Source: Lasiodiplodia sp. COLG20
Lineage: Eukaryota; Ascomycota; Dothideomycetes; Botryosphaeriales; Botryosphaeriaceae
Length of the DNA: 64,000 bases
Reading direction: 5' to 3'
Assembly (NCBI GenBank): GCA_009801085.1
Contig: VNWV01000028.1
Location: 103,362 to 167,361, forward strand
Part shown: piece by piece, positions 1 to 64,000 of the stretch
How the letters are laid out: each line of letters opens with the position of its first letter
How positions within the stretch are numbered: the stretch's first letter is position 1
Notes under the pieces: model-generated
Seen by the model: the letters and a program-made list of their open reading frames with translations, nothing else
What the model was told of the DNA's origin: nothing
Database searches by the model: none
Program-made: the position numbers and the translations under genes

Positions 1-869
1 AGCCCCATCTCCTCTCCCGCATCTTCGCCGCCCTCACCCTCGTCGGCACCGCCATCTCTGCCGCCGCCTGGCAGCCCGCCTTCCAAGCCTACAGTCCCGC
101 CAAAGAAGCCGCCGCCGCAGTGCTGGACGACGCGCTGTACGCCGTGCTGGTTGAGGTGGCGCGGCTGCATCAGGAGGAGCAGCAGAAGAAGAAGGACGAC
201 GATGGCGACGACGACGACGACGAGGTAGTAGATGGGACAGCAGATGGGACAGCAGCGGGAGCAGCAGCAACGGAGGCAGCAGCGGGAGCAGCAGCAGCAG
301 CAGCCGCACAACAACATCAACAGCAGCAAAAGTGGGCCCACGCCGTCCTCCTGCACGCCGCGCACGCCTACCTCTGGGCCGCGCTGAGCGACCTGCCGAC
401 CAGCCCGCACATGCACGACGCGTTCCTATCACGGTTGCGCAGTGCGCTGGAGGGAAGAAGAAGCAAACGCGCTGGTGATGCCTCCTCCTCCTCCTCTTCC
501 TGCTCCTCCTCCGCCCCCGCTCAGCAGCTTGGTGGGTTATCGGCGGGGTGGATGTGGCGGCCGATGTGGGTTGGTAGTGGGGGGGACAGCAGAAGGGCGA
601 TTGTTGCGGCGGGGCCGATGGATGCGGAGACGCTGATGTGGGTGTTGGCGGTGGGGTGGTTTTTGGCGGATAAGCGGCGGGCGATGTACGGGGGTGGGGA
701 GGAGATGGTGGGGTGGTTTGGGGACCGCGTCGAGGAGCTGCTGGGGGTGGTGGGGGTGTGCGAGAGGGAGCGGGCGGTGGGGATGGTGGGGGATTTTCCG
801 GGGACGGATGCGTTTAGGGTGAAGTGGAGGGCGTTGTTGCGGGGGGAGAGGTTTTGTTGGTTAGAGTAG
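1..869 (+). CDS. C-terminal part of a probable fungal transcription factor (5' end outside window)
   Basis: The frame is open from the left edge (first full codon at base 3) to the TAG at 867-869, so only the last ~288 codons are present. The visible part is alpha-helical, with alternating hydrophobic helices (LLSRIFAALTLVGTAI; DALYAVLVEVARLH; ETLMWVLAVGWFLADKR). These resemble the middle-homology/activation region of Zn2Cys6 factors. The DNA-binding part would lie upstream, so the family call is inference. Low-complexity Asp, Ala/Gln and Ser tracts interrupt the helices and come from triplet-repeat DNA. No intron is needed in this portion. Alternative: any large helical fungal protein. Confidence 0.45.
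   Translation, partial: PHLLSRIFAALTLVGTAISAAAWQPAFQAYSPAKEAAAAVLDDALYAVLVEVARLHQEEQQKKKDDDGDDDDDEVVDGTADGTAAGAAATEAAAGAAAAAAAQQHQQQQKWAHAVLLHAAHAYLWAALSDLPTSPHMHDAFLSRLRSALEGRRSKRAGDASSSSSSCSSSAPAQQLGGLSAGWMWRPMWVGSGGDSRRAIVAAGPMDAETLMWVLAVGWFLADKRRAMYGGGEEMVGWFGDRVEELLGVVGVCERERAVGMVGDFPGTDAFRVKWRALLRGERFCWLE
160..330 (+). repeat. In-frame trinucleotide repeats (GAC/GAT, GCA/CAG)
   Basis: Imperfect GAC/GAT triplets near 195-225 encode an Asp run. GCA/CAG triplets at 240-330 encode Ala and Gln runs inside the partial upstream gene. All are in frame, so length change would keep the protein readable. Confidence 0.8.
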
Positions 870-1435
870 GTGGTTGATGGAGCTTTGATACAGCTGAAGC
901 TAGAATTACGATTTCGGGATGTTCAATATAGAGAGAACCAATGTTTAGAGTGCACCTCAACCACCCATCGTCAGACCATTTCCTCAACGAGGCACGTTCT
1001 TTCATGCTTTAGTCTATGGTGATGGTGTACCGCGTGAGAAATGGTACCTGTCCCTGTTTGCCAATCCCATCATGCTTCTTTCCGTGTATGCTCATTCGCC
1101 GGCCGGGAAGGCAACAAAACATGAGTTGAGACAACAAGAATTAATTCAAATCAACATATTTGTTTTGTTCTACAAGTTTAAAAATTGAGAGGACCTAGAT
1201 CATACTGCATATGTGCTACGTCATTCATTATTTTCCTTGCCAATTATCGCTTTAATCTAATACAACAGGGTCGCGGTTGTCGATCTCTGCACCCCGCTCG
1301 GCCAACCCCGCTTCGTATTCAGCGCCAGGAAAGCCCACCAGTTATTTGTTCCTCATATAGGCTAATATGGGCCTTTCTCTGTTTACATAAAGATAGGTAC
1401 ATGGTACCTACGTCGTCAACGACAGAACCCCAATC
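870..1435. other. Intergenic, no gene seen
   Basis: This stretch separates the tail-to-head pair of the transcription-factor-like gene and the GH95 gene. It holds short AT-rich runs (1140-1180) and no coding frame with a recognisable domain. The 5' leader of the GH95 gene should lie in its last part. Confidence 0.6.
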
Positions 1436-4035
1436 ATGGAATCAAGCCGCTGTTTCCATCGCATTCTCATTTGCCTCTTTGTAGGAACATCAATTTCATT
1501 TGGAGCAAGTGCAGCCGCACCGCCAATTGGCTCCCGTCGCATCTGGTACACCTCTCCTGCGCCAGAATGGAATTTGGCGTTGCCCATCGGCAGCGGTCGT
1601 CTTGGTGGTATGGTGTACGGCGGCATCAGCCAGGAACGAGTGCAGATGAATGAGGACTCGATATGGGATGGTGGATTCCTGGACAGAGTGAATCCCCGTG
1701 CAACAGAAGGATTTGAATTGGCAAGGAACCTGTTGTTGAACGAGAGCTTAACAGAAGCCGGGCAGACAGTCCTGGCGACCATGAGCGGTAATCCAACCGA
1801 CCCAAGGGCTTATCACCCAATGGTCGAGCTCTTTTGCGAGTTCGATCACCCTGAAGCAGATGTGAAAAACTACTCTCGATGGCTGGACACATACGATGGC
1901 TATGTGGGGAGTGAGTATACCTACAAAGATGTAGCATACAAGTAAGTTTCTTTCTAGGAGTACGACACCTTCGGGTTGCAGACCAGCGCTAAAGCAGATA
2001 AGACGAGTTTCATTTGGCTCATTTCCTGCGAGCGTCCTTGTTCTGCGTTTCGAGGCGAATGCCTCAGCAGCGATAAATGCAACCGTTACATTGTTCCGCG
2101 AACGCAATGTCACATACCACGCAGCGGACTTGGGTTTGCCTTACAGTTCCATCACTATCCGTGCTGGAAGCGGTCAAACGGATGGCATCAATTTTACGGC
2201 TCAAGCGCGCCTTAACATCGAAGGGGCCTCAGGTGAGATATCTAAAGATGTAAAGAGCACCAACTAACTCGTCATCCAGCAAACGTATCCACGAACGGCA
2301 CATCTGTTGATATACGTAATGCCGACGCCTTGACTATTTTCGTTGACGCAGAGACGTCATACCGCTACACAGACCAGCAAGAGTGGGAGATCGAGCTCAA
2401 TCGCAAGCTCGACAACGTTATCACCGCTCCATACGCTGAAACAGAGCGTGATGCACTTGACGACTACACAAGCCTGGCACACAGAACATCTCTGGACTTG
2501 GGGTCCTCTGGCGATATTGGATTGCTCCCAACGATAGATCGGCTACGCAGATGGCAGAATGTCACCATGGGAGGCGATCCAGAGCTAGCAACATTGCAGT
2601 TCAACCTTGGACGATATATGCTCATCACCTCATCGCGGAAGGAGGAGGGCATTGTTTCATTGCCAGCAAACCTGCAGGGTATCTGGAGCCAGCGTTATGA
2701 CCCTCCGTGGGGAGGCAAATGTAAGAGGCCTGTTCCAGACGAAGAATAGAACTGACGCTCCCACCAGACACAATAAATATCAACACCGAGATGAACTACT
2801 GGCCAGCTGAGGTTACCAACCTCGCAGAGACTCATCTGCCCTTATTCGACTTGATAGAGGTGGTACGACCCAAAGGCAGAGATGTTGCAAAAAGGATGTA
2901 CAACTGCCCGGGCTTCATGACGCACCACAACACCGACTTGTGGGGAGATTCAGCCCCTGTCGACAACGGCACACAATGGACCATGTGGCCCATGGGAGCA
3001 GCCTGGCTCTCCCTGCACCTAATCGAACACTACCGCTTCAACGGAAACAAGACCTGGCTGGAGCACCACGCCCTCCCCGTCCTTCAGGAAGTCGCCGACT
3101 TCTACTACTGCTACCTCTTCGAACACGCCGGCCACTACGTCACCGGGCCCTCCATCTCCCCCGAAAATAGCTTCCGCCTCGACCCGGACCAAACCATCGC
3201 CAACGCAACCGAAGCCATCGACATCGCCCCGACCATGGACAACGAGATCCTCTGGGAGCTCTTCTCCGCCATCCTCGAAGCCGGCGCCGCGCTCGGCATG
3301 TCCCCCTCCTCCGACCACCCATCCATCGCCCAAGCCCAGCACTACCTCTCCCACCTCCCCCCGCCCCAAATCAGCCCCTCGCTAGGCACGATCATGGAAT
3401 GGCGCCGCGACTACGCCGAAGCCGCCCCGGGCCACCGGCACATCTCGCACCTCTTCGGGCTCTTCCCGGGGCGCAGCATCGACCCGTCCACCACCCCTTC
3501 CCTCGCCGCGGCCGCGAACAAGACGCTGCATCGGCGCCTGGCGCACGGCGGTGCGGGGACAGGCTGGTCGCGCGCGTGGACGATATCGTGGTTCGCGCGG
3601 CTGCGGGATGGCGATGCTGCGTGGGAGAACGTGGCGCAGTTCTTGAATACGTCGGTGAATGATAATTTGTTTTCGAACAATCCGTACCCGACGTTTCAGG
3701 CCGATGGGAATTTTGGGTTCGTGGCGGGCGTGGTGGAGATGCTGCTGCAGAGCCACTCGGATGGAGTGGTGCATTTGTTGCCGGCGCTGCCGAAGGACGA
3801 GATTCAGGACGGAGAGGTTAAAGGGCTCGTGGCGAGAGGCGGGTTTGTGGTGGATGTGAAGTGGGAAGGTGGACGGCTGAAGGAAGCTACTGTGGAGTCG
3901 AGGTTGGGGAATCAGTTGGCGTTGAGAGTGGCGGATGAGGAGGGGTTCAAGGTTGATGGGGCGGAGTACACTGGGCCGCTGGATACGGTTGCGGGTGAGA
4001 GGTTTGTTGTAAGTCTGCAGCAATGGGCTACGTAG
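1436..4035 (+). CDS. Secreted GH95 alpha-L-fucosidase
   Basis: Exons 1436-1941, 2003-2232, 2280-2720 and 2768-4035 join in frame to give 814 residues, the usual size for fungal family GH95 (inverting 1,2-alpha-L-fucosidases that trim fucose from glycans and xyloglucan). The N-terminus has a signal peptide (charged start, then a hydrophobic run to about residue 27). Family landmarks appear in order: LPIGSGRLGGMVYGG and NEDSIWDGG in the N-terminal beta domain; WSQRYDPPWGGK followed by NINTEMNYWPAE; GPSISPENSF, which probably carries the general acid Glu; RHISHLFGLFPG; and FQADGNFGFVAGVVEML near the end. The three introns (61, 47 and 47 nt) have clean GT-AG ends, and the frame closes only with them removed. 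Several NxT/S sequons fit secretion. It is a standalone gene, probably for plant or fungal polysaccharide degradation. Confidence 0.9.
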
Positions 4036-4610
4036 GCTTCATCGGTCTGCCCTGCAGCTTAACTCATTTAATGTGCCATTCAAGATACGCAATCCTCACA
4101 CCGACTGCATATCCTGAATATTGCCTGTGGTAGTTGTATCAATCAAGCCCATGGAGGCGTATCCAGTTGACAGAGTGCCGACCATGGAATAGAGAATTGA
4201 GAGTCACGTACGCTTCTGCTTGAGCTGCTAATCACCACCACCCACTAAGCACTGAGTATCACCAGATTCTGAGTCTCGCTTCAGGATTGAGGCTGATCCA
4301 AGCGATGGGGGCGAGAGACATTGACCAATCAGAACCACCCTCGCTGCAAGCACACGTGAGCCATGCCCTCTTCGGTTGACCACGGCGTGATTAGTAATAT
4401 CAAACGGATAGATTATCTTCCCGCAGGGTGAATATCTGCCCGGCTACACGTGACTTTTTACTGCTGTATTGCACAACAAACCCTCCGCCGGCTGGATGTA
4501 CTAACCGCATCCTGGACATTTATTAACGTGTTATGTGCATCTAAATATCTGTGTACAACAAACCCAAACATTTGTGATACTCTCTGCATTCGAACCAAAC
4601 TGCCACAACA
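4036..4610. other. Intergenic, promoter side of the NmrA-like gene
   Basis: About 575 bases lie between two plus-strand genes. No domain-bearing frame is seen on either strand. Putative leader sequence of the next gene lies just before 4611 (ACAACAATGG start context). Confidence 0.6.
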
Positions 4611-5729
4611 ATGGAAAAGAAAATCATCGTCGTCTTGGGAGTGACTGGAATTCAGGTGGGCAAACAATTCTTCCCAAGACGCTAGACGTCACTGTAACTG
4701 CAGCTCATCATCTGCATTCAGGGCGGCTCAGTTGCCGAGTTGTTCCGTACCCTCCCCGATTGGACTGTCCGTGGCGTGACCCGAGACGCCTCCACTGCCA
4801 AAGCTGCCGCTCTCCGCAACCAGGGCATCGAAGTCGTAGCCGGCGATTTCGACGACGTCGCCTCGCTCTCCAGTGCCTTCCGTGGTGCAAACGCCATTTT
4901 TGCCGTCACCGACTTTTGGGCTCCATTCTACAACCCGGCCACGAAGGCGCTGCTCGCCCCGGGACAGACGATCAACGAGTACTGCTACGAATTGGAGCTG
5001 CAGCGTGCCATGAACATTGCCAAAGCAGCGGCTGAGAATCTCGGCACTGTTGAGCGGTTCATCTTTTCGTCGCTGTCCAATGCAAAGGAATTGAGCAAGG
5101 GAAAGTACACTTGGGTCTACCATTTCGACTCCAAGGCCGAGGCCGCGAGGAGGATCAAGCAAGAGTTGCCTGAGCTGGCTGCTCGGATGTCTCTGCTGCA
5201 AGTGGGGCTTTACGCAACCAACTGGAAGTCCGGGATGGGCGCCTTCCGCAAGGTCAGTTTGTCTCTTGTCCCCTCTGATGGACCACAATAATTAATTGTA
5301 ATTACCTATCAGCAAGCGGACGGTACCTTTGGGCTTTTCATGAACAGCAGTGGCAACACACCCATTCCCATGGTCGTGCCACACAAGGACACGGGCAGCT
5401 TCGTGCACGCCCTTGTCCGCAGCCCACCCGGGTTGACTCTTCTCGGAGTTGGCCAGATGCTGAGCTGGAGGGAGTATACGGCGCTCTGGTCTCGCATTCT
5501 TGGGGTGGAAGCGACGTACTACGAAGTCCCCACGGCTGACCTGGCAAAGGAACTTCCCGAAGGGCTGGAGAGGGAGCTTCCTGAGATGGCCTTGTACATG
5601 GAAGAGTTTGGCTATGATGGCGGTGATCCGAGCATCATCCATCCAACTGATCTGCCAGTGGAGTGTCCGACGACCAGCATTGAGGACTACATCAAGAACG
5701 AGGACTGGTCGCCCATCCTGAAGTCCTAG
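4611..5729 (+). CDS. NmrA-like NAD(P)-binding protein
   Basis: Exons 4611-4655, 4722-5252 and 5313-5729 give 330 residues. The first exon is only 45 nt and its splice joins VLGVTGIQ to GGSVAELF, making the NmrA-type dinucleotide-binding loop (GxxGxxGG) at residues 10-17. Downstream blocks are typical of the family: WTVRGVTRD, IEVVAGDFDD and AIFAVTDFW. NmrA relatives are atypical SDRs that lack the YxxxK pair and act as redox sensors or isoflavone-reductase-like enzymes. No YxxxK is seen here. Introns are 66 and 60 nt. The start is fixed by the GGG loop and by an ACAACAATG context. The specific partner or substrate cannot be read from sequence. Confidence 0.88.
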
Positions 5730-6557
5730 AGCTTGGCCGAGTTGGTATCAGGAAGCAGGATAATTCATGGACTAAGTAATTAAGAAGACTCGGGGTTAAT
5801 ATGACTGTAGTAGAGAAGGTGGATAGAGTCCCTACACGTGTCGTTACTGATCCAAACTGTTTCAACTGCTGGGACGAATGGGTTGCATAAAACCTGATCT
5901 TTGTTGCCATTTCAACAACTACCACTAATTAGTTTTAATAAATGACGTCTTAGTTTTGTTTTGTGCGTGGGCTCGAAGTAGCCAGATTGTTCTCTGTAGC
6001 GCAGGGTTGTAAGCGCTAACTCACTTTCTTGCAAGATGAATATGTACTTACCCCGCGAAGCATGTTGACTAACGGACCTCTAGGCTTACGGATCCACACG
6101 AAGCTGAAGTGTCAGGCTAGTCAGCATGCTGCGCGTACGGAGATCCAATAGTCTTTTTAAAGCTGCTATGGGGCGGTGTTTAGAAAGACCAGTAAGGTGG
6201 GTGAACAGATCATCGAGAAATCTCATTGGAAGTCCAATGCTACCTCCCGAGCGTGTTATCGCCGATCTTGTGCAGCTTGTGTTACTGTGGCTTGCGAACA
6301 GAGTAGCCTATAACACAACCGTTGAGTCATCTAGTCTTACGAGCCACGTGGCTCCAGTCTATATTAGAGCCTTTTTCTCGCTGTTTTTAATGTGGACTGC
6401 GGGCAGCAGCAGCAAAATGTGCTTTAATGATCGTTCATTATTCTCCTGACTTTTATGGTCTCTTTTCTGAACCCCAGAGTGAATCTCTCTACGCTCAAGG
6501 AGACTTTACACTTCAACTGCTTATGAATGTTTTCAGTGTCTGTCGGCATCGAGAACC
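5730..6557. other. Intergenic, no gene seen
   Basis: About 830 bases between the NmrA-like gene and the HET gene. Short open frames such as 6126-6449 (+) have no recognisable domain and unlikely composition. A CACGTG core lies near 6343. Confidence 0.55.
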
Positions 6558-8687
6558 ATGAGTGTGACGTCATCTCACTCGGCGGGGTAAGATATCGCTT
6601 TTGCATTCGTATCAGTGGGCTTACTAACATTTACGGAGGTCCTCCGAGCCTGCTACCGTCCTACACAATGCTGCAACAATTTATTCTCCACTTGACAAAT
6701 CGAAATCCGAAATCCGCCTTCTCACACTCCATACCCTGCAGGACCAACCGGATGGCGCAGGAAAACTTCACGCATCGATGGATACGTTCAGCTTCGACTA
6801 CGGCAATACACCAGTCTATCAAGCTCTGTCGTACGAGTGGAATCCACCTGATGCACCAAGTACGACAGAGGTCTTGATAATAAATGGAAATGAAAAACAA
6901 GTATCTTCGAATCTCTATTTCGCTCTGCTCTCTCTTGGGAGGAGCAGTTGTTGGAACGGCCGATTTTGGGTGGACGCGTTGTGCATCAATCAAGAGGATA
7001 CTGCTGAGCGCAGCCATCAGGTACAACTTATGCGATGGATCTATGGAGAGGCACAAGTCATATTTGTCTGGCTAGGTGTTGAGTGGACTCTGAAAACCGG
7101 GAAATGGGCGGTAAGCTTGCTTCGGGAATACCAAACGCGAGTATTAGGTGGGAAATCAGTGAACCAGACCACGAGATACTTCAGAGGCGACGACAACTAC
7201 AAAGATCACTGGGAAGCCATCGATTCTCTATTCTCTCAGTCCTATTGGAAGAGAAGTTGGATAGTTCAAGAGCTGGTTGCAGCTCAGATGGCATTCCTTT
7301 TGGTGAATGAAGATCTGGACCCACTCAAACCCATGATCGGCCTGAACACATTCATGATAATATTGAGGGTTCCCCAAACCGGGATACTCTTACACGACAG
7401 GTCTACCAATTGGCCGACTATCCATTCATCTGGAGAGAACGTTGACGAGAGAGCGGTTGAACGTCGCATTGACACCCATCATGCAGTAGAGAGCATCTCA
7501 GGAACTAAAAATAAAAACGTCGCAATGGAGTATAACGACCTTCTCTCTCTGTTGGCAAGGTTCTGCAGACAGGTGGCGACGGACCCCCGGGATAAGGTCT
7601 ACAGCCTTCTTGGAATAGCAGAACCAAACAGCGACAGTTCCCTCAGAGTCGACTATGCCCTCACATGGACCGATGTATTCCGGGATGCGGCAATCTACGT
7701 GATTCGGGATCGAAATGATTTGGAACTCCTGGTTTACGCAGGCTCAAGTGTGTCGGAGCTTCCTTCCTGGGTTCCTGACTGGTTGGATCAAGAACGACAG
7801 GGAACCGCGCGGTTCCCGCATAACGCTGTTTGTCCATTCAATCGATGCTGCTCTCCTCACACGGCTAAAACACCTTTTCACACAAAGGGTGCCGGACACC
7901 GTTTACCTACTATTTCCGCTGATGGCTCATTGTTGACCATCTCCGCTAGCCTGTTCAACATACAACCGTGTTCCAACTTTGACTTTTTAGACGTCAATAT
8001 GGAGGCACAGGGACTTTGGACTCCGCTAGGACAGCTTGGGGATATCATCACTTCAAGTATGAGGGCAAATCTGGCTATTTTCAACAACAACGATCCGGAA
8101 TCCACTGCAGCTATGTTCATGCACTTTCATTGTCTTTGGTGGCACTGTATTTTCTATTTCTATCCCGACGCAGTGGAGATATTGGACCAACTTGAATTTC
8201 TCCGCTACATAGCATCAAGAGGACGACAAAGCTTGACGGAACGGCAGCGAGAACTACTCCAGCGCGCTTTGGATGAACAATTTCCGTTCCTTATCGAAGT
8301 CCCACCATCAGTCGGAAGCGCCATATTCAGATGGAGCATCTTTAGCTGTGGTACGTATTTTTTATGTTTATTGGCCAAATGCAGATTTGATGCAGAGCGT
8401 TAACAAAACTAGAACAACTTACAAAGCGAATACTCGATCTCCAGTGCTCTGTATACATCCCAGGGATGTGCTTCTGGTCGCCGCAATGTGGAACTTTGGG
8501 CCCAAATCACGTCCTCGCCTCGATTCCACTTTGCCGATCCCCAATAATCCTATCTAAGCCCGAAGGGAGTGGAACAGGTTACAAAGTCGTTACCAGTGCA
8601 CGTGTTGCAAATTTGGAACATGGCCAGATTGAACAGAATGATGGGACAACCTTTGAACTTCCTGTAGCAGAGATAGACCTAGTGTGA
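6558..8687 (+). CDS. HET-domain (heterokaryon incompatibility) protein
   Basis: Exons 6558-6586, 6639-8350 and 8413-8687 give 671 residues. The HET domain (PF06985) starts near residue 60: KSEIRLLTLH, then VYQALSYEWNPP, LYFALLSLG, FWVDALCINQED, RSHQVQLMRWIYGEA and SYWKRSWIVQE. It ends with a DPRDKVYSLLGIA block near residue 320. HET proteins trigger growth arrest or cell death after fusion with a genetically different strain. The tiny first exon (29 nt) is supported by a 52-nt intron with a TTACTAAC branch site. The last exon restores the usual C-terminal glycine-proline/YKVV block. Without the 62-nt last intron the frame would stop at 8403. The partner specificity is unknown. Confidence 0.88.
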
Positions 8688-9311
8688 TAGTAGCATCGGA
8701 TGTTGTATCTGCTTTTGAGCATGGTGATGACCTCTGCACAAATCTTCGTGATTGCTATGCAACTGCGTCATTTACTCGAGAGCGCCACTTCACCATCCCC
8801 GTCTAAAAATCGAAGAATTCCGTTTAAGATAATCCTATATATCTACTGTAAGAACGAGACTGCTCTCCAACAGTGATTGGACGGTGTGAAGCTAGTGGCT
8901 GAGTGTCAGAGCCGCAAGACAGTAACAGTCGGGAGGAGGACCTGGCGAGGCTGGATTGTTCCAAGACCGTAGCGAATGAAGCGGGGATCCGGAGCTCTCT
9001 GTTGTACAAAGCCTCCCGGCGTCGCAGGGTTGCTGACTGCAGCTCCGCTGCGGAGAGTAAGCCATGGCGTTATGCCAAGAACCCCACTGGGTGGCATCCC
9101 GATAATAGGCATAGAAGGCGTGCATATCTTCGCGGAAGACACGATTACAGTACGGAATTCTGGATTTGCACAAGCACATGCGTGGAGAATGTGAAGAATT
9201 CTGGGCGGCTCCAGAATAAGTTTTGGGAAGCGCGAAGGAGCGTCATGCAAGGCTGAAGAGCAAATCATCCGTTGGTGTATGGAAGTTTCGGTAGCGGCCG
9301 CTCCAAGAGGG
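8688..9311. other. Intergenic between convergent genes, no gene seen
   Basis: This stretch lies between the 3' ends of the HET gene (+) and the membrane protein (-). Overlapping open frames on both strands at 8890-9270 lack any recognisable motif and look like chance frames in moderately GC-rich sequence. Confidence 0.5.
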
Positions 9312-10084
9312 TCAGTCTCTCCTATCCTGGTCCTTTTTCGGAGGGGCCATTTCCTCAGTTTCCTCCCCGCTTGGTAAAACGGAAGTCTTCACCGCAACAG
9401 GTGCAAATCCAGTGTCGGCCTCCATCTCCACCGGTGAACGCCGCTCCAATAACTCAACTGGCTGACGCTTGGACGCCAACTCGTACAAATCCTGACGCAG
9501 CTGCGCATTGTGTGCTTGGATCTCCCTTTGAAGCTTCCGTGATCGTCGCGAGTAGAGGAATGCCCCAATCACGGATGCCACAGCCACGACGCCACCAATC
9601 ACACCCCCAACTATGGCCCCTGTGGACGAGCTGTGGTCATCATTTGTTTCCGCGGATGGGGTTTCCTCTGGTGCAATGCAGCCGTCGATGCTGTAATAGA
9701 TCCAGGACGCGTTGTAGCAGCGACCGACTTCCGCAATTACAATGATTTGGGACGAGCAGATGGAGGTGCCGGTGTCGTTTCCGTTGATAGCCACTTTTCC
9801 GCGTCCTGTCAGCATTGTTCTGTCGGTCGATGCGGATACTACTTACCATTACATCCTGGGTCGAGACCATCCACTTGGAAGCTCAAGTGGGTGCCAGGTG
9901 CCCACTTGCTAAAAGAAGTACAGCTACCGTCTGTATAGCCGTTTGGTCCAGTGAAAGTCTTTAGCGACTGGTTACACGCTGCATCTGAGAACATTTGAAT
10001 TCCCGTTGAGACACTCTGAGTCACAAAGTGAGCGAGTATGACTAAAGGTATAAGTCTGAGGTAGGCCTGTGGCTGTTGAGACAT
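9312..10084 (-). CDS. Secretory single-pass membrane protein with short Cys-containing ectodomain
   Basis: Exons (minus strand) 10084-9847 and 9805-9312 join across a 41-nt intron to give 243 residues. Residues 1-27 form a signal peptide. Residues ~28-115 form a small ectodomain with several cysteines and N-glycosylation sites. One transmembrane helix follows (GAIVGGVIGGVVAVASVIGA, about residues 122-145) with a basic stop-transfer SRRSRK. An ~85-residue acidic, proline-containing cytoplasmic tail ends the protein. This layout is common in fungal cell-wall or plasma-membrane sensors, but no WSC cysteine pattern is evident, so no function is assigned. The intron is short for a fungus, but the frame closes only when it is removed. 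Confidence 0.75.
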
Positions 10085-10830
10085 GCTGAGGTTCGGTAAA
10101 AATTGAGATGGTGAAAAGTGAGTTGTTTGATAGGGCAGCTGTATTCTATTCAGTATCAAGCCCCTCGCAAAACGGAGATTGGTGCCGTATGCCTGGTATG
10201 CGTGTCAAGCATATTTAAAAGAATCAGGCTGGACTGGAATACATAATGACACAATGAGTGCGAAAGGATCTGTTGACGCTGCAAGGCGTACATTGTGAAA
10301 TGGTAAGCTGTACTTGCGTATATGAAGGCGCAGCTTCTGCAGCCTCACTGCATAGACCGTGAGTGGTTGCCTTGGCACTGACTTTTATTCATCTTTTAAA
10401 GCGGTCTGAGACTGGGTTTAAGCTAATGGAAAACCTTGTGGTTTGAAAATTGCTATCTATTAATTTGTCTTACAGCTTGTACGCATACAACTAGCTATTA
10501 GAGCGAGGGTTAAATTAGAGAGGCCATCTGAATATTTTCAGCCGCGTTGTCGTACATTCCTATTTACAGCCAACTTATGAGAGCTAAAGATAGTCACACA
10601 GCATGCTTATCGTGCTGCTGGTCGGAATCTGCGCCTCTGGATTACGAATATGTTTGTTTTTTCAACTACACGACGGTAACTAATTTCAGCCCCATCTCCA
10701 CGCCGAAACCTGTAATGCGCTGGATGCTGATAACCTGATTCGACTTTTTCCCAAAACGCCTTTGTCGCGCGAAAACCATCGCTAAACTTAGCGCAATCAG
10801 CCGCACTAATTCCTGCACAGCTGACGTCTT
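10085..10830. other. Intergenic, AT-rich, no gene seen
   Basis: About 750 bases between two minus-strand genes, containing the promoter of the membrane protein. Open frames are short and have no motif. Confidence 0.55.
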
Positions 10831-11827
10831 TCAGTTCTGCACGGCATATCTCTCAGTTACACTGCATTCCAGTAGGTTCCCATCCTCATCGAACACAAAC
10901 CCAGCCTCCCTCCTCCCCCGCTTCCGCCGCCAAAAGTTCGTTGCTTGCAAAACTTCCGGACAGCCCTTCAACAAAAAGCCCCATTTCCTCATGAACTGCG
11001 GACTGATTTCCCAATTCCACGCATCCCCCGGATCACCCCAGACAACGAGTGGGGCCGGAATGTCGTCGACGTCGGACTCGATCGTGAGGAGCGCACCACA
11101 CAGTTCGTCTTCGTCGATCTCTGCCGCATCGAGACCGCGGAGTATGTTGTCCCTCATGCCTGGTGCGGGGAAAACATCTATCCAGGGATGGTGAACTACT
11201 GTTTTCTGAAGAGCGGTTGGGTGAAGACTATTATTGGGCGGAGGAGGGGAAAGCAGACTGCGGTTCAACAGAAGATCCGGAGGTGTGTTGGGGCCGAGGA
11301 GGTTGAAGGAGGAGATGGACTCGTCAAGCTCTAGATCAACGAATGATATGGACAGAGTTTTCGCGTTGGCCGCGAGTGCGTAGATGACGTTGAGGCGGGC
11401 AAGAGTCGGGAGATCGCTCGGCGCCTGTAGCTTAAGGCTGTGGTCTTGGTAAAGCATCTGTTTGAATTCGATGGCCTTGGGTTTCGAGGAGGAATTCAAT
11501 GTCGCGATCCACCCAAAGTCAGCATATTCGCGCGGTTCGGCCCGGCGTTCCGGAATGGCCAAGGTGTTGCCGTTCGTCTCAGACGGAGCTTCGTCCTGCA
11601 CGTTTGTGCTGGGTGACTGACTCAAAACCACTGTAGCGAACCGCTCAAGATGTTTTCTCTTGCCTATTGTGAGCGCTTCAGCAATTGCATCTTGTCACAA
11701 GAGGAAGCTACATACGATAGGCCCTCTGGTTAAGGCGATTCTGCCGCTTCCTCCTTTCCTTGGACTCTTCCACTTCCGTCCAGTCGTCTTGCATGTGCCA
11801 TGCTTCGAAAGGCTGACGAGTTGGCAT
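10831..11827 (-). CDS. bZIP transcription factor with DUF3425 domain
   Basis: Exons 11827-11716 and 11663-10831 (minus strand) give 314 residues. The basic region is split by the intron: ERRKRQNRLNQRAYR on exon 1 and RKRKHLERF continuing on exon 2. This matches the NRLNQRAYRxR signature of the DUF3425-associated bZIP group. The C-terminal DUF3425 block is clear: HHPWIDVFPAPGMRDNIL at about residue 205, VVWGDPGDAWNWEISPQFM, and a final TNFWRRKRGRREAGF. The classic leucine zipper is weak, as is usual for this group. The first ATG of exon 1 begins MPTRQPFEAW. It is a nuclear DNA-binding regulator; targets are unknown. The nearest neighbours are an SDR and a membrane protein. Confidence 0.9.
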
Positions 11828-12142
11828 TACTGGCGTAAAGTTTCTGCTTGATGTATGTTTTGAGATGCGAGAGGTTGGAAAAAGGGTGACGCGGATCGAA
11901 CCGGTGTGAGGGCGGTCAAGTGCAAGATCGCGCGACGGAAGATTTGGTTGGGGCTGTGCGGGGCTTCCGGCTTTCCCGATTTCGGGATTCCTACCGGCAT
12001 TCTAGCCGAGCCATGTACTGTGCTCCTTCACATGCCGTGCAGGGGTCACATGAAGCGACAAATCGTCAGTTCAGCTACATAGATGTAATGGCAAGAAAAT
12101 TACACACCAAAAATCAGAAGCTGCCAGCCCATAAGAGCTAAA
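11828..12142. other. Intergenic, promoter side of bZIP gene
   Basis: About 315 bases upstream of the minus-strand bZIP gene and downstream of the minus-strand SDR gene. No gene seen. Confidence 0.55.
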
Positions 12143-13072
12143 TCAGTTGCCATGTACCTGCAAAACCTCCCGAAGCTCGCCTTGAATCCAGTCCCACAAC
12201 TGCTCCGCCAGCACGCGATCTTGGCTCAGCTTCGAGCCTTTCCCAGAGACACCGACGGGCCCGTAGAATTCTCCGCTCTGCGCGTCAGGGCTTACTGCTG
12301 CCCAGAGCTGACTGTGAGCACCCTTCTCAACAGGTGTAGCGAATAGTATGGCAACATTGAGGAAAGGCTTGAGAAAGGTGCCTGTAGACTCGTGGTGAAG
12401 ATTTGTAGCTACCATTCCCGGGTGAACGCTGATGAACTTCACGTCCTTGTGTTTTTCAGCCTCTACGGTCGTGTAGTGTATGTCGGCAATCTTGGAAATG
12501 CAGTAGCGTGCCGTAGTATGCCGGTTGGGCATGGTTGTCTTCAGCTCGTCGAATTTGTATATATCGCCTGGTGCGACACTCTCGGAAGCCGAAGACAGGT
12601 TGACGACGCGAGTCTGCGGGTTGATTTTGGCGGTTCTCTGGAGGACGGGGAGGAGAAGTTGCGTGAAGAGAGCCGGTCCCATGACGTTCGTTCCGAACTG
12701 TATCTCGTAGCCGTCCTTGGTAAGGCCTTCGGCGGTCATCATGATGCCGGCATTATTGATAAGGATGTCAAGTCGAGATTCGGATGCTTTGAAGGTCTGA
12801 GCGGCCGCGATGATGCTCTGGAAAGATGACAGATCGAGATGCAGAAAGGCAATGGGTGCGCAGTCCGGGTCGGCATCTTTGAGTTGCTTGATGGCTGCTT
12901 CGGCCTTCTCCTTAGACCGTGCAGCAAGGTAGACACGGGAAGGATTGTGCTTTGCAAGCTGTCTGACTGTCTCGAGTCCCAGGCCGGCATTTCCTCCTGT
13001 AACAATGATGACCTGTTCGCTGAGATCGGGAATGTCCTGATCTGGATTGAAAGTGGGGCTGCACAGGCCCAT
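12143..13072 (-). CDS. Short-chain dehydrogenase/reductase (WW-oxidoreductase/retinol-dehydrogenase-like)
   Basis: A single exon of 309 residues, taking the ATG at 13072 (MGLCSPTFNPDQDIPDLSE) rather than a longer upstream frame, because the Rossmann strand begins ~20 residues later, as in relatives. Motifs seen: TGGNAGLG cofactor loop, LAARSKEKAE, HLDLSSFQSI, ILINNAGIM (NNAG), NLSSASE with the catalytic Ser, and YCISK (YxxxK). The HPGMVATNL and late hydrophobic segments fit the SDR subgroup that reduces lipids or polyketide carbonyls. The likely cofactor is NADP, given the Arg in AARSK. The substrate is unknown. The upstream region carries a three-copy repeat that may be regulatory. Confidence 0.9.
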   Translation of the reverse strand: MGLCSPTFNPDQDIPDLSEQVIIVTGGNAGLGLETVRQLAKHNPSRVYLAARSKEKAEAAIKQLKDADPDCAPIAFLHLDLSSFQSIIAAAQTFKASESRLDILINNAGIMMTAEGLTKDGYEIQFGTNVMGPALFTQLLLPVLQRTAKINPQTRVVNLSSASESVAPGDIYKFDELKTTMPNRHTTARYCISKIADIHYTTVEAEKHKDVKFISVHPGMVATNLHHESTGTFLKPFLNVAILFATPVEKGAHSQLWAAVSPDAQSGEFYGPVGVSGKGSKLSQDRVLAEQLWDWIQGELREVLQVHGN

Positions 13073-13210
13073 GGCTTCTTGATGTCGGGGTTGAAAATTG
13101 AAAAGTTTCTGTTGACTTTGAATGAGCCTTTTGAGTGAAAGAGACCAATTCTGCTGAGGAGTATGATTTATTGCCGACACAAATCATGGGTCTTTATATC
13201 ATGAGCTTCA

Positions 13211-13385
13211 CGTTGCTTACACCCCTGTCAGTTCGGTCGGCATGCGGGCTACTAAGTGGATCCTCCGCTACAGGACTAGTTTGCTTACACCCCTGTCGCT
13301 TTAGCCTCGGCCCTATACCGCAAAGGGAGCTGGGGATCGCCAGGCGGCGCCACGGACAGGTTGCTGACACCCATGTCGCTTTATG
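13211..13385. repeat. Three spaced copies of TTGCTTACACCCCTGTC-like element
   Basis: Copies start at 13213 (TTGCTTACACCCCTGTC), 13281 (TTGCTTACACCCCTGTCGCT) and 13361 (TTGCTGACACCCATGTCGCT), spaced 68 and 80 bases. They sit 140-310 bases upstream of the minus-strand SDR start and about 180-350 bases beyond the 3' end of the DUF3176 gene. The core ACACCCxTGT is partly palindromic, as expected of a protein-binding site. The rest of 13073-13563 holds no gene. Confidence 0.65.
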
Positions 13386-13563
13386 TTTTCTCCAATTCAA
13401 CCACGAAGATGGCAATCCTTCCGCAGACAACCCTAAGATACAGCCGACCCATCCATAAAGTACGCACAAGCCAGCAGAACGGCACCAGCCCCCCCTCAAA
13501 AAACTGTCTCTGTCCCAAAGAGTAGTTTCACAGGCACAGGCGCCTGCGAAAACAGTCCAAGGT

Positions 13564-15787
13564 CTAATCCCCCAGCAGAAACCTCGTCTCCCTCCCTCCA
13601 CCCACGCCTACCCGCACATCCATTTCCCTCGCCACCCTCCCCATTTCACTCACTCTCTCCAACAACCCCTCCCTCCGCTCCTCCATCTCCCCCTCATCCC
13701 ACTCCTCCAACCCATGAAACAACAACGGCAGCAACGACGACTTCCAAAGCGGCAATGCATCCCGGCCCCTACTCACCACCACCGTCGCCGCCAAGAACGC
13801 CGCACCAAGCAGCACCACCGCGAGCGGCAGCGCCAACCACGCCCAGCGAATCTCAACCACCGTATCAGGACGCCAAACGACGCCATCCGCATTCGTAGCG
13901 TTGCGACCGGTCCGCACGACGTTGGTCATGCTATCGGAGATGTTAGCAACTACAGCGGCCACATCAATGCCATATTCGAGCGCGCGGCCGATGGTAAACG
14001 CCGTCATTTTGCTGCCGAGGGAGAAGGTGAACATGGTGCTGAGGAAAGAGGCGAGGGAGATGTGGTCGTAGTTGGTGACGGTGAACTCGGTGGTGGGGGT
14101 GAGCGGCGGGGGTGGTGGTGGATGGCCGCTGGTGGCGGTTTGGTTTGGCGTGGTCAGGCGCCACGGCGTGCTCGAGTACATGTCGACGTTGTCGTCCTGC
14201 GTTTCGTTGGGGTTCGGGCTCAGCACGATTTTCTCGGTGGTGTACGCTTGAATCTCGCCGTCGGACTGTGTGCGTGTGTGTGGTTAGGAGTGGTTCTCGT
14301 ATACCCTGGCGGCCGCAGTAGAGGCTAAGAAGACCTACGACTGTGAAGTTTTTGTACACTTTGGCGCACCAGTCAAGGCTGCATTCTGTGACTGTCCAGT
14401 TGCCTCCGTCTTCCATGTTGGTGCTTCCGAGCTGCGCTACGCCCGCAAGCACAAGCCTAGTCGTCGGAACCGCTTTCATCCAGCTAGTCGAAACTCGAGC
14501 CTGCCCTGCGACCTTGGTGTACTCCACGCCCCCGCCTCCGAAACCAGCGAGCGCCATGTTGAATTCGAAGCCGCTAGGTGTAGTGAAAGTCACGTTACTC
14601 TCACTCAGTGTCGTGTTGAACGAAACTTCTGTCTTGCTTGACACGTCCTCACAAGTACTACCGAAGGCCAAAGAGGCGAAATCGGGCCAGGTACAGTTTC
14701 CGGTTTGGCAGGTCAAGTCGAAAGGCGTTCCCAAGCTAAAGAGGCCATTGAAGAACGCCCCCTGCATACGCGGGTCAGTGGAAGTAGCTTCGGGAACCAA
14801 TTAGCGCGAAGGTAAAATAGCATGACACTATTCGTACTCACGGTCGTTCTCTGTATTGACGATATGTCGCGACACAGCTTCGTCGCCTGAGTCATAAGCA
14901 GCGGAGATGCTGATGGATGAGTTGACACCCGGCTGCGCCACCATCCGGCTCTTCAGCTGGACAATTTGTTGCGCGAAAGGCCCCATTGCAAGCATTGAGA
15001 TAGTGAGAAAAGCACCACAGAAGCCGAGTGCGGGTCTCACGCCAAGCTGCTGTGGGAAGAAGAACATGAGAGACCCCCAAGGGCCCCTGCTAGCGTCGTC
15101 AAATGCCGTGATCTCGCTGAGTGGCCGCTGACTGAGCGAAAAGTACAGCCATTTCAGCTGACTCATTCCTTCTGCAATGGGTAGTAGCATGGTCGATTTG
15201 GTGACGGTAATCAAAGCTGAAATTATGGTGCTGGGACCCAAGACGAACGACCATTCTGACAACAAGGTTTGGTCGAGGTGAAGGGCAAGGATGACGACGG
15301 CTACGATGCAAGCGATGCTTACAGTTGCTCCGACCATTTCCCAAAACCACCAGTCTGTCAAGTAACTGGATCGAAGGGCTTTTTGCTGGACCATCTCCGG
15401 AGTTTTGGAGATGGCTGGTGCCGCATGCATCAACGGAACTTCATCCAAAGTTCCAGTTGGCATGTCTCCAGTGCTAAGGCCGGTAGTATGGACATCGCAG
15501 TGGGACAAGCCAGATTCGGATCTCGACGATGAAATATCTGCTGCATTTCTCGGCGTTGAAGGCGTGCGCTCAGCAGCAGAAGTGCTGAGGACGGTTTTAG
15601 GGTCCTGTTGCGTGTCAGTAGAAGCGGGCAACATCCAGCTGAGCTCATGAGCCTCATCCACTCCCGGATGTCTATTACTACTCTCATGTTCTTCAGAGAT
15701 TGACGACTGGTTGTTCAAGTTCCACATTCCCCGCTCTAGACTTTCACGTCCGCTGCCCTGAGTGCGAAACTGGTCGGTTGGAGCCAT
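13564..15787 (-). CDS. DUF3176 family multi-pass membrane protein
   Basis: Exons (minus strand) 15787-14842, 14787-14339 and 14265-13564 give 698 residues. A ~150-residue polar N-terminus precedes the DUF3176 core: DWWFWEMVGATVSIACIVAV, a second hydrophobic segment, LPIAEGMSQLKWLYF, then AFDDASRGPWGSLMFF. A middle extracellular-type domain has cysteines and N-glycosylation sites (TCQTGNCTWPDFASLAF), and a last transmembrane helix (WAWLALPLAVVLLGAAFLAA) precedes an acidic tail. The family is widespread in filamentous fungi, lies in membranes and has no established activity. Introns are 54 and 73 nt. A diverged copy of part of exon 3 occurs as a relic at 49979-50217. Confidence 0.88.
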
Positions 15788-16855
15788 GTTCGACACGGAG
15801 AAATGACGACGTAGAGGGAGAGTCCGTAACGAAAGCGAGGCGCATATGAGACTAGTCCCAAGTGGCAAAATATGCCTATTTTTGCAATGCAAATCTTTGG
15901 GGGCCATGAGCTATGTGGCGCAGCTTACAGGATAAATACCCATTTAGGTAAGTTGCATCTGCAGGTAATAAACCGGTTTCGCTGCCTGGCCAGTAAAATC
16001 TGATAGCATTGTGGTACAAAGCGTCGCACCATAAGTTCGTATATCCAATTCTCTGTTTAACTTCTGGACCAATGCCTTCCGGGTAGTTTATGCATGCACG
16101 TATTCTCGCCATTCCGCCCCCACCTACACGTACATTACGTCATCGGCTCTGCAATCGTACTTGTCGGGTTGGACTGACGGTCATTATAGCTCAAAGGCAT
16201 TCTCAACGAAATGACTTGGAAAAACAAGGGGAAAATAAAGAAATTGATGATCCCCCACACCATAAGCCGCGCCTTTCCCCAATCTCTGTTCTCCACGAGT
16301 ATTTTTGTCTTTATTCCGATGGCTTTGGAGCTATGGCGCATAACTTTGTTAAAGTATTTGCACGTGATTCGTCGGCAACTCTCAAAACATGTTGCGCAAT
16401 CCGTCCCCCTGGCCAGCCGCTCAGTGTCTATGTCCATTCGTTACCTAGAACGAACGGTGCTGCAAACCCTTCATGGTTCTGACATTTTCAGATACCTAGT
16501 AGGATGCAGCAAATATCTCATCATGCTTCCAGCACCTGAAATTGTCCACGAGTAACATGAATACGGATCGTCTTGCAGGATTAGTCCATTGCAGCCCACC
16601 ACGAGGACCGCTACATACACCCACTTTATTTACAAATCCTCTTCCATCTCCAATATATACGTTCAATCATTCCAGTTAGTTGCAACAAATAGGACAACCG
16701 CTTCAGCGACAGGCGCACTGTCACCGACTTCGCCATTATTCCCCCAAACTACATGCACGAGTGCATTTCAAACCTCTTTAAGAGCAAACGCATTTCCAGT
16801 TGCTATAGCATTCAATATCAGCAGGGAATTTCAGTGACAGAGGGATGAGAAAGGC
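15788..16855. other. Intergenic, no gene seen
   Basis: About 1.07 kb between two minus-strand genes. Several open frames of ~100 codons on both strands overlap one another and show no motif. The DUF3176 promoter should lie in the first part. Confidence 0.5.
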
Positions 16856-17165
16856 TTACCCGTTGACTACGCAGTTGGCTGCTTTCCCCCGCTTTCTGCA
16901 CTCAGAGGCACAAGTACTGCTTGCTGCACACGACACAGCGCACATCTCAGCGTACCTAATTGTCATTATTAGTGATGATCCCATAACGGCGCATGGCAAT
17001 GACGTACCCAGTGTCTGTTGCGACAACGCAGTATTGGCCCTTGTTCTGACAGGCAGTGGCACCACCAGGAGCGCAATTCCTGTTGCCTTGCGACAGGGAG
17101 TACTGAGCTGCGGCACCATGGCCCAGAGCCAGGAGGCAGAGTGAGATGACGGATGAGAAATGCAT
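16856..17165 (-). CDS. Small secreted cysteine-rich protein (effector-like)
   Basis: Exons (minus strand) 17165-17008 and 16955-16856 join in frame to give 85 residues. Residues 1-20 form a clear signal peptide (MHFSSVISLCLLALGHGAAA). The mature part of ~65 residues has eight cysteines, enough for four disulphides. The last ones are spaced CAVSCAASSTCASEC. Without removing the 51-nt intron (GTACGT...AATTAG) the frame stops early and only four mature cysteines remain. Such proteins act outside the cell as effectors, antimicrobial peptides or surface proteins. I do not recognise the family. A TATATATAA box lies ~77 bases upstream. Confidence 0.8.
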
Positions 17166-17241
17166 GGCGACGGGTGATGGAGTAACGCAGTGGTTCCGAT
17201 GGAAGAAGAAGTCTTGGGATAAAGGGGGGCTACGGCTGGCG

Positions 17242-17250
17242 TTATATATA
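17242..17250 (-). promoter_or_regulatory. TATA box of the cysteine-rich secreted protein gene
   Basis: TATATATAA on the minus strand lies about 77 bases upstream of the ATG at 17165, a usual distance for a strongly expressed fungal gene. Confidence 0.5.
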
Positions 17251-17775
17251 CATGAGTAGTACCATAAGACACATGAGTTGTAGAAGATAGAGGTAACCAA
17301 TCCTGGTTGGTAGATCTACGCGACGGAAGTATGCGGATCAGGCTTTCCAACGCCCGGTCCATCATTTAGGATCGATACGAGATCCCGCGAGTAATGTAAG
17401 CGTACGTTCAACGGCGCCTCTGTATAAAAAGGAGTCTGTGCGCTCCGGCGTAATTTAGGCATAAATTTGGCTCGTCTTCCAGAGAGACCTTAACTGAATA
17501 AAGATGCTTGACTTGCTTGATCTCGGATAGAATTACGCCTCATTGGCTCTCCCTTCGTTTATGGCAAGAAATTCGCATCAGGGCTTCGTTCATGTCGAAC
17601 GGATGGAATATTTTTACGCTTTCACTGGTAGTACAATTCATTATTTCTCTGAATGGCCCAGGACTAATACGCGATGACAACGAACGGCCCATGGTACTCT
17701 GGCAAATCGACATTGGAGAAAGCCTCTCTCCGCGCAGCTAGTTCAAACAATCCAACCTGAAGTCGACGACAGCCC
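17251..17775. other. Intergenic, no gene seen
   Basis: Between the secreted-peptide gene and the 3' end of the amidohydrolase gene. A TATAAAAAGG motif at about 17422 (+) has no recognisable gene behind it. Confidence 0.5.
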
Positions 17776-19251
17776 TCAGTAACCCGTCCCCTCCCCCCTC
17801 ACCACATTCTGCTCCTCCGTCTTCTCAAACCTGACACCGGGCCGCCACTCGCCCTCGACGACCGGCAACGGCGTGTCCTTCCAAACCTTCTGAATGCGCC
17901 GCGCCGACTCCAAAAACTTCTCCTCCACCTCCCTCCTATCCTGCCTCGTAACCAGCACGCCGTCCCTCTTCCGCCACTCACCCCCCACCATAACATCCTT
18001 AATATCCCCCACATTCGCATGCAGCACCACCGCCGCCACCGCGTCCGCCCACCCCAGCATATTCGGGCTCCCCCCATCAAACAGCACCAAATCCGCGACC
18101 GCCCCCACCCTCACCACGCCTACATCGTCCCGCCTCAACGCCAACCCGCCATTCCGCGTCGCCAGCAGAAACGCCTGGTTCACGCTCATCGGATTCGTCG
18201 TCGGAATGGCCCACCCCTCCAGCGTCCGCCTGTACGCGCCGCGCCGCACCGTCTGCAGCCACAGGCGCGTCTGCGTGAGGATGTCGGACGAAAACGTAAA
18301 ATGCGTATCCACGCCCAGCGCGGCCTGGTCCATGACGTGCGCGGTCGCGGGATGGTCGTGGCCGTAGTGCATCTCGCTCTCAGGGGTGATGGAGACGTGG
18401 CGGTCGTGCGCGCGCAGCAGCGCCGCGTCGGCGGGCGAGAGGAACGAGCCGTGCGAGAAGACGATGGGGAAGGGGGCGGAGGCGACGAAGTCGGCTGCGG
18501 CGGGGGATTTGGAGGTCAGCGCGACGGGCCCGTTGTCAAAGTGCCAGGGCCCGCCGAGCGTGTGCGTCGTGAAGGCCGCGACGCGGCTCGCTGGGTCGCG
18601 GGCCAGCGCGACGACCGAGTCGATTTCGGAGGGGCTGGCTTGCGCCCAGCCGTCGTACGCCATGCCGTACTGCACCAGGCTGTCCGGGTTGGGCGCGAGC
18701 GACGGGTGCGAGGCGGCTTGTTTGCGGAAGTCGGCGATGGAGGCGTCGTCGTAGGCGCTGAAGCCGTAGCACCACCACATGCGGACCCCGCTGTCGAGCG
18801 AGGCCTGCAGCGAGGCGGCAGATGCTTCGGGGCTGAAAGTGCCGTGCGCGTGCTCGAGGATGGAGGTGACGCCGGCGTTGAGCGCCTCGTAGATGCCGGC
18901 GAGTTGGCCGTAGTAGATGTCGGACGGCGTGAAGACGGTTTTGGCTTGTGTGTACTGCCCGTAGCGGAAGAAGTACTCGGCCAGCGTCGTATTGGGTGCC
19001 AGCGTGCGGAATTGCGTTTGCCAGCCATGGCGGTGCGTGTCAACGAAGCCCGGGGAGATGATCTTGTTGGAGGCGTCGACACGTTCGGCGTCTGCGGGAA
19101 TGTCGGGTGGGTTTGAGGTGTTGCTGTCGAAGATCGCGGCGATTCGCGTCCCGGTCACGAGCACCGATGTGTTGTAGAGCACTTTCAGCGATTGGCTGGC
19201 GTCATCGAACGAGATTACTGTGCCATTCTCGAGCAGCGTGGAGCGGGCCAT
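17776..19251 (-). CDS. Amidohydrolase-superfamily protein (cytosine deaminase/chlorohydrolase-like)
   Basis: A single exon of 491 residues from the ATG at 19251 (MARSTLLENGTVISFDD). A 22-residue longer form is possible but has no supporting feature. The order is N-terminal beta-sandwich half, then SPGFVDTHRHGWQTQF with the metal-binding HxH pair, ITSILEHAHGTFSPEA, FSHGSFLSP with a metal His, FSSDILTQ with the likely catalytic Asp, and a C-terminal sandwich half including VGAVADLVLFDG. The family hydrolyses C-N or C-Cl bonds in purines, pyrimidines and triazines in the cytosol. The exact substrate cannot be read. The gene is GC-rich, which creates long antisense frames that are not genes. Confidence 0.88.
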   Translation of the reverse strand: MARSTLLENGTVISFDDASQSLKVLYNTSVLVTGTRIAAIFDSNTSNPPDIPADAERVDASNKIISPGFVDTHRHGWQTQFRTLAPNTTLAEYFFRYGQYTQAKTVFTPSDIYYGQLAGIYEALNAGVTSILEHAHGTFSPEASAASLQASLDSGVRMWWCYGFSAYDDASIADFRKQAASHPSLAPNPDSLVQYGMAYDGWAQASPSEIDSVVALARDPASRVAAFTTHTLGGPWHFDNGPVALTSKSPAAADFVASAPFPIVFSHGSFLSPADAALLRAHDRHVSITPESEMHYGHDHPATAHVMDQAALGVDTHFTFSSDILTQTRLWLQTVRRGAYRRTLEGWAIPTTNPMSVNQAFLLATRNGGLALRRDDVGVVRVGAVADLVLFDGGSPNMLGWADAVAAVVLHANVGDIKDVMVGGEWRKRDGVLVTRQDRREVEEKFLESARRIQKVWKDTPLPVVEGEWRPGVRFEKTEEQNVVRGEGTGY

Positions 19252-19738
19252 GGTCAAGATTCGTTTTCTGTGGCGTCGAGATTGCACAATGGGGCGAGCG
19301 TGTAGAGGGGCAGTCATGTCGCGTTGGCAGCATTTTATGTGTGGAGCTGCCCCTCATCGGTGGAGTTTAGCATTACTAACCCTTGCTAAGTCCGCCAATT
19401 GCCGAATCCTTCTTCGCGAGGAAGGAGTAACTGGCGTTTTTGTGCGGGGCAGCTAACGTCAGCCCAATTTTCCAAAGTAAGCGCTAGCTTCAAGAGGATG
19501 TGCGAAACTCAAGGCAGAGATAAAATGGACCGAATATCTTAGAGTGGGACGAGAGCTTCTTCGATGTGGGATTCTGTAACATGGGAGACCGATGGGAATT
19601 GGATTTTGCACAGCCGTATTGCCCCGAAGAATCTTCACTTGTCGCGATCGTGTATAAATAGGAAACCTCACGCCGATGCCAAATGAATGACAAGCCATGA
19701 AGACTTCCAATAACTCAGATCCATTGTAACACTGCTCT
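19252..19738. other. Intergenic, no gene seen
   Basis: About 490 bases holding the amidohydrolase promoter and the 3' end of the GTPase gene. Open frames are short and without motifs. Confidence 0.5.
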
Positions 19739-21109
19739 TTACATGACGTTGCAGGCTGCACCTGCCGGAATCAAAGTAGAAACAGCTCCGACAGCAGCAA
19801 CGGCACCCGCCGCTTCTGCTACAACCGTTGGCACCCCGGCTGTCATGGTGATTCTATCTTCCTTGTCAATTGGGGTAGAGCGTTGCTTTCCTGAAGCATG
19901 CACGATTGCCGCACCAAGGCCAAGCTTCTCACTCGTCACCCGATGATGGTTGTCCATCTCTGCGAGACAGATCCCTCCGTCTTGTTCATCCATGAGCGTA
20001 TCCTGATCTTCAACCCTTTCAACCTCCCCCAGTGCATCTCGTTGGATAGTCTGACCATTGATGAAAGTTGTATCCTCAAGTTCGGCGCGCACTTTGGAGC
20101 ACCACTCTGAAACCCAAGAATTCCCAGGCGCGTTCAACTTCCCAATTGCCCGTTGCGTATCCAGAGATGCTTTTTCCAGGTCCGCCAGCTCGTCATCCAT
20201 CTCCATGACACATTCACCATCGTGCTTCTTGGGTGTAGCGTCAAGCCGTCTTTCGACATCGTCCATCCTGCGCTGCAGCCTTTGGAGCTCCTCGGAAAGC
20301 TGCGCATTCAGGACTTTCCCCGCATCAGTCTGCCGCAGTTCAAACTGCAAGTCGAGCAGTTGATGTTGGATGCTGAGCTTCATCACGAGGTCCTGATCGA
20401 TGAAGTGCTGGACAATGTTGCGAGCTTGCTGCGGACTGCTGCCCAGCTTCATCACCCGGGCACCGCCGGCGATCAGGTCGCCCCAGCACCCAGTCATGTC
20501 TGTCAGCTGTCCCTGTCTTGCCTCGGCTTCAGAGGGCTTCGCTCGGTTCCACATGGAGCTGGCCATGACGACGCCGGGATACGCCTCTTCACCGATCAGA
20601 GCTTTGAAAATTTCCAGGCCGCGGCGATGGCTTCCGCAAACCCTGCTGCCCTCGATGGAATGGAGGTAGACGACGCCGTTCAGCCGGACACCTAGCTCAT
20701 GAGCGGAGAGTAGCCAAAACACCAGTTCATGGAGAACAGCTTCATCTGTCCTTGACGTGTCGTTGAAGCCGGGTGTGTCCAGGAGGTGGACGGTGCGATC
20801 ACCGATATGCGTCGTGTGGACCGTTACCGACGATGCGCCTGATATGAATTAACTTGATGTGAATGTACTTGGATGAGGAGGCAAACATGGGTGGAGGCCA
20901 TCGCTGTGTTTCTCGCGCGTAGGGATTCCGCTGCACATGGATGTGAATGTGCTTTTTCCGGAGCCCGTGACCCCGATGACCGCGATCACGACATCTCCGG
21001 GTCTGATTGGTGCACAGTTAGCACTGCACTAAGTCATTGGTCAGGTGTCGTACTTGAAAGAGGTTTCGATGAGGTTGGTAGAGGTATGGGGTGTTGTTCT
21101 GGAAGGCAT
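19739..21109 (-). CDS. AIG1/GIMAP-like P-loop GTPase
   Basis: Exons (minus strand) 21109-21054, 21002-20887 and 20838-19739 give 423 residues. Exon 2 carries the P-loop VIAVIGVTGSGKST (GxxxxGKS). Exon 3 begins just before the switch region and DTPGFND (G3). The later VVMASSMWNRA segment is the fungal equivalent of the G4 region. A coiled-coil middle (about residues 200-290) follows, and the C-terminus ends in a hydrophobic stretch (AAGAVAAVGAVSTLIPAGAA) that may be a membrane anchor. These GTPases are common in fungal genomes, and their animal and plant relatives act in immunity. The role here is unknown. The donor of intron 2 (GTTTGC) is weaker than average. Confidence 0.82.
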
Positions 21110-22554
21110 CGTGATTGTCTACTCCGGTAATGCATTGAGAGTCAATTGAACAGTTGAGAGGTAATTTCCTGAGTGATGAGTTCTCCTAAAATACTCAAAG
21201 TTCAAGGGAGATGACCAGGTGGCTGACAGCTGTATGGGCTGGTCTCTCTCCCGTTGCAGCTCCGGCCCCACATTCAGCTGCTGGTTCGGACTATCAGATT
21301 CTCTGGGCCAAAAACAGCCAACGGACCAACCCGACTAAGTTTTGGCTACGGATTACCTGGTCTTTATGATTTCTTTCAGCCGCACTCGCGTTGGTATGCC
21401 TTTGCGCGTTCTCCTTCTCAGATCACAGGCAGCTAAACTTCGGGAGCCAACGCAGGGTACCAAAATCAATCCTACATCAACGGCTACTTACGAAAATTGT
21501 TACATCATATCCCTATCTACAATCAGCCACATATCTCATAGTTCTTCTGCTACTGTGGATATTGATCTGGTTGGAGCTAACAGTGCTCGTATCCGTACTC
21601 TCTCGTTGCTGTGAGTGCGCAAGGATCTCCCTCTATTGCCCCGTAGCAAAGAGGCCAATGGAAGTTGCACATTTGCTTAAGCGTTACGAGATCCGTCAAT
21701 CATCAACTGACCATCTTAGTGAGAGATATATTTAGCCCCTCCAACATTATCTATTTTCAGCTTTCTCATTGCCGCTTCAATGGCAGGTATGGTAGGGAAA
21801 ACCCTTTGGCCGCACTTCTCGATTCAAAACAAAAAACTACACCCCCTCTTCTACTCATCCACATCGTAAATCGTAATGCTTTGATGCAGGTCAGACGTGG
21901 ATGGATTGCACATTCCAAATATTAAGTACCGCATATCTCACGCATCAGCGGCACGCGCCTGCTTCGATCCGAGTACCTTATCTGAGGATCTTGTGATGTT
22001 GTGTCACATGGGTCATTCCCCCACGCAGGGTCTGACGGGCGCCGGGAACCCTAACTGCACTCTGTTAGCCTTGCGATTGTATCTTGTACTCCGAGATAAG
22101 AATCGTATGTACCACCACCTCGTTGCGCTAACGCTTAGCTTGACGCCGGAAAACCTCCCACTGCGGCTTGGCGCAATCGGATGCTGAACGTTTAGCAGTT
22201 TAACTATACCCGAAATATGCTCTTGCATTTACGCAAAAGTATATTCATCATGGCGCACAGAAAAAAGTCCGGATGTAGTCTTCAAGGCGAGTTTGTGAGC
22301 ATGGCGTCATATCTCAGAGCTTCGGAAATGTCAAAGATACTGCGGGGGAACTCCGAGTGGCACTAGGGCTGACGAGGCCGAACCTTGGTTGGCACGGGTC
22401 GGTTAGGCCACGGGAATTCCTTTGCCGGACGTTCGGGTGGACGGCGAGTGGGATAGGAGGGATAAAGTCAGCCATCCAGGTCATTTTGCCCACGCCGGTG
22501 CCCTCAATTTCTCGTCTCTCACTTCACCGTTTACGTTAGTTTACACCTTTCACA
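21110..22554. other. Divergent intergenic region, no gene seen
   Basis: About 1.45 kb between the GTPase (-) and ZZ-finger (+) starts, so it holds both promoters. Several ~60-110 codon frames occur without motifs. Confidence 0.5.
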
Positions 22555-24230
22555 ATGGTGCTCGGTTACGGGGGCTTCCTCGGCCTCAGCGGCGGCAACG
22601 AATACCGACACAAATTCCGACAAGCGACCAAGGACTTCCTGAAGAAACACGTTTTCGCGAAGAACCGGGGCCAGGTGACGTGTGCGTTGTCCGTGACGTC
22701 CGGTTTCGTTTTCGCGGTTGCCACTAGCCATGGAAGCCTCATCATGTCCGGCATCGCCAGACGAAAACGGCGCGTCGACGACCGCAAGACCGAGATGATC
22801 CAGGAGCTGAAGAGGCGCAGTATAGTGCTTCACGAAATGGATTGGATGGACGTGTGCATGGCCAATGAATCCTTTGCATTGGGTATTGGTGTTGTCGAAG
22901 GCGCGGACGATCACATTGGACTCACCACTCCCTCCTCAAATAGTGACGTCCAAGAGATCGTCTCTCGACCCAGTACGGCCACTCAGGAGTTTGTTGATTC
23001 CATGTCGGTGCCGACCGATGAGTGGGTCTCGCGTGGCGCACTGAGTGTGGCTCAGCTACTCGGCATTGACGGACCAGTCCCGGAGGTCGACGCATTCGGC
23101 ACCAAGGTCGCTGATGATGATTCAGCAGTGGACCTCTCACAGACATTCGGCAATACCGCAGCTCAGCAGCTTTCATGGTGGGTTACGGAGCCCTTCACAA
23201 ACCCAGACTGGAACCGCAGAGCCTCGCAATCACTGGGCTGCAGTCGATACCTCGGATCAACTTCTCGGACATGTGACTGCTGTTGGAAATCAATTAACTC
23301 AGGCTCCTACATGCGTAAGTACCTCCTCTCTCATTTTTTTGTTGATTTTCCTGATGCTGACGTTTGAGCAAAGACTGCTGTAAATGTAGCGATGACGATT
23401 TCGACCTATGCATGGATTGCTATGCTGAGGGCGAGCGTTGCCGTTGCTCAAAAGGAGGGCTTAAGCCTATTCAGTTTGCTTGGCCCGGAAGTCTGTTCCA
23501 CCCTAACAGGCATGAGTATTACGAAAGATTTGAAAAGAACTTGAACTTGATATGCGATATCTGTTTGGGGAGCATCACTCAAGGACGATATTTCCGTAAG
23601 TTTATGACGAAACATCCTCCCCACACCAGACAGCTGACCATAAAGAATGTCTTGAGTGCGGGCCTCCATCTCCGGGAGGCTTCGACATTTGTCTCAACTG
23701 TTACGTGAATGGAAAGGGGTGCCGACGCCCAGAAATTCATCCTCTTTATTCATCCATGTGGGCCTTTGCTCCATGCAAAGAGGCTCTCAATCCATATGAG
23801 TTGGAGGGGGTCGGAGACGCCCATTGTCGGAGCTGCAGCGATACCATTGTCCAGGGCGCTTTCTACCGTAAGTTTCCCATATTTTCCATGTTGCAGACGA
23901 GGCTGATCTATCAAAGATTGCAACAAATGCGACAAGGGATCATTTGATCTCTGTCACAGCTGTTACGAGGCTGGCTCTGGCTGCTACAACCAGACACATG
24001 TATTGTCACGGTTCAACTCATTCAGTCAAGTTTCCAAGTCCCGGAACCAGAAGTGGTTGGTTTGCGATTTGCCAGACTGCCAGAGAATACTGGATGTTGG
24101 GGAAGCGCTCTACGTTTGCGAGACCTGTCATCCACGAGAGGGTACATCGTTTGTCCTGTGCCACTCATGCTATGGCAGTGGTGCAGGTTGCTATAGCCGA
24201 GACCATCAACTTAAGAAGATTAAGGGATGA
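22555..24230 (+). CDS. Protein with four ZZ-type zinc fingers
   Basis: Exons 22555-23314, 23374-23595, 23646-23867 and 23917-24230 give 505 residues. The ~240-residue N-terminus has a hydrophobic segment (SVTSGFVFAVATSHGSL) and an acidic middle. Four ZZ-like fingers follow, each C-x2-C...C-x2-C-x4-6-FDLC-x2-CY-x4-C: starting CDCCWKSI, CDICLGSI, CRSCSDTI and CDLPDCQRI. ZZ fingers bind two zinc ions and usually mediate protein or histone-tail/N-degron recognition. Introns 1-3 all interrupt at phase 1, at the equivalent point after GxY/GxF in successive fingers. Exons 2 and 3 are both exactly 222 nt. This points to growth by exon duplication. No catalytic domain is visible. Confidence 0.88.
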
Positions 24231-25179
24231 GGGGTTAATTCGCGGATGATGTTGCAGTTTTCAAGCGTGTAAAATTCCAACGGAAGGCCTTTAAGCTAGT
24301 CAAGTGGTAGCTTTATTTAAGAAGTTTCAATCATTATTCTTGATCGTTGACACCGGGTAAAATGATATTTCCTACAATTGATCAAGACGACCATTGGTGG
24401 TCTTGGAAAGTTGCCGTGTTTATGCGAACGTGTAGTTGTTGAACGCCGATAACGCTAGCGGATTAGTCATTCTCGGGATACCAAAAATGGTATGTGATTC
24501 CGGTGGAGGTGTTATGCTATCTCCCGCCTTCAAACTCTCATAATTGCAACAAATTGAATTTCCAATATAGTGATGAAGCAAAAGTTCAAGTACACTGTAC
24601 GAGCGTATTTTTTCTCCATGGTGATAGGCCTACCTGTCTTGCTCAAGCAGTCTCGCTTTGAAAATCATACCCGCATTTACCTTAGAGGCTATCGATTCCG
24701 CGCCTTACATTTAACGGCTCCGGTAGTGTTAAAAGGTGCCTTTCCCGGTATTTATTCCGGGAACAGGAAATGATGTCCGATCGTGCCCTCCAGAGAGAAA
24801 CTTTAATGCGATCGCCGATGATCAAACAGCAATTCACCAACGCTGTATTCCTCGCTACGATATCACAACCGAACTTTCCATGGCACGGGCAGGGCATCAC
24901 AAATGAAAAATGCAGATGTGGAATCTCCGACATGGATTTCAATTGCATCAAATCGTATGGGAATGGAGAGCTCAGACGGACATTAGTGGCCGGGTTCGAG
25001 TTTTGCCGTCGGTTGTGTCCCTGGCAAAAGATAACAACTCACTGAGTCACTACCCCACCTCCACCTCTACAACTTGAAACAGCCAGACAGTCTCTTCCTA
25101 CTAACGCAACGAGAGTTTTCAAGTCTTCACACCCGTTAGGCTATATCCAATACATAACTCGTATTTTTCGAAGGAGAAA
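24231..25179. other. Intergenic, promoter side of MFS gene
   Basis: About 950 bases between two plus-strand genes. No domain-bearing frame. The region before 25180 is C/A-rich, as in many fungal leaders. Confidence 0.55.
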
Positions 25180-26520
25180 ATGCCTCAAGAAGCCAGCAGC
25201 CCTGATGGTCAACGAATGCCAATGTCGAGTCATCACGAGCCCGGAATCTACACCCCCGCCGACACCACTGACCAGTCAATCGACGAATACTACACCGAAT
25301 ACCCTGACGGAGGATCGAAGGCATGGCTGCAAGTTCTGTCCGGCAACTTGTGCAATGCACTGTCTTGGGGGCTGCCAGCCAGCTTTGGGGTGTTTCAGCT
25401 GCATTACACCGAGACTATGCATCTTCCGTCTTCGCAAGTATCATGGATTGGCTCGATACAGGTCTTCTTGACATTTGCCACCTGCACCATCGTTGGCAGG
25501 CTAGCAGACTCCGGATACTCACGACACTGCATCTTTGTGGGGTGTGTGATCATTGTTTCAGGCACGTTCATTACCAGCAGCTGCACCGCGTACTGGCAAA
25601 TCCTGCTGGCACAAGGAATCTACACGGGATTGGGATTGGGGATGGTCTTCATGCCTACCGTGGCCGTCATTGGCTGTTACTTCAAAAGAAGGCGGTCGCT
25701 GGCGCTGTCGCTCTCCGCAACCGGAGGCGGATTCGGCAGTTTGCTGTTCCCCTCCACTGTCCAGTATCTCATTCCCCAAGTCGGATTCCCGTGGGCCGTA
25801 CGGTGCGCTGCCTTCTTGGCTCTGTTCGTGGCAGTTATCGCCAACTTTTGTCTATGCCCACGCTCCATGCCGACGAAGCCCGGCCCCTTGGTCCGGCTGC
25901 AGGCTTTCAGAGAAGCGCCTTACTTCCTCTTTGCGCTGAGCGTCTTTCTCTACTTCTTAGCACTCTACTTCGGATTCTTCTACGTAAGTTGTGGTAAAAA
26001 CCCGGATCAGGCTCTATGCATGCTGACTTGCAAGATCAACGCGTATGCCCGCAACGTCGTTGGCTTCTCGTCCACCGAGGCCGTGTCACTGCTGCTCATC
26101 ACCAACGCCACGAGCATCCCGTTGCGGCCTATGGTGGGATACATCGCCGACCGCTTTCTCGGCCCAATCAATACATTCATCATTTCCATGTCCTTTCTGG
26201 GTTGCATGGAATTCGTGTGGATCAGCGTCAGAACAAGACTCGGCATGTACATCTTCAGCGCTTTCTTTGGAATGGCCAATGGCGCGGCACAGGGCATGTT
26301 CGTCGGCGCTCTTGCCAGTTTGACAACGGACCCGCGGGAAATGGGCGCCAGGTTCGGAATGATAGCTACGCTCTCGGGATTTGCAACCCTAGCGGGGCCT
26401 CCGATAGCAGGCGCAATCATTGACGAGACTGGCGGACATTACATCCGGGCACAAGTTTGGGCGGGAGTTATGGTATTGATCGGCTCTGCTTTCCTTGTCG
26501 CAGCGAGATTGAAGAGCTAG
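25180..26520 (+). CDS. MFS transporter, monocarboxylate-permease (MCT) type
   Basis: Exons 25180-25983 and 26035-26520 give 429 residues. A polar N-terminus of ~45 residues ends in the family signature PDGGSKAWLQVLSGN. About 12 transmembrane segments follow, with the loop 2-3 motif IVGRLADSGYSR, FMPTVAVIGCYFKRRRSLAL, and GARFGMIATLSGFATLAGPP in the C-terminal half. The 51-nt intron is stop-free and a multiple of three, so a retained-intron form would add 17 polar residues inside a membrane helix. The GTAAGT donor and CTGAC branch argue that it is spliced. It is a plasma-membrane exporter or importer of small acids. It lies convergent to the P450 gene. Confidence 0.9.
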   Translation: MPQEASSPDGQRMPMSSHHEPGIYTPADTTDQSIDEYYTEYPDGGSKAWLQVLSGNLCNALSWGLPASFGVFQLHYTETMHLPSSQVSWIGSIQVFLTFATCTIVGRLADSGYSRHCIFVGCVIIVSGTFITSSCTAYWQILLAQGIYTGLGLGMVFMPTVAVIGCYFKRRRSLALSLSATGGGFGSLLFPSTVQYLIPQVGFPWAVRCAAFLALFVAVIANFCLCPRSMPTKPGPLVRLQAFREAPYFLFALSVFLYFLALYFGFFYVSCGKNPDQALCMLTCKINAYARNVVGFSSTEAVSLLLITNATSIPLRPMVGYIADRFLGPINTFIISMSFLGCMEFVWISVRTRLGMYIFSAFFGMANGAAQGMFVGALASLTTDPREMGARFGMIATLSGFATLAGPPIAGAIIDETGGHYIRAQVWAGVMVLIGSAFLVAARLKS

Positions 26521-26770
26521 GAAATGATTTATCGATCTATGTTTTGAGTGGTAGCTCCGGATAGTGGGTCAGTGTAGGCACTCCACCAGAAGGCGAGACT
26601 ACATTTCATAGCGATAGTCGGGTACAGTGAATGAAGTGTTGTATCTATTGTACTCCCTCTGCAACAGCAGCAACCACGACATGGTTCTAAGCAATAGCTG
26701 CAGCCCTCGCCACACACAGAGAAAATGTCCGTTGCGACTTCTTGTAGATAACGCTCCCCAAAGTAGTAGC

Positions 26771-28412
26771 TCACTGCACATGATGAAGGCCAAGCATAAG
26801 TTCCTCCTTCTTCCACAAAACCCAAACTTTCTGCTCCATCCACGAGTGGCTTTGTTCACCTAGCTTCAAATCGAAGTGCCACAGGATCTTGGCCAAAACG
26901 AGACGGATTTCGTGGTATGCAAGACTTCAAGGAGTTAGTAGGGTGGTCGGGAAGTTGGAAAGGAGATGAGGCCTTACTTCTTTCCAAGACAGTTGCGGGG
27001 TCCAACAGAAAAGGGCTGGACAATGTCTTTGTTGTCTTTGTCAAAGCCAGTGCCCGGGAGCCAACGTTCAGGAATGAACTCATTCGGGCGCTGAAAATTG
27101 AATCTTGAATGATAGGCTGCCCATTGGGGAACGGCAACACGTGTCTGGGCCTCTGATTAGCAAATGGCTTGACGTGGTTGGGGGTAAAAGATGGGAAAAC
27201 CTTACATTTTCTGGTACCCATTTACCACAGATAGCATTGCCTCCGGGTGGAGTGACTCGGGGTAGGCCGACCGCAACGGGTGGATAGCAGCGGAAGCCTT
27301 CCTGCAAGCAAGCCGCCAGGTACGGCATTCTCGCCAGATTTTCGAACGTCAAGTCTTCCTCGGATTGTATCTGGCGCACTTCTTCGACCAGTTTCTGCAT
27401 CTTGTCGGGATTCTCGAGCAGGAGATAGACGAGCCCGCTGAGGAGGGTTGCGGTCGTCTCTGTCCCAGCGAGCATGAACACAGCTCCATGCGAATGCATT
27501 TGCGGCACCGTCATCTTTCCTTTGTTGCTGCCGAGAATGAGGTTCCAGAAGTCGGGCTTCGTACTGCCGTTCGCCAGCCTGCGATCCACACGCTCGGCCG
27601 TGTGCTCAAAATGAGCCCTGCGTTTCTCTTGTAGGCCTGGAATGAACCGAATCGCAAATCGGCCGATGGCGTACTCCTGGATGTTGTTGAGGAAAGCCCC
27701 TGCTTTGATGCCATCAAAGATGGCAGTGACCCAAGGGGTGTAGTCGGACCGTTGGAGTAAACCGAGAGGCTCGCCGAAGGTGAGGTCCCCGATGATGTCA
27801 AATGTCGCGAAGTTGAGCAGCCTGACGATGTCTATCTCGGAGTTCTGACTGGTTTCAGCTGCACTCCGCATGGCTTGGATGAGCTGGTCGATATAAGTCC
27901 GAATCAGCGGCTCCTGTTGCTTCAGTGCCTTGTCGGAGAAGGCGGCCGAAAAGATGCGTCGGACCACGCTGTGCTCGTCGTCGGCGGTGATGGCGAAAAT
28001 GCTTGGCTCGCCGTTGGGCTCCGGAGTGTAGAACTTGACGTCTTTGGGGTTTGACTTTTTGCCTCCCGTCCGGTGTCCGTAGATGTCCTTCCATGCCTGA
28101 GGCGAGATGAAGCTGAGGCGATTGGGGCCAAGGCGCACGGCTTCGCCATATTGCTCATGAATACGATGTGTCCAAGGCACAACGTCTCCTCGCAACGAAG
28201 CAAATTTGAATACAAGGTCCGTTGCAGCGGCATATTTCGGCCCCGGGTCTGTATGCGTCAGTAGACGAACATAGAGGTAAAGAGAGAATGGACCTACAGT
28301 GGCGCAAGGGATGGAAAAGGATGTTGTAGACACATTCTAAAACAAATCCGAGAACAAACTGCATGGACACGAAATTAACAATCAGAACCACGTCCCAGTT
28401 GATGATGACCAT
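26771..28412 (-). CDS. Cytochrome P450 monooxygenase (CYP65-like)
   Basis: Exons (minus strand) 28412-28298, 28248-27206, 27144-26978 and 26924-26771 give 492 residues. There is an N-terminal membrane anchor (residues ~5-30). FHPLRHYPGPK is rebuilt across intron 1. The I-helix is FMLAGTETTATL, the ExxR is CLQEGFR, the PERF-like block is EFIPERWLPG, and the haem loop is FSVGPRNCLG with the axial Cys. The final exon gives LAYHEIRLVLAKILWHFDL. This matches the class II ER-bound fungal P450s related to isotrichodermin C-15 hydroxylase. It probably oxidises a secondary metabolite. Neighbours are a convergent MFS transporter and, 1.5 kb away, an epoxide hydrolase. Confidence 0.92.
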
Positions 28413-29968
28413 ACCAGAACCACAGAGGCTTTCAGAAAGGATGTGATGTCTAAGCCGACACCCGGTATTTTCCCAGGAGAATCGTTCGCAAGGTATGACA
28501 TGCTGAGCGCTAGGGTAATGGAGAAGAAAGAAGAAGCGGAGATGAAGATGTGTACTGATTTCTGAACGGCCTTTCAGCAGGTTTATTTATGTTTGCAGAT
28601 GGAAGAGCGGATGTAAGGAGTTCCGTCTACTCCAGAGAGAGCTCGACTCTACAACATGAGTTTTGGACGGAATAGGTCAGTCCGAGCTTCCTCAGAGCTA
28701 TGATTCATATTGCATCACTTGAAAAAGGCCGAATAGTATTACCGAGTGGCTGTGTGCTGTTAGTGGTAGAATAGTTTCCAATCAGAGCCGTTTCATAATC
28801 TCTTACCTCGTTCCGTTTCGGGATTGGAAGCGCTAACACTGTACGCCTGCGCAGCATGTTGCTCAACAGGAGGTGTGCTTCGGCTATCGGCTATAATCAT
28901 GCAAGTAACGGCGGAGGGTGCCAAGCAGCCTGAATCGTTGACCTCGATTATTTTTGCACACCGCTTGCTGCCTTCTGTTGCATGCGTTAGGGTCCAATTT
29001 ACTTCTTCCCGGCATACTTTTGCTTTCTAAACGTCTTCGGGAGTCATATTACAATAATCTTCGAGGAAATGTAGTGTACATATGCATTTAATTTTGATCT
29101 GGATCCCCCAAAAGCATTCGTTTCATTGCATGAAAAATGGGTGTTATTGTCCCTGGCAGCCAAGAGGCGAAGAATGATGATGGTACTTGGATCTCTTTGA
29201 TGGTGGCGCGTAGCCAATCAGAAATCGGTGCGTCTTTACGGTGTCCTGTTTCCGGTTTACCGGGGGTGGACAACGATTGGCTCTAGCCTGAATCGCGGAT
29301 ATCCATGCACGCTTCGGGCATGATTCATGCACAGTACAGCGCTGTCGGATAAACAGTGCATTGCCCACATGGGATGAACGTAGGGCTCCAAGGCCCTTCT
29401 ACTTCCTTAAACTACATGTACTCGTCCCATAAGCACGAGCAACTCTTCCGATCTCACGCAAACTTCCCCTCTTTCACATGCACGACTTGCTTCGAAATAT
29501 ACTTTTCATATGCCCTATTTCCGTTCATATCTCCATGGCAAGCAAATGGATGACTTCGCGATGGGTTTCTGACGACTGCCAATAGAATCCGACCATGCTG
29601 GCCCGGATATCGGAAACACACGCACCGTGGCCAAGTAGAAATTCTTGTACTACGGTCGGCCGAGGATCTCATCATCGGTTGGAGTCGTTCTGCATAAAAT
29701 GCCGGGGTCGGGTTCCCACGGATCCGCTCTCCGTCCGCACTCCGCACGAATGCCTTGAAGGTTTGAGAAAAGGACAGACAAAATAGTGGGGTAAGCGCCT
29801 ATCTACGTACCAGAAGGGTAATTAGTAATCTCCATAGTCCCCGCCGTGTGCCGAATCCGCCTCTCGTCTATAAGAGAAAGGTTGTAGACGCTCGTACTAT
29901 GGATCCACGGCCCTCTCCACAAAACTCGCATCCCCAACGAAAACACCACCACCACCACCACATCAACC
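28413..29968. other. Divergent intergenic region, no gene seen
   Basis: About 1.55 kb between the P450 (-) and epoxide hydrolase (+) starts, holding both promoters. Short frames only. The last 60 bases are CA-rich leader sequence. Confidence 0.55.
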
Positions 29969-31396
29969 ATGGCGTCCCCCTTCGCAACCCCTCCCCACCC
30001 CGTCACGGGCGGCAAACTCTCCCCCTTCACCGTCTCCGTCCCCGACGCCGAAATCCAAAAGCTGCAAACGCTCCTCTCCCTCCTCCCCATCGCGGCCCCC
30101 AACCACGCCAACGCCGCGCAGCACGCCGGGCGCTTCGGCGTGACGCGCGACTGGCTCGCGTCGGCCGTCGCGCACTGGGCCGACCCCACGAAGTTCGACT
30201 GGCGCGCGCACGAAGCCGCCATCAACAGCGTGCCGCACTTCAAGCTCGACATCGTCGATGATTACGATGCCTCGGGCTCGGGCAAGCCCTACTCGATCCA
30301 TTTCGCCGCCCTTTTTTCGGCGAACCCAAATGCGCTCCCCATCCTCCTGATGCACGGCTGGCCCGGCTCCTTTACAGAGTTTCTGCCCATCCTACTCGCC
30401 CTGCGCGAGCGCTACGCGGCCGACCCCGCCGCCCTGCCGTACCACCTCGTCGTGCCGTCGCTGACCGGCTTCGGCTTCTCGTCGGCGCCGCCGGTGGACG
30501 TCGATTTGACGACTGAAGACCAGGCACGGATCATGGCGAAGCTGATGGCGACGCTCGGCTTTGGGAAGAAGGGAGGCGCGGGCGGTACCGGCGGCGGGTA
30601 CCTGGTGCAAGGTGGGGACGTGGGGTCCATTGTCGGCACGGCCATGGCCGCGCTGTACGATGACGTCAGGGGAGCGCACCTGAACATGATCATGATGCGG
30701 GAGCCGCCGCCGGGCGTGGACGCCGCGGCCGTCAAGTATTCGGAGCGCGAGCTGGAGAAGATGGAGGACGGGAAGCGCTTCCTCGAGACGGGGTCTGATT
30801 ATGCGCGCATTCACGGGAATAAGCCGAGCACCGTCGGGTTTGCTGTCGGTAGCAGCCCCGTTGCGCTGCTGGCGTGGTGAGTTTCAGGTTCGAATTGGGG
30901 CCAATGGTGTGTTGGCTGATTGTATTACCAGGATCGGAGAGAAAATGCTGGCGTGGTCGGACCCTGCGACTAGCCCTTCGTTGGACGACATCTTGAGAAA
31001 CATCAGCATTTATTGGTTCAGCGGATGCTACCCGACGAGTATCTGGTTTTACCGTAACGTATGTTTTCGTGCTACTTGAACATTGGAGTAGCTTACTAAC
31101 GAAAATGCAGTTCGTCGACCGGAGCAGGATCTCAGAACGTATTACCTGGAAGGGTATCAAGGGAAAGCCTGTTGGCTTCTCCTCGTTCAGAAGGGAAATC
31201 AGTCTGCCTCCAAAGGCATGGCTGGATGCAACTGGAGTTGTATCGTGGTACAGAGAACACGAACAAGTAAGTCGATCCCTTCCACTCGTGATAGTCCCAC
31301 TGACATGGACTGGGTTAGGGTGGCCACTTTGCCGCGCTTGAGCGACCTCAAGTGCTGTGGAAGGATGTCGAGGACTTTATCAAGGAATCCTTTTAG
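29969..31396 (+). CDS. Epoxide hydrolase (alpha/beta-hydrolase, microsomal EH type)
   Basis: Exons 29969-30876, 30932-31058, 31111-31266 and 31319-31396 give 422 residues. The N-terminal EHN domain is visible at residues ~15-115 (SPFTVSVPDAEIQKLQTLL...). The alpha/beta core then shows the oxyanion motif LMHGWPGSFTEF, the nucleophile elbow QGGDVGSIVG (Asp), the Tyr-bearing lid region SIYWFSGCYPTSI, and the catalytic His in GGHFAALERP at the start of the last exon. The acid residue probably lies in exon 3. It converts epoxides to vicinal diols. In fungi it serves detoxification or secondary metabolism. It lies beside a P450 and a PSD-like decarboxylase. Confidence 0.92.
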
Positions 31397-31832
31397 TCAT
31401 TGATGTGGCAATGTTCGTGTTCGTGCGGTTCGAATAAGAAACTACAGACTCGCCGCGTCATGGCGTGATTATTGATACGGCGATTCTGCGAGAGTCGATT
31501 AGGCAACCAGACTATGCAGGGTTCTCCATTTCATTCAGGGGTACATTATCGTTGCATATCTGTCTGTAGCACACACCCGTCCATCTGGGTGGCCTTTCGG
31601 CTACACCGAAGACTCATCATGCACTTTCTTTTCCAAGCGTCGTTGTTTGAATCCGCATTTGGACTGTGAATACAACCATGTTGATCTTCACCTCAACCAA
31701 AGCCGAAACCGGACACAGACTGTCTATATAATCTCCTTCTTACTTTGTAGGATACCAAGCCAACAGCTTCTCACAATCACTCCATCTTCCTCCACTATCA
31801 ATTGACCTTCAACCCAACACACCAATCCAAAA
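31397..31832 (+). promoter_or_regulatory. Promoter region of the PSD-like decarboxylase gene, TATATAA near 31725
   Basis: 436 bases between two plus-strand genes. TATATAA at about 31725-31731 lies ~105 bases upstream of the ATG at 31833, followed by a CA-rich leader (CACCAATCCAAAAATG start context). No gene is seen in this stretch. Confidence 0.5.
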
Positions 31833-33086
31833 ATGTCCTCTGGTCTTGTCACTCCCCCTGGAGCCTCCATGCCTGGGAAGAAACTTCGATCCGGCAGCGA
31901 CTATCTATCAGTCCGACCTGATGAACACCCGACAGACATTCTCCACCGCTTCGATCCCATCATCATCCTGCTCACGACCTGGCTCGCCCAAGCCGCACCA
32001 GGCGGCCTCAAACAGGCCGTCGAGTCCGCCAAAAAGAAGCTCCCCAGCACCCTGGCCAAAGTCCCCATCCGCACCGAGAGCGACTTCCTCCACTTCGCCA
32101 ACAGCCTCCTGACCTGGATCCCACACGAGACCTTCGCCGCCAAAAACGTCTACGAAGTCCTCGGCCTCTTCTACTTCATCCTCGACCAGCCGCCCCTCCT
32201 CTCCCTCCAAACGCCCATCCGCCCGGACCAGCTGGGCCAGGACCTCACCTGGCTCTCCTCCTGGCTCGTCGTCTACGCGCAACTCGTCGGCCTACACATG
32301 GACACCCCCGCCTCCCTCACACCCGCATCCCTCAAAACCTTCGCCGACTCGCCCCCCTACAGCTTCGCCGAGGCGCTCGTGCCCGCCCGCGGCTTCCGCA
32401 CCTTCAACGAGTTCTTCGCGCGCCACCTCAAGCCCGGCATGCGCCCCATCGCCGCGCCGCTCGACGACGCCGTCGTCGTGTACCCGGCGGACTGCACGTA
32501 CACGAACGAGCGCAGCAACCCCAACGCGTTCGCCGTGCAGGAGGGCGGGGTGGTCGACGTCAAGGGCGTCGAGTGGAGCATCGGCGGGCTGCTGCGCGGC
32601 AGCAAGTACGCGGGCGCGTTCGACGGCGGCGTGTGGATGCATGCGCTTATCAATACGTTCAACTACCACCGCCAGCATGCGCCCGTCGGCGGCACGGTGC
32701 TCGAGGCGACGAATATCCAGGGCGCTGTGTACACCGAGGCCAATGCGAAGGGCGGCGGCCAAGAGGAGCTCGAGATCGTCGATGCGCCTGGCTTCCAGTT
32801 CCTGCAGACGCGCGGCCTCGTCGTCATCGATAATCCGGTTGTGGGGTTGGTTGCCGTGCTGCCCATCGGCATGGCACAGGTCTCGGCCGTGCGGCTGTCG
32901 GTGCGCGTGGGCGATGTGCTGTGCAAGGGGGATGAGATCTCGACGTTTGCGTTTGGCGGGTCGGATATCGTGTGCGTCTTTCAGCAGCGGGCGGGTTTGA
33001 CGGTGGACGACCTCGTGCCGTCGCCGGAGGGCACATACTCGAGGTACGGCACCATGCTGGCGAGGGCGAGGCCGGTGGGGGGATGA
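31833..33086 (+). CDS. Phosphatidylserine-decarboxylase-family enzyme, PsiD-like soluble branch
   Basis: A single exon of 417 residues. The C-terminal half is the PSD fold (PF02666): FNEFFARHLKPGMRPIAAP, NTFNYHRQHAPVGG with the proton-transfer His residues, VVGLVAVLPIGMAQVS, and the self-cleavage site FAFGGSDIVCVF near residue 375. GGS replaces the LGST of true membrane PSDs. There is no mitochondrial targeting or membrane helix, and the N-terminal ~170 residues are a helical extension. This layout fits the soluble PSD-like enzymes, including PsiD-type aromatic amino-acid decarboxylases, that make pyruvoyl-dependent amines. The substrate is inferred, not shown. It sits 436 bases after an epoxide hydrolase on the same strand. 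Confidence 0.85.
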   Translation: MSSGLVTPPGASMPGKKLRSGSDYLSVRPDEHPTDILHRFDPIIILLTTWLAQAAPGGLKQAVESAKKKLPSTLAKVPIRTESDFLHFANSLLTWIPHETFAAKNVYEVLGLFYFILDQPPLLSLQTPIRPDQLGQDLTWLSSWLVVYAQLVGLHMDTPASLTPASLKTFADSPPYSFAEALVPARGFRTFNEFFARHLKPGMRPIAAPLDDAVVVYPADCTYTNERSNPNAFAVQEGGVVDVKGVEWSIGGLLRGSKYAGAFDGGVWMHALINTFNYHRQHAPVGGTVLEATNIQGAVYTEANAKGGGQEELEIVDAPGFQFLQTRGLVVIDNPVVGLVAVLPIGMAQVSAVRLSVRVGDVLCKGDEISTFAFGGSDIVCVFQQRAGLTVDDLVPSPEGTYSRYGTMLARARPVGG

Positions 33087-36000
33087 AGGGGGGAGGAGGA
33101 ATGGTGTTGGAACGGCGGAGGGAGTGGCTGGTGGTGATGGTTCGGATAAGTAAATTGAGGTTAACTTGGTGCGTTGCGAGTAGAAGTTATAGATAGAAAT
33201 GAAAATTGTGATTTGGGGGAAATCCGAGTCTGTTTTGGTTGAAATTCTCGAAGTGACAGCATGACAAGTTGACTTTGAGCCTCGGTTCAAACGCCCACCT
33301 TCCATTAATCAACTCGAAAGCCTTCAAAAGCGGCAAAAACTTTCAGACTATCGAAGATTATGCCCCTTCTACTTCTGCGTAGTAATGGAAAATCTAGCCG
33401 GGCACAGGCACACTTCCAGCAGATTCCAGGCAAACAAGCTAGCAACCAGCCAGTTCGTCTATAAAGAGCGGTAGATGGACTGGATACAATCACCATGCGA
33501 TCTTTCCAAATTAGGTAGGCTCATAATTACTCATAGGGGAGTTCTTTCTGTTAGGCGCGGCTAGAAACTACTAGTCGGACTACATGCTACTGCGGCAGAG
33601 CCAGCTCCCTGAGCAAATACTCCAGGAGGGTCCTCTGACTGTCAACTTCCACACGAGTATCATTGAACGTTGTTCTCAGCCAGGGAGATTTCGGTTCACC
33701 TGCATGTGCAAACCAATGACGACAGTGCTGGCTGCCTTGTTCTTTTCAAACTCCTTGCGTATGTCGTCCAGCTGGCTTCGCATCGTCGCCGTGACATTCT
33801 GAATACGACGGTCAAGTGTGCCATCGCCACTTTCCTTCAGCTTCTGCAAGCATCATCGGGCACCCTGGCCCTGCTGACGCTAATGTCAGCCTCAATGCCT
33901 CGAAAGAGGATATGCTTGAATAGCACCGTCGTCCGTATGCTGGAATGCCCCACCCCTCCGCAGCGACGGTTGCCTCACCGGTTTCGGAGACTTGAGACGC
34001 ATTTGACATCAGCCGGGCCTGAATGAGGCGAAACCGGACGCAGGCGGTTACCGTTGAGAGGGGCTTGGCGTCTCGGCCGACAGATGGTGTTTGCAACTTT
34101 CCCTGGGCGCCTTGGATGGACTTTACGCTACCTCCGGGACCGAGTTTCTGTTTGGTCAGGGGCATCATGCAATAGATTCCGTACGAAGAGACGATCCGGG
34201 ATGCTTGGTTTAAACCACCCCTGTAGAAAAAAGAAATTTGAAACTGAAGCACCTTACGGCACCGCAGCGATCCACTTTCGCCGCAAAGTGAGGCGGCGCT
34301 GGTATCAGTGGTTCTACGAGACGGAGCTGAATGAACTCGAATGGGTTTATGTTGCAGTATATCCACTCGCAGCCGACACCGGCCATTGCCCTGAGGTCCA
34401 GGATACGGTGCATATACCTCCACTTTGGCCACGCGGACAAGAAGGGCGGATATTCGGCTTTTTTGTTTCGTGCAACAGTATACCACGGCAGCGGCTCGCC
34501 CGATGCCCCGCAAAAGCATCGCGAAAATCAACCATCTCCACGCCGCCATCTGAATCGACGTTACGGCGTCGTACAGCACACCGTTTGAGGGCCATATGGT
34601 GATCGTCGGGACTGCATTCAAAGCCTCCAAGGCGCCTCACCGGTCTATGCCCTTTTTTGTTTCCGTCATGACCAATGGTCTCCACATTGTACGACTGATG
34701 CTTGAAGGTGGCGAACCGCAGGGGGGGATTCAGCCCGAGCAGGACATGAAATCCTGGTTCTCGGAGCGCTGTTGAGCTTCTCAGAAGACCGAGGGGGAGA
34801 ACTTTCTGGATATGTGGAGTCCGTATTCTTCTGCATTCTACAACCTGTCGTCGTTGGGCCGTGCAACGTTGACTAACTGATCCGAGCCACATGCTGCGAG
34901 GGAGGGTAGCGGGATGGCTTCCCGGACGGTTTCCGTGCAACGTTCGTTGCTTTTGCTCTGGCGTCACCGATCGTCAGCGCCACTGCATCTTGGCTGCTCA
35001 ATGCAGCGGATACGCGCTTGGTCGGCCTATTGCATTATCGAAGTAATGGCACAGTCAGCACCAGCCCATTCTCTCTCTCGTTAGTGGTCGGGTGCGCGGC
35101 CATGTCTTTGGTATGGATCCTCACGGCTCGGGCCGCAAGGGAAACCGGGTGGAAGAAAGTTGGATGTAGGGATCCCTGTATGCACATGGCCATTTGGAAG
35201 TCAGTGAAACCAAGCGCGTGTTATTGCCCTTTCTGGCCATGACTCACTTTTATTTCCGTTCTTTCCTACATATCTTTTTAGTGCAGCTGAACTTTTTACG
35301 ATTTCCTTCCAAGACACAAAAATGAAATGTTCAAGGGGAATCTGTAAAACGGTCGTTCCCGACATTCACGATCCTGTGTATTCATTGGCGTTGGCATGCA
35401 ATTGTGTTCCGTTAACTATCTTAGGCATGATACTAAGTTGTAGGGTAATTTTTCTGTATGTGACTGAAAAGAATACCTGCAACTTCGGTTTCATGGGTAT
35501 TAAGAAGAGCACCTTCAAAGAAATTTTAGTTTCGTTCTTCGCCTCGCGGGACTGTACTTCGGTCTCAGGTGGGTGGCCACGCAAATGTATGCATGATACG
35601 TAAGACTCTACTAGAGGCTGATACAGTGCAGTTCAGAGCGGATATGATGACGAGCTTGCACAATGCGCACGCATTGGCATTATAGTCGGAGACTACGGCG
35701 AATGACTTCCTCAACGTCGAATTTCCAACAGGCGCTACAAATTCCCTCCATCAACCAGGAATAACCCTAAAAAGCGCAATCAGCTTTGTGGTGTATTCGT
35801 GAACTCAGTGCATGGCCAAGATTCCCTACTTAGTCTCATGCAGCGAGCGATAAATACTCGAGGTGACACATACTGCAACCCTCTCCACTCTATGAACAAC
35901 ACACACCGCTACATGCTTGAAGTCAGCTAGGAGCACACCCTGACCGGCGAATCGTCCAGAATGGACACGCCGCTTGTCAACCCTCGGGGGATCTACACTG

Positions 36001-36562
36001 GAAACTGGGGCCAGGTTACGCGCCTCCGCCGCAACGGCACCATTGTCGCTTACAACTATTTCCCCGGATTCAGAGGAAATGAAACACGATCGACAGCATC
36101 CGCGGGTCCTTGGTTTCTCGTTATTGGTCTCCATGGCCCATGTCGTGGGGTTGCATCCCGCGGCACTAGAGTGGAGATGGCGCAGCAACACCCTGCCCAA
36201 TTGAGACCGTGAGATCATTTCTGTGCTCTGAGCAGGAAAAACGCGGTGAAAGCTGGTTGCAACTTCTAAAATCTGGCTTTATACTATCAAGCCAATGCGC
36301 TACTAACCATCTATAGAACCTTACTCGGCAGATTGAACTTCCAAACCGGCAGCGTAAGGTCCTTGGCGCTACAGTTTTACCTTAGGTAATTAATGCGAAG
36401 CTACTACCTACTACTCAAGTGCTATAGGAAATTACTAAGTCATCGGATTTTAACTTGACACCTATGGAGCCATTTTGAGCAGGTAGTGTTCACAAGTAAA
36501 TTATTCGTTTAGTCGGTGTCTTATATTGTCTACATGGCGTAACTTCTAGAGTACGCAACACG
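33087..36562. other. Gene-poor tract with degenerate coding pieces
   Basis: About 3.5 kb without a recognisable intact gene. Overlapping frames up to 272 codons exist on the minus strand (33812-34630) but carry no motif. A 93-codon cysteine-containing frame at 35322-35603 (+) and frames at 35826-36218 are unassigned and may be chance. Some stretches keep codon-like structure (see 33700-33851). Confidence 0.5.
33700..33851 (-). pseudogene. Remnant of a helical/coiled-coil protein exon
   Basis: On the minus strand this segment reads as an uninterrupted amphipathic helix (TLDRRIQNVTATMRSQLDDI...KEFEKNKAASTVVIGLHM) in good fungal codon usage. The preceding coding-like stretch (...VLFKHILFRGIEADISV) is in a different frame with no convincing intron between, so a frameshift or a missing exon is likely. 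I do not recognise the family. Confidence 0.35.
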
Positions 36563-37380
36563 TTACCAGGGGATCCTTCCATCCTTATTAATAAAGTACC
36601 CGGCATCGGCGTCCCGCTCCCCATTGATGATGCCTAGTATCCCACGCGCAGACTCTTTTGGGTCCTGGGCACCATTGTCCCTCATCTGTTGCTTCTTCTC
36701 CTCGCTGTCACCCCACGCATTCGTTGCTACAAACCCAGGGCAGTAGCTCCACACCTTCGCGCCCCACTCGCCAAACTGTGCCGTTTGACAGACGGTCAAC
36801 ATGTTCAGAGCAGCTTTGGACATTCGATACGTCACAGCTTGCTTGAACGTCCAGTCGAGGCCTTCTTCCCTCAACAGCGCCGTCGACCCAAGGGCACTAC
36901 TGACGTTGATGATTCGAGGATCGTTGGACTTCTTGAGCAAATGGACAAAGGCATCAGTGACCAGGAGAGGGGCGAAAGTGTTGACGGGGAATTCCTCTTG
37001 CAGCTGATTGTGATAGGCTGTGTCGTAAGACATCAGTCCCGCATTGTTGACCAGCACATCGAGCTTTCCGAATTCGTCCTCGATAAATTTCGCTGCGGCT
37101 GCGATGGAGGCAGCGTTCTGGACTTCCAGCTGCACGGTAGAGACAGTGCCGGGGAAGCCTTTCGCTTTCAGATCATCCACGGCCTTCTGACCCTTGATGG
37201 CTGACCGGGCTCCAACGATGACATGGAAAGATGAAGAATGCTCAGCAATGACAGTGGCGCTTGCAAATCCAATGCCAGCATTCGCCCCTGCGTAAATACT
37301 CAGCCACCGAATCTCTGAAGACTTTGCAAGATGGAGTAACAAATACCTGTAATCAGAACGACTTTTCTCTCTGCAATCAT
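36563..37380 (-). CDS. Short-chain dehydrogenase (classical SDR)
   Basis: Exons (minus strand) 37380-37347 and 37287-36563 give 252 residues. The 34-nt first exon encodes MIAERKVVLIT, and the splice restores the TGANAGIGFA cofactor loop. Further motifs are IVGARSAIKG, LVNNAGLM, IINVSSALGS with the catalytic Ser, and TYRMSKAALN (YxxxK), then YCPGFVATN. Starting instead at the longer unspliced frame would lose the first beta strand. A TATATAT box lies at about 37451, ~70 bases upstream. It is a cytosolic carbonyl reductase-type enzyme; substrate unknown. It stands alone in a gene-poor, repeat-bearing tract. Confidence 0.9.
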
Positions 37381-37910
37381 GTTTGGCTTCGAAGGGCTGC
37401 AAGGATGAGTATTTGGTGAATGTTGTCTCCCTGGGACGTCCTGGAGAGATTATATATGCCCATGGTTGCGCGCCGCATTACCAATCTCTGACCACACAAT
37501 GCGCTGATGAAATGAACACCGGCCCGAATCTATGCTGAAGACCAGTCATCTCTTGTTCATGACTGCCATGATGTGGGTCTTCTATCGGAGTTTCCGTGCT
37601 CTCTGGGCCCCTCGAAACGTCCGAGAATCCGAGTCGGGATCGTAGACTGGTTTTACAACTGACACTACGTGGTGCACGCTCCGACATCCGACCATGATTT
37701 CAAACATTTCAGCGGAGCATTGGAGAGTAGTGCAGTTCATTGCCTTGTCAAAGGTGGCGCCATGATTGATGAAAGTTGCGTCAATGCGGGCAGGATGCGA
37801 CGACATGCCACCGTGGTGATAGGTTACTCGTAGGGTTATTAGGACGTAAGCATTCAGCCTCGCTGCGAAGAAACTGGTATGTGTTTCGCTATTAAGATGT
37901 TAGTGATCAG

Positions 37911-37965
37911 CCTGTCTTGCCGTCTTGGCTCGGAGCTTCGGCTCTAGATAAAGACGAGCAACACG
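37911..37965. repeat. Dispersed repeat, copy A
   Basis: Contains GTCTTGGCTCGGAGCTTCGG and the following CTCTAGATAAAGACGAGC. It matches copy B at 39229-39283 with a few differences, in the same orientation and ~1.3 kb apart. Confidence 0.6.
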
Positions 37966-39228
37966 TGACACTTCGTTCGGAGGCCGGACCGGAGGCCGAC
38001 TCAATCCGAATCGGCATCCGTTCATTCTCCATTACTTCGGCTCTTGCGTGCACTGCGAATCATCTATAATATTCCTGGCACCCAAAGTCTGTAGTAGTGC
38101 TGATTCTTCAGAACTTAGAAATAAACAGTCATTTTATCGTTGCATGGGAACGTTTACCTGTACATTTCTCCCATCAAAGCTGCATGGCAGTACGTTTTTG
38201 CAGACTGGAAGGTTTCAAGGGAAGATAGTAGGATGTGCGATGGGACCGATCCCTTAACACTGGTTTCATTATTTTCTATTGCTTTGTTGACGTCTTATCA
38301 CATGATATATTAGTCTTCAGCATAGTCAACTCGTTCCCGAATGCGTTTAAAATACGGCTGTTACGTCGAGCGCTACATTTGACCTAAGATCCCAGCCCTG
38401 TCCTCCCTTAATACATTTTTCTCCTTCGTCTTCTTGGTATTCCGAATGTTCGACTCCAACCGTTTTTACGACTACTCTAGCAAGACGCCCAACAAATCTG
38501 CCCTAGTCGTAGATTCTTATTGCGTCGGGCTTATGTCCAAGCAGAGTCTACATGATTACTATACTACTATCTGCGAGTACTCTTTACGTAAATTGACTAA
38601 CGAAGACGTTGTGCTCAATTCCCTGCCCGGAGCTTGCCCGCGGCTGTAAGAAGAGTCAGACATGTTTTGCTATGAAGATGGTTTTATCCCTTCGTTATAC
38701 AACGTAATAGGCATTAATTCTAAGCGTAGCATTATGAACGCTAGCACCGGAAAACATTTTATATTAAGCAGGCCGTGGTCAAATGCCTCGCTTAAATAGA
38801 CTATTCGGTTATCGATTACCTTATATGCTTTGGCCAGATCGGATTGTTTGTAAGCTATGAGGCTTATAGATTGCATCTAAAATTTCTGTTCTCCTCTTGA
38901 GAGGCTCACTGCTCTTGCTAACGTCAGTACAACGAATGCCTAGCCATCTAGCGCCCCCACATTTTGCTTTAGCTTATAAAGCGCCCGTATACGTGGCTAT
39001 GTCGTGACTTCTACGGCAATTTCAGGTGAAGAGAATCATGCCACGACTCTAAGATGCTCGATTGGTAATCATTAATGGCTTGTTGAACCGCCGTCCAAGC
39101 ACTTGGTGCCTGGGCACCACTTAAAATAATTGCAACCCATTGCAGATCCCGGATATTAGGATTCTCAGACGGAGTTAGCGACCAACCGACGAATAAGGTG
39201 TTGATGTTAGTCATCTCATCGGGCGCGA

Positions 39229-39283
39229 TCAGGCTGTCTTGGCTCGGTGCTTCGGCTCTAAACAAGGACGAGCTGTTGCTCGT
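39229..39283. repeat. Dispersed repeat, copy B
   Basis: Contains GTCTTGGCTCGGTGCTTCGG followed by CTCTAAACAAGGACGAGC, the partner of copy A. In both copies a CCGAATCxGxxTxxGCATCCG-like stretch follows within ~60 bases. Confidence 0.6.
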
Positions 39284-39819
39284 GATCAGCGGCTCCCGAA
39301 TCCGAGTTAGCATCCGAGTTTGCGAACGCCGGCCAATGAGAAACTTGCGAATGATTATTTACAAGACTAGAATTTCCTAATTGGGAGAAATGATGGACTA
39401 CCCGCCCGATCGGCCGCGTCACGGACAAACGGCAGCGATACCCCTGATAGCAGACCGCCAAGACCCCACTGCTCGGCACGCTGGGTACGGGATGGTCCCC
39501 CTCTATGCATGAGCGTTGCGGAGTTAGGAAGCACAGTATTGCAAGTGCTCGAGCAACCACCAAGAAGCTCCCGGAGGTCGGAATCCGACTCAATTTAGAT
39601 CGTGGTCAGTTCTTTGACTTCTATGGTTGTTGCGCACACTGCGTAGGTAGGTATATATATTGGTGAATAGGCCTCTGATGAAAGTGCTGCTCAACAATTG
39701 AACACACTTGTCTGAGAATCATCTGGAGAACACTGCAAAAACAACTTGCTCGATCTCAATTTTGGTATTGAACTACATATTCCTTGCAGCTGCCTTACTC
39801 TTACCAATTGCAGGAAAAC

Positions 39820-41387
39820 ATGGCTACCGCTTCTAACATTTGTCTCACCGGCAACGAGAAATTGTCCTTTGCCATCACGCCTCTGAGGCTTGACTCGGCC
39901 AGAAAGGCATCGGAACTTCTGAACGAGAACCATGTCAAGTGGGACACTTATCTGAACGACCAAGGTCACCACGTGTGTTCAGGTCATCTTGTTCTCATCC
40001 GTGCTGTATACTAAGACTCGGCTCCGCAGAATCACCTGCTCCACCACATCCTCACTCTCTACGCCCTTGGAGCCACCCCTGACGAGATGCAAGCCGCCTA
40101 CGACGAGGAGGTCAATTCGCAGCGAATCGCCTTCCCGCCCTACCAGAAGATCATTGACGCACTCCAGACCCCTGCCGGCTTCAACAAATACCTCGGCGAC
40201 TACACGCAGTACACCAACTACCTGGTCTACTTCACAGCCGAAGTCGAGGCCAAGGGCGTGCCCAGGGTACTGGATGAGTACCTCTTCGCGGGCGACGAGC
40301 GCGCCAACGACCTGCTCTCGCGCCTCTTCGTCGGCTTCGGCCACGCCATGATCCACCTCGGCTACGGCATCGAGTTCCGCCAGCCCGCCATCGTGGCCGA
40401 GGCGCTGGCGCAGGCGGCGGTGCACGAGCCCTGGGGCAAGGATTTCTTCGAGGCGGCCGAGCGTGCGGGAGAGGCGCACAAGGCTGCGACCCCCTCCGGT
40501 GATGCTCACCCGTCCATGCTCGAGCTGCTGGAGGAGACGCGTCAGCAGATCTTGCAGCAGCCGGAGGCGGCGAACTACGGGTACAGAGACAACTGCATCA
40601 AGTACGGCATCGTGCATCTCGCATCGGAGCGCCTGCTGCCCGTCTTGGCGAAATGGGTCGTTCGGAGCGATGAACTCGCGCAGAAGACGGCCGAAAACAT
40701 CGACGCTTCTGGTACGTTCCCGCTCTTCCTCCCATCTTTCCACCTCCCTTCTACGCCGCCTTAACTCCACCTCCCCTCTACACCGCCTTAACTCCGCCTC
40801 CCCCTCACACTCCGCCTTAACCCCACCTCCCCTCCAGACTCGACACCCCAACTGACACCTTCTCCCAAACAGTCTTCTACAACACCGCCGCCCAGCACCC
40901 CCCGCACATCCCCAAAATCGACTTTTTCTACCTCCACTCCACCACCGTCTCCGTCCACTTCATCGACTTCCTGACCAACCCCTGGCTCTCCCCCGCCGCG
41001 CGCGTCCGCCTGCTGGAGTGGAAGGGCCGCTGGGACCTGGCCAACTACGCCTCGCGCGGCGCCGCCCCGCTGCTGCGCGACGACGTCGCCACGTACCCCG
41101 CGGACCGCGATGGCTGGGACAGCGTCATCGCGCGCGCGAACAGATACATTCATCCGGAGGATGGTGGACATGCGGCGAAGATGATGCGGGCGATTGTGGC
41201 GGGATGGAGGTTTGTGGAGGGGGTGGAGAGGAAGGGTTTCGCGCTGGAGTCGGAGGAGATGTGGTTGAAGGCGGCGTCGCTGGGGATGGATTCGGTGGAG
41301 GCGGGGTCGCCGGTGTGGGTGAGGGGCGCGGGGTTTGAGGAGGGGTGGAAGGATATTCCGTTGAGGGAGGGTAAGGCGAACTTGTGA
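39820..41387 (+). CDS. Questin-oxidase-like protein (AflY/DUF4243 family)
   Basis: Exons 39820-39972, 40030-40711 and 40873-41387 give 449 residues, normal for the AflY/GedK family of Baeyer-Villiger-type oxidases of fungal aromatic polyketides. Typical blocks: NENHVKWDTYLNDQGHH then, across intron 1, NHLLHHILTLYALGATPDEM with clustered His; FTAEVEAKGVPRVLDEYLF; GFGHAMIHLGYGIEF with conserved His; YGIVHLASERLLPVLAKWV; and HSTTVSVHFI in the last exon. No flavin or haem motif is present, as in the family. Intron 2 (161 nt) is long because of a minisatellite. No polyketide synthase lies in the window, so the substrate is unknown. Confidence 0.88.
40751..40840 (+). repeat. Intronic minisatellite, ~27-29 bp unit, about three copies
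   Basis: Units begin CCGCCTTAACTCCACCTCC at 40756, CCGCCTTAACTCCGCCTCC at 40783 and CCGCCTTAACCCCACCTCC at 40812, all inside intron 2 of the questin-oxidase-like gene. A partial pyrimidine-rich unit precedes them. Confidence 0.8.
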
Positions 41388-41825
41388 TGAGGCGATTGGC
41401 GGTTGCTGGCGTCTTTTGAGATATTTTGAGATGTACGCTCGTTTATAACAAGAGTATTTGCTCGGTACCAAATTTCGCTATGTACTAAAGTACTATGTCT
41501 CAATTTCTTTTTCCAATGTGACCCACAGAGAACCAAAGTAGAAGTAGCATGGTCATTGATCGTATCATTTTCAAAAAAGAAACAAATCTTGAATTACTAA
41601 TATCCCATCATTACTCCAGTCGTCAACTTTCGCGATAGTCCGCATATAAAATTAGTCTACGTCTTCCGAAGAGTCCCGTCAGTCTGAAACATCAACTCAA
41701 ACCATTTCCGCGAGATTAGCTCACAAATTCAACCACCATCCGAGGATACACGTAGCTACAAAAGCCTTCAGTATTCGCCCATCTTCTTGCACAGCTCAGA
41801 GCCTTTTGAAAACATGTAGGCACTT
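41388..41825. other. Intergenic between convergent genes
   Basis: About 440 AT-rich bases between the 3' ends of the questin-oxidase-like gene (+) and the NLR-HET gene (-). No gene seen. Confidence 0.6.
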
Positions 41826-44800
41826 CTACATGATTATGATTTGTCGAGTTTCAGCTGATTCGAATGGGTGTCCAGCCGATTTTGCCACCACAAAGAGGCC
41901 AATCCGCATGAAGGTCTCTTCGTCCGTTTTATTGTTCCCTTTAAGCTCTTTATAGGCTTTCCTTAACAGAAGACTGGCTCTTTGTGTCAATTGCAGCATG
42001 AGAATTGGGTCGTTGCAGTGCTTCGGCGTACTGGGAATCCCATCCTCTGTGTCAAACCAGCAACTAGCTCGTAGGGGTAAAGACCGGTTCTTGAACAGAT
42101 CGGAGACGATGTCGTATGTGTACTCAAAGGATTCTTTGGTACAAAGGCTCCAGTCAATCTGTACCATTGGCGCCTCGATGATCAAAAGGACGGAGAGACC
42201 ACTCCCTTTAAGCCGCTCATTAGGATGGTCAAACCCCACTTCGTGGGGATGCCCACTGGCTTCAAGAACTCTGGCAGTGCTCACCACATCTTGGGGCCAG
42301 TAGTGGACACAGCGTCCCTCGCCGAAAGCCCATGACCACGTAGGAAAATGTTTCTGAGCGTCTCGAGGATGGGTACGGCTGTAGGCGATACCAAAGAAGG
42401 CCGCGTATAAAATCGGTAACCCATAGACCAGCAATATACCTTCCGCCAAATGCTTTGGCACTGCTTTGAGCCAAAGCATCTAGAGCCCTGAGTCTGTCGC
42501 CAGGGTAGGTCAAGCCGAGGCTGGAGAATAGTTCCACCGTGCGATACCAGTCCGAGCGCTCATCCGTCTGCTTTTCCAGAGCTGTACAACGTTCTAAACC
42601 CGACTCCCAAACTATTCTTTCTTTACATTGCATGTAAACCTGTTCAGTACGTAGGGGGTCTTCTCGGGCTTGAAGAACTAAGTTCCGTGGTGCCGATCGG
42701 ATTTCTTGGAGTATCCACGCTCGACGATGAGCTGCAGAATTGAAGTGCCAGGAATTTGGATAATTCTCAGGATTCAGGCCACACATATTGTAGAATGCCT
42801 CGCTGGCAGGCCACCCGATTGTAAATTCTGTAGATTCATCCTTGGAGTGATAATCCGGAAATCTACCGGCAGTCTCGTGTGATGGTTGAAGTGAGACAGA
42901 TGCATCAGGCACTCCAGCAACAATGTTCAAATATGAGTTGGTGTATATCGAAGGCATCTCCTTTACCATCATACTCCAGTCGTGGGGATCGTCTTGAAAA
43001 GTGCAGAGCCTGTCCACCCAGAGAAATCGAATTCCCAGACTCTTAGTAAGTGTGATTGCGTCCATAATGACTGAAGGAATTTCTTCAAATGGAATACTTG
43101 AGCAATACTGCTCCATGTTGACACTTTTAGTGAAGCCTCGTTGTCGTTCCATTCCCCAACAATACGATAGCGTTGTATAACGCGGGGGAGCGTCGAGAGA
43201 TAGATCAATCGTAAGAAGGCGTGGGTTTCTTACATCGTCTCCAACCTGTATAAGGCGAAAAAAAGGCAGTCGGATCTTGGCTGTCCGCGTGCAGGAATTG
43301 TGTTGGGTTTCGCACGTTCGTAGCCATTGAGATACTTTTGGGATGACGGCTCCGTTCGTGGCAAAATATTTCGGAGGTGTGACCAGACTTTTGTGAGTAC
43401 TCACACTAGCTATATATCCCTGTCAGTGCCAGGATCGTTTTCAGCGTTCCTTATCAACTTACCCGAGAACTCAAAGCTCAGTCTTCCAACCAAATTGAGG
43501 CATTGAACTACCAGGAATGGGTCTCCAGTGGGATCTGCATATAGCATAATGTTGGATGATTCCGCCTTTGATGCAATAGTGTTGCTTGCGGTAATCTCTG
43601 CCTTGCTTGTGTCCGCCTCCGTTAGAATCGGCAATTGGTTGGACCGTCTGGAAATCCACTGGTATACAAGTGAGTTAAGCAGCAAAATACACATCGGGCA
43701 GCGCGAACCAGCGGAAACTCGAAGGTCTTGCAAGCTCCAGCGGTGACGTTGTGGATCCTTGAGATTCGCAAGCTTTATTTCCTTGCAGGCAATACATGGG
43801 CCTACCTGTTTAGGGTGTTTGCTTGGGGTGCCGCCTTGCTGTCGGTGCGACTTTGGTGGTGATAATGGATTGAAAGGCGTGGGAGGCTGAGGATATGTCA
43901 TGGAGCGGTAAACGTGGGGAGTTGAACCTCTGCTCTCAAGTAACAAGGATTCGATCTTGGATTTATGAACGTCCCTGGAATCTTCGGCGTGGAAATACCA
44001 GTGATCAATGGCATACTGAAATAATGGCCATTCACCGTCGACATCCGAGTCTGTTGCTGCCGAAACTTTGCGAGTACCAACATGCACTACGTACGCGAGC
44101 AAGGTTTCAGCCATCGTCAAGGCGGAATCATCCTCAGAAATGCTAAAGAGCTTAGCTGAACTTTTCTGGATGTTGTAGCCGAGAAGATACTCTCTGACGC
44201 TCGAATGAGCAAGATGTATCCTGGACGACTCAGAAGGAAGGCAATTTCCTGGCCAATCTCCAGCGACTCGGTCACTGTCAAAGGCCATATCATCTTCAGG
44301 GTCGTCGGAGTGGGTGAAGCCTTCGAACACAATCAAAGGAGTACAGATGTCGATAATGTTATGGGAGTTCAACAATTCGACCGTCCCATCGAAATACGGC
44401 TTTTCCTGTGACTTGACCGGGATTGTGTGGGCTAATTCAGACAGGGTTAAAGGCCTTTTAGACAATGTAACCCATTCAAGAATGCGTCTGACAATCCATC
44501 GCTCTTCTGATTCAACTGTATTCAAAAACAGCTCGTATGTCTCATCCAACGTCTTCGGAAGGTTGTCCAGGAGTTTATTAAGATCCTTTCGGGTTCTGCA
44601 AGCTTCGACTTTTGAGAGAGGAACAGAAATATAGCGGAAGCTGTTTCTAAAATCAGCGCGGTGATGACGGAACGGAGGAAAGATGGTCCATACATGCCCT
44701 CTGCGCTTCTCACTAATTCATTCACAATTCGCTGCTGGTCTTCTTCCGCCCACCTTCTCATCCCTTTTTTGAGTTTCAACCTGAGATGGTGCTCTATATC

Positions 44801-45773
44801 CAAATTTACTTCGGCACTTCTAACTTCCATGAAGGTGACATCGGCCTCAGATTTCAGAGCGAGGAGGGCGGGCTGGACAGACGGAAGCTCTCTGCTGCTC
44901 ACAAGCAGGTGTACCCCGGGTAGACACCAACCAGTAAGTGTTTCAATGAACTCTAGAGTATCTTCGAGCTCTTTGCTTTCATCTAATGCATCGATGATGA
45001 TGAAAACAGAACGGTGTAGCTCCAGAGTGTCTTTGAGTAGAGAGTAAAGTTCGTCGAAGTATGGCTCTCGGTTACCTTGATTCGCATTCTTGTAAAATTT
45101 TTCGACCCTCCTTCGTGTAATGTCAGTTGACGCCCCGATTTGATGGACAAGGCTTCTCAACAAAATGTCGAAGAGCTGTGTCTGTGGCTCGTTAACTGTG
45201 ATATAGTAATGAGCTACTACGACATCCGCTTGATCGCATTGCTCGTGTATCAATTGTCGGGCGACTGAGGAGCTGAGTAGCTGTAAGTTGAATTCAAACT
45301 GATGGAATGTGAAATTTGTACCATAGAACTGTCTTGCCACAGCCCACTATACACTGTCAGCAGTCATTCAATAGACACGAGGCTCATTGGGTTTACTCTT
45401 TCCGCGTAGCCATATTATCGAATTGGGGCTTTGTTTCCATCTTGCTAGTTCGGCACTTTCTATGAGCCACCGACCTGTGCTTTGATCTTTTCTCTCGCGT
45501 TGGATCCGGTTGTATAGGCTGGTCTGATCGAGCTCAGGGTTGGGCATGAAAATCCAAGACCTCATCTTAGACCACTGCTCATCTGCAGCCTCATGGTAGT
45601 CTAGAAAAGGTGAGTACAATATGTTCAATTTTTTATTAACGCACTCACGAATTGTGTTGCCATATTGTGCGTACTGAGGGCCAGAGCCTTAATTAGTAGT
45701 CCTAATGCCACTGTAGCTACTTGCTCCCCCTAGCGATACCATGGTGATGCATCCAGTGCGTTGGACAGATCAT
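41826..45773 (-). CDS. NLR-type protein: R0-like N-terminal motif, NACHT NTPase, C-terminal HET domain (apparent frameshift)
   Basis: Seven exons on the minus strand: 45773(or 45752)-45740, 45687-45649, 45600-45397, 45346-45322, 45272-44694, 44640-43463 and 43409-41826. Phases agree at every junction. The short N-terminus carries GSGPQYAQYGNTIHY, like a HET-s-type amyloid repeat. The NACHT core has IIWLRGK then GCGKTVL (Walker A, on a 25-nt exon), FIIIDALDES (Walker B) and LPKTLDETYELFL. After ~200 residues of helical region comes a complete HET protein: CIACKEI...GSRCPMC, RYTTLSYCWG, LGIRFLWVDRLC, RRAWILQEI, RYIAGLWVTDF. Near 42345-42348 the frame must shift by one base to continue into FPTWSWAFGEG. 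Otherwise it stops at 42262. A 61-nt GT-AG intron could also switch frames but would delete the conserved AGLW...LLW block. Expected role: sensor that triggers a HeLo executioner. Confidence 0.78.
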
Positions 45774-46219
45774 CAAAGCGAACAAGGAGAAATCTCTGAC
45801 AGATGTCTGCACAGTGGGATGTGGCCCTCACGCATTCGCACTTATGCCCGCCCTTGTGTGCCCCATCAGAGATTTGCGTTACCCGGCGGATATGAGTCAT
45901 CCGCTGTGGAGAGCTTCAGCCGTGGGGAATAGGAAAACAAACGCGCCCTCGAGGAGATCTGCAAAATTTTCACTGCGGGGCAATTGGACATATCCTAGGC
46001 ACCCATGCCGGTTGATCACGGAAGGTGCTGCCCCGAGACGAAACTGTCTCCATACATAAGCGACTTATGGCCCCCACCCAAATGGACCACAGCCATCAAT
46101 CATGATTGGCGCAGCAAGGATGAGATAACGCAAGCCCTAATCATCCAAGTCACGCCACAGCTTGGGTTCGTTACTGACGACACCAAAGCTCTTCTCTTTC
46201 AATACCAGTCAACAGGAAC
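45774..46219. promoter_or_regulatory. Shared divergent promoter of the NLR and HET-S-like genes
   Basis: Only ~446 bases separate the two start codons, so both genes are probably driven from this stretch. No convincing TATA box on either side and no other gene. Confidence 0.5.
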
Positions 46220-47086
46220 ATGGCAGAAGCTGCAGGACTCGGCATCGGCGTCGTCGGCCTTGCCGGCTTGTTCAGTACCGCCGTCCAGTAGTTCGAATAC
46301 GTCCAGATCGGAAAAGATTTCGGAATCGATTTCCAGTCAGCCCAACTGGAACTTGACATCTGTCGGCTGAGAATCCTTCGATGGGGTGATGGCGTGGGGC
46401 TCACAGCAGTGTCTACTGAGGCGCGAGCTCTACCAGCCACAGTTGGTGGATCGGCCCAGGACATTCTCTTGGCTGAAAGGACTCTGGGGCAGATCAACGC
46501 TCTGTTCGAGAAGATCGACGTCGCATCAAGGAGGTACATCTCTACGCATACTGCAAGCACCGTCTACGATCCCGATCATGACATGGACCAGAAGCACATG
46601 AATCTGCGCCAGATCATGCAACATCTGGCAGGGAAACGGCAACGGACCATACCTGTTAGAAAGAAGTTTCAGTGGGCAGTTCACGGAAAATCCAATCTTG
46701 ACAGGCTCATCTCGGATGTCAAAAGTTTGACTGATGCTTTGACAACAACATTCGAGGTGACCAAGCCCAAGCAGCAAAGCCTTGCTGAGATTGAAGTCGA
46801 AAAGTTTCAAGATGATAGCCTTCCTGAGCTCGAAGCCACGTCGAGAGAATTCGACCCGATCTTCAACCAAGCGGCCGGGAAGGAAATCAAAACGCGGCCA
46901 AGCTATGAGAATCAGAAATTCGAAGTACTGGACGGTGCAAAAGCTTTAAATGGCCATTTTGTGGACAGCGGCTACAATGGCCCGAACATCACATTCGACT
47001 ACACCTTTGAGGACTGGAAAGCTTCGGGAGAAGGTAGTAGGGTGCACAACGGAACAAAGTTCGGCGGGAAGGATCCTTTCGATTGA
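46220..47086 (+). pseudogene. HET-S-like protein: HeLo domain plus HRAM amyloid tail, interrupted by an in-frame stop
   Basis: One uninterrupted frame of 288 codons except for a TAG at 46289-46291 (codon 24); P. anserina HET-S is 289 residues. The start MAEAAGLGIGVVGLAGLFS is the glycine-rich membrane-inserting helix of HeLo domains. The stop sits directly before FEYVQIGKDFG, where relatives usually have Cys. The HeLo body continues (QLELDICRLRILRWGDGVGL; KKFQWAVHGKSNLDRLI) to about residue 230. The tail holds two repeats, GAKALNGHFVDSG and GEGSRVHNGTKFGGKDPFD. The second resembles the HET-s R2/C-terminal loop. HET-S proteins kill by membrane insertion after amyloid templating. With the stop, the killing helix is cut off. 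No sensible intron removes it. Sequencing error or readthrough are alternatives. Confidence 0.85.
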
Positions 47087-48320
47087 AAACTTGTTTGCTC
47101 AACATGTCAATCTACTCAAGTTTACTCTATTTAAGCAATATGTTTTCCCACTGCTGTCGAATAAATGGCAATTTCTCCAAGAGCCTGATCAATCAATACG
47201 AGCGCTATGCCAGCCCCCACTCTTCAGTGGTTCCGACTCCAGCTGAAGTCACGAGCACTGTCGGGTGCATGTGGTGCAGGCAGCAGCAAACAACCTTCCT
47301 TTAGCTTGCTGACCGACAAGGCTGCCGTTTTGGGGGCTCTACGCCATTAAACCCGAAATGAGTAAATTGACCGATGCAACAACGGAAATGTTGCTGTCGT
47401 TGTCAACGATCAGACTAAGCAGAGTTTAGACGAAGTAGTCATATAGTTAATGCTTTCTGCAAAGGAAGAAGTGCTGAGCTGACGTGCTTGAACGCCAGGA
47501 TGTGTGAAGAAGCGTAGGATTCCCCACTCATTCAACTGCCGGTCATTCTTCATCAGTTTCTTTTTGGCATTCGGATGCTTTCTTCCCACCACAATGATAA
47601 ATTCCAAACTCGTCAACCTGGTGACCCAGTTCTCTACGACTCCTTCAAGAATATTTCCCTATCCTTTTTAGCAGCTTCAAGCCGGTTCCAGTGAACATCG
47701 AATGGAAAGCAGCCCACGGAAAAGGCTCTCTACTGCAGGCTGTGTGGGTTGATATATGGATATCTTTCTAGTAATCCACCCATGGATGATATCCGCAGTC
47801 TGGGGGCGATATTCCTGTCATTACGTCAGAAGCCTTTTGCTGAACCTTTATTATTTAATACAAGCGATGAAGCAATAAAATATAGACTAGCGTTTTTGTA
47901 TTTTAGTATAGTATGTAATAAAGCAAAGAATATATACGGTATTATTCCATGGCCGTTCTTTTTAACTTGGTGACATACTCGAAAGTGGAACAGGGACAAG
48001 TCCCGTAGCGGCAGGTAAGTTACGACTCAGTAAGGGTAAGGCGGAAACGTTATACAGAGATTTTAGACTACCCAGTCCTGGTTACAGCTGCAATATCTCC
48101 CGTTTTTAACAGTATTATTATTATTACGTTGATCCAAGCTCTAAGTCAAATACGTAAGCATGAGAGGCTTTTGTATATGCAAAGCCAGATTGGAAAAGCA
48201 ACAACCGAGCAAGCATCTCTTTACAGACAAAGAACATCTTACCCAGCTACCAACGCCGTCGTATACTGGAAAGGAAGTTTGCAATTCGTTCAGCAATTGG
48301 AGGAAGATGGGGTTGCAGGG
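47087..48320. other. AT-rich gene-poor stretch
   Basis: About 1.2 kb downstream of the HET-S-like gene. 47850-47960 and 48050-48130 are strongly AT-rich with TA-dense sequence, suggesting point-mutated repeat DNA. No gene seen. Confidence 0.55.
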
Positions 48321-49739
48321 CTACGACAGTCCCTGTTTCTGGAGAAGAATATCCAACCCAACAACGGAATCCTGCCTGTCTACCACCACAGGATCCGTCA
48401 CTCTTGACTTTCTAATGTTATCTTCACCTATACTCCACACCCTTTTAAGAATCGCAGAGACCCTCCGCACAAACCCATTGTACGACACGTTCCACAGATC
48501 GTCCAAGACCTTCTCGAAACCATTCCTATGCTCCTTTCGCAGTGCCGCCACACCAATCACCAACAAAGGCCAGCATAACGGCTCGGCAAGATGATAAGAC
48601 ATATCTCCATGCGTCTCCACATCATGCGCAGAAACGAAAGATCGTCTGGACAGTAGCCTCCACGCTTCATGAATCCTGGTTTGGATATCAGGATTCGCTG
48701 CGGTAGTTCCAGGATGCATTATCTTGGTGAGCATAACGTCCAGTGCCAGAATGTACAGGCGTGGAGTACAGTCCTCAGCCAGGAAGGGATTGGCAACGTC
48801 CTCGCCGCCGAAGTGAAGGAAAGAGGCTGCGTCGAAGAGAGCCTTGATCTCAATGATTCTGTCATGGCACGCCTGGGCCTGAGCCATGTCTAATATGCCA
48901 AGAGGGGTCTTGCGTGCCAGAAGCGTGATTTGGTATACGAGCGAGTACAGTCCGGGTATGGGTCGGAGGAATGATGAACTGGGGAAGGGGTCAACATCCT
49001 GGGGACCAGGGTGAACTCTTTGTACATAAGCGTCCAGTCCCTCCATATAGTTGTTTGTCGAGAGCCTTTGCATGTCTGGTTCAAAGATGGCTCTCGTAGC
49101 GATGTGATAAACGGCCAAATCAGCTTGCTGCCTAAGAAAAGCCATTCGAGCCTTCGATCCGCGATTGGCCGCGAGGTTTGGCGTAAGCGCCTGCAAGAAG
49201 GTACAAGAAGAGTAGAAATGCACCATGAGAGAGTCTTGGCGGTCTGACAGCCTTTCTTCAAAAAGTCCAGCGAAAGTGACTGCGCAAAGAACTGGATCTT
49301 CTGGCAATGTCATATTGGCTACACTGTTTCGGATACCTCGGATTGCCTGTCCGTAGTGTTCGAGAGCAGATGTGCTGAATTCTCTTTGCCTCTGAGCAAA
49401 GTGATGTACTACTAACGCCAGAATAGCATCCATGAGCCATGGCACTTGCAGTGCAAGGGATAAGCAGTGAGAGCTGTCTCGGTAGAAGGGATGAGAGCGC
49501 CCATCACAGAGCGTTGGACCGAATATCGAAACGAAATAGGCAAACGTGGATTTCTCGCTTGTAGAACGGAAGCCGGAGTGTCCCGCAATGTTCCGGGATG
49601 GCGGAGGAGTCCAGTGTGGAGGATTTGGTGATCTGCGGCGTAGCTGTGCCGGTTGAGCTAGTAAGGTATGCTGATATAGCTGCAGGGAGTCGGGAGCAGA
49701 ATCACGCCATATGCACTCCGCATTAAGAACGGAGATATG
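48321..49739 (-). pseudogene. Fungal-specific transcription factor domain protein lacking its DNA-binding N-terminus
   Basis: An open minus-strand frame of 473 codons runs from a stop at 49740-49742 to 48321 without any ATG in its first ~100 codons. The protein has the features of the fungal_trans_2 (Pro1/ARG81-like) region: GFRSTSEKSTFAYFVSIF, LQVPWLMDAILALVVHH, RNSVANMTLPEDPVLCAVTF and RIHEAWRLLSRRSF. Such factors normally begin with a Zn2Cys6 cluster. None is visible in the 260 bases upstream, where a DUF3176 relic lies instead. Either a distant first exon is missed or the 5' end was lost by rearrangement. A late internal start (ATG at 49433) would give a protein without DNA binding. Confidence 0.65.
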
Positions 49740-49978
49740 TCAACAACATCTCTAATGTCCGCTATCCACGGTCTATGGCTTCTCACCGAAGGGATTGCTT
49801 AAAAGTATAGCGGATGATGCGAGGATCCGGCCTTCCGTATGTACACCGAAAAAGTGTTTGAAGGAAATGGTCTTCTGTCATTGGTTGTTCGATCAAAGCA
49901 TCCTCGCGCTTGCGTCGATCATTCAATCAGACTTCTTTCCGCGCTCGTATCGGTGCCCAATCAGACTTGTTTCCCCTA

Positions 49979-50217
49979 TTAGTGGATCACTTGCTTAAAT
50001 GTCTGGCTCATGCTAAATGAATCTTGCATGAGCTCCATGCTTTGCTGCATTAAATTGGGACCGAGGCTGGCTTTGAACGGAACGAAGCGGGGTGCATGAG
50101 CGGCGGTTGGCGTGAGTCGCCACGGCGTACTCGAGTACATGTCGACGGTGTCGTCCTGCGTTTCGTTGGGGTTCGGGCTCAGCGCCACGTCTTCAGTGGA
50201 GTACGCTTGTATCTCGC
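49979..50217 (-). pseudogene. Relic of a DUF3176 gene (exon 3 fragment)
   Basis: Minus-strand reading gives EIQAYSTEDVALSPNPNE and DDTVDMYSSTPWRL, nearly the same as exon 3 of the intact DUF3176 gene (EIQAYTTEKIVLSPNPNE, DDNVDMYSSTPWRL). DNA at 50109-50217 aligns with 14147-14259 with about a dozen differences. Downstream of WRL the two diverge, and the relic frame stops at 49979. No other DUF3176 exon is nearby. Confidence 0.85.
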
Positions 50218-50669
50218 AGGAAGTAAGTCAACTCGGAGGCGTGCTCAACGGATCACATGTTACCATTGAGTACAGACGAGCACGACTGCGTCCCATGTAC
50301 AACCAATACGTGGGAAAAAAATTGGATCAAACTTATTTTGAGTTCAGTGCCTTCCGGGTTTCCACTTGTCTCAAGATGTAACAAGGCTTTGCTGATACGA
50401 CGCAGTACTTCTCGATAGGCTGAGTCTTTGGTGTAACGGATACAATGCCCACCAAAAGGATGGGTAAAGAATATTGTGCCATCTCATGACGCAACTGGGC
50501 GATACATTACTGCCTTTTAAACAGGATTCTTGTACATTCAGCAGTTAAAGGTCTACTCTGCATACCATCTTTGTTCTTCCTTCTCTACTGAAATTCTAAA
50601 TACGTCTTGAAAAGGTATGAGCCAAATGGCATCTGGGTAATTACATATGAATATGTTACGCGATTTCAC
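50218..50669. other. Intergenic, no gene seen
   Basis: About 450 bases between the DUF3176 relic and the 3' end of the homeobox gene. Only short frames. Confidence 0.55.
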
Positions 50670-53380
50670 CTAAGGCTGACCCACGCTCAAGCCAACAGAA
50701 TTATCCATATCTTCACACCCATTCGCGTGGCCGCCCTTAGGATTCGACGATGAATTGTCCTGCAATAAACCTATATCACGTTTGAATTCTCGAAGCCAAT
50801 CGGCATTATCAGCTGGAGTTTGGTTCCATGGGTCATCGCTGGCAGGCGTGGATTAGCGACCTTCGCTTTGGACAGGACAAGAGCATGACAGACGACGACA
50901 TGTACTTACTCATCGAACATGATCCATCGCGCCTGGTATTGAATCTCCTCATCCGTAGGTACATGGCTATTCGGGTTCCGGGCGGACATGGTGCTCGCGA
51001 CAAAGCGGGAGAGCTCTCGGGCGAGACGTCTGTAACAGTTGTCATCGCTAAGAAAGAAGGGAATGGAAGTTTCCACCCAGTGGCCAGCGTCAGATCCGAT
51101 TGCAGAACCGCCGCTAGCTGCCGTGTCGCTGAGATTGACAGACGTCATGGACATCGGCTCTCTGCATGGCGAACCATCGCTCGGAATGGTCGAGCCGCTA
51201 TTGAACGTAGTGGCGGGACAGTGTTGGGCCGACGAGCCGTCCACAGGATCGAGACCCGCACGCTGACGAAATGGCGCAAGCCAGTGCGTTGAGCCATTGA
51301 TCAGCCCGGTCAATAAGCCGACGAATGTCTCTGAAGGATTTGGCGACATTGCTTCCATGCGCCCGATGATGCTGCATGCTTCTCGCTGGAGCTCGCCATC
51401 TCCTATCCCAAGGTTGAGCAGATTCAATGTCTCGGCATACTCGCGTAGCTGGGCCTCCATGTTGCATGCTTCAAAGATTCTATCTTTGCCGACAATAATG
51501 AGTTGAGTAATGCGGGACTTTGCGGCGGCTTTCATGGGGCGGATGCGTGCTTTCCTGGTGATTTCCTCCGAGGACATGAGGACATCGCGTAGCCAAGATG
51601 GTGCCGGTGTCGTAGGGTCTCGTGAAAGCAGGTCGGAACCGAAAATGATACAACAAGCCTCGTACTGGAGCTCTTCATCTGAAGGACTCCGGTGGTTTGC
51701 ATTGACGTAGTTGGCTACGAAGTACTCCAACTCCAACTGGAGCAACTCAAATGCACTAGTCGGGGTTTCGGGCGGTCCTTTCTGCGTAGTCCATGGCCAA
51801 GGCGAGTTCCGTTCATACTGGATCAGGTCTACAAGTCGGCTGTTAGCCAGCTTCGGAGGCAACGCTGAGGAACACTTACACGGAGGCATAGAGTTTTCTA
51901 TCATGGCAAGCACGGGAGCCTCGAACCCCCAGCCACCCTGCCAATCGGCAATCGATTTTCCGTTTTTAAAGTGCTCAGCCAGATGGTTTCCTCGATCAGT
52001 CCACGTGCTGAAAACGATGCCACAAAAGCCGCAACGGGACCGAATGTCTCGGCTTTCGCACTTCCATTGCTCCATCGGCCACTTCATAAAATTTGCGTTG
52101 TGCACTAGCTTCAGGTGTTGTCGTAGATGATCTTTCCGATAAAATGTCCGATCCTCTAGCGGGCGCTCCTGGCAGGCAGCGGAGTCATGGTTGTTGAGAT
52201 GGTTCTGATCCGGATTCAGTTCTCCGCAGTAGACGCAAACCGACACTGAATTGTCATTCACCATCGTGGGCCCGCATGGTGAGCACTGCCATTGCTCAAG
52301 CGACAGGTGTAGTGACTTTTCGTGCCGCTCCCAATTATGCTTGCTTTTAAATGTCTCGGTGCAGAATGTGCACTGAAAAAGATGGAAAGCTTGAGATAAA
52401 GAGTGGGTACCCTTTTCTTTAGGCCTGTTACAACCACGCCGTCGTCGTCTACGCTTAGTAGTTTTTCTGAGGTTGTCGACTGGTAGAGGCGAGGATTCGG
52501 AAGTTTGGGAGTGAGCGAAGGAGACGGAGCTTCTGCTAGAATGTGAAGTGCCTGCACTGCTGGCAGACAGGTCGTTGTGGAGCGAGCTATCCAATGTGAA
52601 GGTGTGGTGTGAGTCGTTTATATCCGTTGGGACGGCCGACACTGCGCGGGCAATTGCGGAGACGCTAGCGGGTTCATGCTCGGGCGGCGAGTTCTGCCAT
52701 CGCTGTAAAGGGTTCATGTTTTCAAAAGGGGCAGGAGAATCGCATCGGCGGGGTATGCCGATGGAGGGAGAACGTATTGTCGCGCTCTGCTGAGATCGGA
52801 ACTTCATGCGTCGGCGCGCGTTTGCGAACCAAGTTGCAATTTGTTGCTTGCTAAGTCCTGTTTGTCTCTCGAGAATCTCTATATCTCCAACAGTAGGGTA
52901 TGGTGTTTGCGCATGGCTAAAAAACCAAGCTTTCAATACCCTGATTGAGTTTGAGGAAAACCGCTTTCCGATCTTGGGAAGTGCTGTTACGTCAGCACTT
53001 TGATGCTGTTTGCTGCTATTGGATTCGCTATCCGGGAGCTCAATCGGCTGGTGGTTCCCCATGTACGAAAGTGGAATGGTGTTGCCGCGCTCGTGGATCC
53101 CTGGGTGGACAGTCTGCATTGTGTTGTCGTTGAGCCTGTGTGGTAGATCGAGTTGGCTCGAAGACTCAGTGGAGGCTGGGCCATCCTGTTGCGGTGGCGC
53201 AAGGCCTGGTAACAATGACCACCCCGAGTCCTTGGATTGCTCAGGATCCTGAAGAGAATTCGTCCGCCGGTTGAAAGTGTCGAACTCCGGGAGTTGATCC
53301 ATATCAAGAGGGATGGCCAAACCGATGCCAGAAGCTGCCCTCAGCTCATCGAACAATTCGTCATGGCGTCGCTCCATCAT
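50670..53380 (-). CDS. TALE-type homeobox plus C2H2 zinc-finger transcription factor
   Basis: Exons (minus strand) 53380-51880, 51828-50910 and 50838-50670 give 862 residues. The homeodomain is at about residues 139-195, with the TALE three-residue insertion (AQTPYPTVGDIEIL) and the recognition helix QIATWFANARRRMKF. A basic KRRRRRR stretch follows near 310. C2H2 fingers follow: FQCTFCTETFKSKHNWERH (~337), CVYCGELN...HLNNH, RKDHLRQHLKLVH and CGFCGIVFSTWTDRGNH. The C-terminus ends in the DDPWNQTPADNADWLREFKR block common to this fungal family, encoded on a short last exon after a donor hidden at the apparent stop GAGTAAGT. Intron 1 (51 nt) is stop-free. It is a nuclear DNA-binding regulator, probably of development. 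Confidence 0.92.
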
Positions 53381-54006
53381 ACCTCACCGTTCATTCGTGT
53401 CACCGTCCAAGCCTGCACTATACAAACTGTAGGAGAATGGGTAGGCTTCGAGCCGAGGATTGGGAATCATGCATAGCGAGGTCTGGCAACAAAAGACCCA
53501 CAAAAACCATGTCAATATCGCCCTTGGGAGTAAAGCTCCGAAGTCGGACCCGCTTGTGCGGGCCGGAGATTGCGGGGCTGCTAGTAGATCATGTGAAGCC
53601 CGTGCTAACTTTTAAGTGCCGATAAGACGCCGGCAATGCGCCCAAGACGTTCGTTTTTGCCGCAAACATCTAGGCGGTCCTATTCCTAGCCTATCGGTTC
53701 CGGTAGAGGTTAGGAATAATTTCGATCTATATGGATGCTCCTTGGCTCAGACGTTTATTCATAGTCGAAGAAATAGATATCTCGTATTCTTTACCGCGGA
53801 ACTTGAGCTTAGCGGCGTCCGAGCTTAGCTGGTGGGTGAAGAAGGGCGAGGGGCCAAAGAGATTGCTACTGTCTTCAATACCGCCCGCATTCAGCAAGAT
53901 GTCTGCTGATTTTTTCAAAAACACCTTGACAGATTTAGACACCTGTAGTAGGATATAGAATTGAATCAGAAACTCAAAATTAACTATCTAATGATAATAA
54001 ATAGCA
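53381..54006. other. Intergenic, no gene seen
   Basis: About 625 bases holding the homeobox promoter and the 3' end of the ValRS gene. Overlapping 70-75 codon frames at 53727-53958 on both strands are unassigned. The last part is AT-rich. Confidence 0.5.
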
Positions 54007-57000
54007 CTACTTGAGCTCGACTTTCAGCTGCTCAAACAACCTCAACGCCCTCAAATACTCTTCCGCCTGCGACTCGGCATTCTCAAGTTTCTGCTCCTCT
54101 ATCTCCCTCACTTCTTCGCTAGCCTTCGTCCTATATTTCTCGCTCTGCATAACACTCTGCTGCCTCTTCACCACCTCATTAGCCTTCCCAAGCTTCTTCC
54201 TCGCCTTCTCAATCTCCACATCAATATCCACCTGACCCTCAAGCTGCAAAAACACCGTAGCCGTCCGCGCCACCGGGCTCGGCACGCAGCCCGCCGGCCT
54301 ATCGTCGTCCGCCCCCAGCAGCGTCAAGCACGCCACCTTCCTCCCCACCAGCGAGCGGATCGTGTAAAACTGCTCCCCGCAGACACTCGCCGCCGCCTCA
54401 TCGAACAACTGCAGATAGACCACGCCATCCTGCTTAACCGCATACTGATCCAGCAACGACCGCACCGCCTTCGCCACAGCCAGCAACAGCTCATACGCCT
54501 CCGCCGCAGCGCGATCATCCAGACCCACATCATACGCCGGATACGCAGCCACCATAACCGACGCCGTCTCATCCCCCGGCCGGCGCGGCAGCCGCTGCCA
54601 CATCTCCTCGGACAGGAACGGGAAGACCGGGTGCACGAGCCGCAATCCGGCGTCGAGTGCGTCGTACAGCGTGTGCTGCGCCGCAAGCATTTCTTCCTCG
54701 GTGCCGCGGAGGAAGACGCGTTTGGTCTTCTCGATGTAGACGCGGCAGAGGTCCGTGTCCCAGAACTGGTAGAGGGTGGCGGTGAGGCTGGCGAAGTCGC
54801 GGGAGGCGAGGGCGGCGTTGGCGGTGCGGGAGGCGGTGGTGAGTTTGTGGAGGATCCAGCGGTCGGCGAGGGAGAGGTCGGCCGTGGTGCTGGTGGTGGT
54901 GGGGCTGGGGATGAAGGCGGGGCCCAGCTTGCCGAGGAGGTATTTGGTGGCTTGGAAGATCTTGTTGCAGAAGCGGCGGTTGGCGTGGATGAGTTTGACG
55001 TCGAAGTTGATGTCGCCGCCTGCGTGTTGTTAGTTTCGTCTCGTGCAAGAGGTGTTGTTTATACGAACCTCCTGTCATGTAAGACAGCAGATTAAAGCGG
55101 AGCGCGTCGGCGCCGCAGTCAGGAATGCCCTGAGGAAAGGACGTCTTCTGGTATTTAGTGGCGGTGGCGAGCTCTTTAGGATCCAAATTTCCCGTGAGCA
55201 GCTTGGCATGGAGCTGATGGAGCTCAATACCATCCATGACGTCGATTGGGTCGATCACATTGCCCAAAGACTTGGACATTTTCCTGCCTTCCGAATCTCG
55301 AATCAAAGAGTGACAGTACACCTCCTTGAAGGGCACCTGGCCAGTCAGTTTGATGCCAAGCATGACCATGCGCGCAACCCAGAAGAAGAGAATATCCCAT
55401 CCGGTTTCTAACACGGACTGCGGATAGAACGTCTTCAAATCTGCCGTTTCTCTAGGCCAACCGAGCGAAGCAAAAGGCCAGAGTGCCGCAGAAAGCCACG
55501 TGTCCAACACATCGGGATCCTGACGCAGAAAAAAGGTCTGGCCTGGAAACTTGGCGGCCGCTTTGGCTCGTGCTTCAGATTCCGTCCGGCCCGTGACCCA
55601 TCGAGAGTTGTCATCGTTGGAAGGCTGCCCATCGATGTCGACGAAGTAAGCTGGAACCCTATGCCCCCACCACAACTGCCTGGAAAGGCACCAATCTTGG
55701 CAATCATCCATCCAACGGCTAAAGCTCTTCTCTGCAGTCTCTGGGAGAATTTTGATCTGCCCGTCCTTGACGGCTTGGGCTGCTGCGGTTGCCATCTCTG
55801 TCGTTTTCATCCACCACTGTGGTTTCAATCGACGCTCGATGAAGTCCTTGGATCTGTCACAGCGTGGTATACTTATCGGGTTGCTCACCCATTTGACGTA
55901 CAGCCCTTCGGCTTTGAGCTGCTCAATGACCGCGGGCCGAGCATTGAAACGCTTTATGCCGGAAAAGCTGCCCGCGTTGTCATTCAAAGTTCCATCGTCA
56001 TTGAAGATGCTGACGATATCCAGACCGTGTCTCTGACCCACGGCAAAGTCGTTGAAGTCATGAGCCGGGGTGATTTTGACGGCCCCAGTGCCAAAGTCCA
56101 TCGAGACGCTCTCGTCCGCCACGATGGGAAGGAGACGGTCTATAAAAGGATGCTTGGCGTGCTTCCCGATCAGCTCTTGATGCCTGCTATCGTCGGGATG
56201 GACAGCGATGCCGGTATCTCCGAAAATCGACTCAGGGCGCGTCGTGGCTATCTCGATGGTTGTCGCGCCACCCGGCTCGATGATACGGTACTTGATGTGA
56301 TGCAACACACCGAATTCGATTTTCTTTTCGTAGCCGGGAATATCGAGGAACGTGCGTCCCCCAATCTCCATGTTAACAACTTCGAGGTTGGAGATGGCCG
56401 TGTTGAGCTTCGGGCACCAGTTGACCAGCCGATCGGATCGGTAGATAAGACCCTCCTCATGGAGTCTAACAAAAGTCTCTTGGATGGCAGCGGTGAAATT
56501 GTCATCCATGGTAAAGGCCTCGCGATTCCAGTCCACAGACGCGCCCATGCGCTCGAGTGCATCGTTGATGCGTACATGGTGCTCTTCTTTCCACTCGTGA
56601 GCCAGTTCGATGAACTTCTCCCGGCCTACGTCATGCCGCGTTCTTCCCTCACGTCTCAATAGTATGTTCTCGACGACGTTCTGGGTCGCGATGCCAGCGT
56701 GATCGCAGCCAGGGGTCCAGAGCGTCTTCTTCCCCAGCATGCGATTCCAGCGAATAAGTGTGTCCTGGATGGAAATGGTCAAGGCATGGCCCATGTGCAG
56801 AGCTCCGGTAACGTTTGGCGGGGGCATGGGCATGGAGAAGACTTCGGCATCGTCGCCCGGCCGCGGCTCGAAGAACCCGGCCTTCTTCCACCATGCATAC
56901 CATGCCGATTCCACGGGTTGTGGCATGTAGGCTGCATCCATCGGTTGTAGGACTAGGGGGGCTGGAGTCAGCTGTTTGACTCTGGAGAGTTGTGTGCTGT

Positions 57001-57352
57001 GTCCTCACTCTTCTTATCTCCAGGCGGTGTCTCCTCCATGGCTTCTGGCTGTTCTGCTTTAGGACTGGACTGATGCGTATGAGTAGAGCGATACGTTGTG
57101 GAGGTATATTTCTTCATTCCCTCAGCTTTCTTGCCTATATGAAATCAGCAAATTATTAGCATGAAGGTGACAGGGCTAAGAGCTGAGGGGTGCCCTACGC
57201 TGTTTGATCGTCATGGGCTTTTCTTGAACAGGCGCGGATCGGGTGTCATCAGCATTCGAGGGGTTGCTGGTACCTGGACCAATATTTGAAGATGAGTGGT
57301 GTTCAATTGAGCCGTGCCTCTGAGCAGAAAAGGCGCTGTTGTTGTCAGCCAT
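54007..57352 (-). CDS. VAS1: Valyl-tRNA synthetase
   Basis: Exons (minus strand) 57352-57199, 57134-57009, 56952-55069 and 55019-54007 give 1058 residues. It charges tRNA-Val in the cytosol and, in fungi, usually also in mitochondria. Landmarks in order: ETPPGDKK joined across intron 2 to [33 protein letters not shown] (HIGH motif); the editing-domain segments [17 protein letters not shown] and [21 protein letters not shown] (KMSKS); the anticodon-binding domain ([14 protein letters not shown]); and a C-terminal coiled coil ([19 protein letters not shown]). The first two exons form the polar N-terminal extension. No clear mitochondrial presequence is seen in this start. It is housekeeping; the gene is normal. 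Confidence 0.96.
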
Positions 57353-59039
57353 GGTTGGACTCTGACCCGCAAGTGAACGAGGCCGCGATACAGGCTACAA
57401 GGAGGAAAGCGGAGGATATAATATACTGCTGGAAAGCCATGGAGATAGCGATGGGGCTTGTGGCAAAAGAGAGTATGTGAGGCAGGTAGGCAGCAAGTAG
57501 CGGTGACTCACCAAGCACGTAAACAAGGATAAGCGCTACCTGGAGCATCTCCAAATCTGGAAAAGCCAGCAAGCTTAAGCGAGCAGACGAGCACACACTA
57601 GGTGCTATCAATCCATTCTGTTTCCCGCCTCTCTCTGGAATGTTTTAATTTCGGGAATCGGGCTGTGTTGTCGCATCATGTAGTGCACCATGGTTAGGCT
57701 CCAAGGAGCGCATGCACGCAGTACACCGCCCCACACTTTTTACCCGTGCTCTATTACCCCATTCATCGCACACCGATGAGTCACGATCTGCGCACAAGGG
57801 GATCGGAAGGTCCAAGCCACCATGTCAATTGTAAGGAAGTCTTTAGCGGAGCTGACTATGGCCATTCAGAAATGACTTCCCGATCTGAGTCTGCTGCTGC
57901 TAACAATGACGATAACAGCGGTGCTAGTCTTCATGGTGCTCTTTACATTCCCGTAGAACAGTGCTGAGAAGGATTGGTGAGTCTGCTTATAAGCAGACTT
58001 ACTGTGTGAGTAGTTCAAGCGTTGCCGGAGTCACTACGAATTGCCAGGTTGGAACGTCTTGCCTGAGATTACACATTGAAAGTCGGTAAATTTGTGCTGT
58101 CCTGGTGATTTCATGGCCTTGAGCTCGTACGTGACATTCTTTAGGATTGACAAAGCTTCCTCCCAATACCTTGTTTACATAATAATATGAGTGCTATTCG
58201 CATTTTAGCTATAATACTCTACAAGATTTGCTCAAAGAGCTACGTATGTATAAATCAAAGAACTCCACATTGAGGGATGATTTGCACTTCGCATGGTCAT
58301 CTCGGAAGAGGAAAGCCAAACTGCACAAGCTGCTGAGGAAGGGCGTCAGAATTGCGTCAACGTGCATATGTGCAGCTGCACCTGACGAGGCTGCCCAGAG
58401 CCGGTTTCACACCGTTCGGGTAGGAGCCAATGCATCGGCTTATTCCGCCTTTTCCAAGCCTCGCCCAAAGCAACACAGCCTCAGTTCACGCCGGAATCTA
58501 TTTGTGTCATTAGAAAATGGTGTCGTATCCTCCTGGAATGTTATGATGTGTGGCGCAGCGAGCGATGCTTAGCCTTGCCGCTAGCGCATGCATGATAGCA
58601 TAGCCTCTAGAACTTTAGGGCTTGCCGTCTTAATTAACTCATATCTATTACTGTGATGAACAGTACGGTTACAGCTTGGGACTGATTTTCGCACGGAAAT
58701 GTAAAACGATTATCAAGGTAAATCCGGTGAATTTATCATGGGTTCAGAAGTTCCCACGTTGATTAAAAGTGCACCCACTTGGACAGCCGAGCGGCACGGC
58801 TAAGCCTATTTTGGAACCTGAAGCTTACGTGCATGACAGGAAGCAGTCAAATCAGGCTATTTGGTGAGGCGTGCGAAACCTTTCACGTCAGCACTATGCA
58901 TACGTTGCAGAGACTCTCAGCCTTGATTGTCTCTTCCGGTCGCCCCTCTTCTTTCCAACATCTTCTGCAGCTCTTCAGTGCTATCTCAAATAGTGTCCAC
59001 AACTTGTTCTTGGGTGCACCGATCAGCACTTGCTTCATT
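57353..59039. other. Divergent intergenic region, no gene seen
   Basis: About 1.7 kb between the ValRS (-) and ankyrin-protein (+) starts, holding both promoters. A 114-codon frame at 58228-58572 lacks motifs. Contains a 20-bp perfect palindrome at 57980-57999. Confidence 0.55.
57980..57999. repeat. Perfect 20-bp palindrome AGTCTGCTTATAAGCAGACT
   Basis: The sequence is identical to its own reverse complement across 20 bases with no spacer. It lies in the ValRS/ankyrin divergent region, ~630 bases upstream of the ValRS start. Confidence 0.9.
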
Positions 59040-62000
59040 ATGGCGGACCCTTTCTCCGTGGCCGGAAGCGCCGTCGGCGTCGTCTCCCTCGGGATCTCCG
59101 TGTGTCAAGGCCTTGTCAATTATTACTCTACATTCAAAGGGCAAGATGATGAGATAGGCGAGATGGTTGGCAAGGTTGAAAGGCTAACAGATCTGCTGGA
59201 GACACTTCAGCATCACCTATCAAGCCCACGATTCAGGCACTCTGTTTCGGTCGAGAAGGTCGAACAGAATATTCTCGCATGCGCTACAGCTCTCAATAAA
59301 CTGGACGAAATTCTTTCAAAATGCACACAAGAGTCTACGGTTGAAGATCTCCAGCGTAAACTCCGAGCGATATCGAGAAGAATGCTGTACCCTTTCAAGC
59401 AGAAGACTCTGCAGGATCTCAGCGGTGCGGTCTCCCAGTGTCAGAGAGACTTGGGAACTGCTGTGCAGATTCTTCAAATGTGAGTGCTCCGTGATTGCTT
59501 GGTATCGCATGACGCATTAACATTTCTCAGTGATCAACTTTCCACCGTGGAGTTTTCGAACGCTGCTATTCTAGAGAACACAGCAATCACTCGTGATATC
59601 ATCGAAGTACATACACATGAGGTCTTGGGCATGCGAGAAGATATCCAGCGGTTGATGGATGCGGTACCCGCTCTCGTATTGTCTTCGATGAGACCACGGC
59701 CAGAAGGGAGTATGGAAAATGCCGCGTCGCGGTCCCTGGACGTGTCTAGGGCCGTTCTCAAGCCTCGAGCCTTCAGGGAGAGAGCCATCATGGATCCGGA
59801 ATCCTATTCTTCACAATGCAGATGTCGCCCACGGACCAAGTTCACAGAACGACAAATTAGACTGGGTCCCGTAACACTCATCCGCACTAGTAGGTCGAGA
59901 GCTTTGCATAACGAAGACTGTCAGTACTTTGTGCGCGAAAGCCAAGATGAAGGAGCTGGACTTAGGTTTCAGGTTGGTACTAGGTCCAGGAGATGGAATA
60001 TGATGGCCGCCTTGAATTACAATCATGCTGTTGGAGCATTCTCAATAACCTCTACTTTAATGTTCCAAGCTATGGTACCGGACAACCACCCATTGTTTCA
60101 GATTACCGAAGATATATTATATGGGAGACAGGACTTCGAAGCCGGTCTACGGTCCATTCGACTGTTGTTCCAAAACGGCGAGGCGGCGCCCAACGACGTC
60201 CGTGATGATGGACAAAATGTACTACATGTAAGGTCCTGGTGCGTGCACTAAATTGTGGTATAATCAGTTTCTCACAGAATAAGGTGGTCCTCGGGTACAC
60301 GAAAGGAAACAAGAATCATGCCATGAATGGTGTGTTACAACAACGCATCGAACAGCTCGTCACAGCATTCCTGTGTCTAGGCACCAACGTGAATGAAAGA
60401 TGCAAAAGCGGATCGTAGGCCCTCTTTTCTTGAAGACTGGGGATCTCGAAAGGCAGTTAACGTATCAGTAGCCATCTTCTCTTCCTATGCCATCAAAATC
60501 TCTTCGTCTATTGGCCCGATATCGACCGAAGTCTATTCCTCTATGGTGTTCAAAAGAAAATCGCCATGCATCGAGATTGCGATTACGATTTGAACGAAAT
60601 TTTCCATTTCATTGAGTTTATGCTCTTCTTTTCTTGCCATCGAACTCGGGCCGTTGTTGAAGTATGGCAAATGGATGTGTATTTGGCTAAAGGTGAGTAG
60701 GACTAGACAATTTGTGTCTTCACCCTGCTAAGTATACCAGAAATGGGGCTTTCGAATCTGTGTCTAGCCGTGCTAGGCAAATCGATAGACGAAGTCGACA
60801 GCATTTTGAGCCAGACGCCCACTGCAGTGTTATCCACGACGCCATTTGAGCATACAGTACTTCACCTAGCAGCAGACTGGCCGATTGGAATGGCGACCCT
60901 TCTCTCAAGAGGAGGAAAACCTTTGGTTCACGCGTTGGACTTGGCCGAACAATCTCCATTGGACCTTGCTTGCTCCTACGGCTGCATCCCTGCTGTGAAG
61001 CTTTTAATTCAAGCAGATAGTCCCATTGATCTGAAGCTCATTTGCTATCTGGAAAGCCATTCAATATGGGGTCTATTCAAGATACTCGTCAAAGAGCTCG
61101 CACGAAGGAGGAACCTCCTCATACAACTCGCCAGGACAGAGCTCCCTGAAGTCAAGTACCAAGGCCTGGAGCTCCCTGTTGGACATCCGATGAGCGACAT
61201 TGAAACATTCCTTGTCCTTGACGAGCTGCAAAAGAATTATATTCCAACCACTAAAGCCTTGGAATATTACGGATATACCCAGGTGTCCGAAGGTTATTCT
61301 GTCAGCTCATTTGGATGCTGCTTCGGCAAGACAGCTAAAGGGGCAGACATTGTACACAATGCCGGGTTCCTACTCGATCGGATTACAAGAGCCTATGAGG
61401 AATACCAACTTGGCGGACAAAGTGTAGTGTTTTTGAGAGAGCACTGGCCAGAACAATCAACCTTAACACAGCGTCTCGACAAGATGTTGTGGCTCCTAGG
61501 GAGGGGCATTACATTGTCGGAATATGATGTACACGATCTGTTCAGTCCGTTGCATGACTCACACTCGCTGGATGGTGAAAATGGAGACATGTTTTCATCT
61601 TGTGAGGAAAGGACGGACCTGATGCTACAGCTACTTTCGGCTCGTTCTGGGCTTTCACATGAATGCCCATGTTGCATCGATGTGTGTTTTCCAGCAATTG
61701 CATCGCTGAGAACTGTTGGAAAGGCTCCTTTCCACGACATTGACGATCCGGACACAGACAACCTCATTTTTGCAGGCCTTCTAGGGTTACTAAAGGCATG
61801 CAAAATTGATTTTGGCTCTCAGTACTGGATATGGGCGATGCCAGGATTGATACATTCGGTTCTTTATGAGGCCTGCGGCCTTACGCATTCGAATGACTGC
61901 TGCAAGGGAGAATGGGAATCCGATGAAGATGACATCAAGGAGAAACAGGAGGAAGAACAACACATGAGATCTAGACTCAGCAAGCTTACGGAAGAATTGG

Positions 62001-62209
62001 CTGCCGAGTATCAGGAATCGAGTATGCCGCTGTCAGGTTTTCTTCGAGATCGTGTGATTGTTCGAGCCCTGGACCTCGTTGACGGAGAGGAGGAGGCATC
62101 TACAGAAGATAGGAAAAGGTTAAGGGGGATCGGAGTGATGGTACTGGAAGAGGAAAGCGAAAGGGAAAGTGATGGAGATGAGATTGCAAATGATAACAGA
62201 TTGTGGTGA
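59040..62209 (+). CDS. STAND-type N-terminal domain plus ankyrin-repeat protein
   Basis: Exons 59040-59479, 59531-60227, 60278-60414, 60469-60692 and 60741-62209 give 988 residues. The start MADPFSVAGSAVGVVSLGIS and the ~130-residue helical block after it form the HeLo-like/fungal N-terminal domain (PF17111 type) found on NLR-like proteins. No P-loop follows. Instead there is a ~180-residue middle region (including SQCRCRPR and a FxRESQDE segment). Ankyrin-like repeats occur in exon 5 (HTVLHLAADWPIGMATLLSR; SPLDLACSYGCIPAVKLLI), followed by a long cysteine-containing C-terminal region and an acidic end. All intron phases agree. Such proteins are counted among fungal non-self recognition candidates. 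The role is inferred. Confidence 0.82.
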
Positions 62210-62445
62210 TTGGGATAGAGGCGATTCTGCAGACTCCCCATATTCGTCGACAATTTGGTAGATTTCCCGTCTTGGTTCGAGCAGGATTCTGATACTACAG
62301 CTTCACGTAGCAATGAATGGGTTTCCAATGTCAGCCCCTGTTGGCACTGTGCAATTTCTTCTATGTGAGAACTATTACACACAAGGCGCGAAACAAAGAA
62401 GAACTATGAACTCCCCTGAACATTCCGGAACAGGATATTCAACGC

Positions 62446-63243
62446 CTCGATGGCAAGGTAGCAATTATCATAGGCAAGCATTAAAGTCACGCCTGCAGAA
62501 AGGCTCCTCTGACATTCGACAACGCTGCCAGGCAGGGGCTTGCAGGCGCGCGGCGTCCACGTCCACGTCATCAATATCCACCCATCGACAAAGACTTCGA
62601 TTGCCACTTCACGCCATCTCCCGCAAAGAACAAACCGCCCCCCAGCTTTCCCGGCAACATCACATCCCACAAGCCTTCACCTCCATCAGGCACGTCGACA
62701 CCTTCTCTTCGACCGACAGCCTCCCTGAAGAGCCGCGCTACGCCCTCATCAACGCCAACCTCCGCGCGGTCCTCAATTCCATCAAACTCAGCATCAGCGC
62801 CTTCCGCCGGTAGGGCGGTGCCAGCGGCGGCGGCGGCTCTATCATGCTGACATCCACCACGGCGACGTACGCGCCAGAGCAGAGTCCGTCCGCGTACGGC
62901 GCCGTCAAGCTCTCAGCAACCCACACCCGTCCCATCCATCCCCCGCGCGCAGGCAACCGACACAAACACCACGACGCAGATCATCAGCCTCGCCCGCGCC
63001 CTCCGCCCCTTCATCTAGCACCTCTGCAAAGCGACCATCAACGTCGCCGCCCCCGCCGCCACAGTCTCGAAGCTCCTCCCACCCGTCAGCAGCGTGCATC
63101 ACGTCGGACTCGCCGTTGCTTACTCAGCCGTGGCACGGCAGGAAAGGCAGGTGGAGGCGGCGGAGAAGTGTAATGGGGTGGTGATTCTGACGCTCGGAGA
63201 CCGCTGGACGGACGTTGAAGAGCCGATTACGCGGTTGAGATAG
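62446..63243 (+). pseudogene. Degraded short-chain dehydrogenase
   Basis: SDR sequence is readable but broken. LDGKVAIIIG starts at about 62446 and the glycine loop is lost. ARGVHVHVI follows in another frame. YALINANLRAVLNSIKLSI (NxNxxxV region) is followed by TAG at 62811-62813. The same frame goes on with SIMLTSTTATYAPEQSPSAY (catalytic Ser/Tyr area). A frameshift near 62920-62976 leads to SLARALRPFI, TAG at 63016-63018, then [15 protein letters not shown] and [16 protein letters not shown] up to TAG 63241-63243. Both internal stops are one C-to-T change from CAG, as expected of repeat-induced or spontaneous decay. Confidence 0.75.
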
Positions 63244-64000
63244 CAGTGTGTGGCGAGGAGGACGGCGTGGCAGCATGGGGTTGAAGGATTTTCGGGGCGA
63301 GGGGGCGAGAAGAAGAGATTGCGGAATTGCCGGATTGGAAAAGTTGGGGGCCGGACCGGGCCGTTCTTTTGCCTAATGGGAACTGATGATGGGCAGCACA
63401 AGGTGGATATCTCATCGGTTATGACGTATTGAAAGTGATCTACAACAAGGGCAATGGTTTAAGCACGAGACAGATCGGTAGTGCTGTGAGTTTCAGCATT
63501 GTTTGTGTGACCTCTGATGGCAAGCTTCCAGAGCTCTGCCTGACGATTACCAGCTTTCGTATGAAGCTCATCGGACTAACTAATTGATTGCATGCGTATC
63601 GGCCTAGAGCATCGAAAGCGGAGTCGGAAGAGGGCGGACTGCGGGCACTGCGGGAGGCGTTTAAAGAGTCGACGCCGCACGGGAGGCTCGTGGGGGCGGC
63701 GGCGACGCTGGTAGGGTCGCAGCTGCACGTTAGGTCTAAGGTGAGTATGGGGGAAGCGATGGAGATGAATATGGTGTGGCGGCGGCGCTGGAGGCGCTGC
63801 TGGCCGAGATGCCAGGGTGCCGCGGTGTCCGGAGGTGGGACAGATGCGGCTCCTCGCGCCGTCGGAGAATGTGTGTGTGGGTAAGAAGGCGACAGCCGTG
63901 TATTGGGTTCAGGGAAGAGGAAGAGCGTCTGTGGGGATGCGGTGCTGCCTGGTAACGAGGAAGTGAGGTGCTGAAGTGCGATATGGGAGCGCTTGTGGAC
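63244..64000. other. Unassigned GC-rich end of window
   Basis: No intact gene. 63600-63740 (+) reads as ESTPHGRLVGAAATLVGSQL, and 63745-63810 reads as GDEYGVAAALEALLAEMPG in another frame. These are probably coding remains or exons of a gene extending beyond the window. I do not recognise the family. Confidence 0.4.

What the first reader, a model, noticed from the sequence alone, without database searches (positions are those of the whole stretch)
41826..47086. Divergent NLR / HET-S-like pair, a candidate amyloid-signalled cell-death locus
A HeLo-domain protein the length of HET-S lies head-to-head, ~450 bp away, with a NACHT NLR. This is the arrangement of het-S and NWD2 in Podospora, where the NLR's N-terminal motif templates the executioner's prion domain. 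Here the NLR ends in a HET domain rather than WD40 or TPR repeats, so the pair would be a new receptor architecture for this pathway.
Basis: partly seen in the sequence, partly recalled or inferred. Interest (0 to 1): 0.92.

Follow-up and report, generated by a model that had tools for sequence, protein, structure and literature searches.

The report
Broken HeLo gene beside NACHT-HET receptor
In a filamentous fungus, a HET-S-like cell-death gene lies head-to-head with an unusual immune-receptor gene that ends in a HET domain, but both reading frames look interrupted in this assembly and the amyloid motif that should link the two proteins was not found.

Summary
Two things were missed. The HeLo frame has an in-frame TAG after codon 23 that three relatives lack, and the HET domain's PTWSWA segment lies in another frame than the rest. 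Both genes look broken in this one assembly. The central claim, that the NLR's N-terminal motif templates the HeLo tail, is not supported: the tail fits the published two-repeat HET-s motif only loosely, and no matching motif was found at the NLR start. The same test recovers shared motifs at 3 of 4 other HeLo loci of this genome. The newer point is the receptor. A relative from another assembly (P0008) is 62% identical across the junction from winged helix to the region before HET, in one frame, which supports a real, conserved fusion; its HET domain itself is not seen. HET is C-terminal here; in the passages read it is N-terminal in NLRs. Verdict: a probably decayed cell-death pair with a new receptor variant.

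The parts
46220..46288 (+). HeLo gene, first 23 codons, much like the start of the relatives
   Evidence: one search scanned 46222-46290, which is off frame, so its blank result says nothing
46289..46291 (+). in-frame TAG that interrupts the HeLo gene
   Evidence: (1 TAG inside); no stop there in P0001-P0003
46292..47086 (+). rest of the HeLo gene, 264 codons plus stop: HeLo domain and C-terminal tail
   Evidence: PF14479 E 7.7e-32; 68-72% identity, without gaps, to P0001-P0003
46901..47083 (+). HeLo C-terminal tail: two loosely HET-s-like pseudo-repeats, 12-residue loop, diglycine and aromatic end
   Evidence: PF11558 not matched by the tail
45479..45742 (-). NLR start region: candidate starts 45742 and 45663 (a further model starts at 45900), candidate introns 45739-45674 and 45648-45601
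   Evidence: no RNA evidence
44890..45478 (-). NACHT/NPHP3_N domain, with introns 45396-45347 and 45321-45273
43463..44646 (-). winged-helix-like part, Pro-rich linker and CxxC region leading to HET: the fusion junction (after intron 44693-44647)
   Evidence: GPIID_WHD 19.9 bits, below cut-off 27; P0008 62% identical from the winged helix to the end of this exon
42262..43409 (-). HET domain exon, after intron 43462-43410; HET profile match about 43179-42703
   Evidence: PF06985 E 2.8e-25, 2.1e-24
41826..42344 (-). HET tail from PTWSWA onward, in another frame; the change of frame lies between 42385 and 42344

Best explanation
The locus is a fungal self-destruction (incompatibility or immunity type) pair that appears to have lost function in this strain. 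One gene was a HET-S-length HeLo protein; HET-S itself kills the fungus's own cell by exposing its N-terminal helix and acting as a pore-former (established for HET-S, inferred here). The other is a NACHT receptor, most like NACHT-ankyrin receptors, in which the ankyrin repeats are replaced by a HET (TIR-related) domain. In relatives with whole frames, NACHT oligomerisation would bring the C-terminal HET domains together and trigger death, with HeLo as a second executioner (inferred). Shown: domains, order, divergent layout, conservation of the junction up to the HET domain, a stop in HeLo, a change of frame in the HET tail. Inferred: function, oligomer-driven activation, any link between the two genes, and that the lesions are real rather than assembly errors.
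For: Domains. Stop in HeLo while the next 264 codons stay open and are 68-72% identical to three relatives. In 7 of 7 other HET loci compared, the second frame's best short match falls on the P-S/T-WSWA segment in the same open frame as the first frame's match, 11-29 residues further on in 6 and overlapping its end in L036 (each short match is weak, E 0.35-4.5). Junction conserved in P0008. NLR closest to NACHT-ankyrin proteins. Same divergent layout as het-s/nwd2 (passages of PMC3321046).
Against: One assembly only: an error could mimic either lesion. A 67-base GT-AG stretch (42420-42354) could, if spliced, join the two HET frames, at the cost of the conserved GLLWYR segment and with a poor donor (donor judged by eye). 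No RNA data. The HeLo frame is otherwise clean, so a loss would be recent. P0008 ends before the HET domain. No RIP signature that would explain decay.
Confidence: 0.55

Rival explanations
1. Active amyloid pair of the HET-S/NWD2 kind: an NLR N-terminal motif too diverged, or too split by introns, to be seen templates the HeLo tail, and the two interruptions are sequence errors.
For: Adjacency and divergent order. The tail fits the two-repeat rule of PMC4518210 loosely: 36-74 of 2000 shuffles score as well in four proteins, the window's and three relatives'. G19 in both repeats, K/R at 15 in both repeats of the window protein, loop of 12, diglycine and aromatic end.
Against: No shared motif found although the same test finds one at 3 of 4 other HeLo loci. 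PF11558 does not match the tail, though it misses most known cases. In the window protein position 5 of repeat 1 and position 18 of both repeats are not hydrophobic; in the three relatives repeat 2 has no K/R at 15. Two interruptions at once.
Confidence: 0.12
2. Unrelated neighbours: a HeLo pseudogene and a NACHT-HET gene that happen to lie together in a genome rich in such genes.
For: 118 HET matches at E <= 0.001 and 44 matches to the winged-helix-to-HET frame at E <= 0.01 in this genome, lower bounds. No shared motif. No NLR-HET hit named Lasiodiplodia, where two of the HeLo relatives are.
Against: 44 NLR places in 43.5 Mb would put one within 1 kb of a given HeLo gene about 0.2% of the time (my arithmetic from lower-bound counts). 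HeLo-type genes often lie beside NLR genes: 98 of 155 in PMC4518210.
Confidence: 0.28
3. NACHT and HET are two separate genes that I read as one.
For: An internal ATG lies in the junction. Elsewhere in the genome a NACHT-ankyrin gene is followed 0.7 kb on by a separate HET gene on the same strand (L039). P0008 does not reach the HET domain.
Against: One open frame of 435 codons spans the junction, and P0008 keeps it in one frame at 62% identity.
Confidence: 0.05

Closest known systems
het-S/nwd2 pair of Podospora anserina
   Same: HeLo protein of the same length class (relatives 288-289 residues), divergent NACHT receptor next door
   Different: no shared amyloid motif found between tail and NLR start; receptor ends in HET, not WD40; both frames interrupted here
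HNWD receptors (HET-E, HET-D, HET-R)
   Same: HET and NACHT in one protein
   Different: there HET is N-terminal and WD40 repeats are C-terminal (passages); here HET is C-terminal and no repeats were found
NACHT-ankyrin receptors such as P0009 (Glonium stellatum) and P0010 (Trematosphaeria pertusa)
   Same: NACHT and winged-helix half, 29-30% identity over 96-97% of the 496-residue query
   Different: ankyrin repeats there; linker, CxxC region and HET here
HeLo genes with motif-sharing neighbours in the same genome (L001/L025, L026, L027)
   Same: HeLo gene near an NLR or ankyrin gene
   Different: their tails share a motif with a neighbouring frame; the window's tail does not

Membership tests
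HET-S/NWD2-type amyloid pair (HRAM) | HeLo executioner domain | tested here: met
   (sequence homology; frame interrupted)
HET-S/NWD2-type amyloid pair (HRAM) | adjacent NLR gene | tested here: met
HET-S/NWD2-type amyloid pair (HRAM) | two-repeat C-terminal amyloid motif | tested here: inconclusive
   PF11558 does not match the tail, but only 38 of 155 known cases do (PMC4518210); rule fit: 68 of 2000 shuffles as good for the window, 36, 44 and 74 for relatives, with a score written after seeing the tail
HET-S/NWD2-type amyloid pair (HRAM) | one matching motif at the NLR N-terminus | tested here: not met
   3 of 4 other HeLo loci pass the test; the NLR start itself is not confirmed by RNA
HET-S/NWD2-type amyloid pair (HRAM) | intact reading frames | tested here: not met
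   one assembly
HET-S/NWD2-type amyloid pair (HRAM) | amyloid formation and cross-seeding | not testable with these tools
NLR (STAND receptor) | NACHT domain | tested here: met
   (PF24883 116 bits, PF05729 37.7 bits, both over cut-off)
NLR (STAND receptor) | winged-helix domain | tested here: inconclusive
   17.4-19.9 bits, below Pfam cut-off 27
NLR (STAND receptor) | C-terminal repeats (WD40, ANK, TPR, HEAT) | tested here: not met
   none among the Pfam matches
HET-domain proteins | PF06985 domain | tested here: met
HET-domain proteins | P-S/T-WSWA segment in the same frame | tested here: not met
   compared with 7 other HET loci

The most novel reading that the evidence does not exclude
A conserved receptor class with the death domain at the opposite end: NACHT and winged helix followed by a C-terminal HET domain in place of the sensor repeats, divergently paired with a HeLo pore-former, so that one locus carries two executioners and the receptor signals through HET instead of an amyloid template.
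Probability: 0.3. Interest if true: 0.62.

Novelty: new variant of a known kind. Interest (0 to 1): 0.42.

Why it matters
Fungal NLRs are described as effector, nucleotide switch, repeats, in that order. A conserved NACHT protein with HET at the far end would widen that grammar and ask how such a receptor senses anything without repeats. The locus also shows how an amyloid claim can be checked: within one genome, HeLo genes whose tail shares a motif with a neighbour can be told from those without, so adjacency alone is not evidence of amyloid signalling.

Tried and rejected
Structure prediction of the HeLo piece: switched off, not tried again. PDB searches with the tail, alone and as a four-sequence profile: 4 and 7 matches that I take as chance, none named as a HET-s entry. 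PF11558 genome search: no match here and none in the controls, so it shows nothing. Genome-wide search with the tail found only itself; as a control the same search found the partner for one of two other HeLo tails (yes, E 0.025; no), so this is a weak negative. RIP as a cause of decay: indices do not support it. A second NACHT-HET fusion in the genome: two places with an NLR match and a HET match within about 6 kb on one strand were looked at and neither is fused (L039: NACHT-ankyrin, then a separate HET gene; L040: NACHT-ankyrin); one pair about 10 kb apart on C31 was not looked at. A faulty exon join and a wrong last acceptor were replaced. Literature. Four phrases for a C-terminal HET or NACHT-HET receptor gave 0 papers (open-licence papers only); one search was swamped by the word NLR and shows nothing.

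Corrections to my notebook: the entry says 7 of 7 HET loci carry the segment 10-26 residues on; it is 11-29 residues in 6 and overlapping in 1. The entry calls the L027 neighbour NACHT-ANK; only ankyrin repeats were found there. The entry gives the HeLo start as 46222 and the TAG near 46291-46293; they are 46220 and 46289-46291.
Full report
What is there. The window is the end of a 167 kb contig of a 43.5 Mb genome in 88 contigs. A HeLo gene starts at 46220 and ends at 47086 (+). After 23 codons a TAG in frame (46289-46291) interrupts it; the next 264 codons are open. That piece matches Pfam HeLo at E 7.7e-32 and three solved chains named SMALL S PROTEIN at 2.6e-20 to 4.4e-20. The protein search found 3 relatives at E <= 1e-3 among 827 candidates: two from Lasiodiplodia theobromae and one without an organism name. 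They are 68-72% identical over the whole piece, 288-289 residues long, and have no stop at that place. So the gene has HET-S length but is broken in this assembly. That the host is one of the Botryosphaeriaceae is an inference from these relatives (the family name is recalled).

The neighbour. On the minus strand a gene model with five introns of 47-53 bases gives a NACHT/NPHP3_N domain, a winged-helix match below cut-off, a Pro-rich linker, a CxxC region and a HET domain. Four start models pass my splice rules (45900, 45742 with two splicings, 45663), so the gap to the HeLo ATG is 319, 477 or 556 bases. After the GLLWYR segment (42402-42385) the PTWSWA segment (42344-42327) follows in another frame. 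I compared the two frames with open frames from 7 other HET loci, the best 7 after the window itself of 118 matches. In 7 of 7 the second frame's best short match falls on the P-S/T-WSWA segment in the same open frame as the first frame's match: 11-29 residues further on in 6, overlapping the end of that match in L036. Each of these short matches is weak by itself (E 0.35-4.5). I read this as a change of frame. A sequencing error cannot be excluded, nor a 67-base splice that would drop the conserved segment.

The fusion. One frame of 435 codons spans winged helix, linker and CxxC region. The last protein search scored the 7995 candidates that shared most words and found 33 at E <= 1e-3. The best, P0008, from a 3.2 kb contig without an organism name, is 62% identical from the winged helix to the end of that exon, in one frame. 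It ends about where the window has an intron, so its HET domain is not seen; the CxxC region before it is what ties it to HET. No other hit carries HET (PF06985) among its precomputed domains (0 of 33). The earlier search with the 1054-residue protein found 4 hits among 7284 candidates, none with PF06985. These searches find only relatives that share exact words, so they do not prove rarity.

The amyloid claim. PMC4518210 (abstract and Results read) defines two 21-residue repeats with G at 19, hydrophobic residues at 5, 8, 10, 16, 18, a preference for K/R at 15, a loop of 6-18 residues in 154 of 155 sequences, and an end often with aromatics and diglycine; adjacent NLRs carry one such repeat. 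The HeLo tail fits in part: 68 of 2000 shuffles of the window tail score as well, and 44, 36 and 74 for the relatives. In the window protein position 5 of repeat 1 and position 18 of both repeats are not hydrophobic; in the relatives repeat 2 lacks K/R at 15. On the NLR side, a profile of the eight repeats found nothing better than E 0.83 in the window besides the tail itself, and none of the four start models has a G in place for such a repeat. The best ungapped match of the last 60 residues to the six frames of the flanks is ordinary: 29 of 200 shuffles as good with 1.5 kb flanks, 21 of 200 with 5 kb. The same test on 4 of the other 10 HeLo places of this genome gave 0 (C23, 1.5 kb), 0 (C34 at 1.58 Mb, 1.5 kb), 4 (C34 at 0.62 Mb, 6 kb) and 176 (C32, 3 kb) of 200. 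Three share a motif with a frame near an NLR or ankyrin gene, one does not. This is the strongest result against the proposed mechanism. A genome-wide search with the tail found only itself, but its control succeeded for one of two.

Literature. In the passages seen of PMC4986451, PMC12258605 and PMC12881547, HET is an N-terminal effector of NLRs, proposed to be related to TIR domains, and NLR C-termini are mostly repeats. Passages of PMC3321046 describe het-s and nwd2 as divergently transcribed neighbours whose orientation varies between species. Of PMC5485727 I saw the abstract and one section, of PMC9815663 the abstract and one section. Four phrases for a C-terminal HET receptor gave no paper.

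Mechanism. Most likely this was a self-destruction pair: a NACHT switch that clusters C-terminal HET domains, and a HeLo pore-former beside it. In this strain the HeLo frame stops after 23 codons and the HET tail is out of frame, so I expect neither executioner to work (inference). Whether the two genes ever signalled to each other is open. If the loss is real it is recent: the HeLo frame is otherwise clean, and there is no RIP signature.

Verdict.

Noticed in passing
L001/L025 (G000:C23:494459-504000): HeLo gene with a Ses_B/PP-type tail (PF17046 E 1.1e-6), divergent from a gene with TPR repeats and a weak NACHT match (below cut-off); a matching motif lies at the start side of that gene (PF17046 there only 17.7 bits, below cut-off). 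Looks like an amyloid pair with open frames.
   Followed up: partly
L026 (G000:C34:1575000-1584000): HeLo gene and a NACHT-ankyrin gene in the same direction; the HeLo tail shares a motif with a frame between them (0 of 200 shuffles; E 0.025 genome-wide; domains).
   Followed up: partly
L027 (G000:C34:614000-623500): HeLo gene convergent with an ankyrin gene (no NACHT match in the piece scanned); a motif with IGQQIG is shared between the HeLo tail and a frame upstream of the ankyrin gene (4 of 200 shuffles as good).
   Followed up: partly
L039 (G000:C1:3577500-3587000): NACHT-ankyrin gene followed 0.7 kb on, same strand, by a separate HET gene: a layout from which a NACHT-HET fusion could arise.
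   Followed up: partly
window 6628-8400 (+): A further HET-domain open frame of 591 codons (PF06985 E 3.8e-25).
   Followed up: no
window 58767-62206 (+): A PigL_N-type domain (E 1.4e-8) followed by frames with weak ankyrin matches below cut-off, perhaps a further STAND-like gene.
   Followed up: no
window 40015-41387 (+): Questin oxidase-like gene tail-to-tail with the NLR-HET gene (PF14027 E 9.2e-64 on 40015-40761).
   Followed up: no
window 50909-53383 (-): 825-codon frame with a KN homeobox and C2H2 zinc fingers.
   Followed up: no
whole genome G000: 118 matches to the window's HET frame at E <= 0.001, a lower bound (107 of 297 candidates scored): a very large HET family.
   Followed up: no
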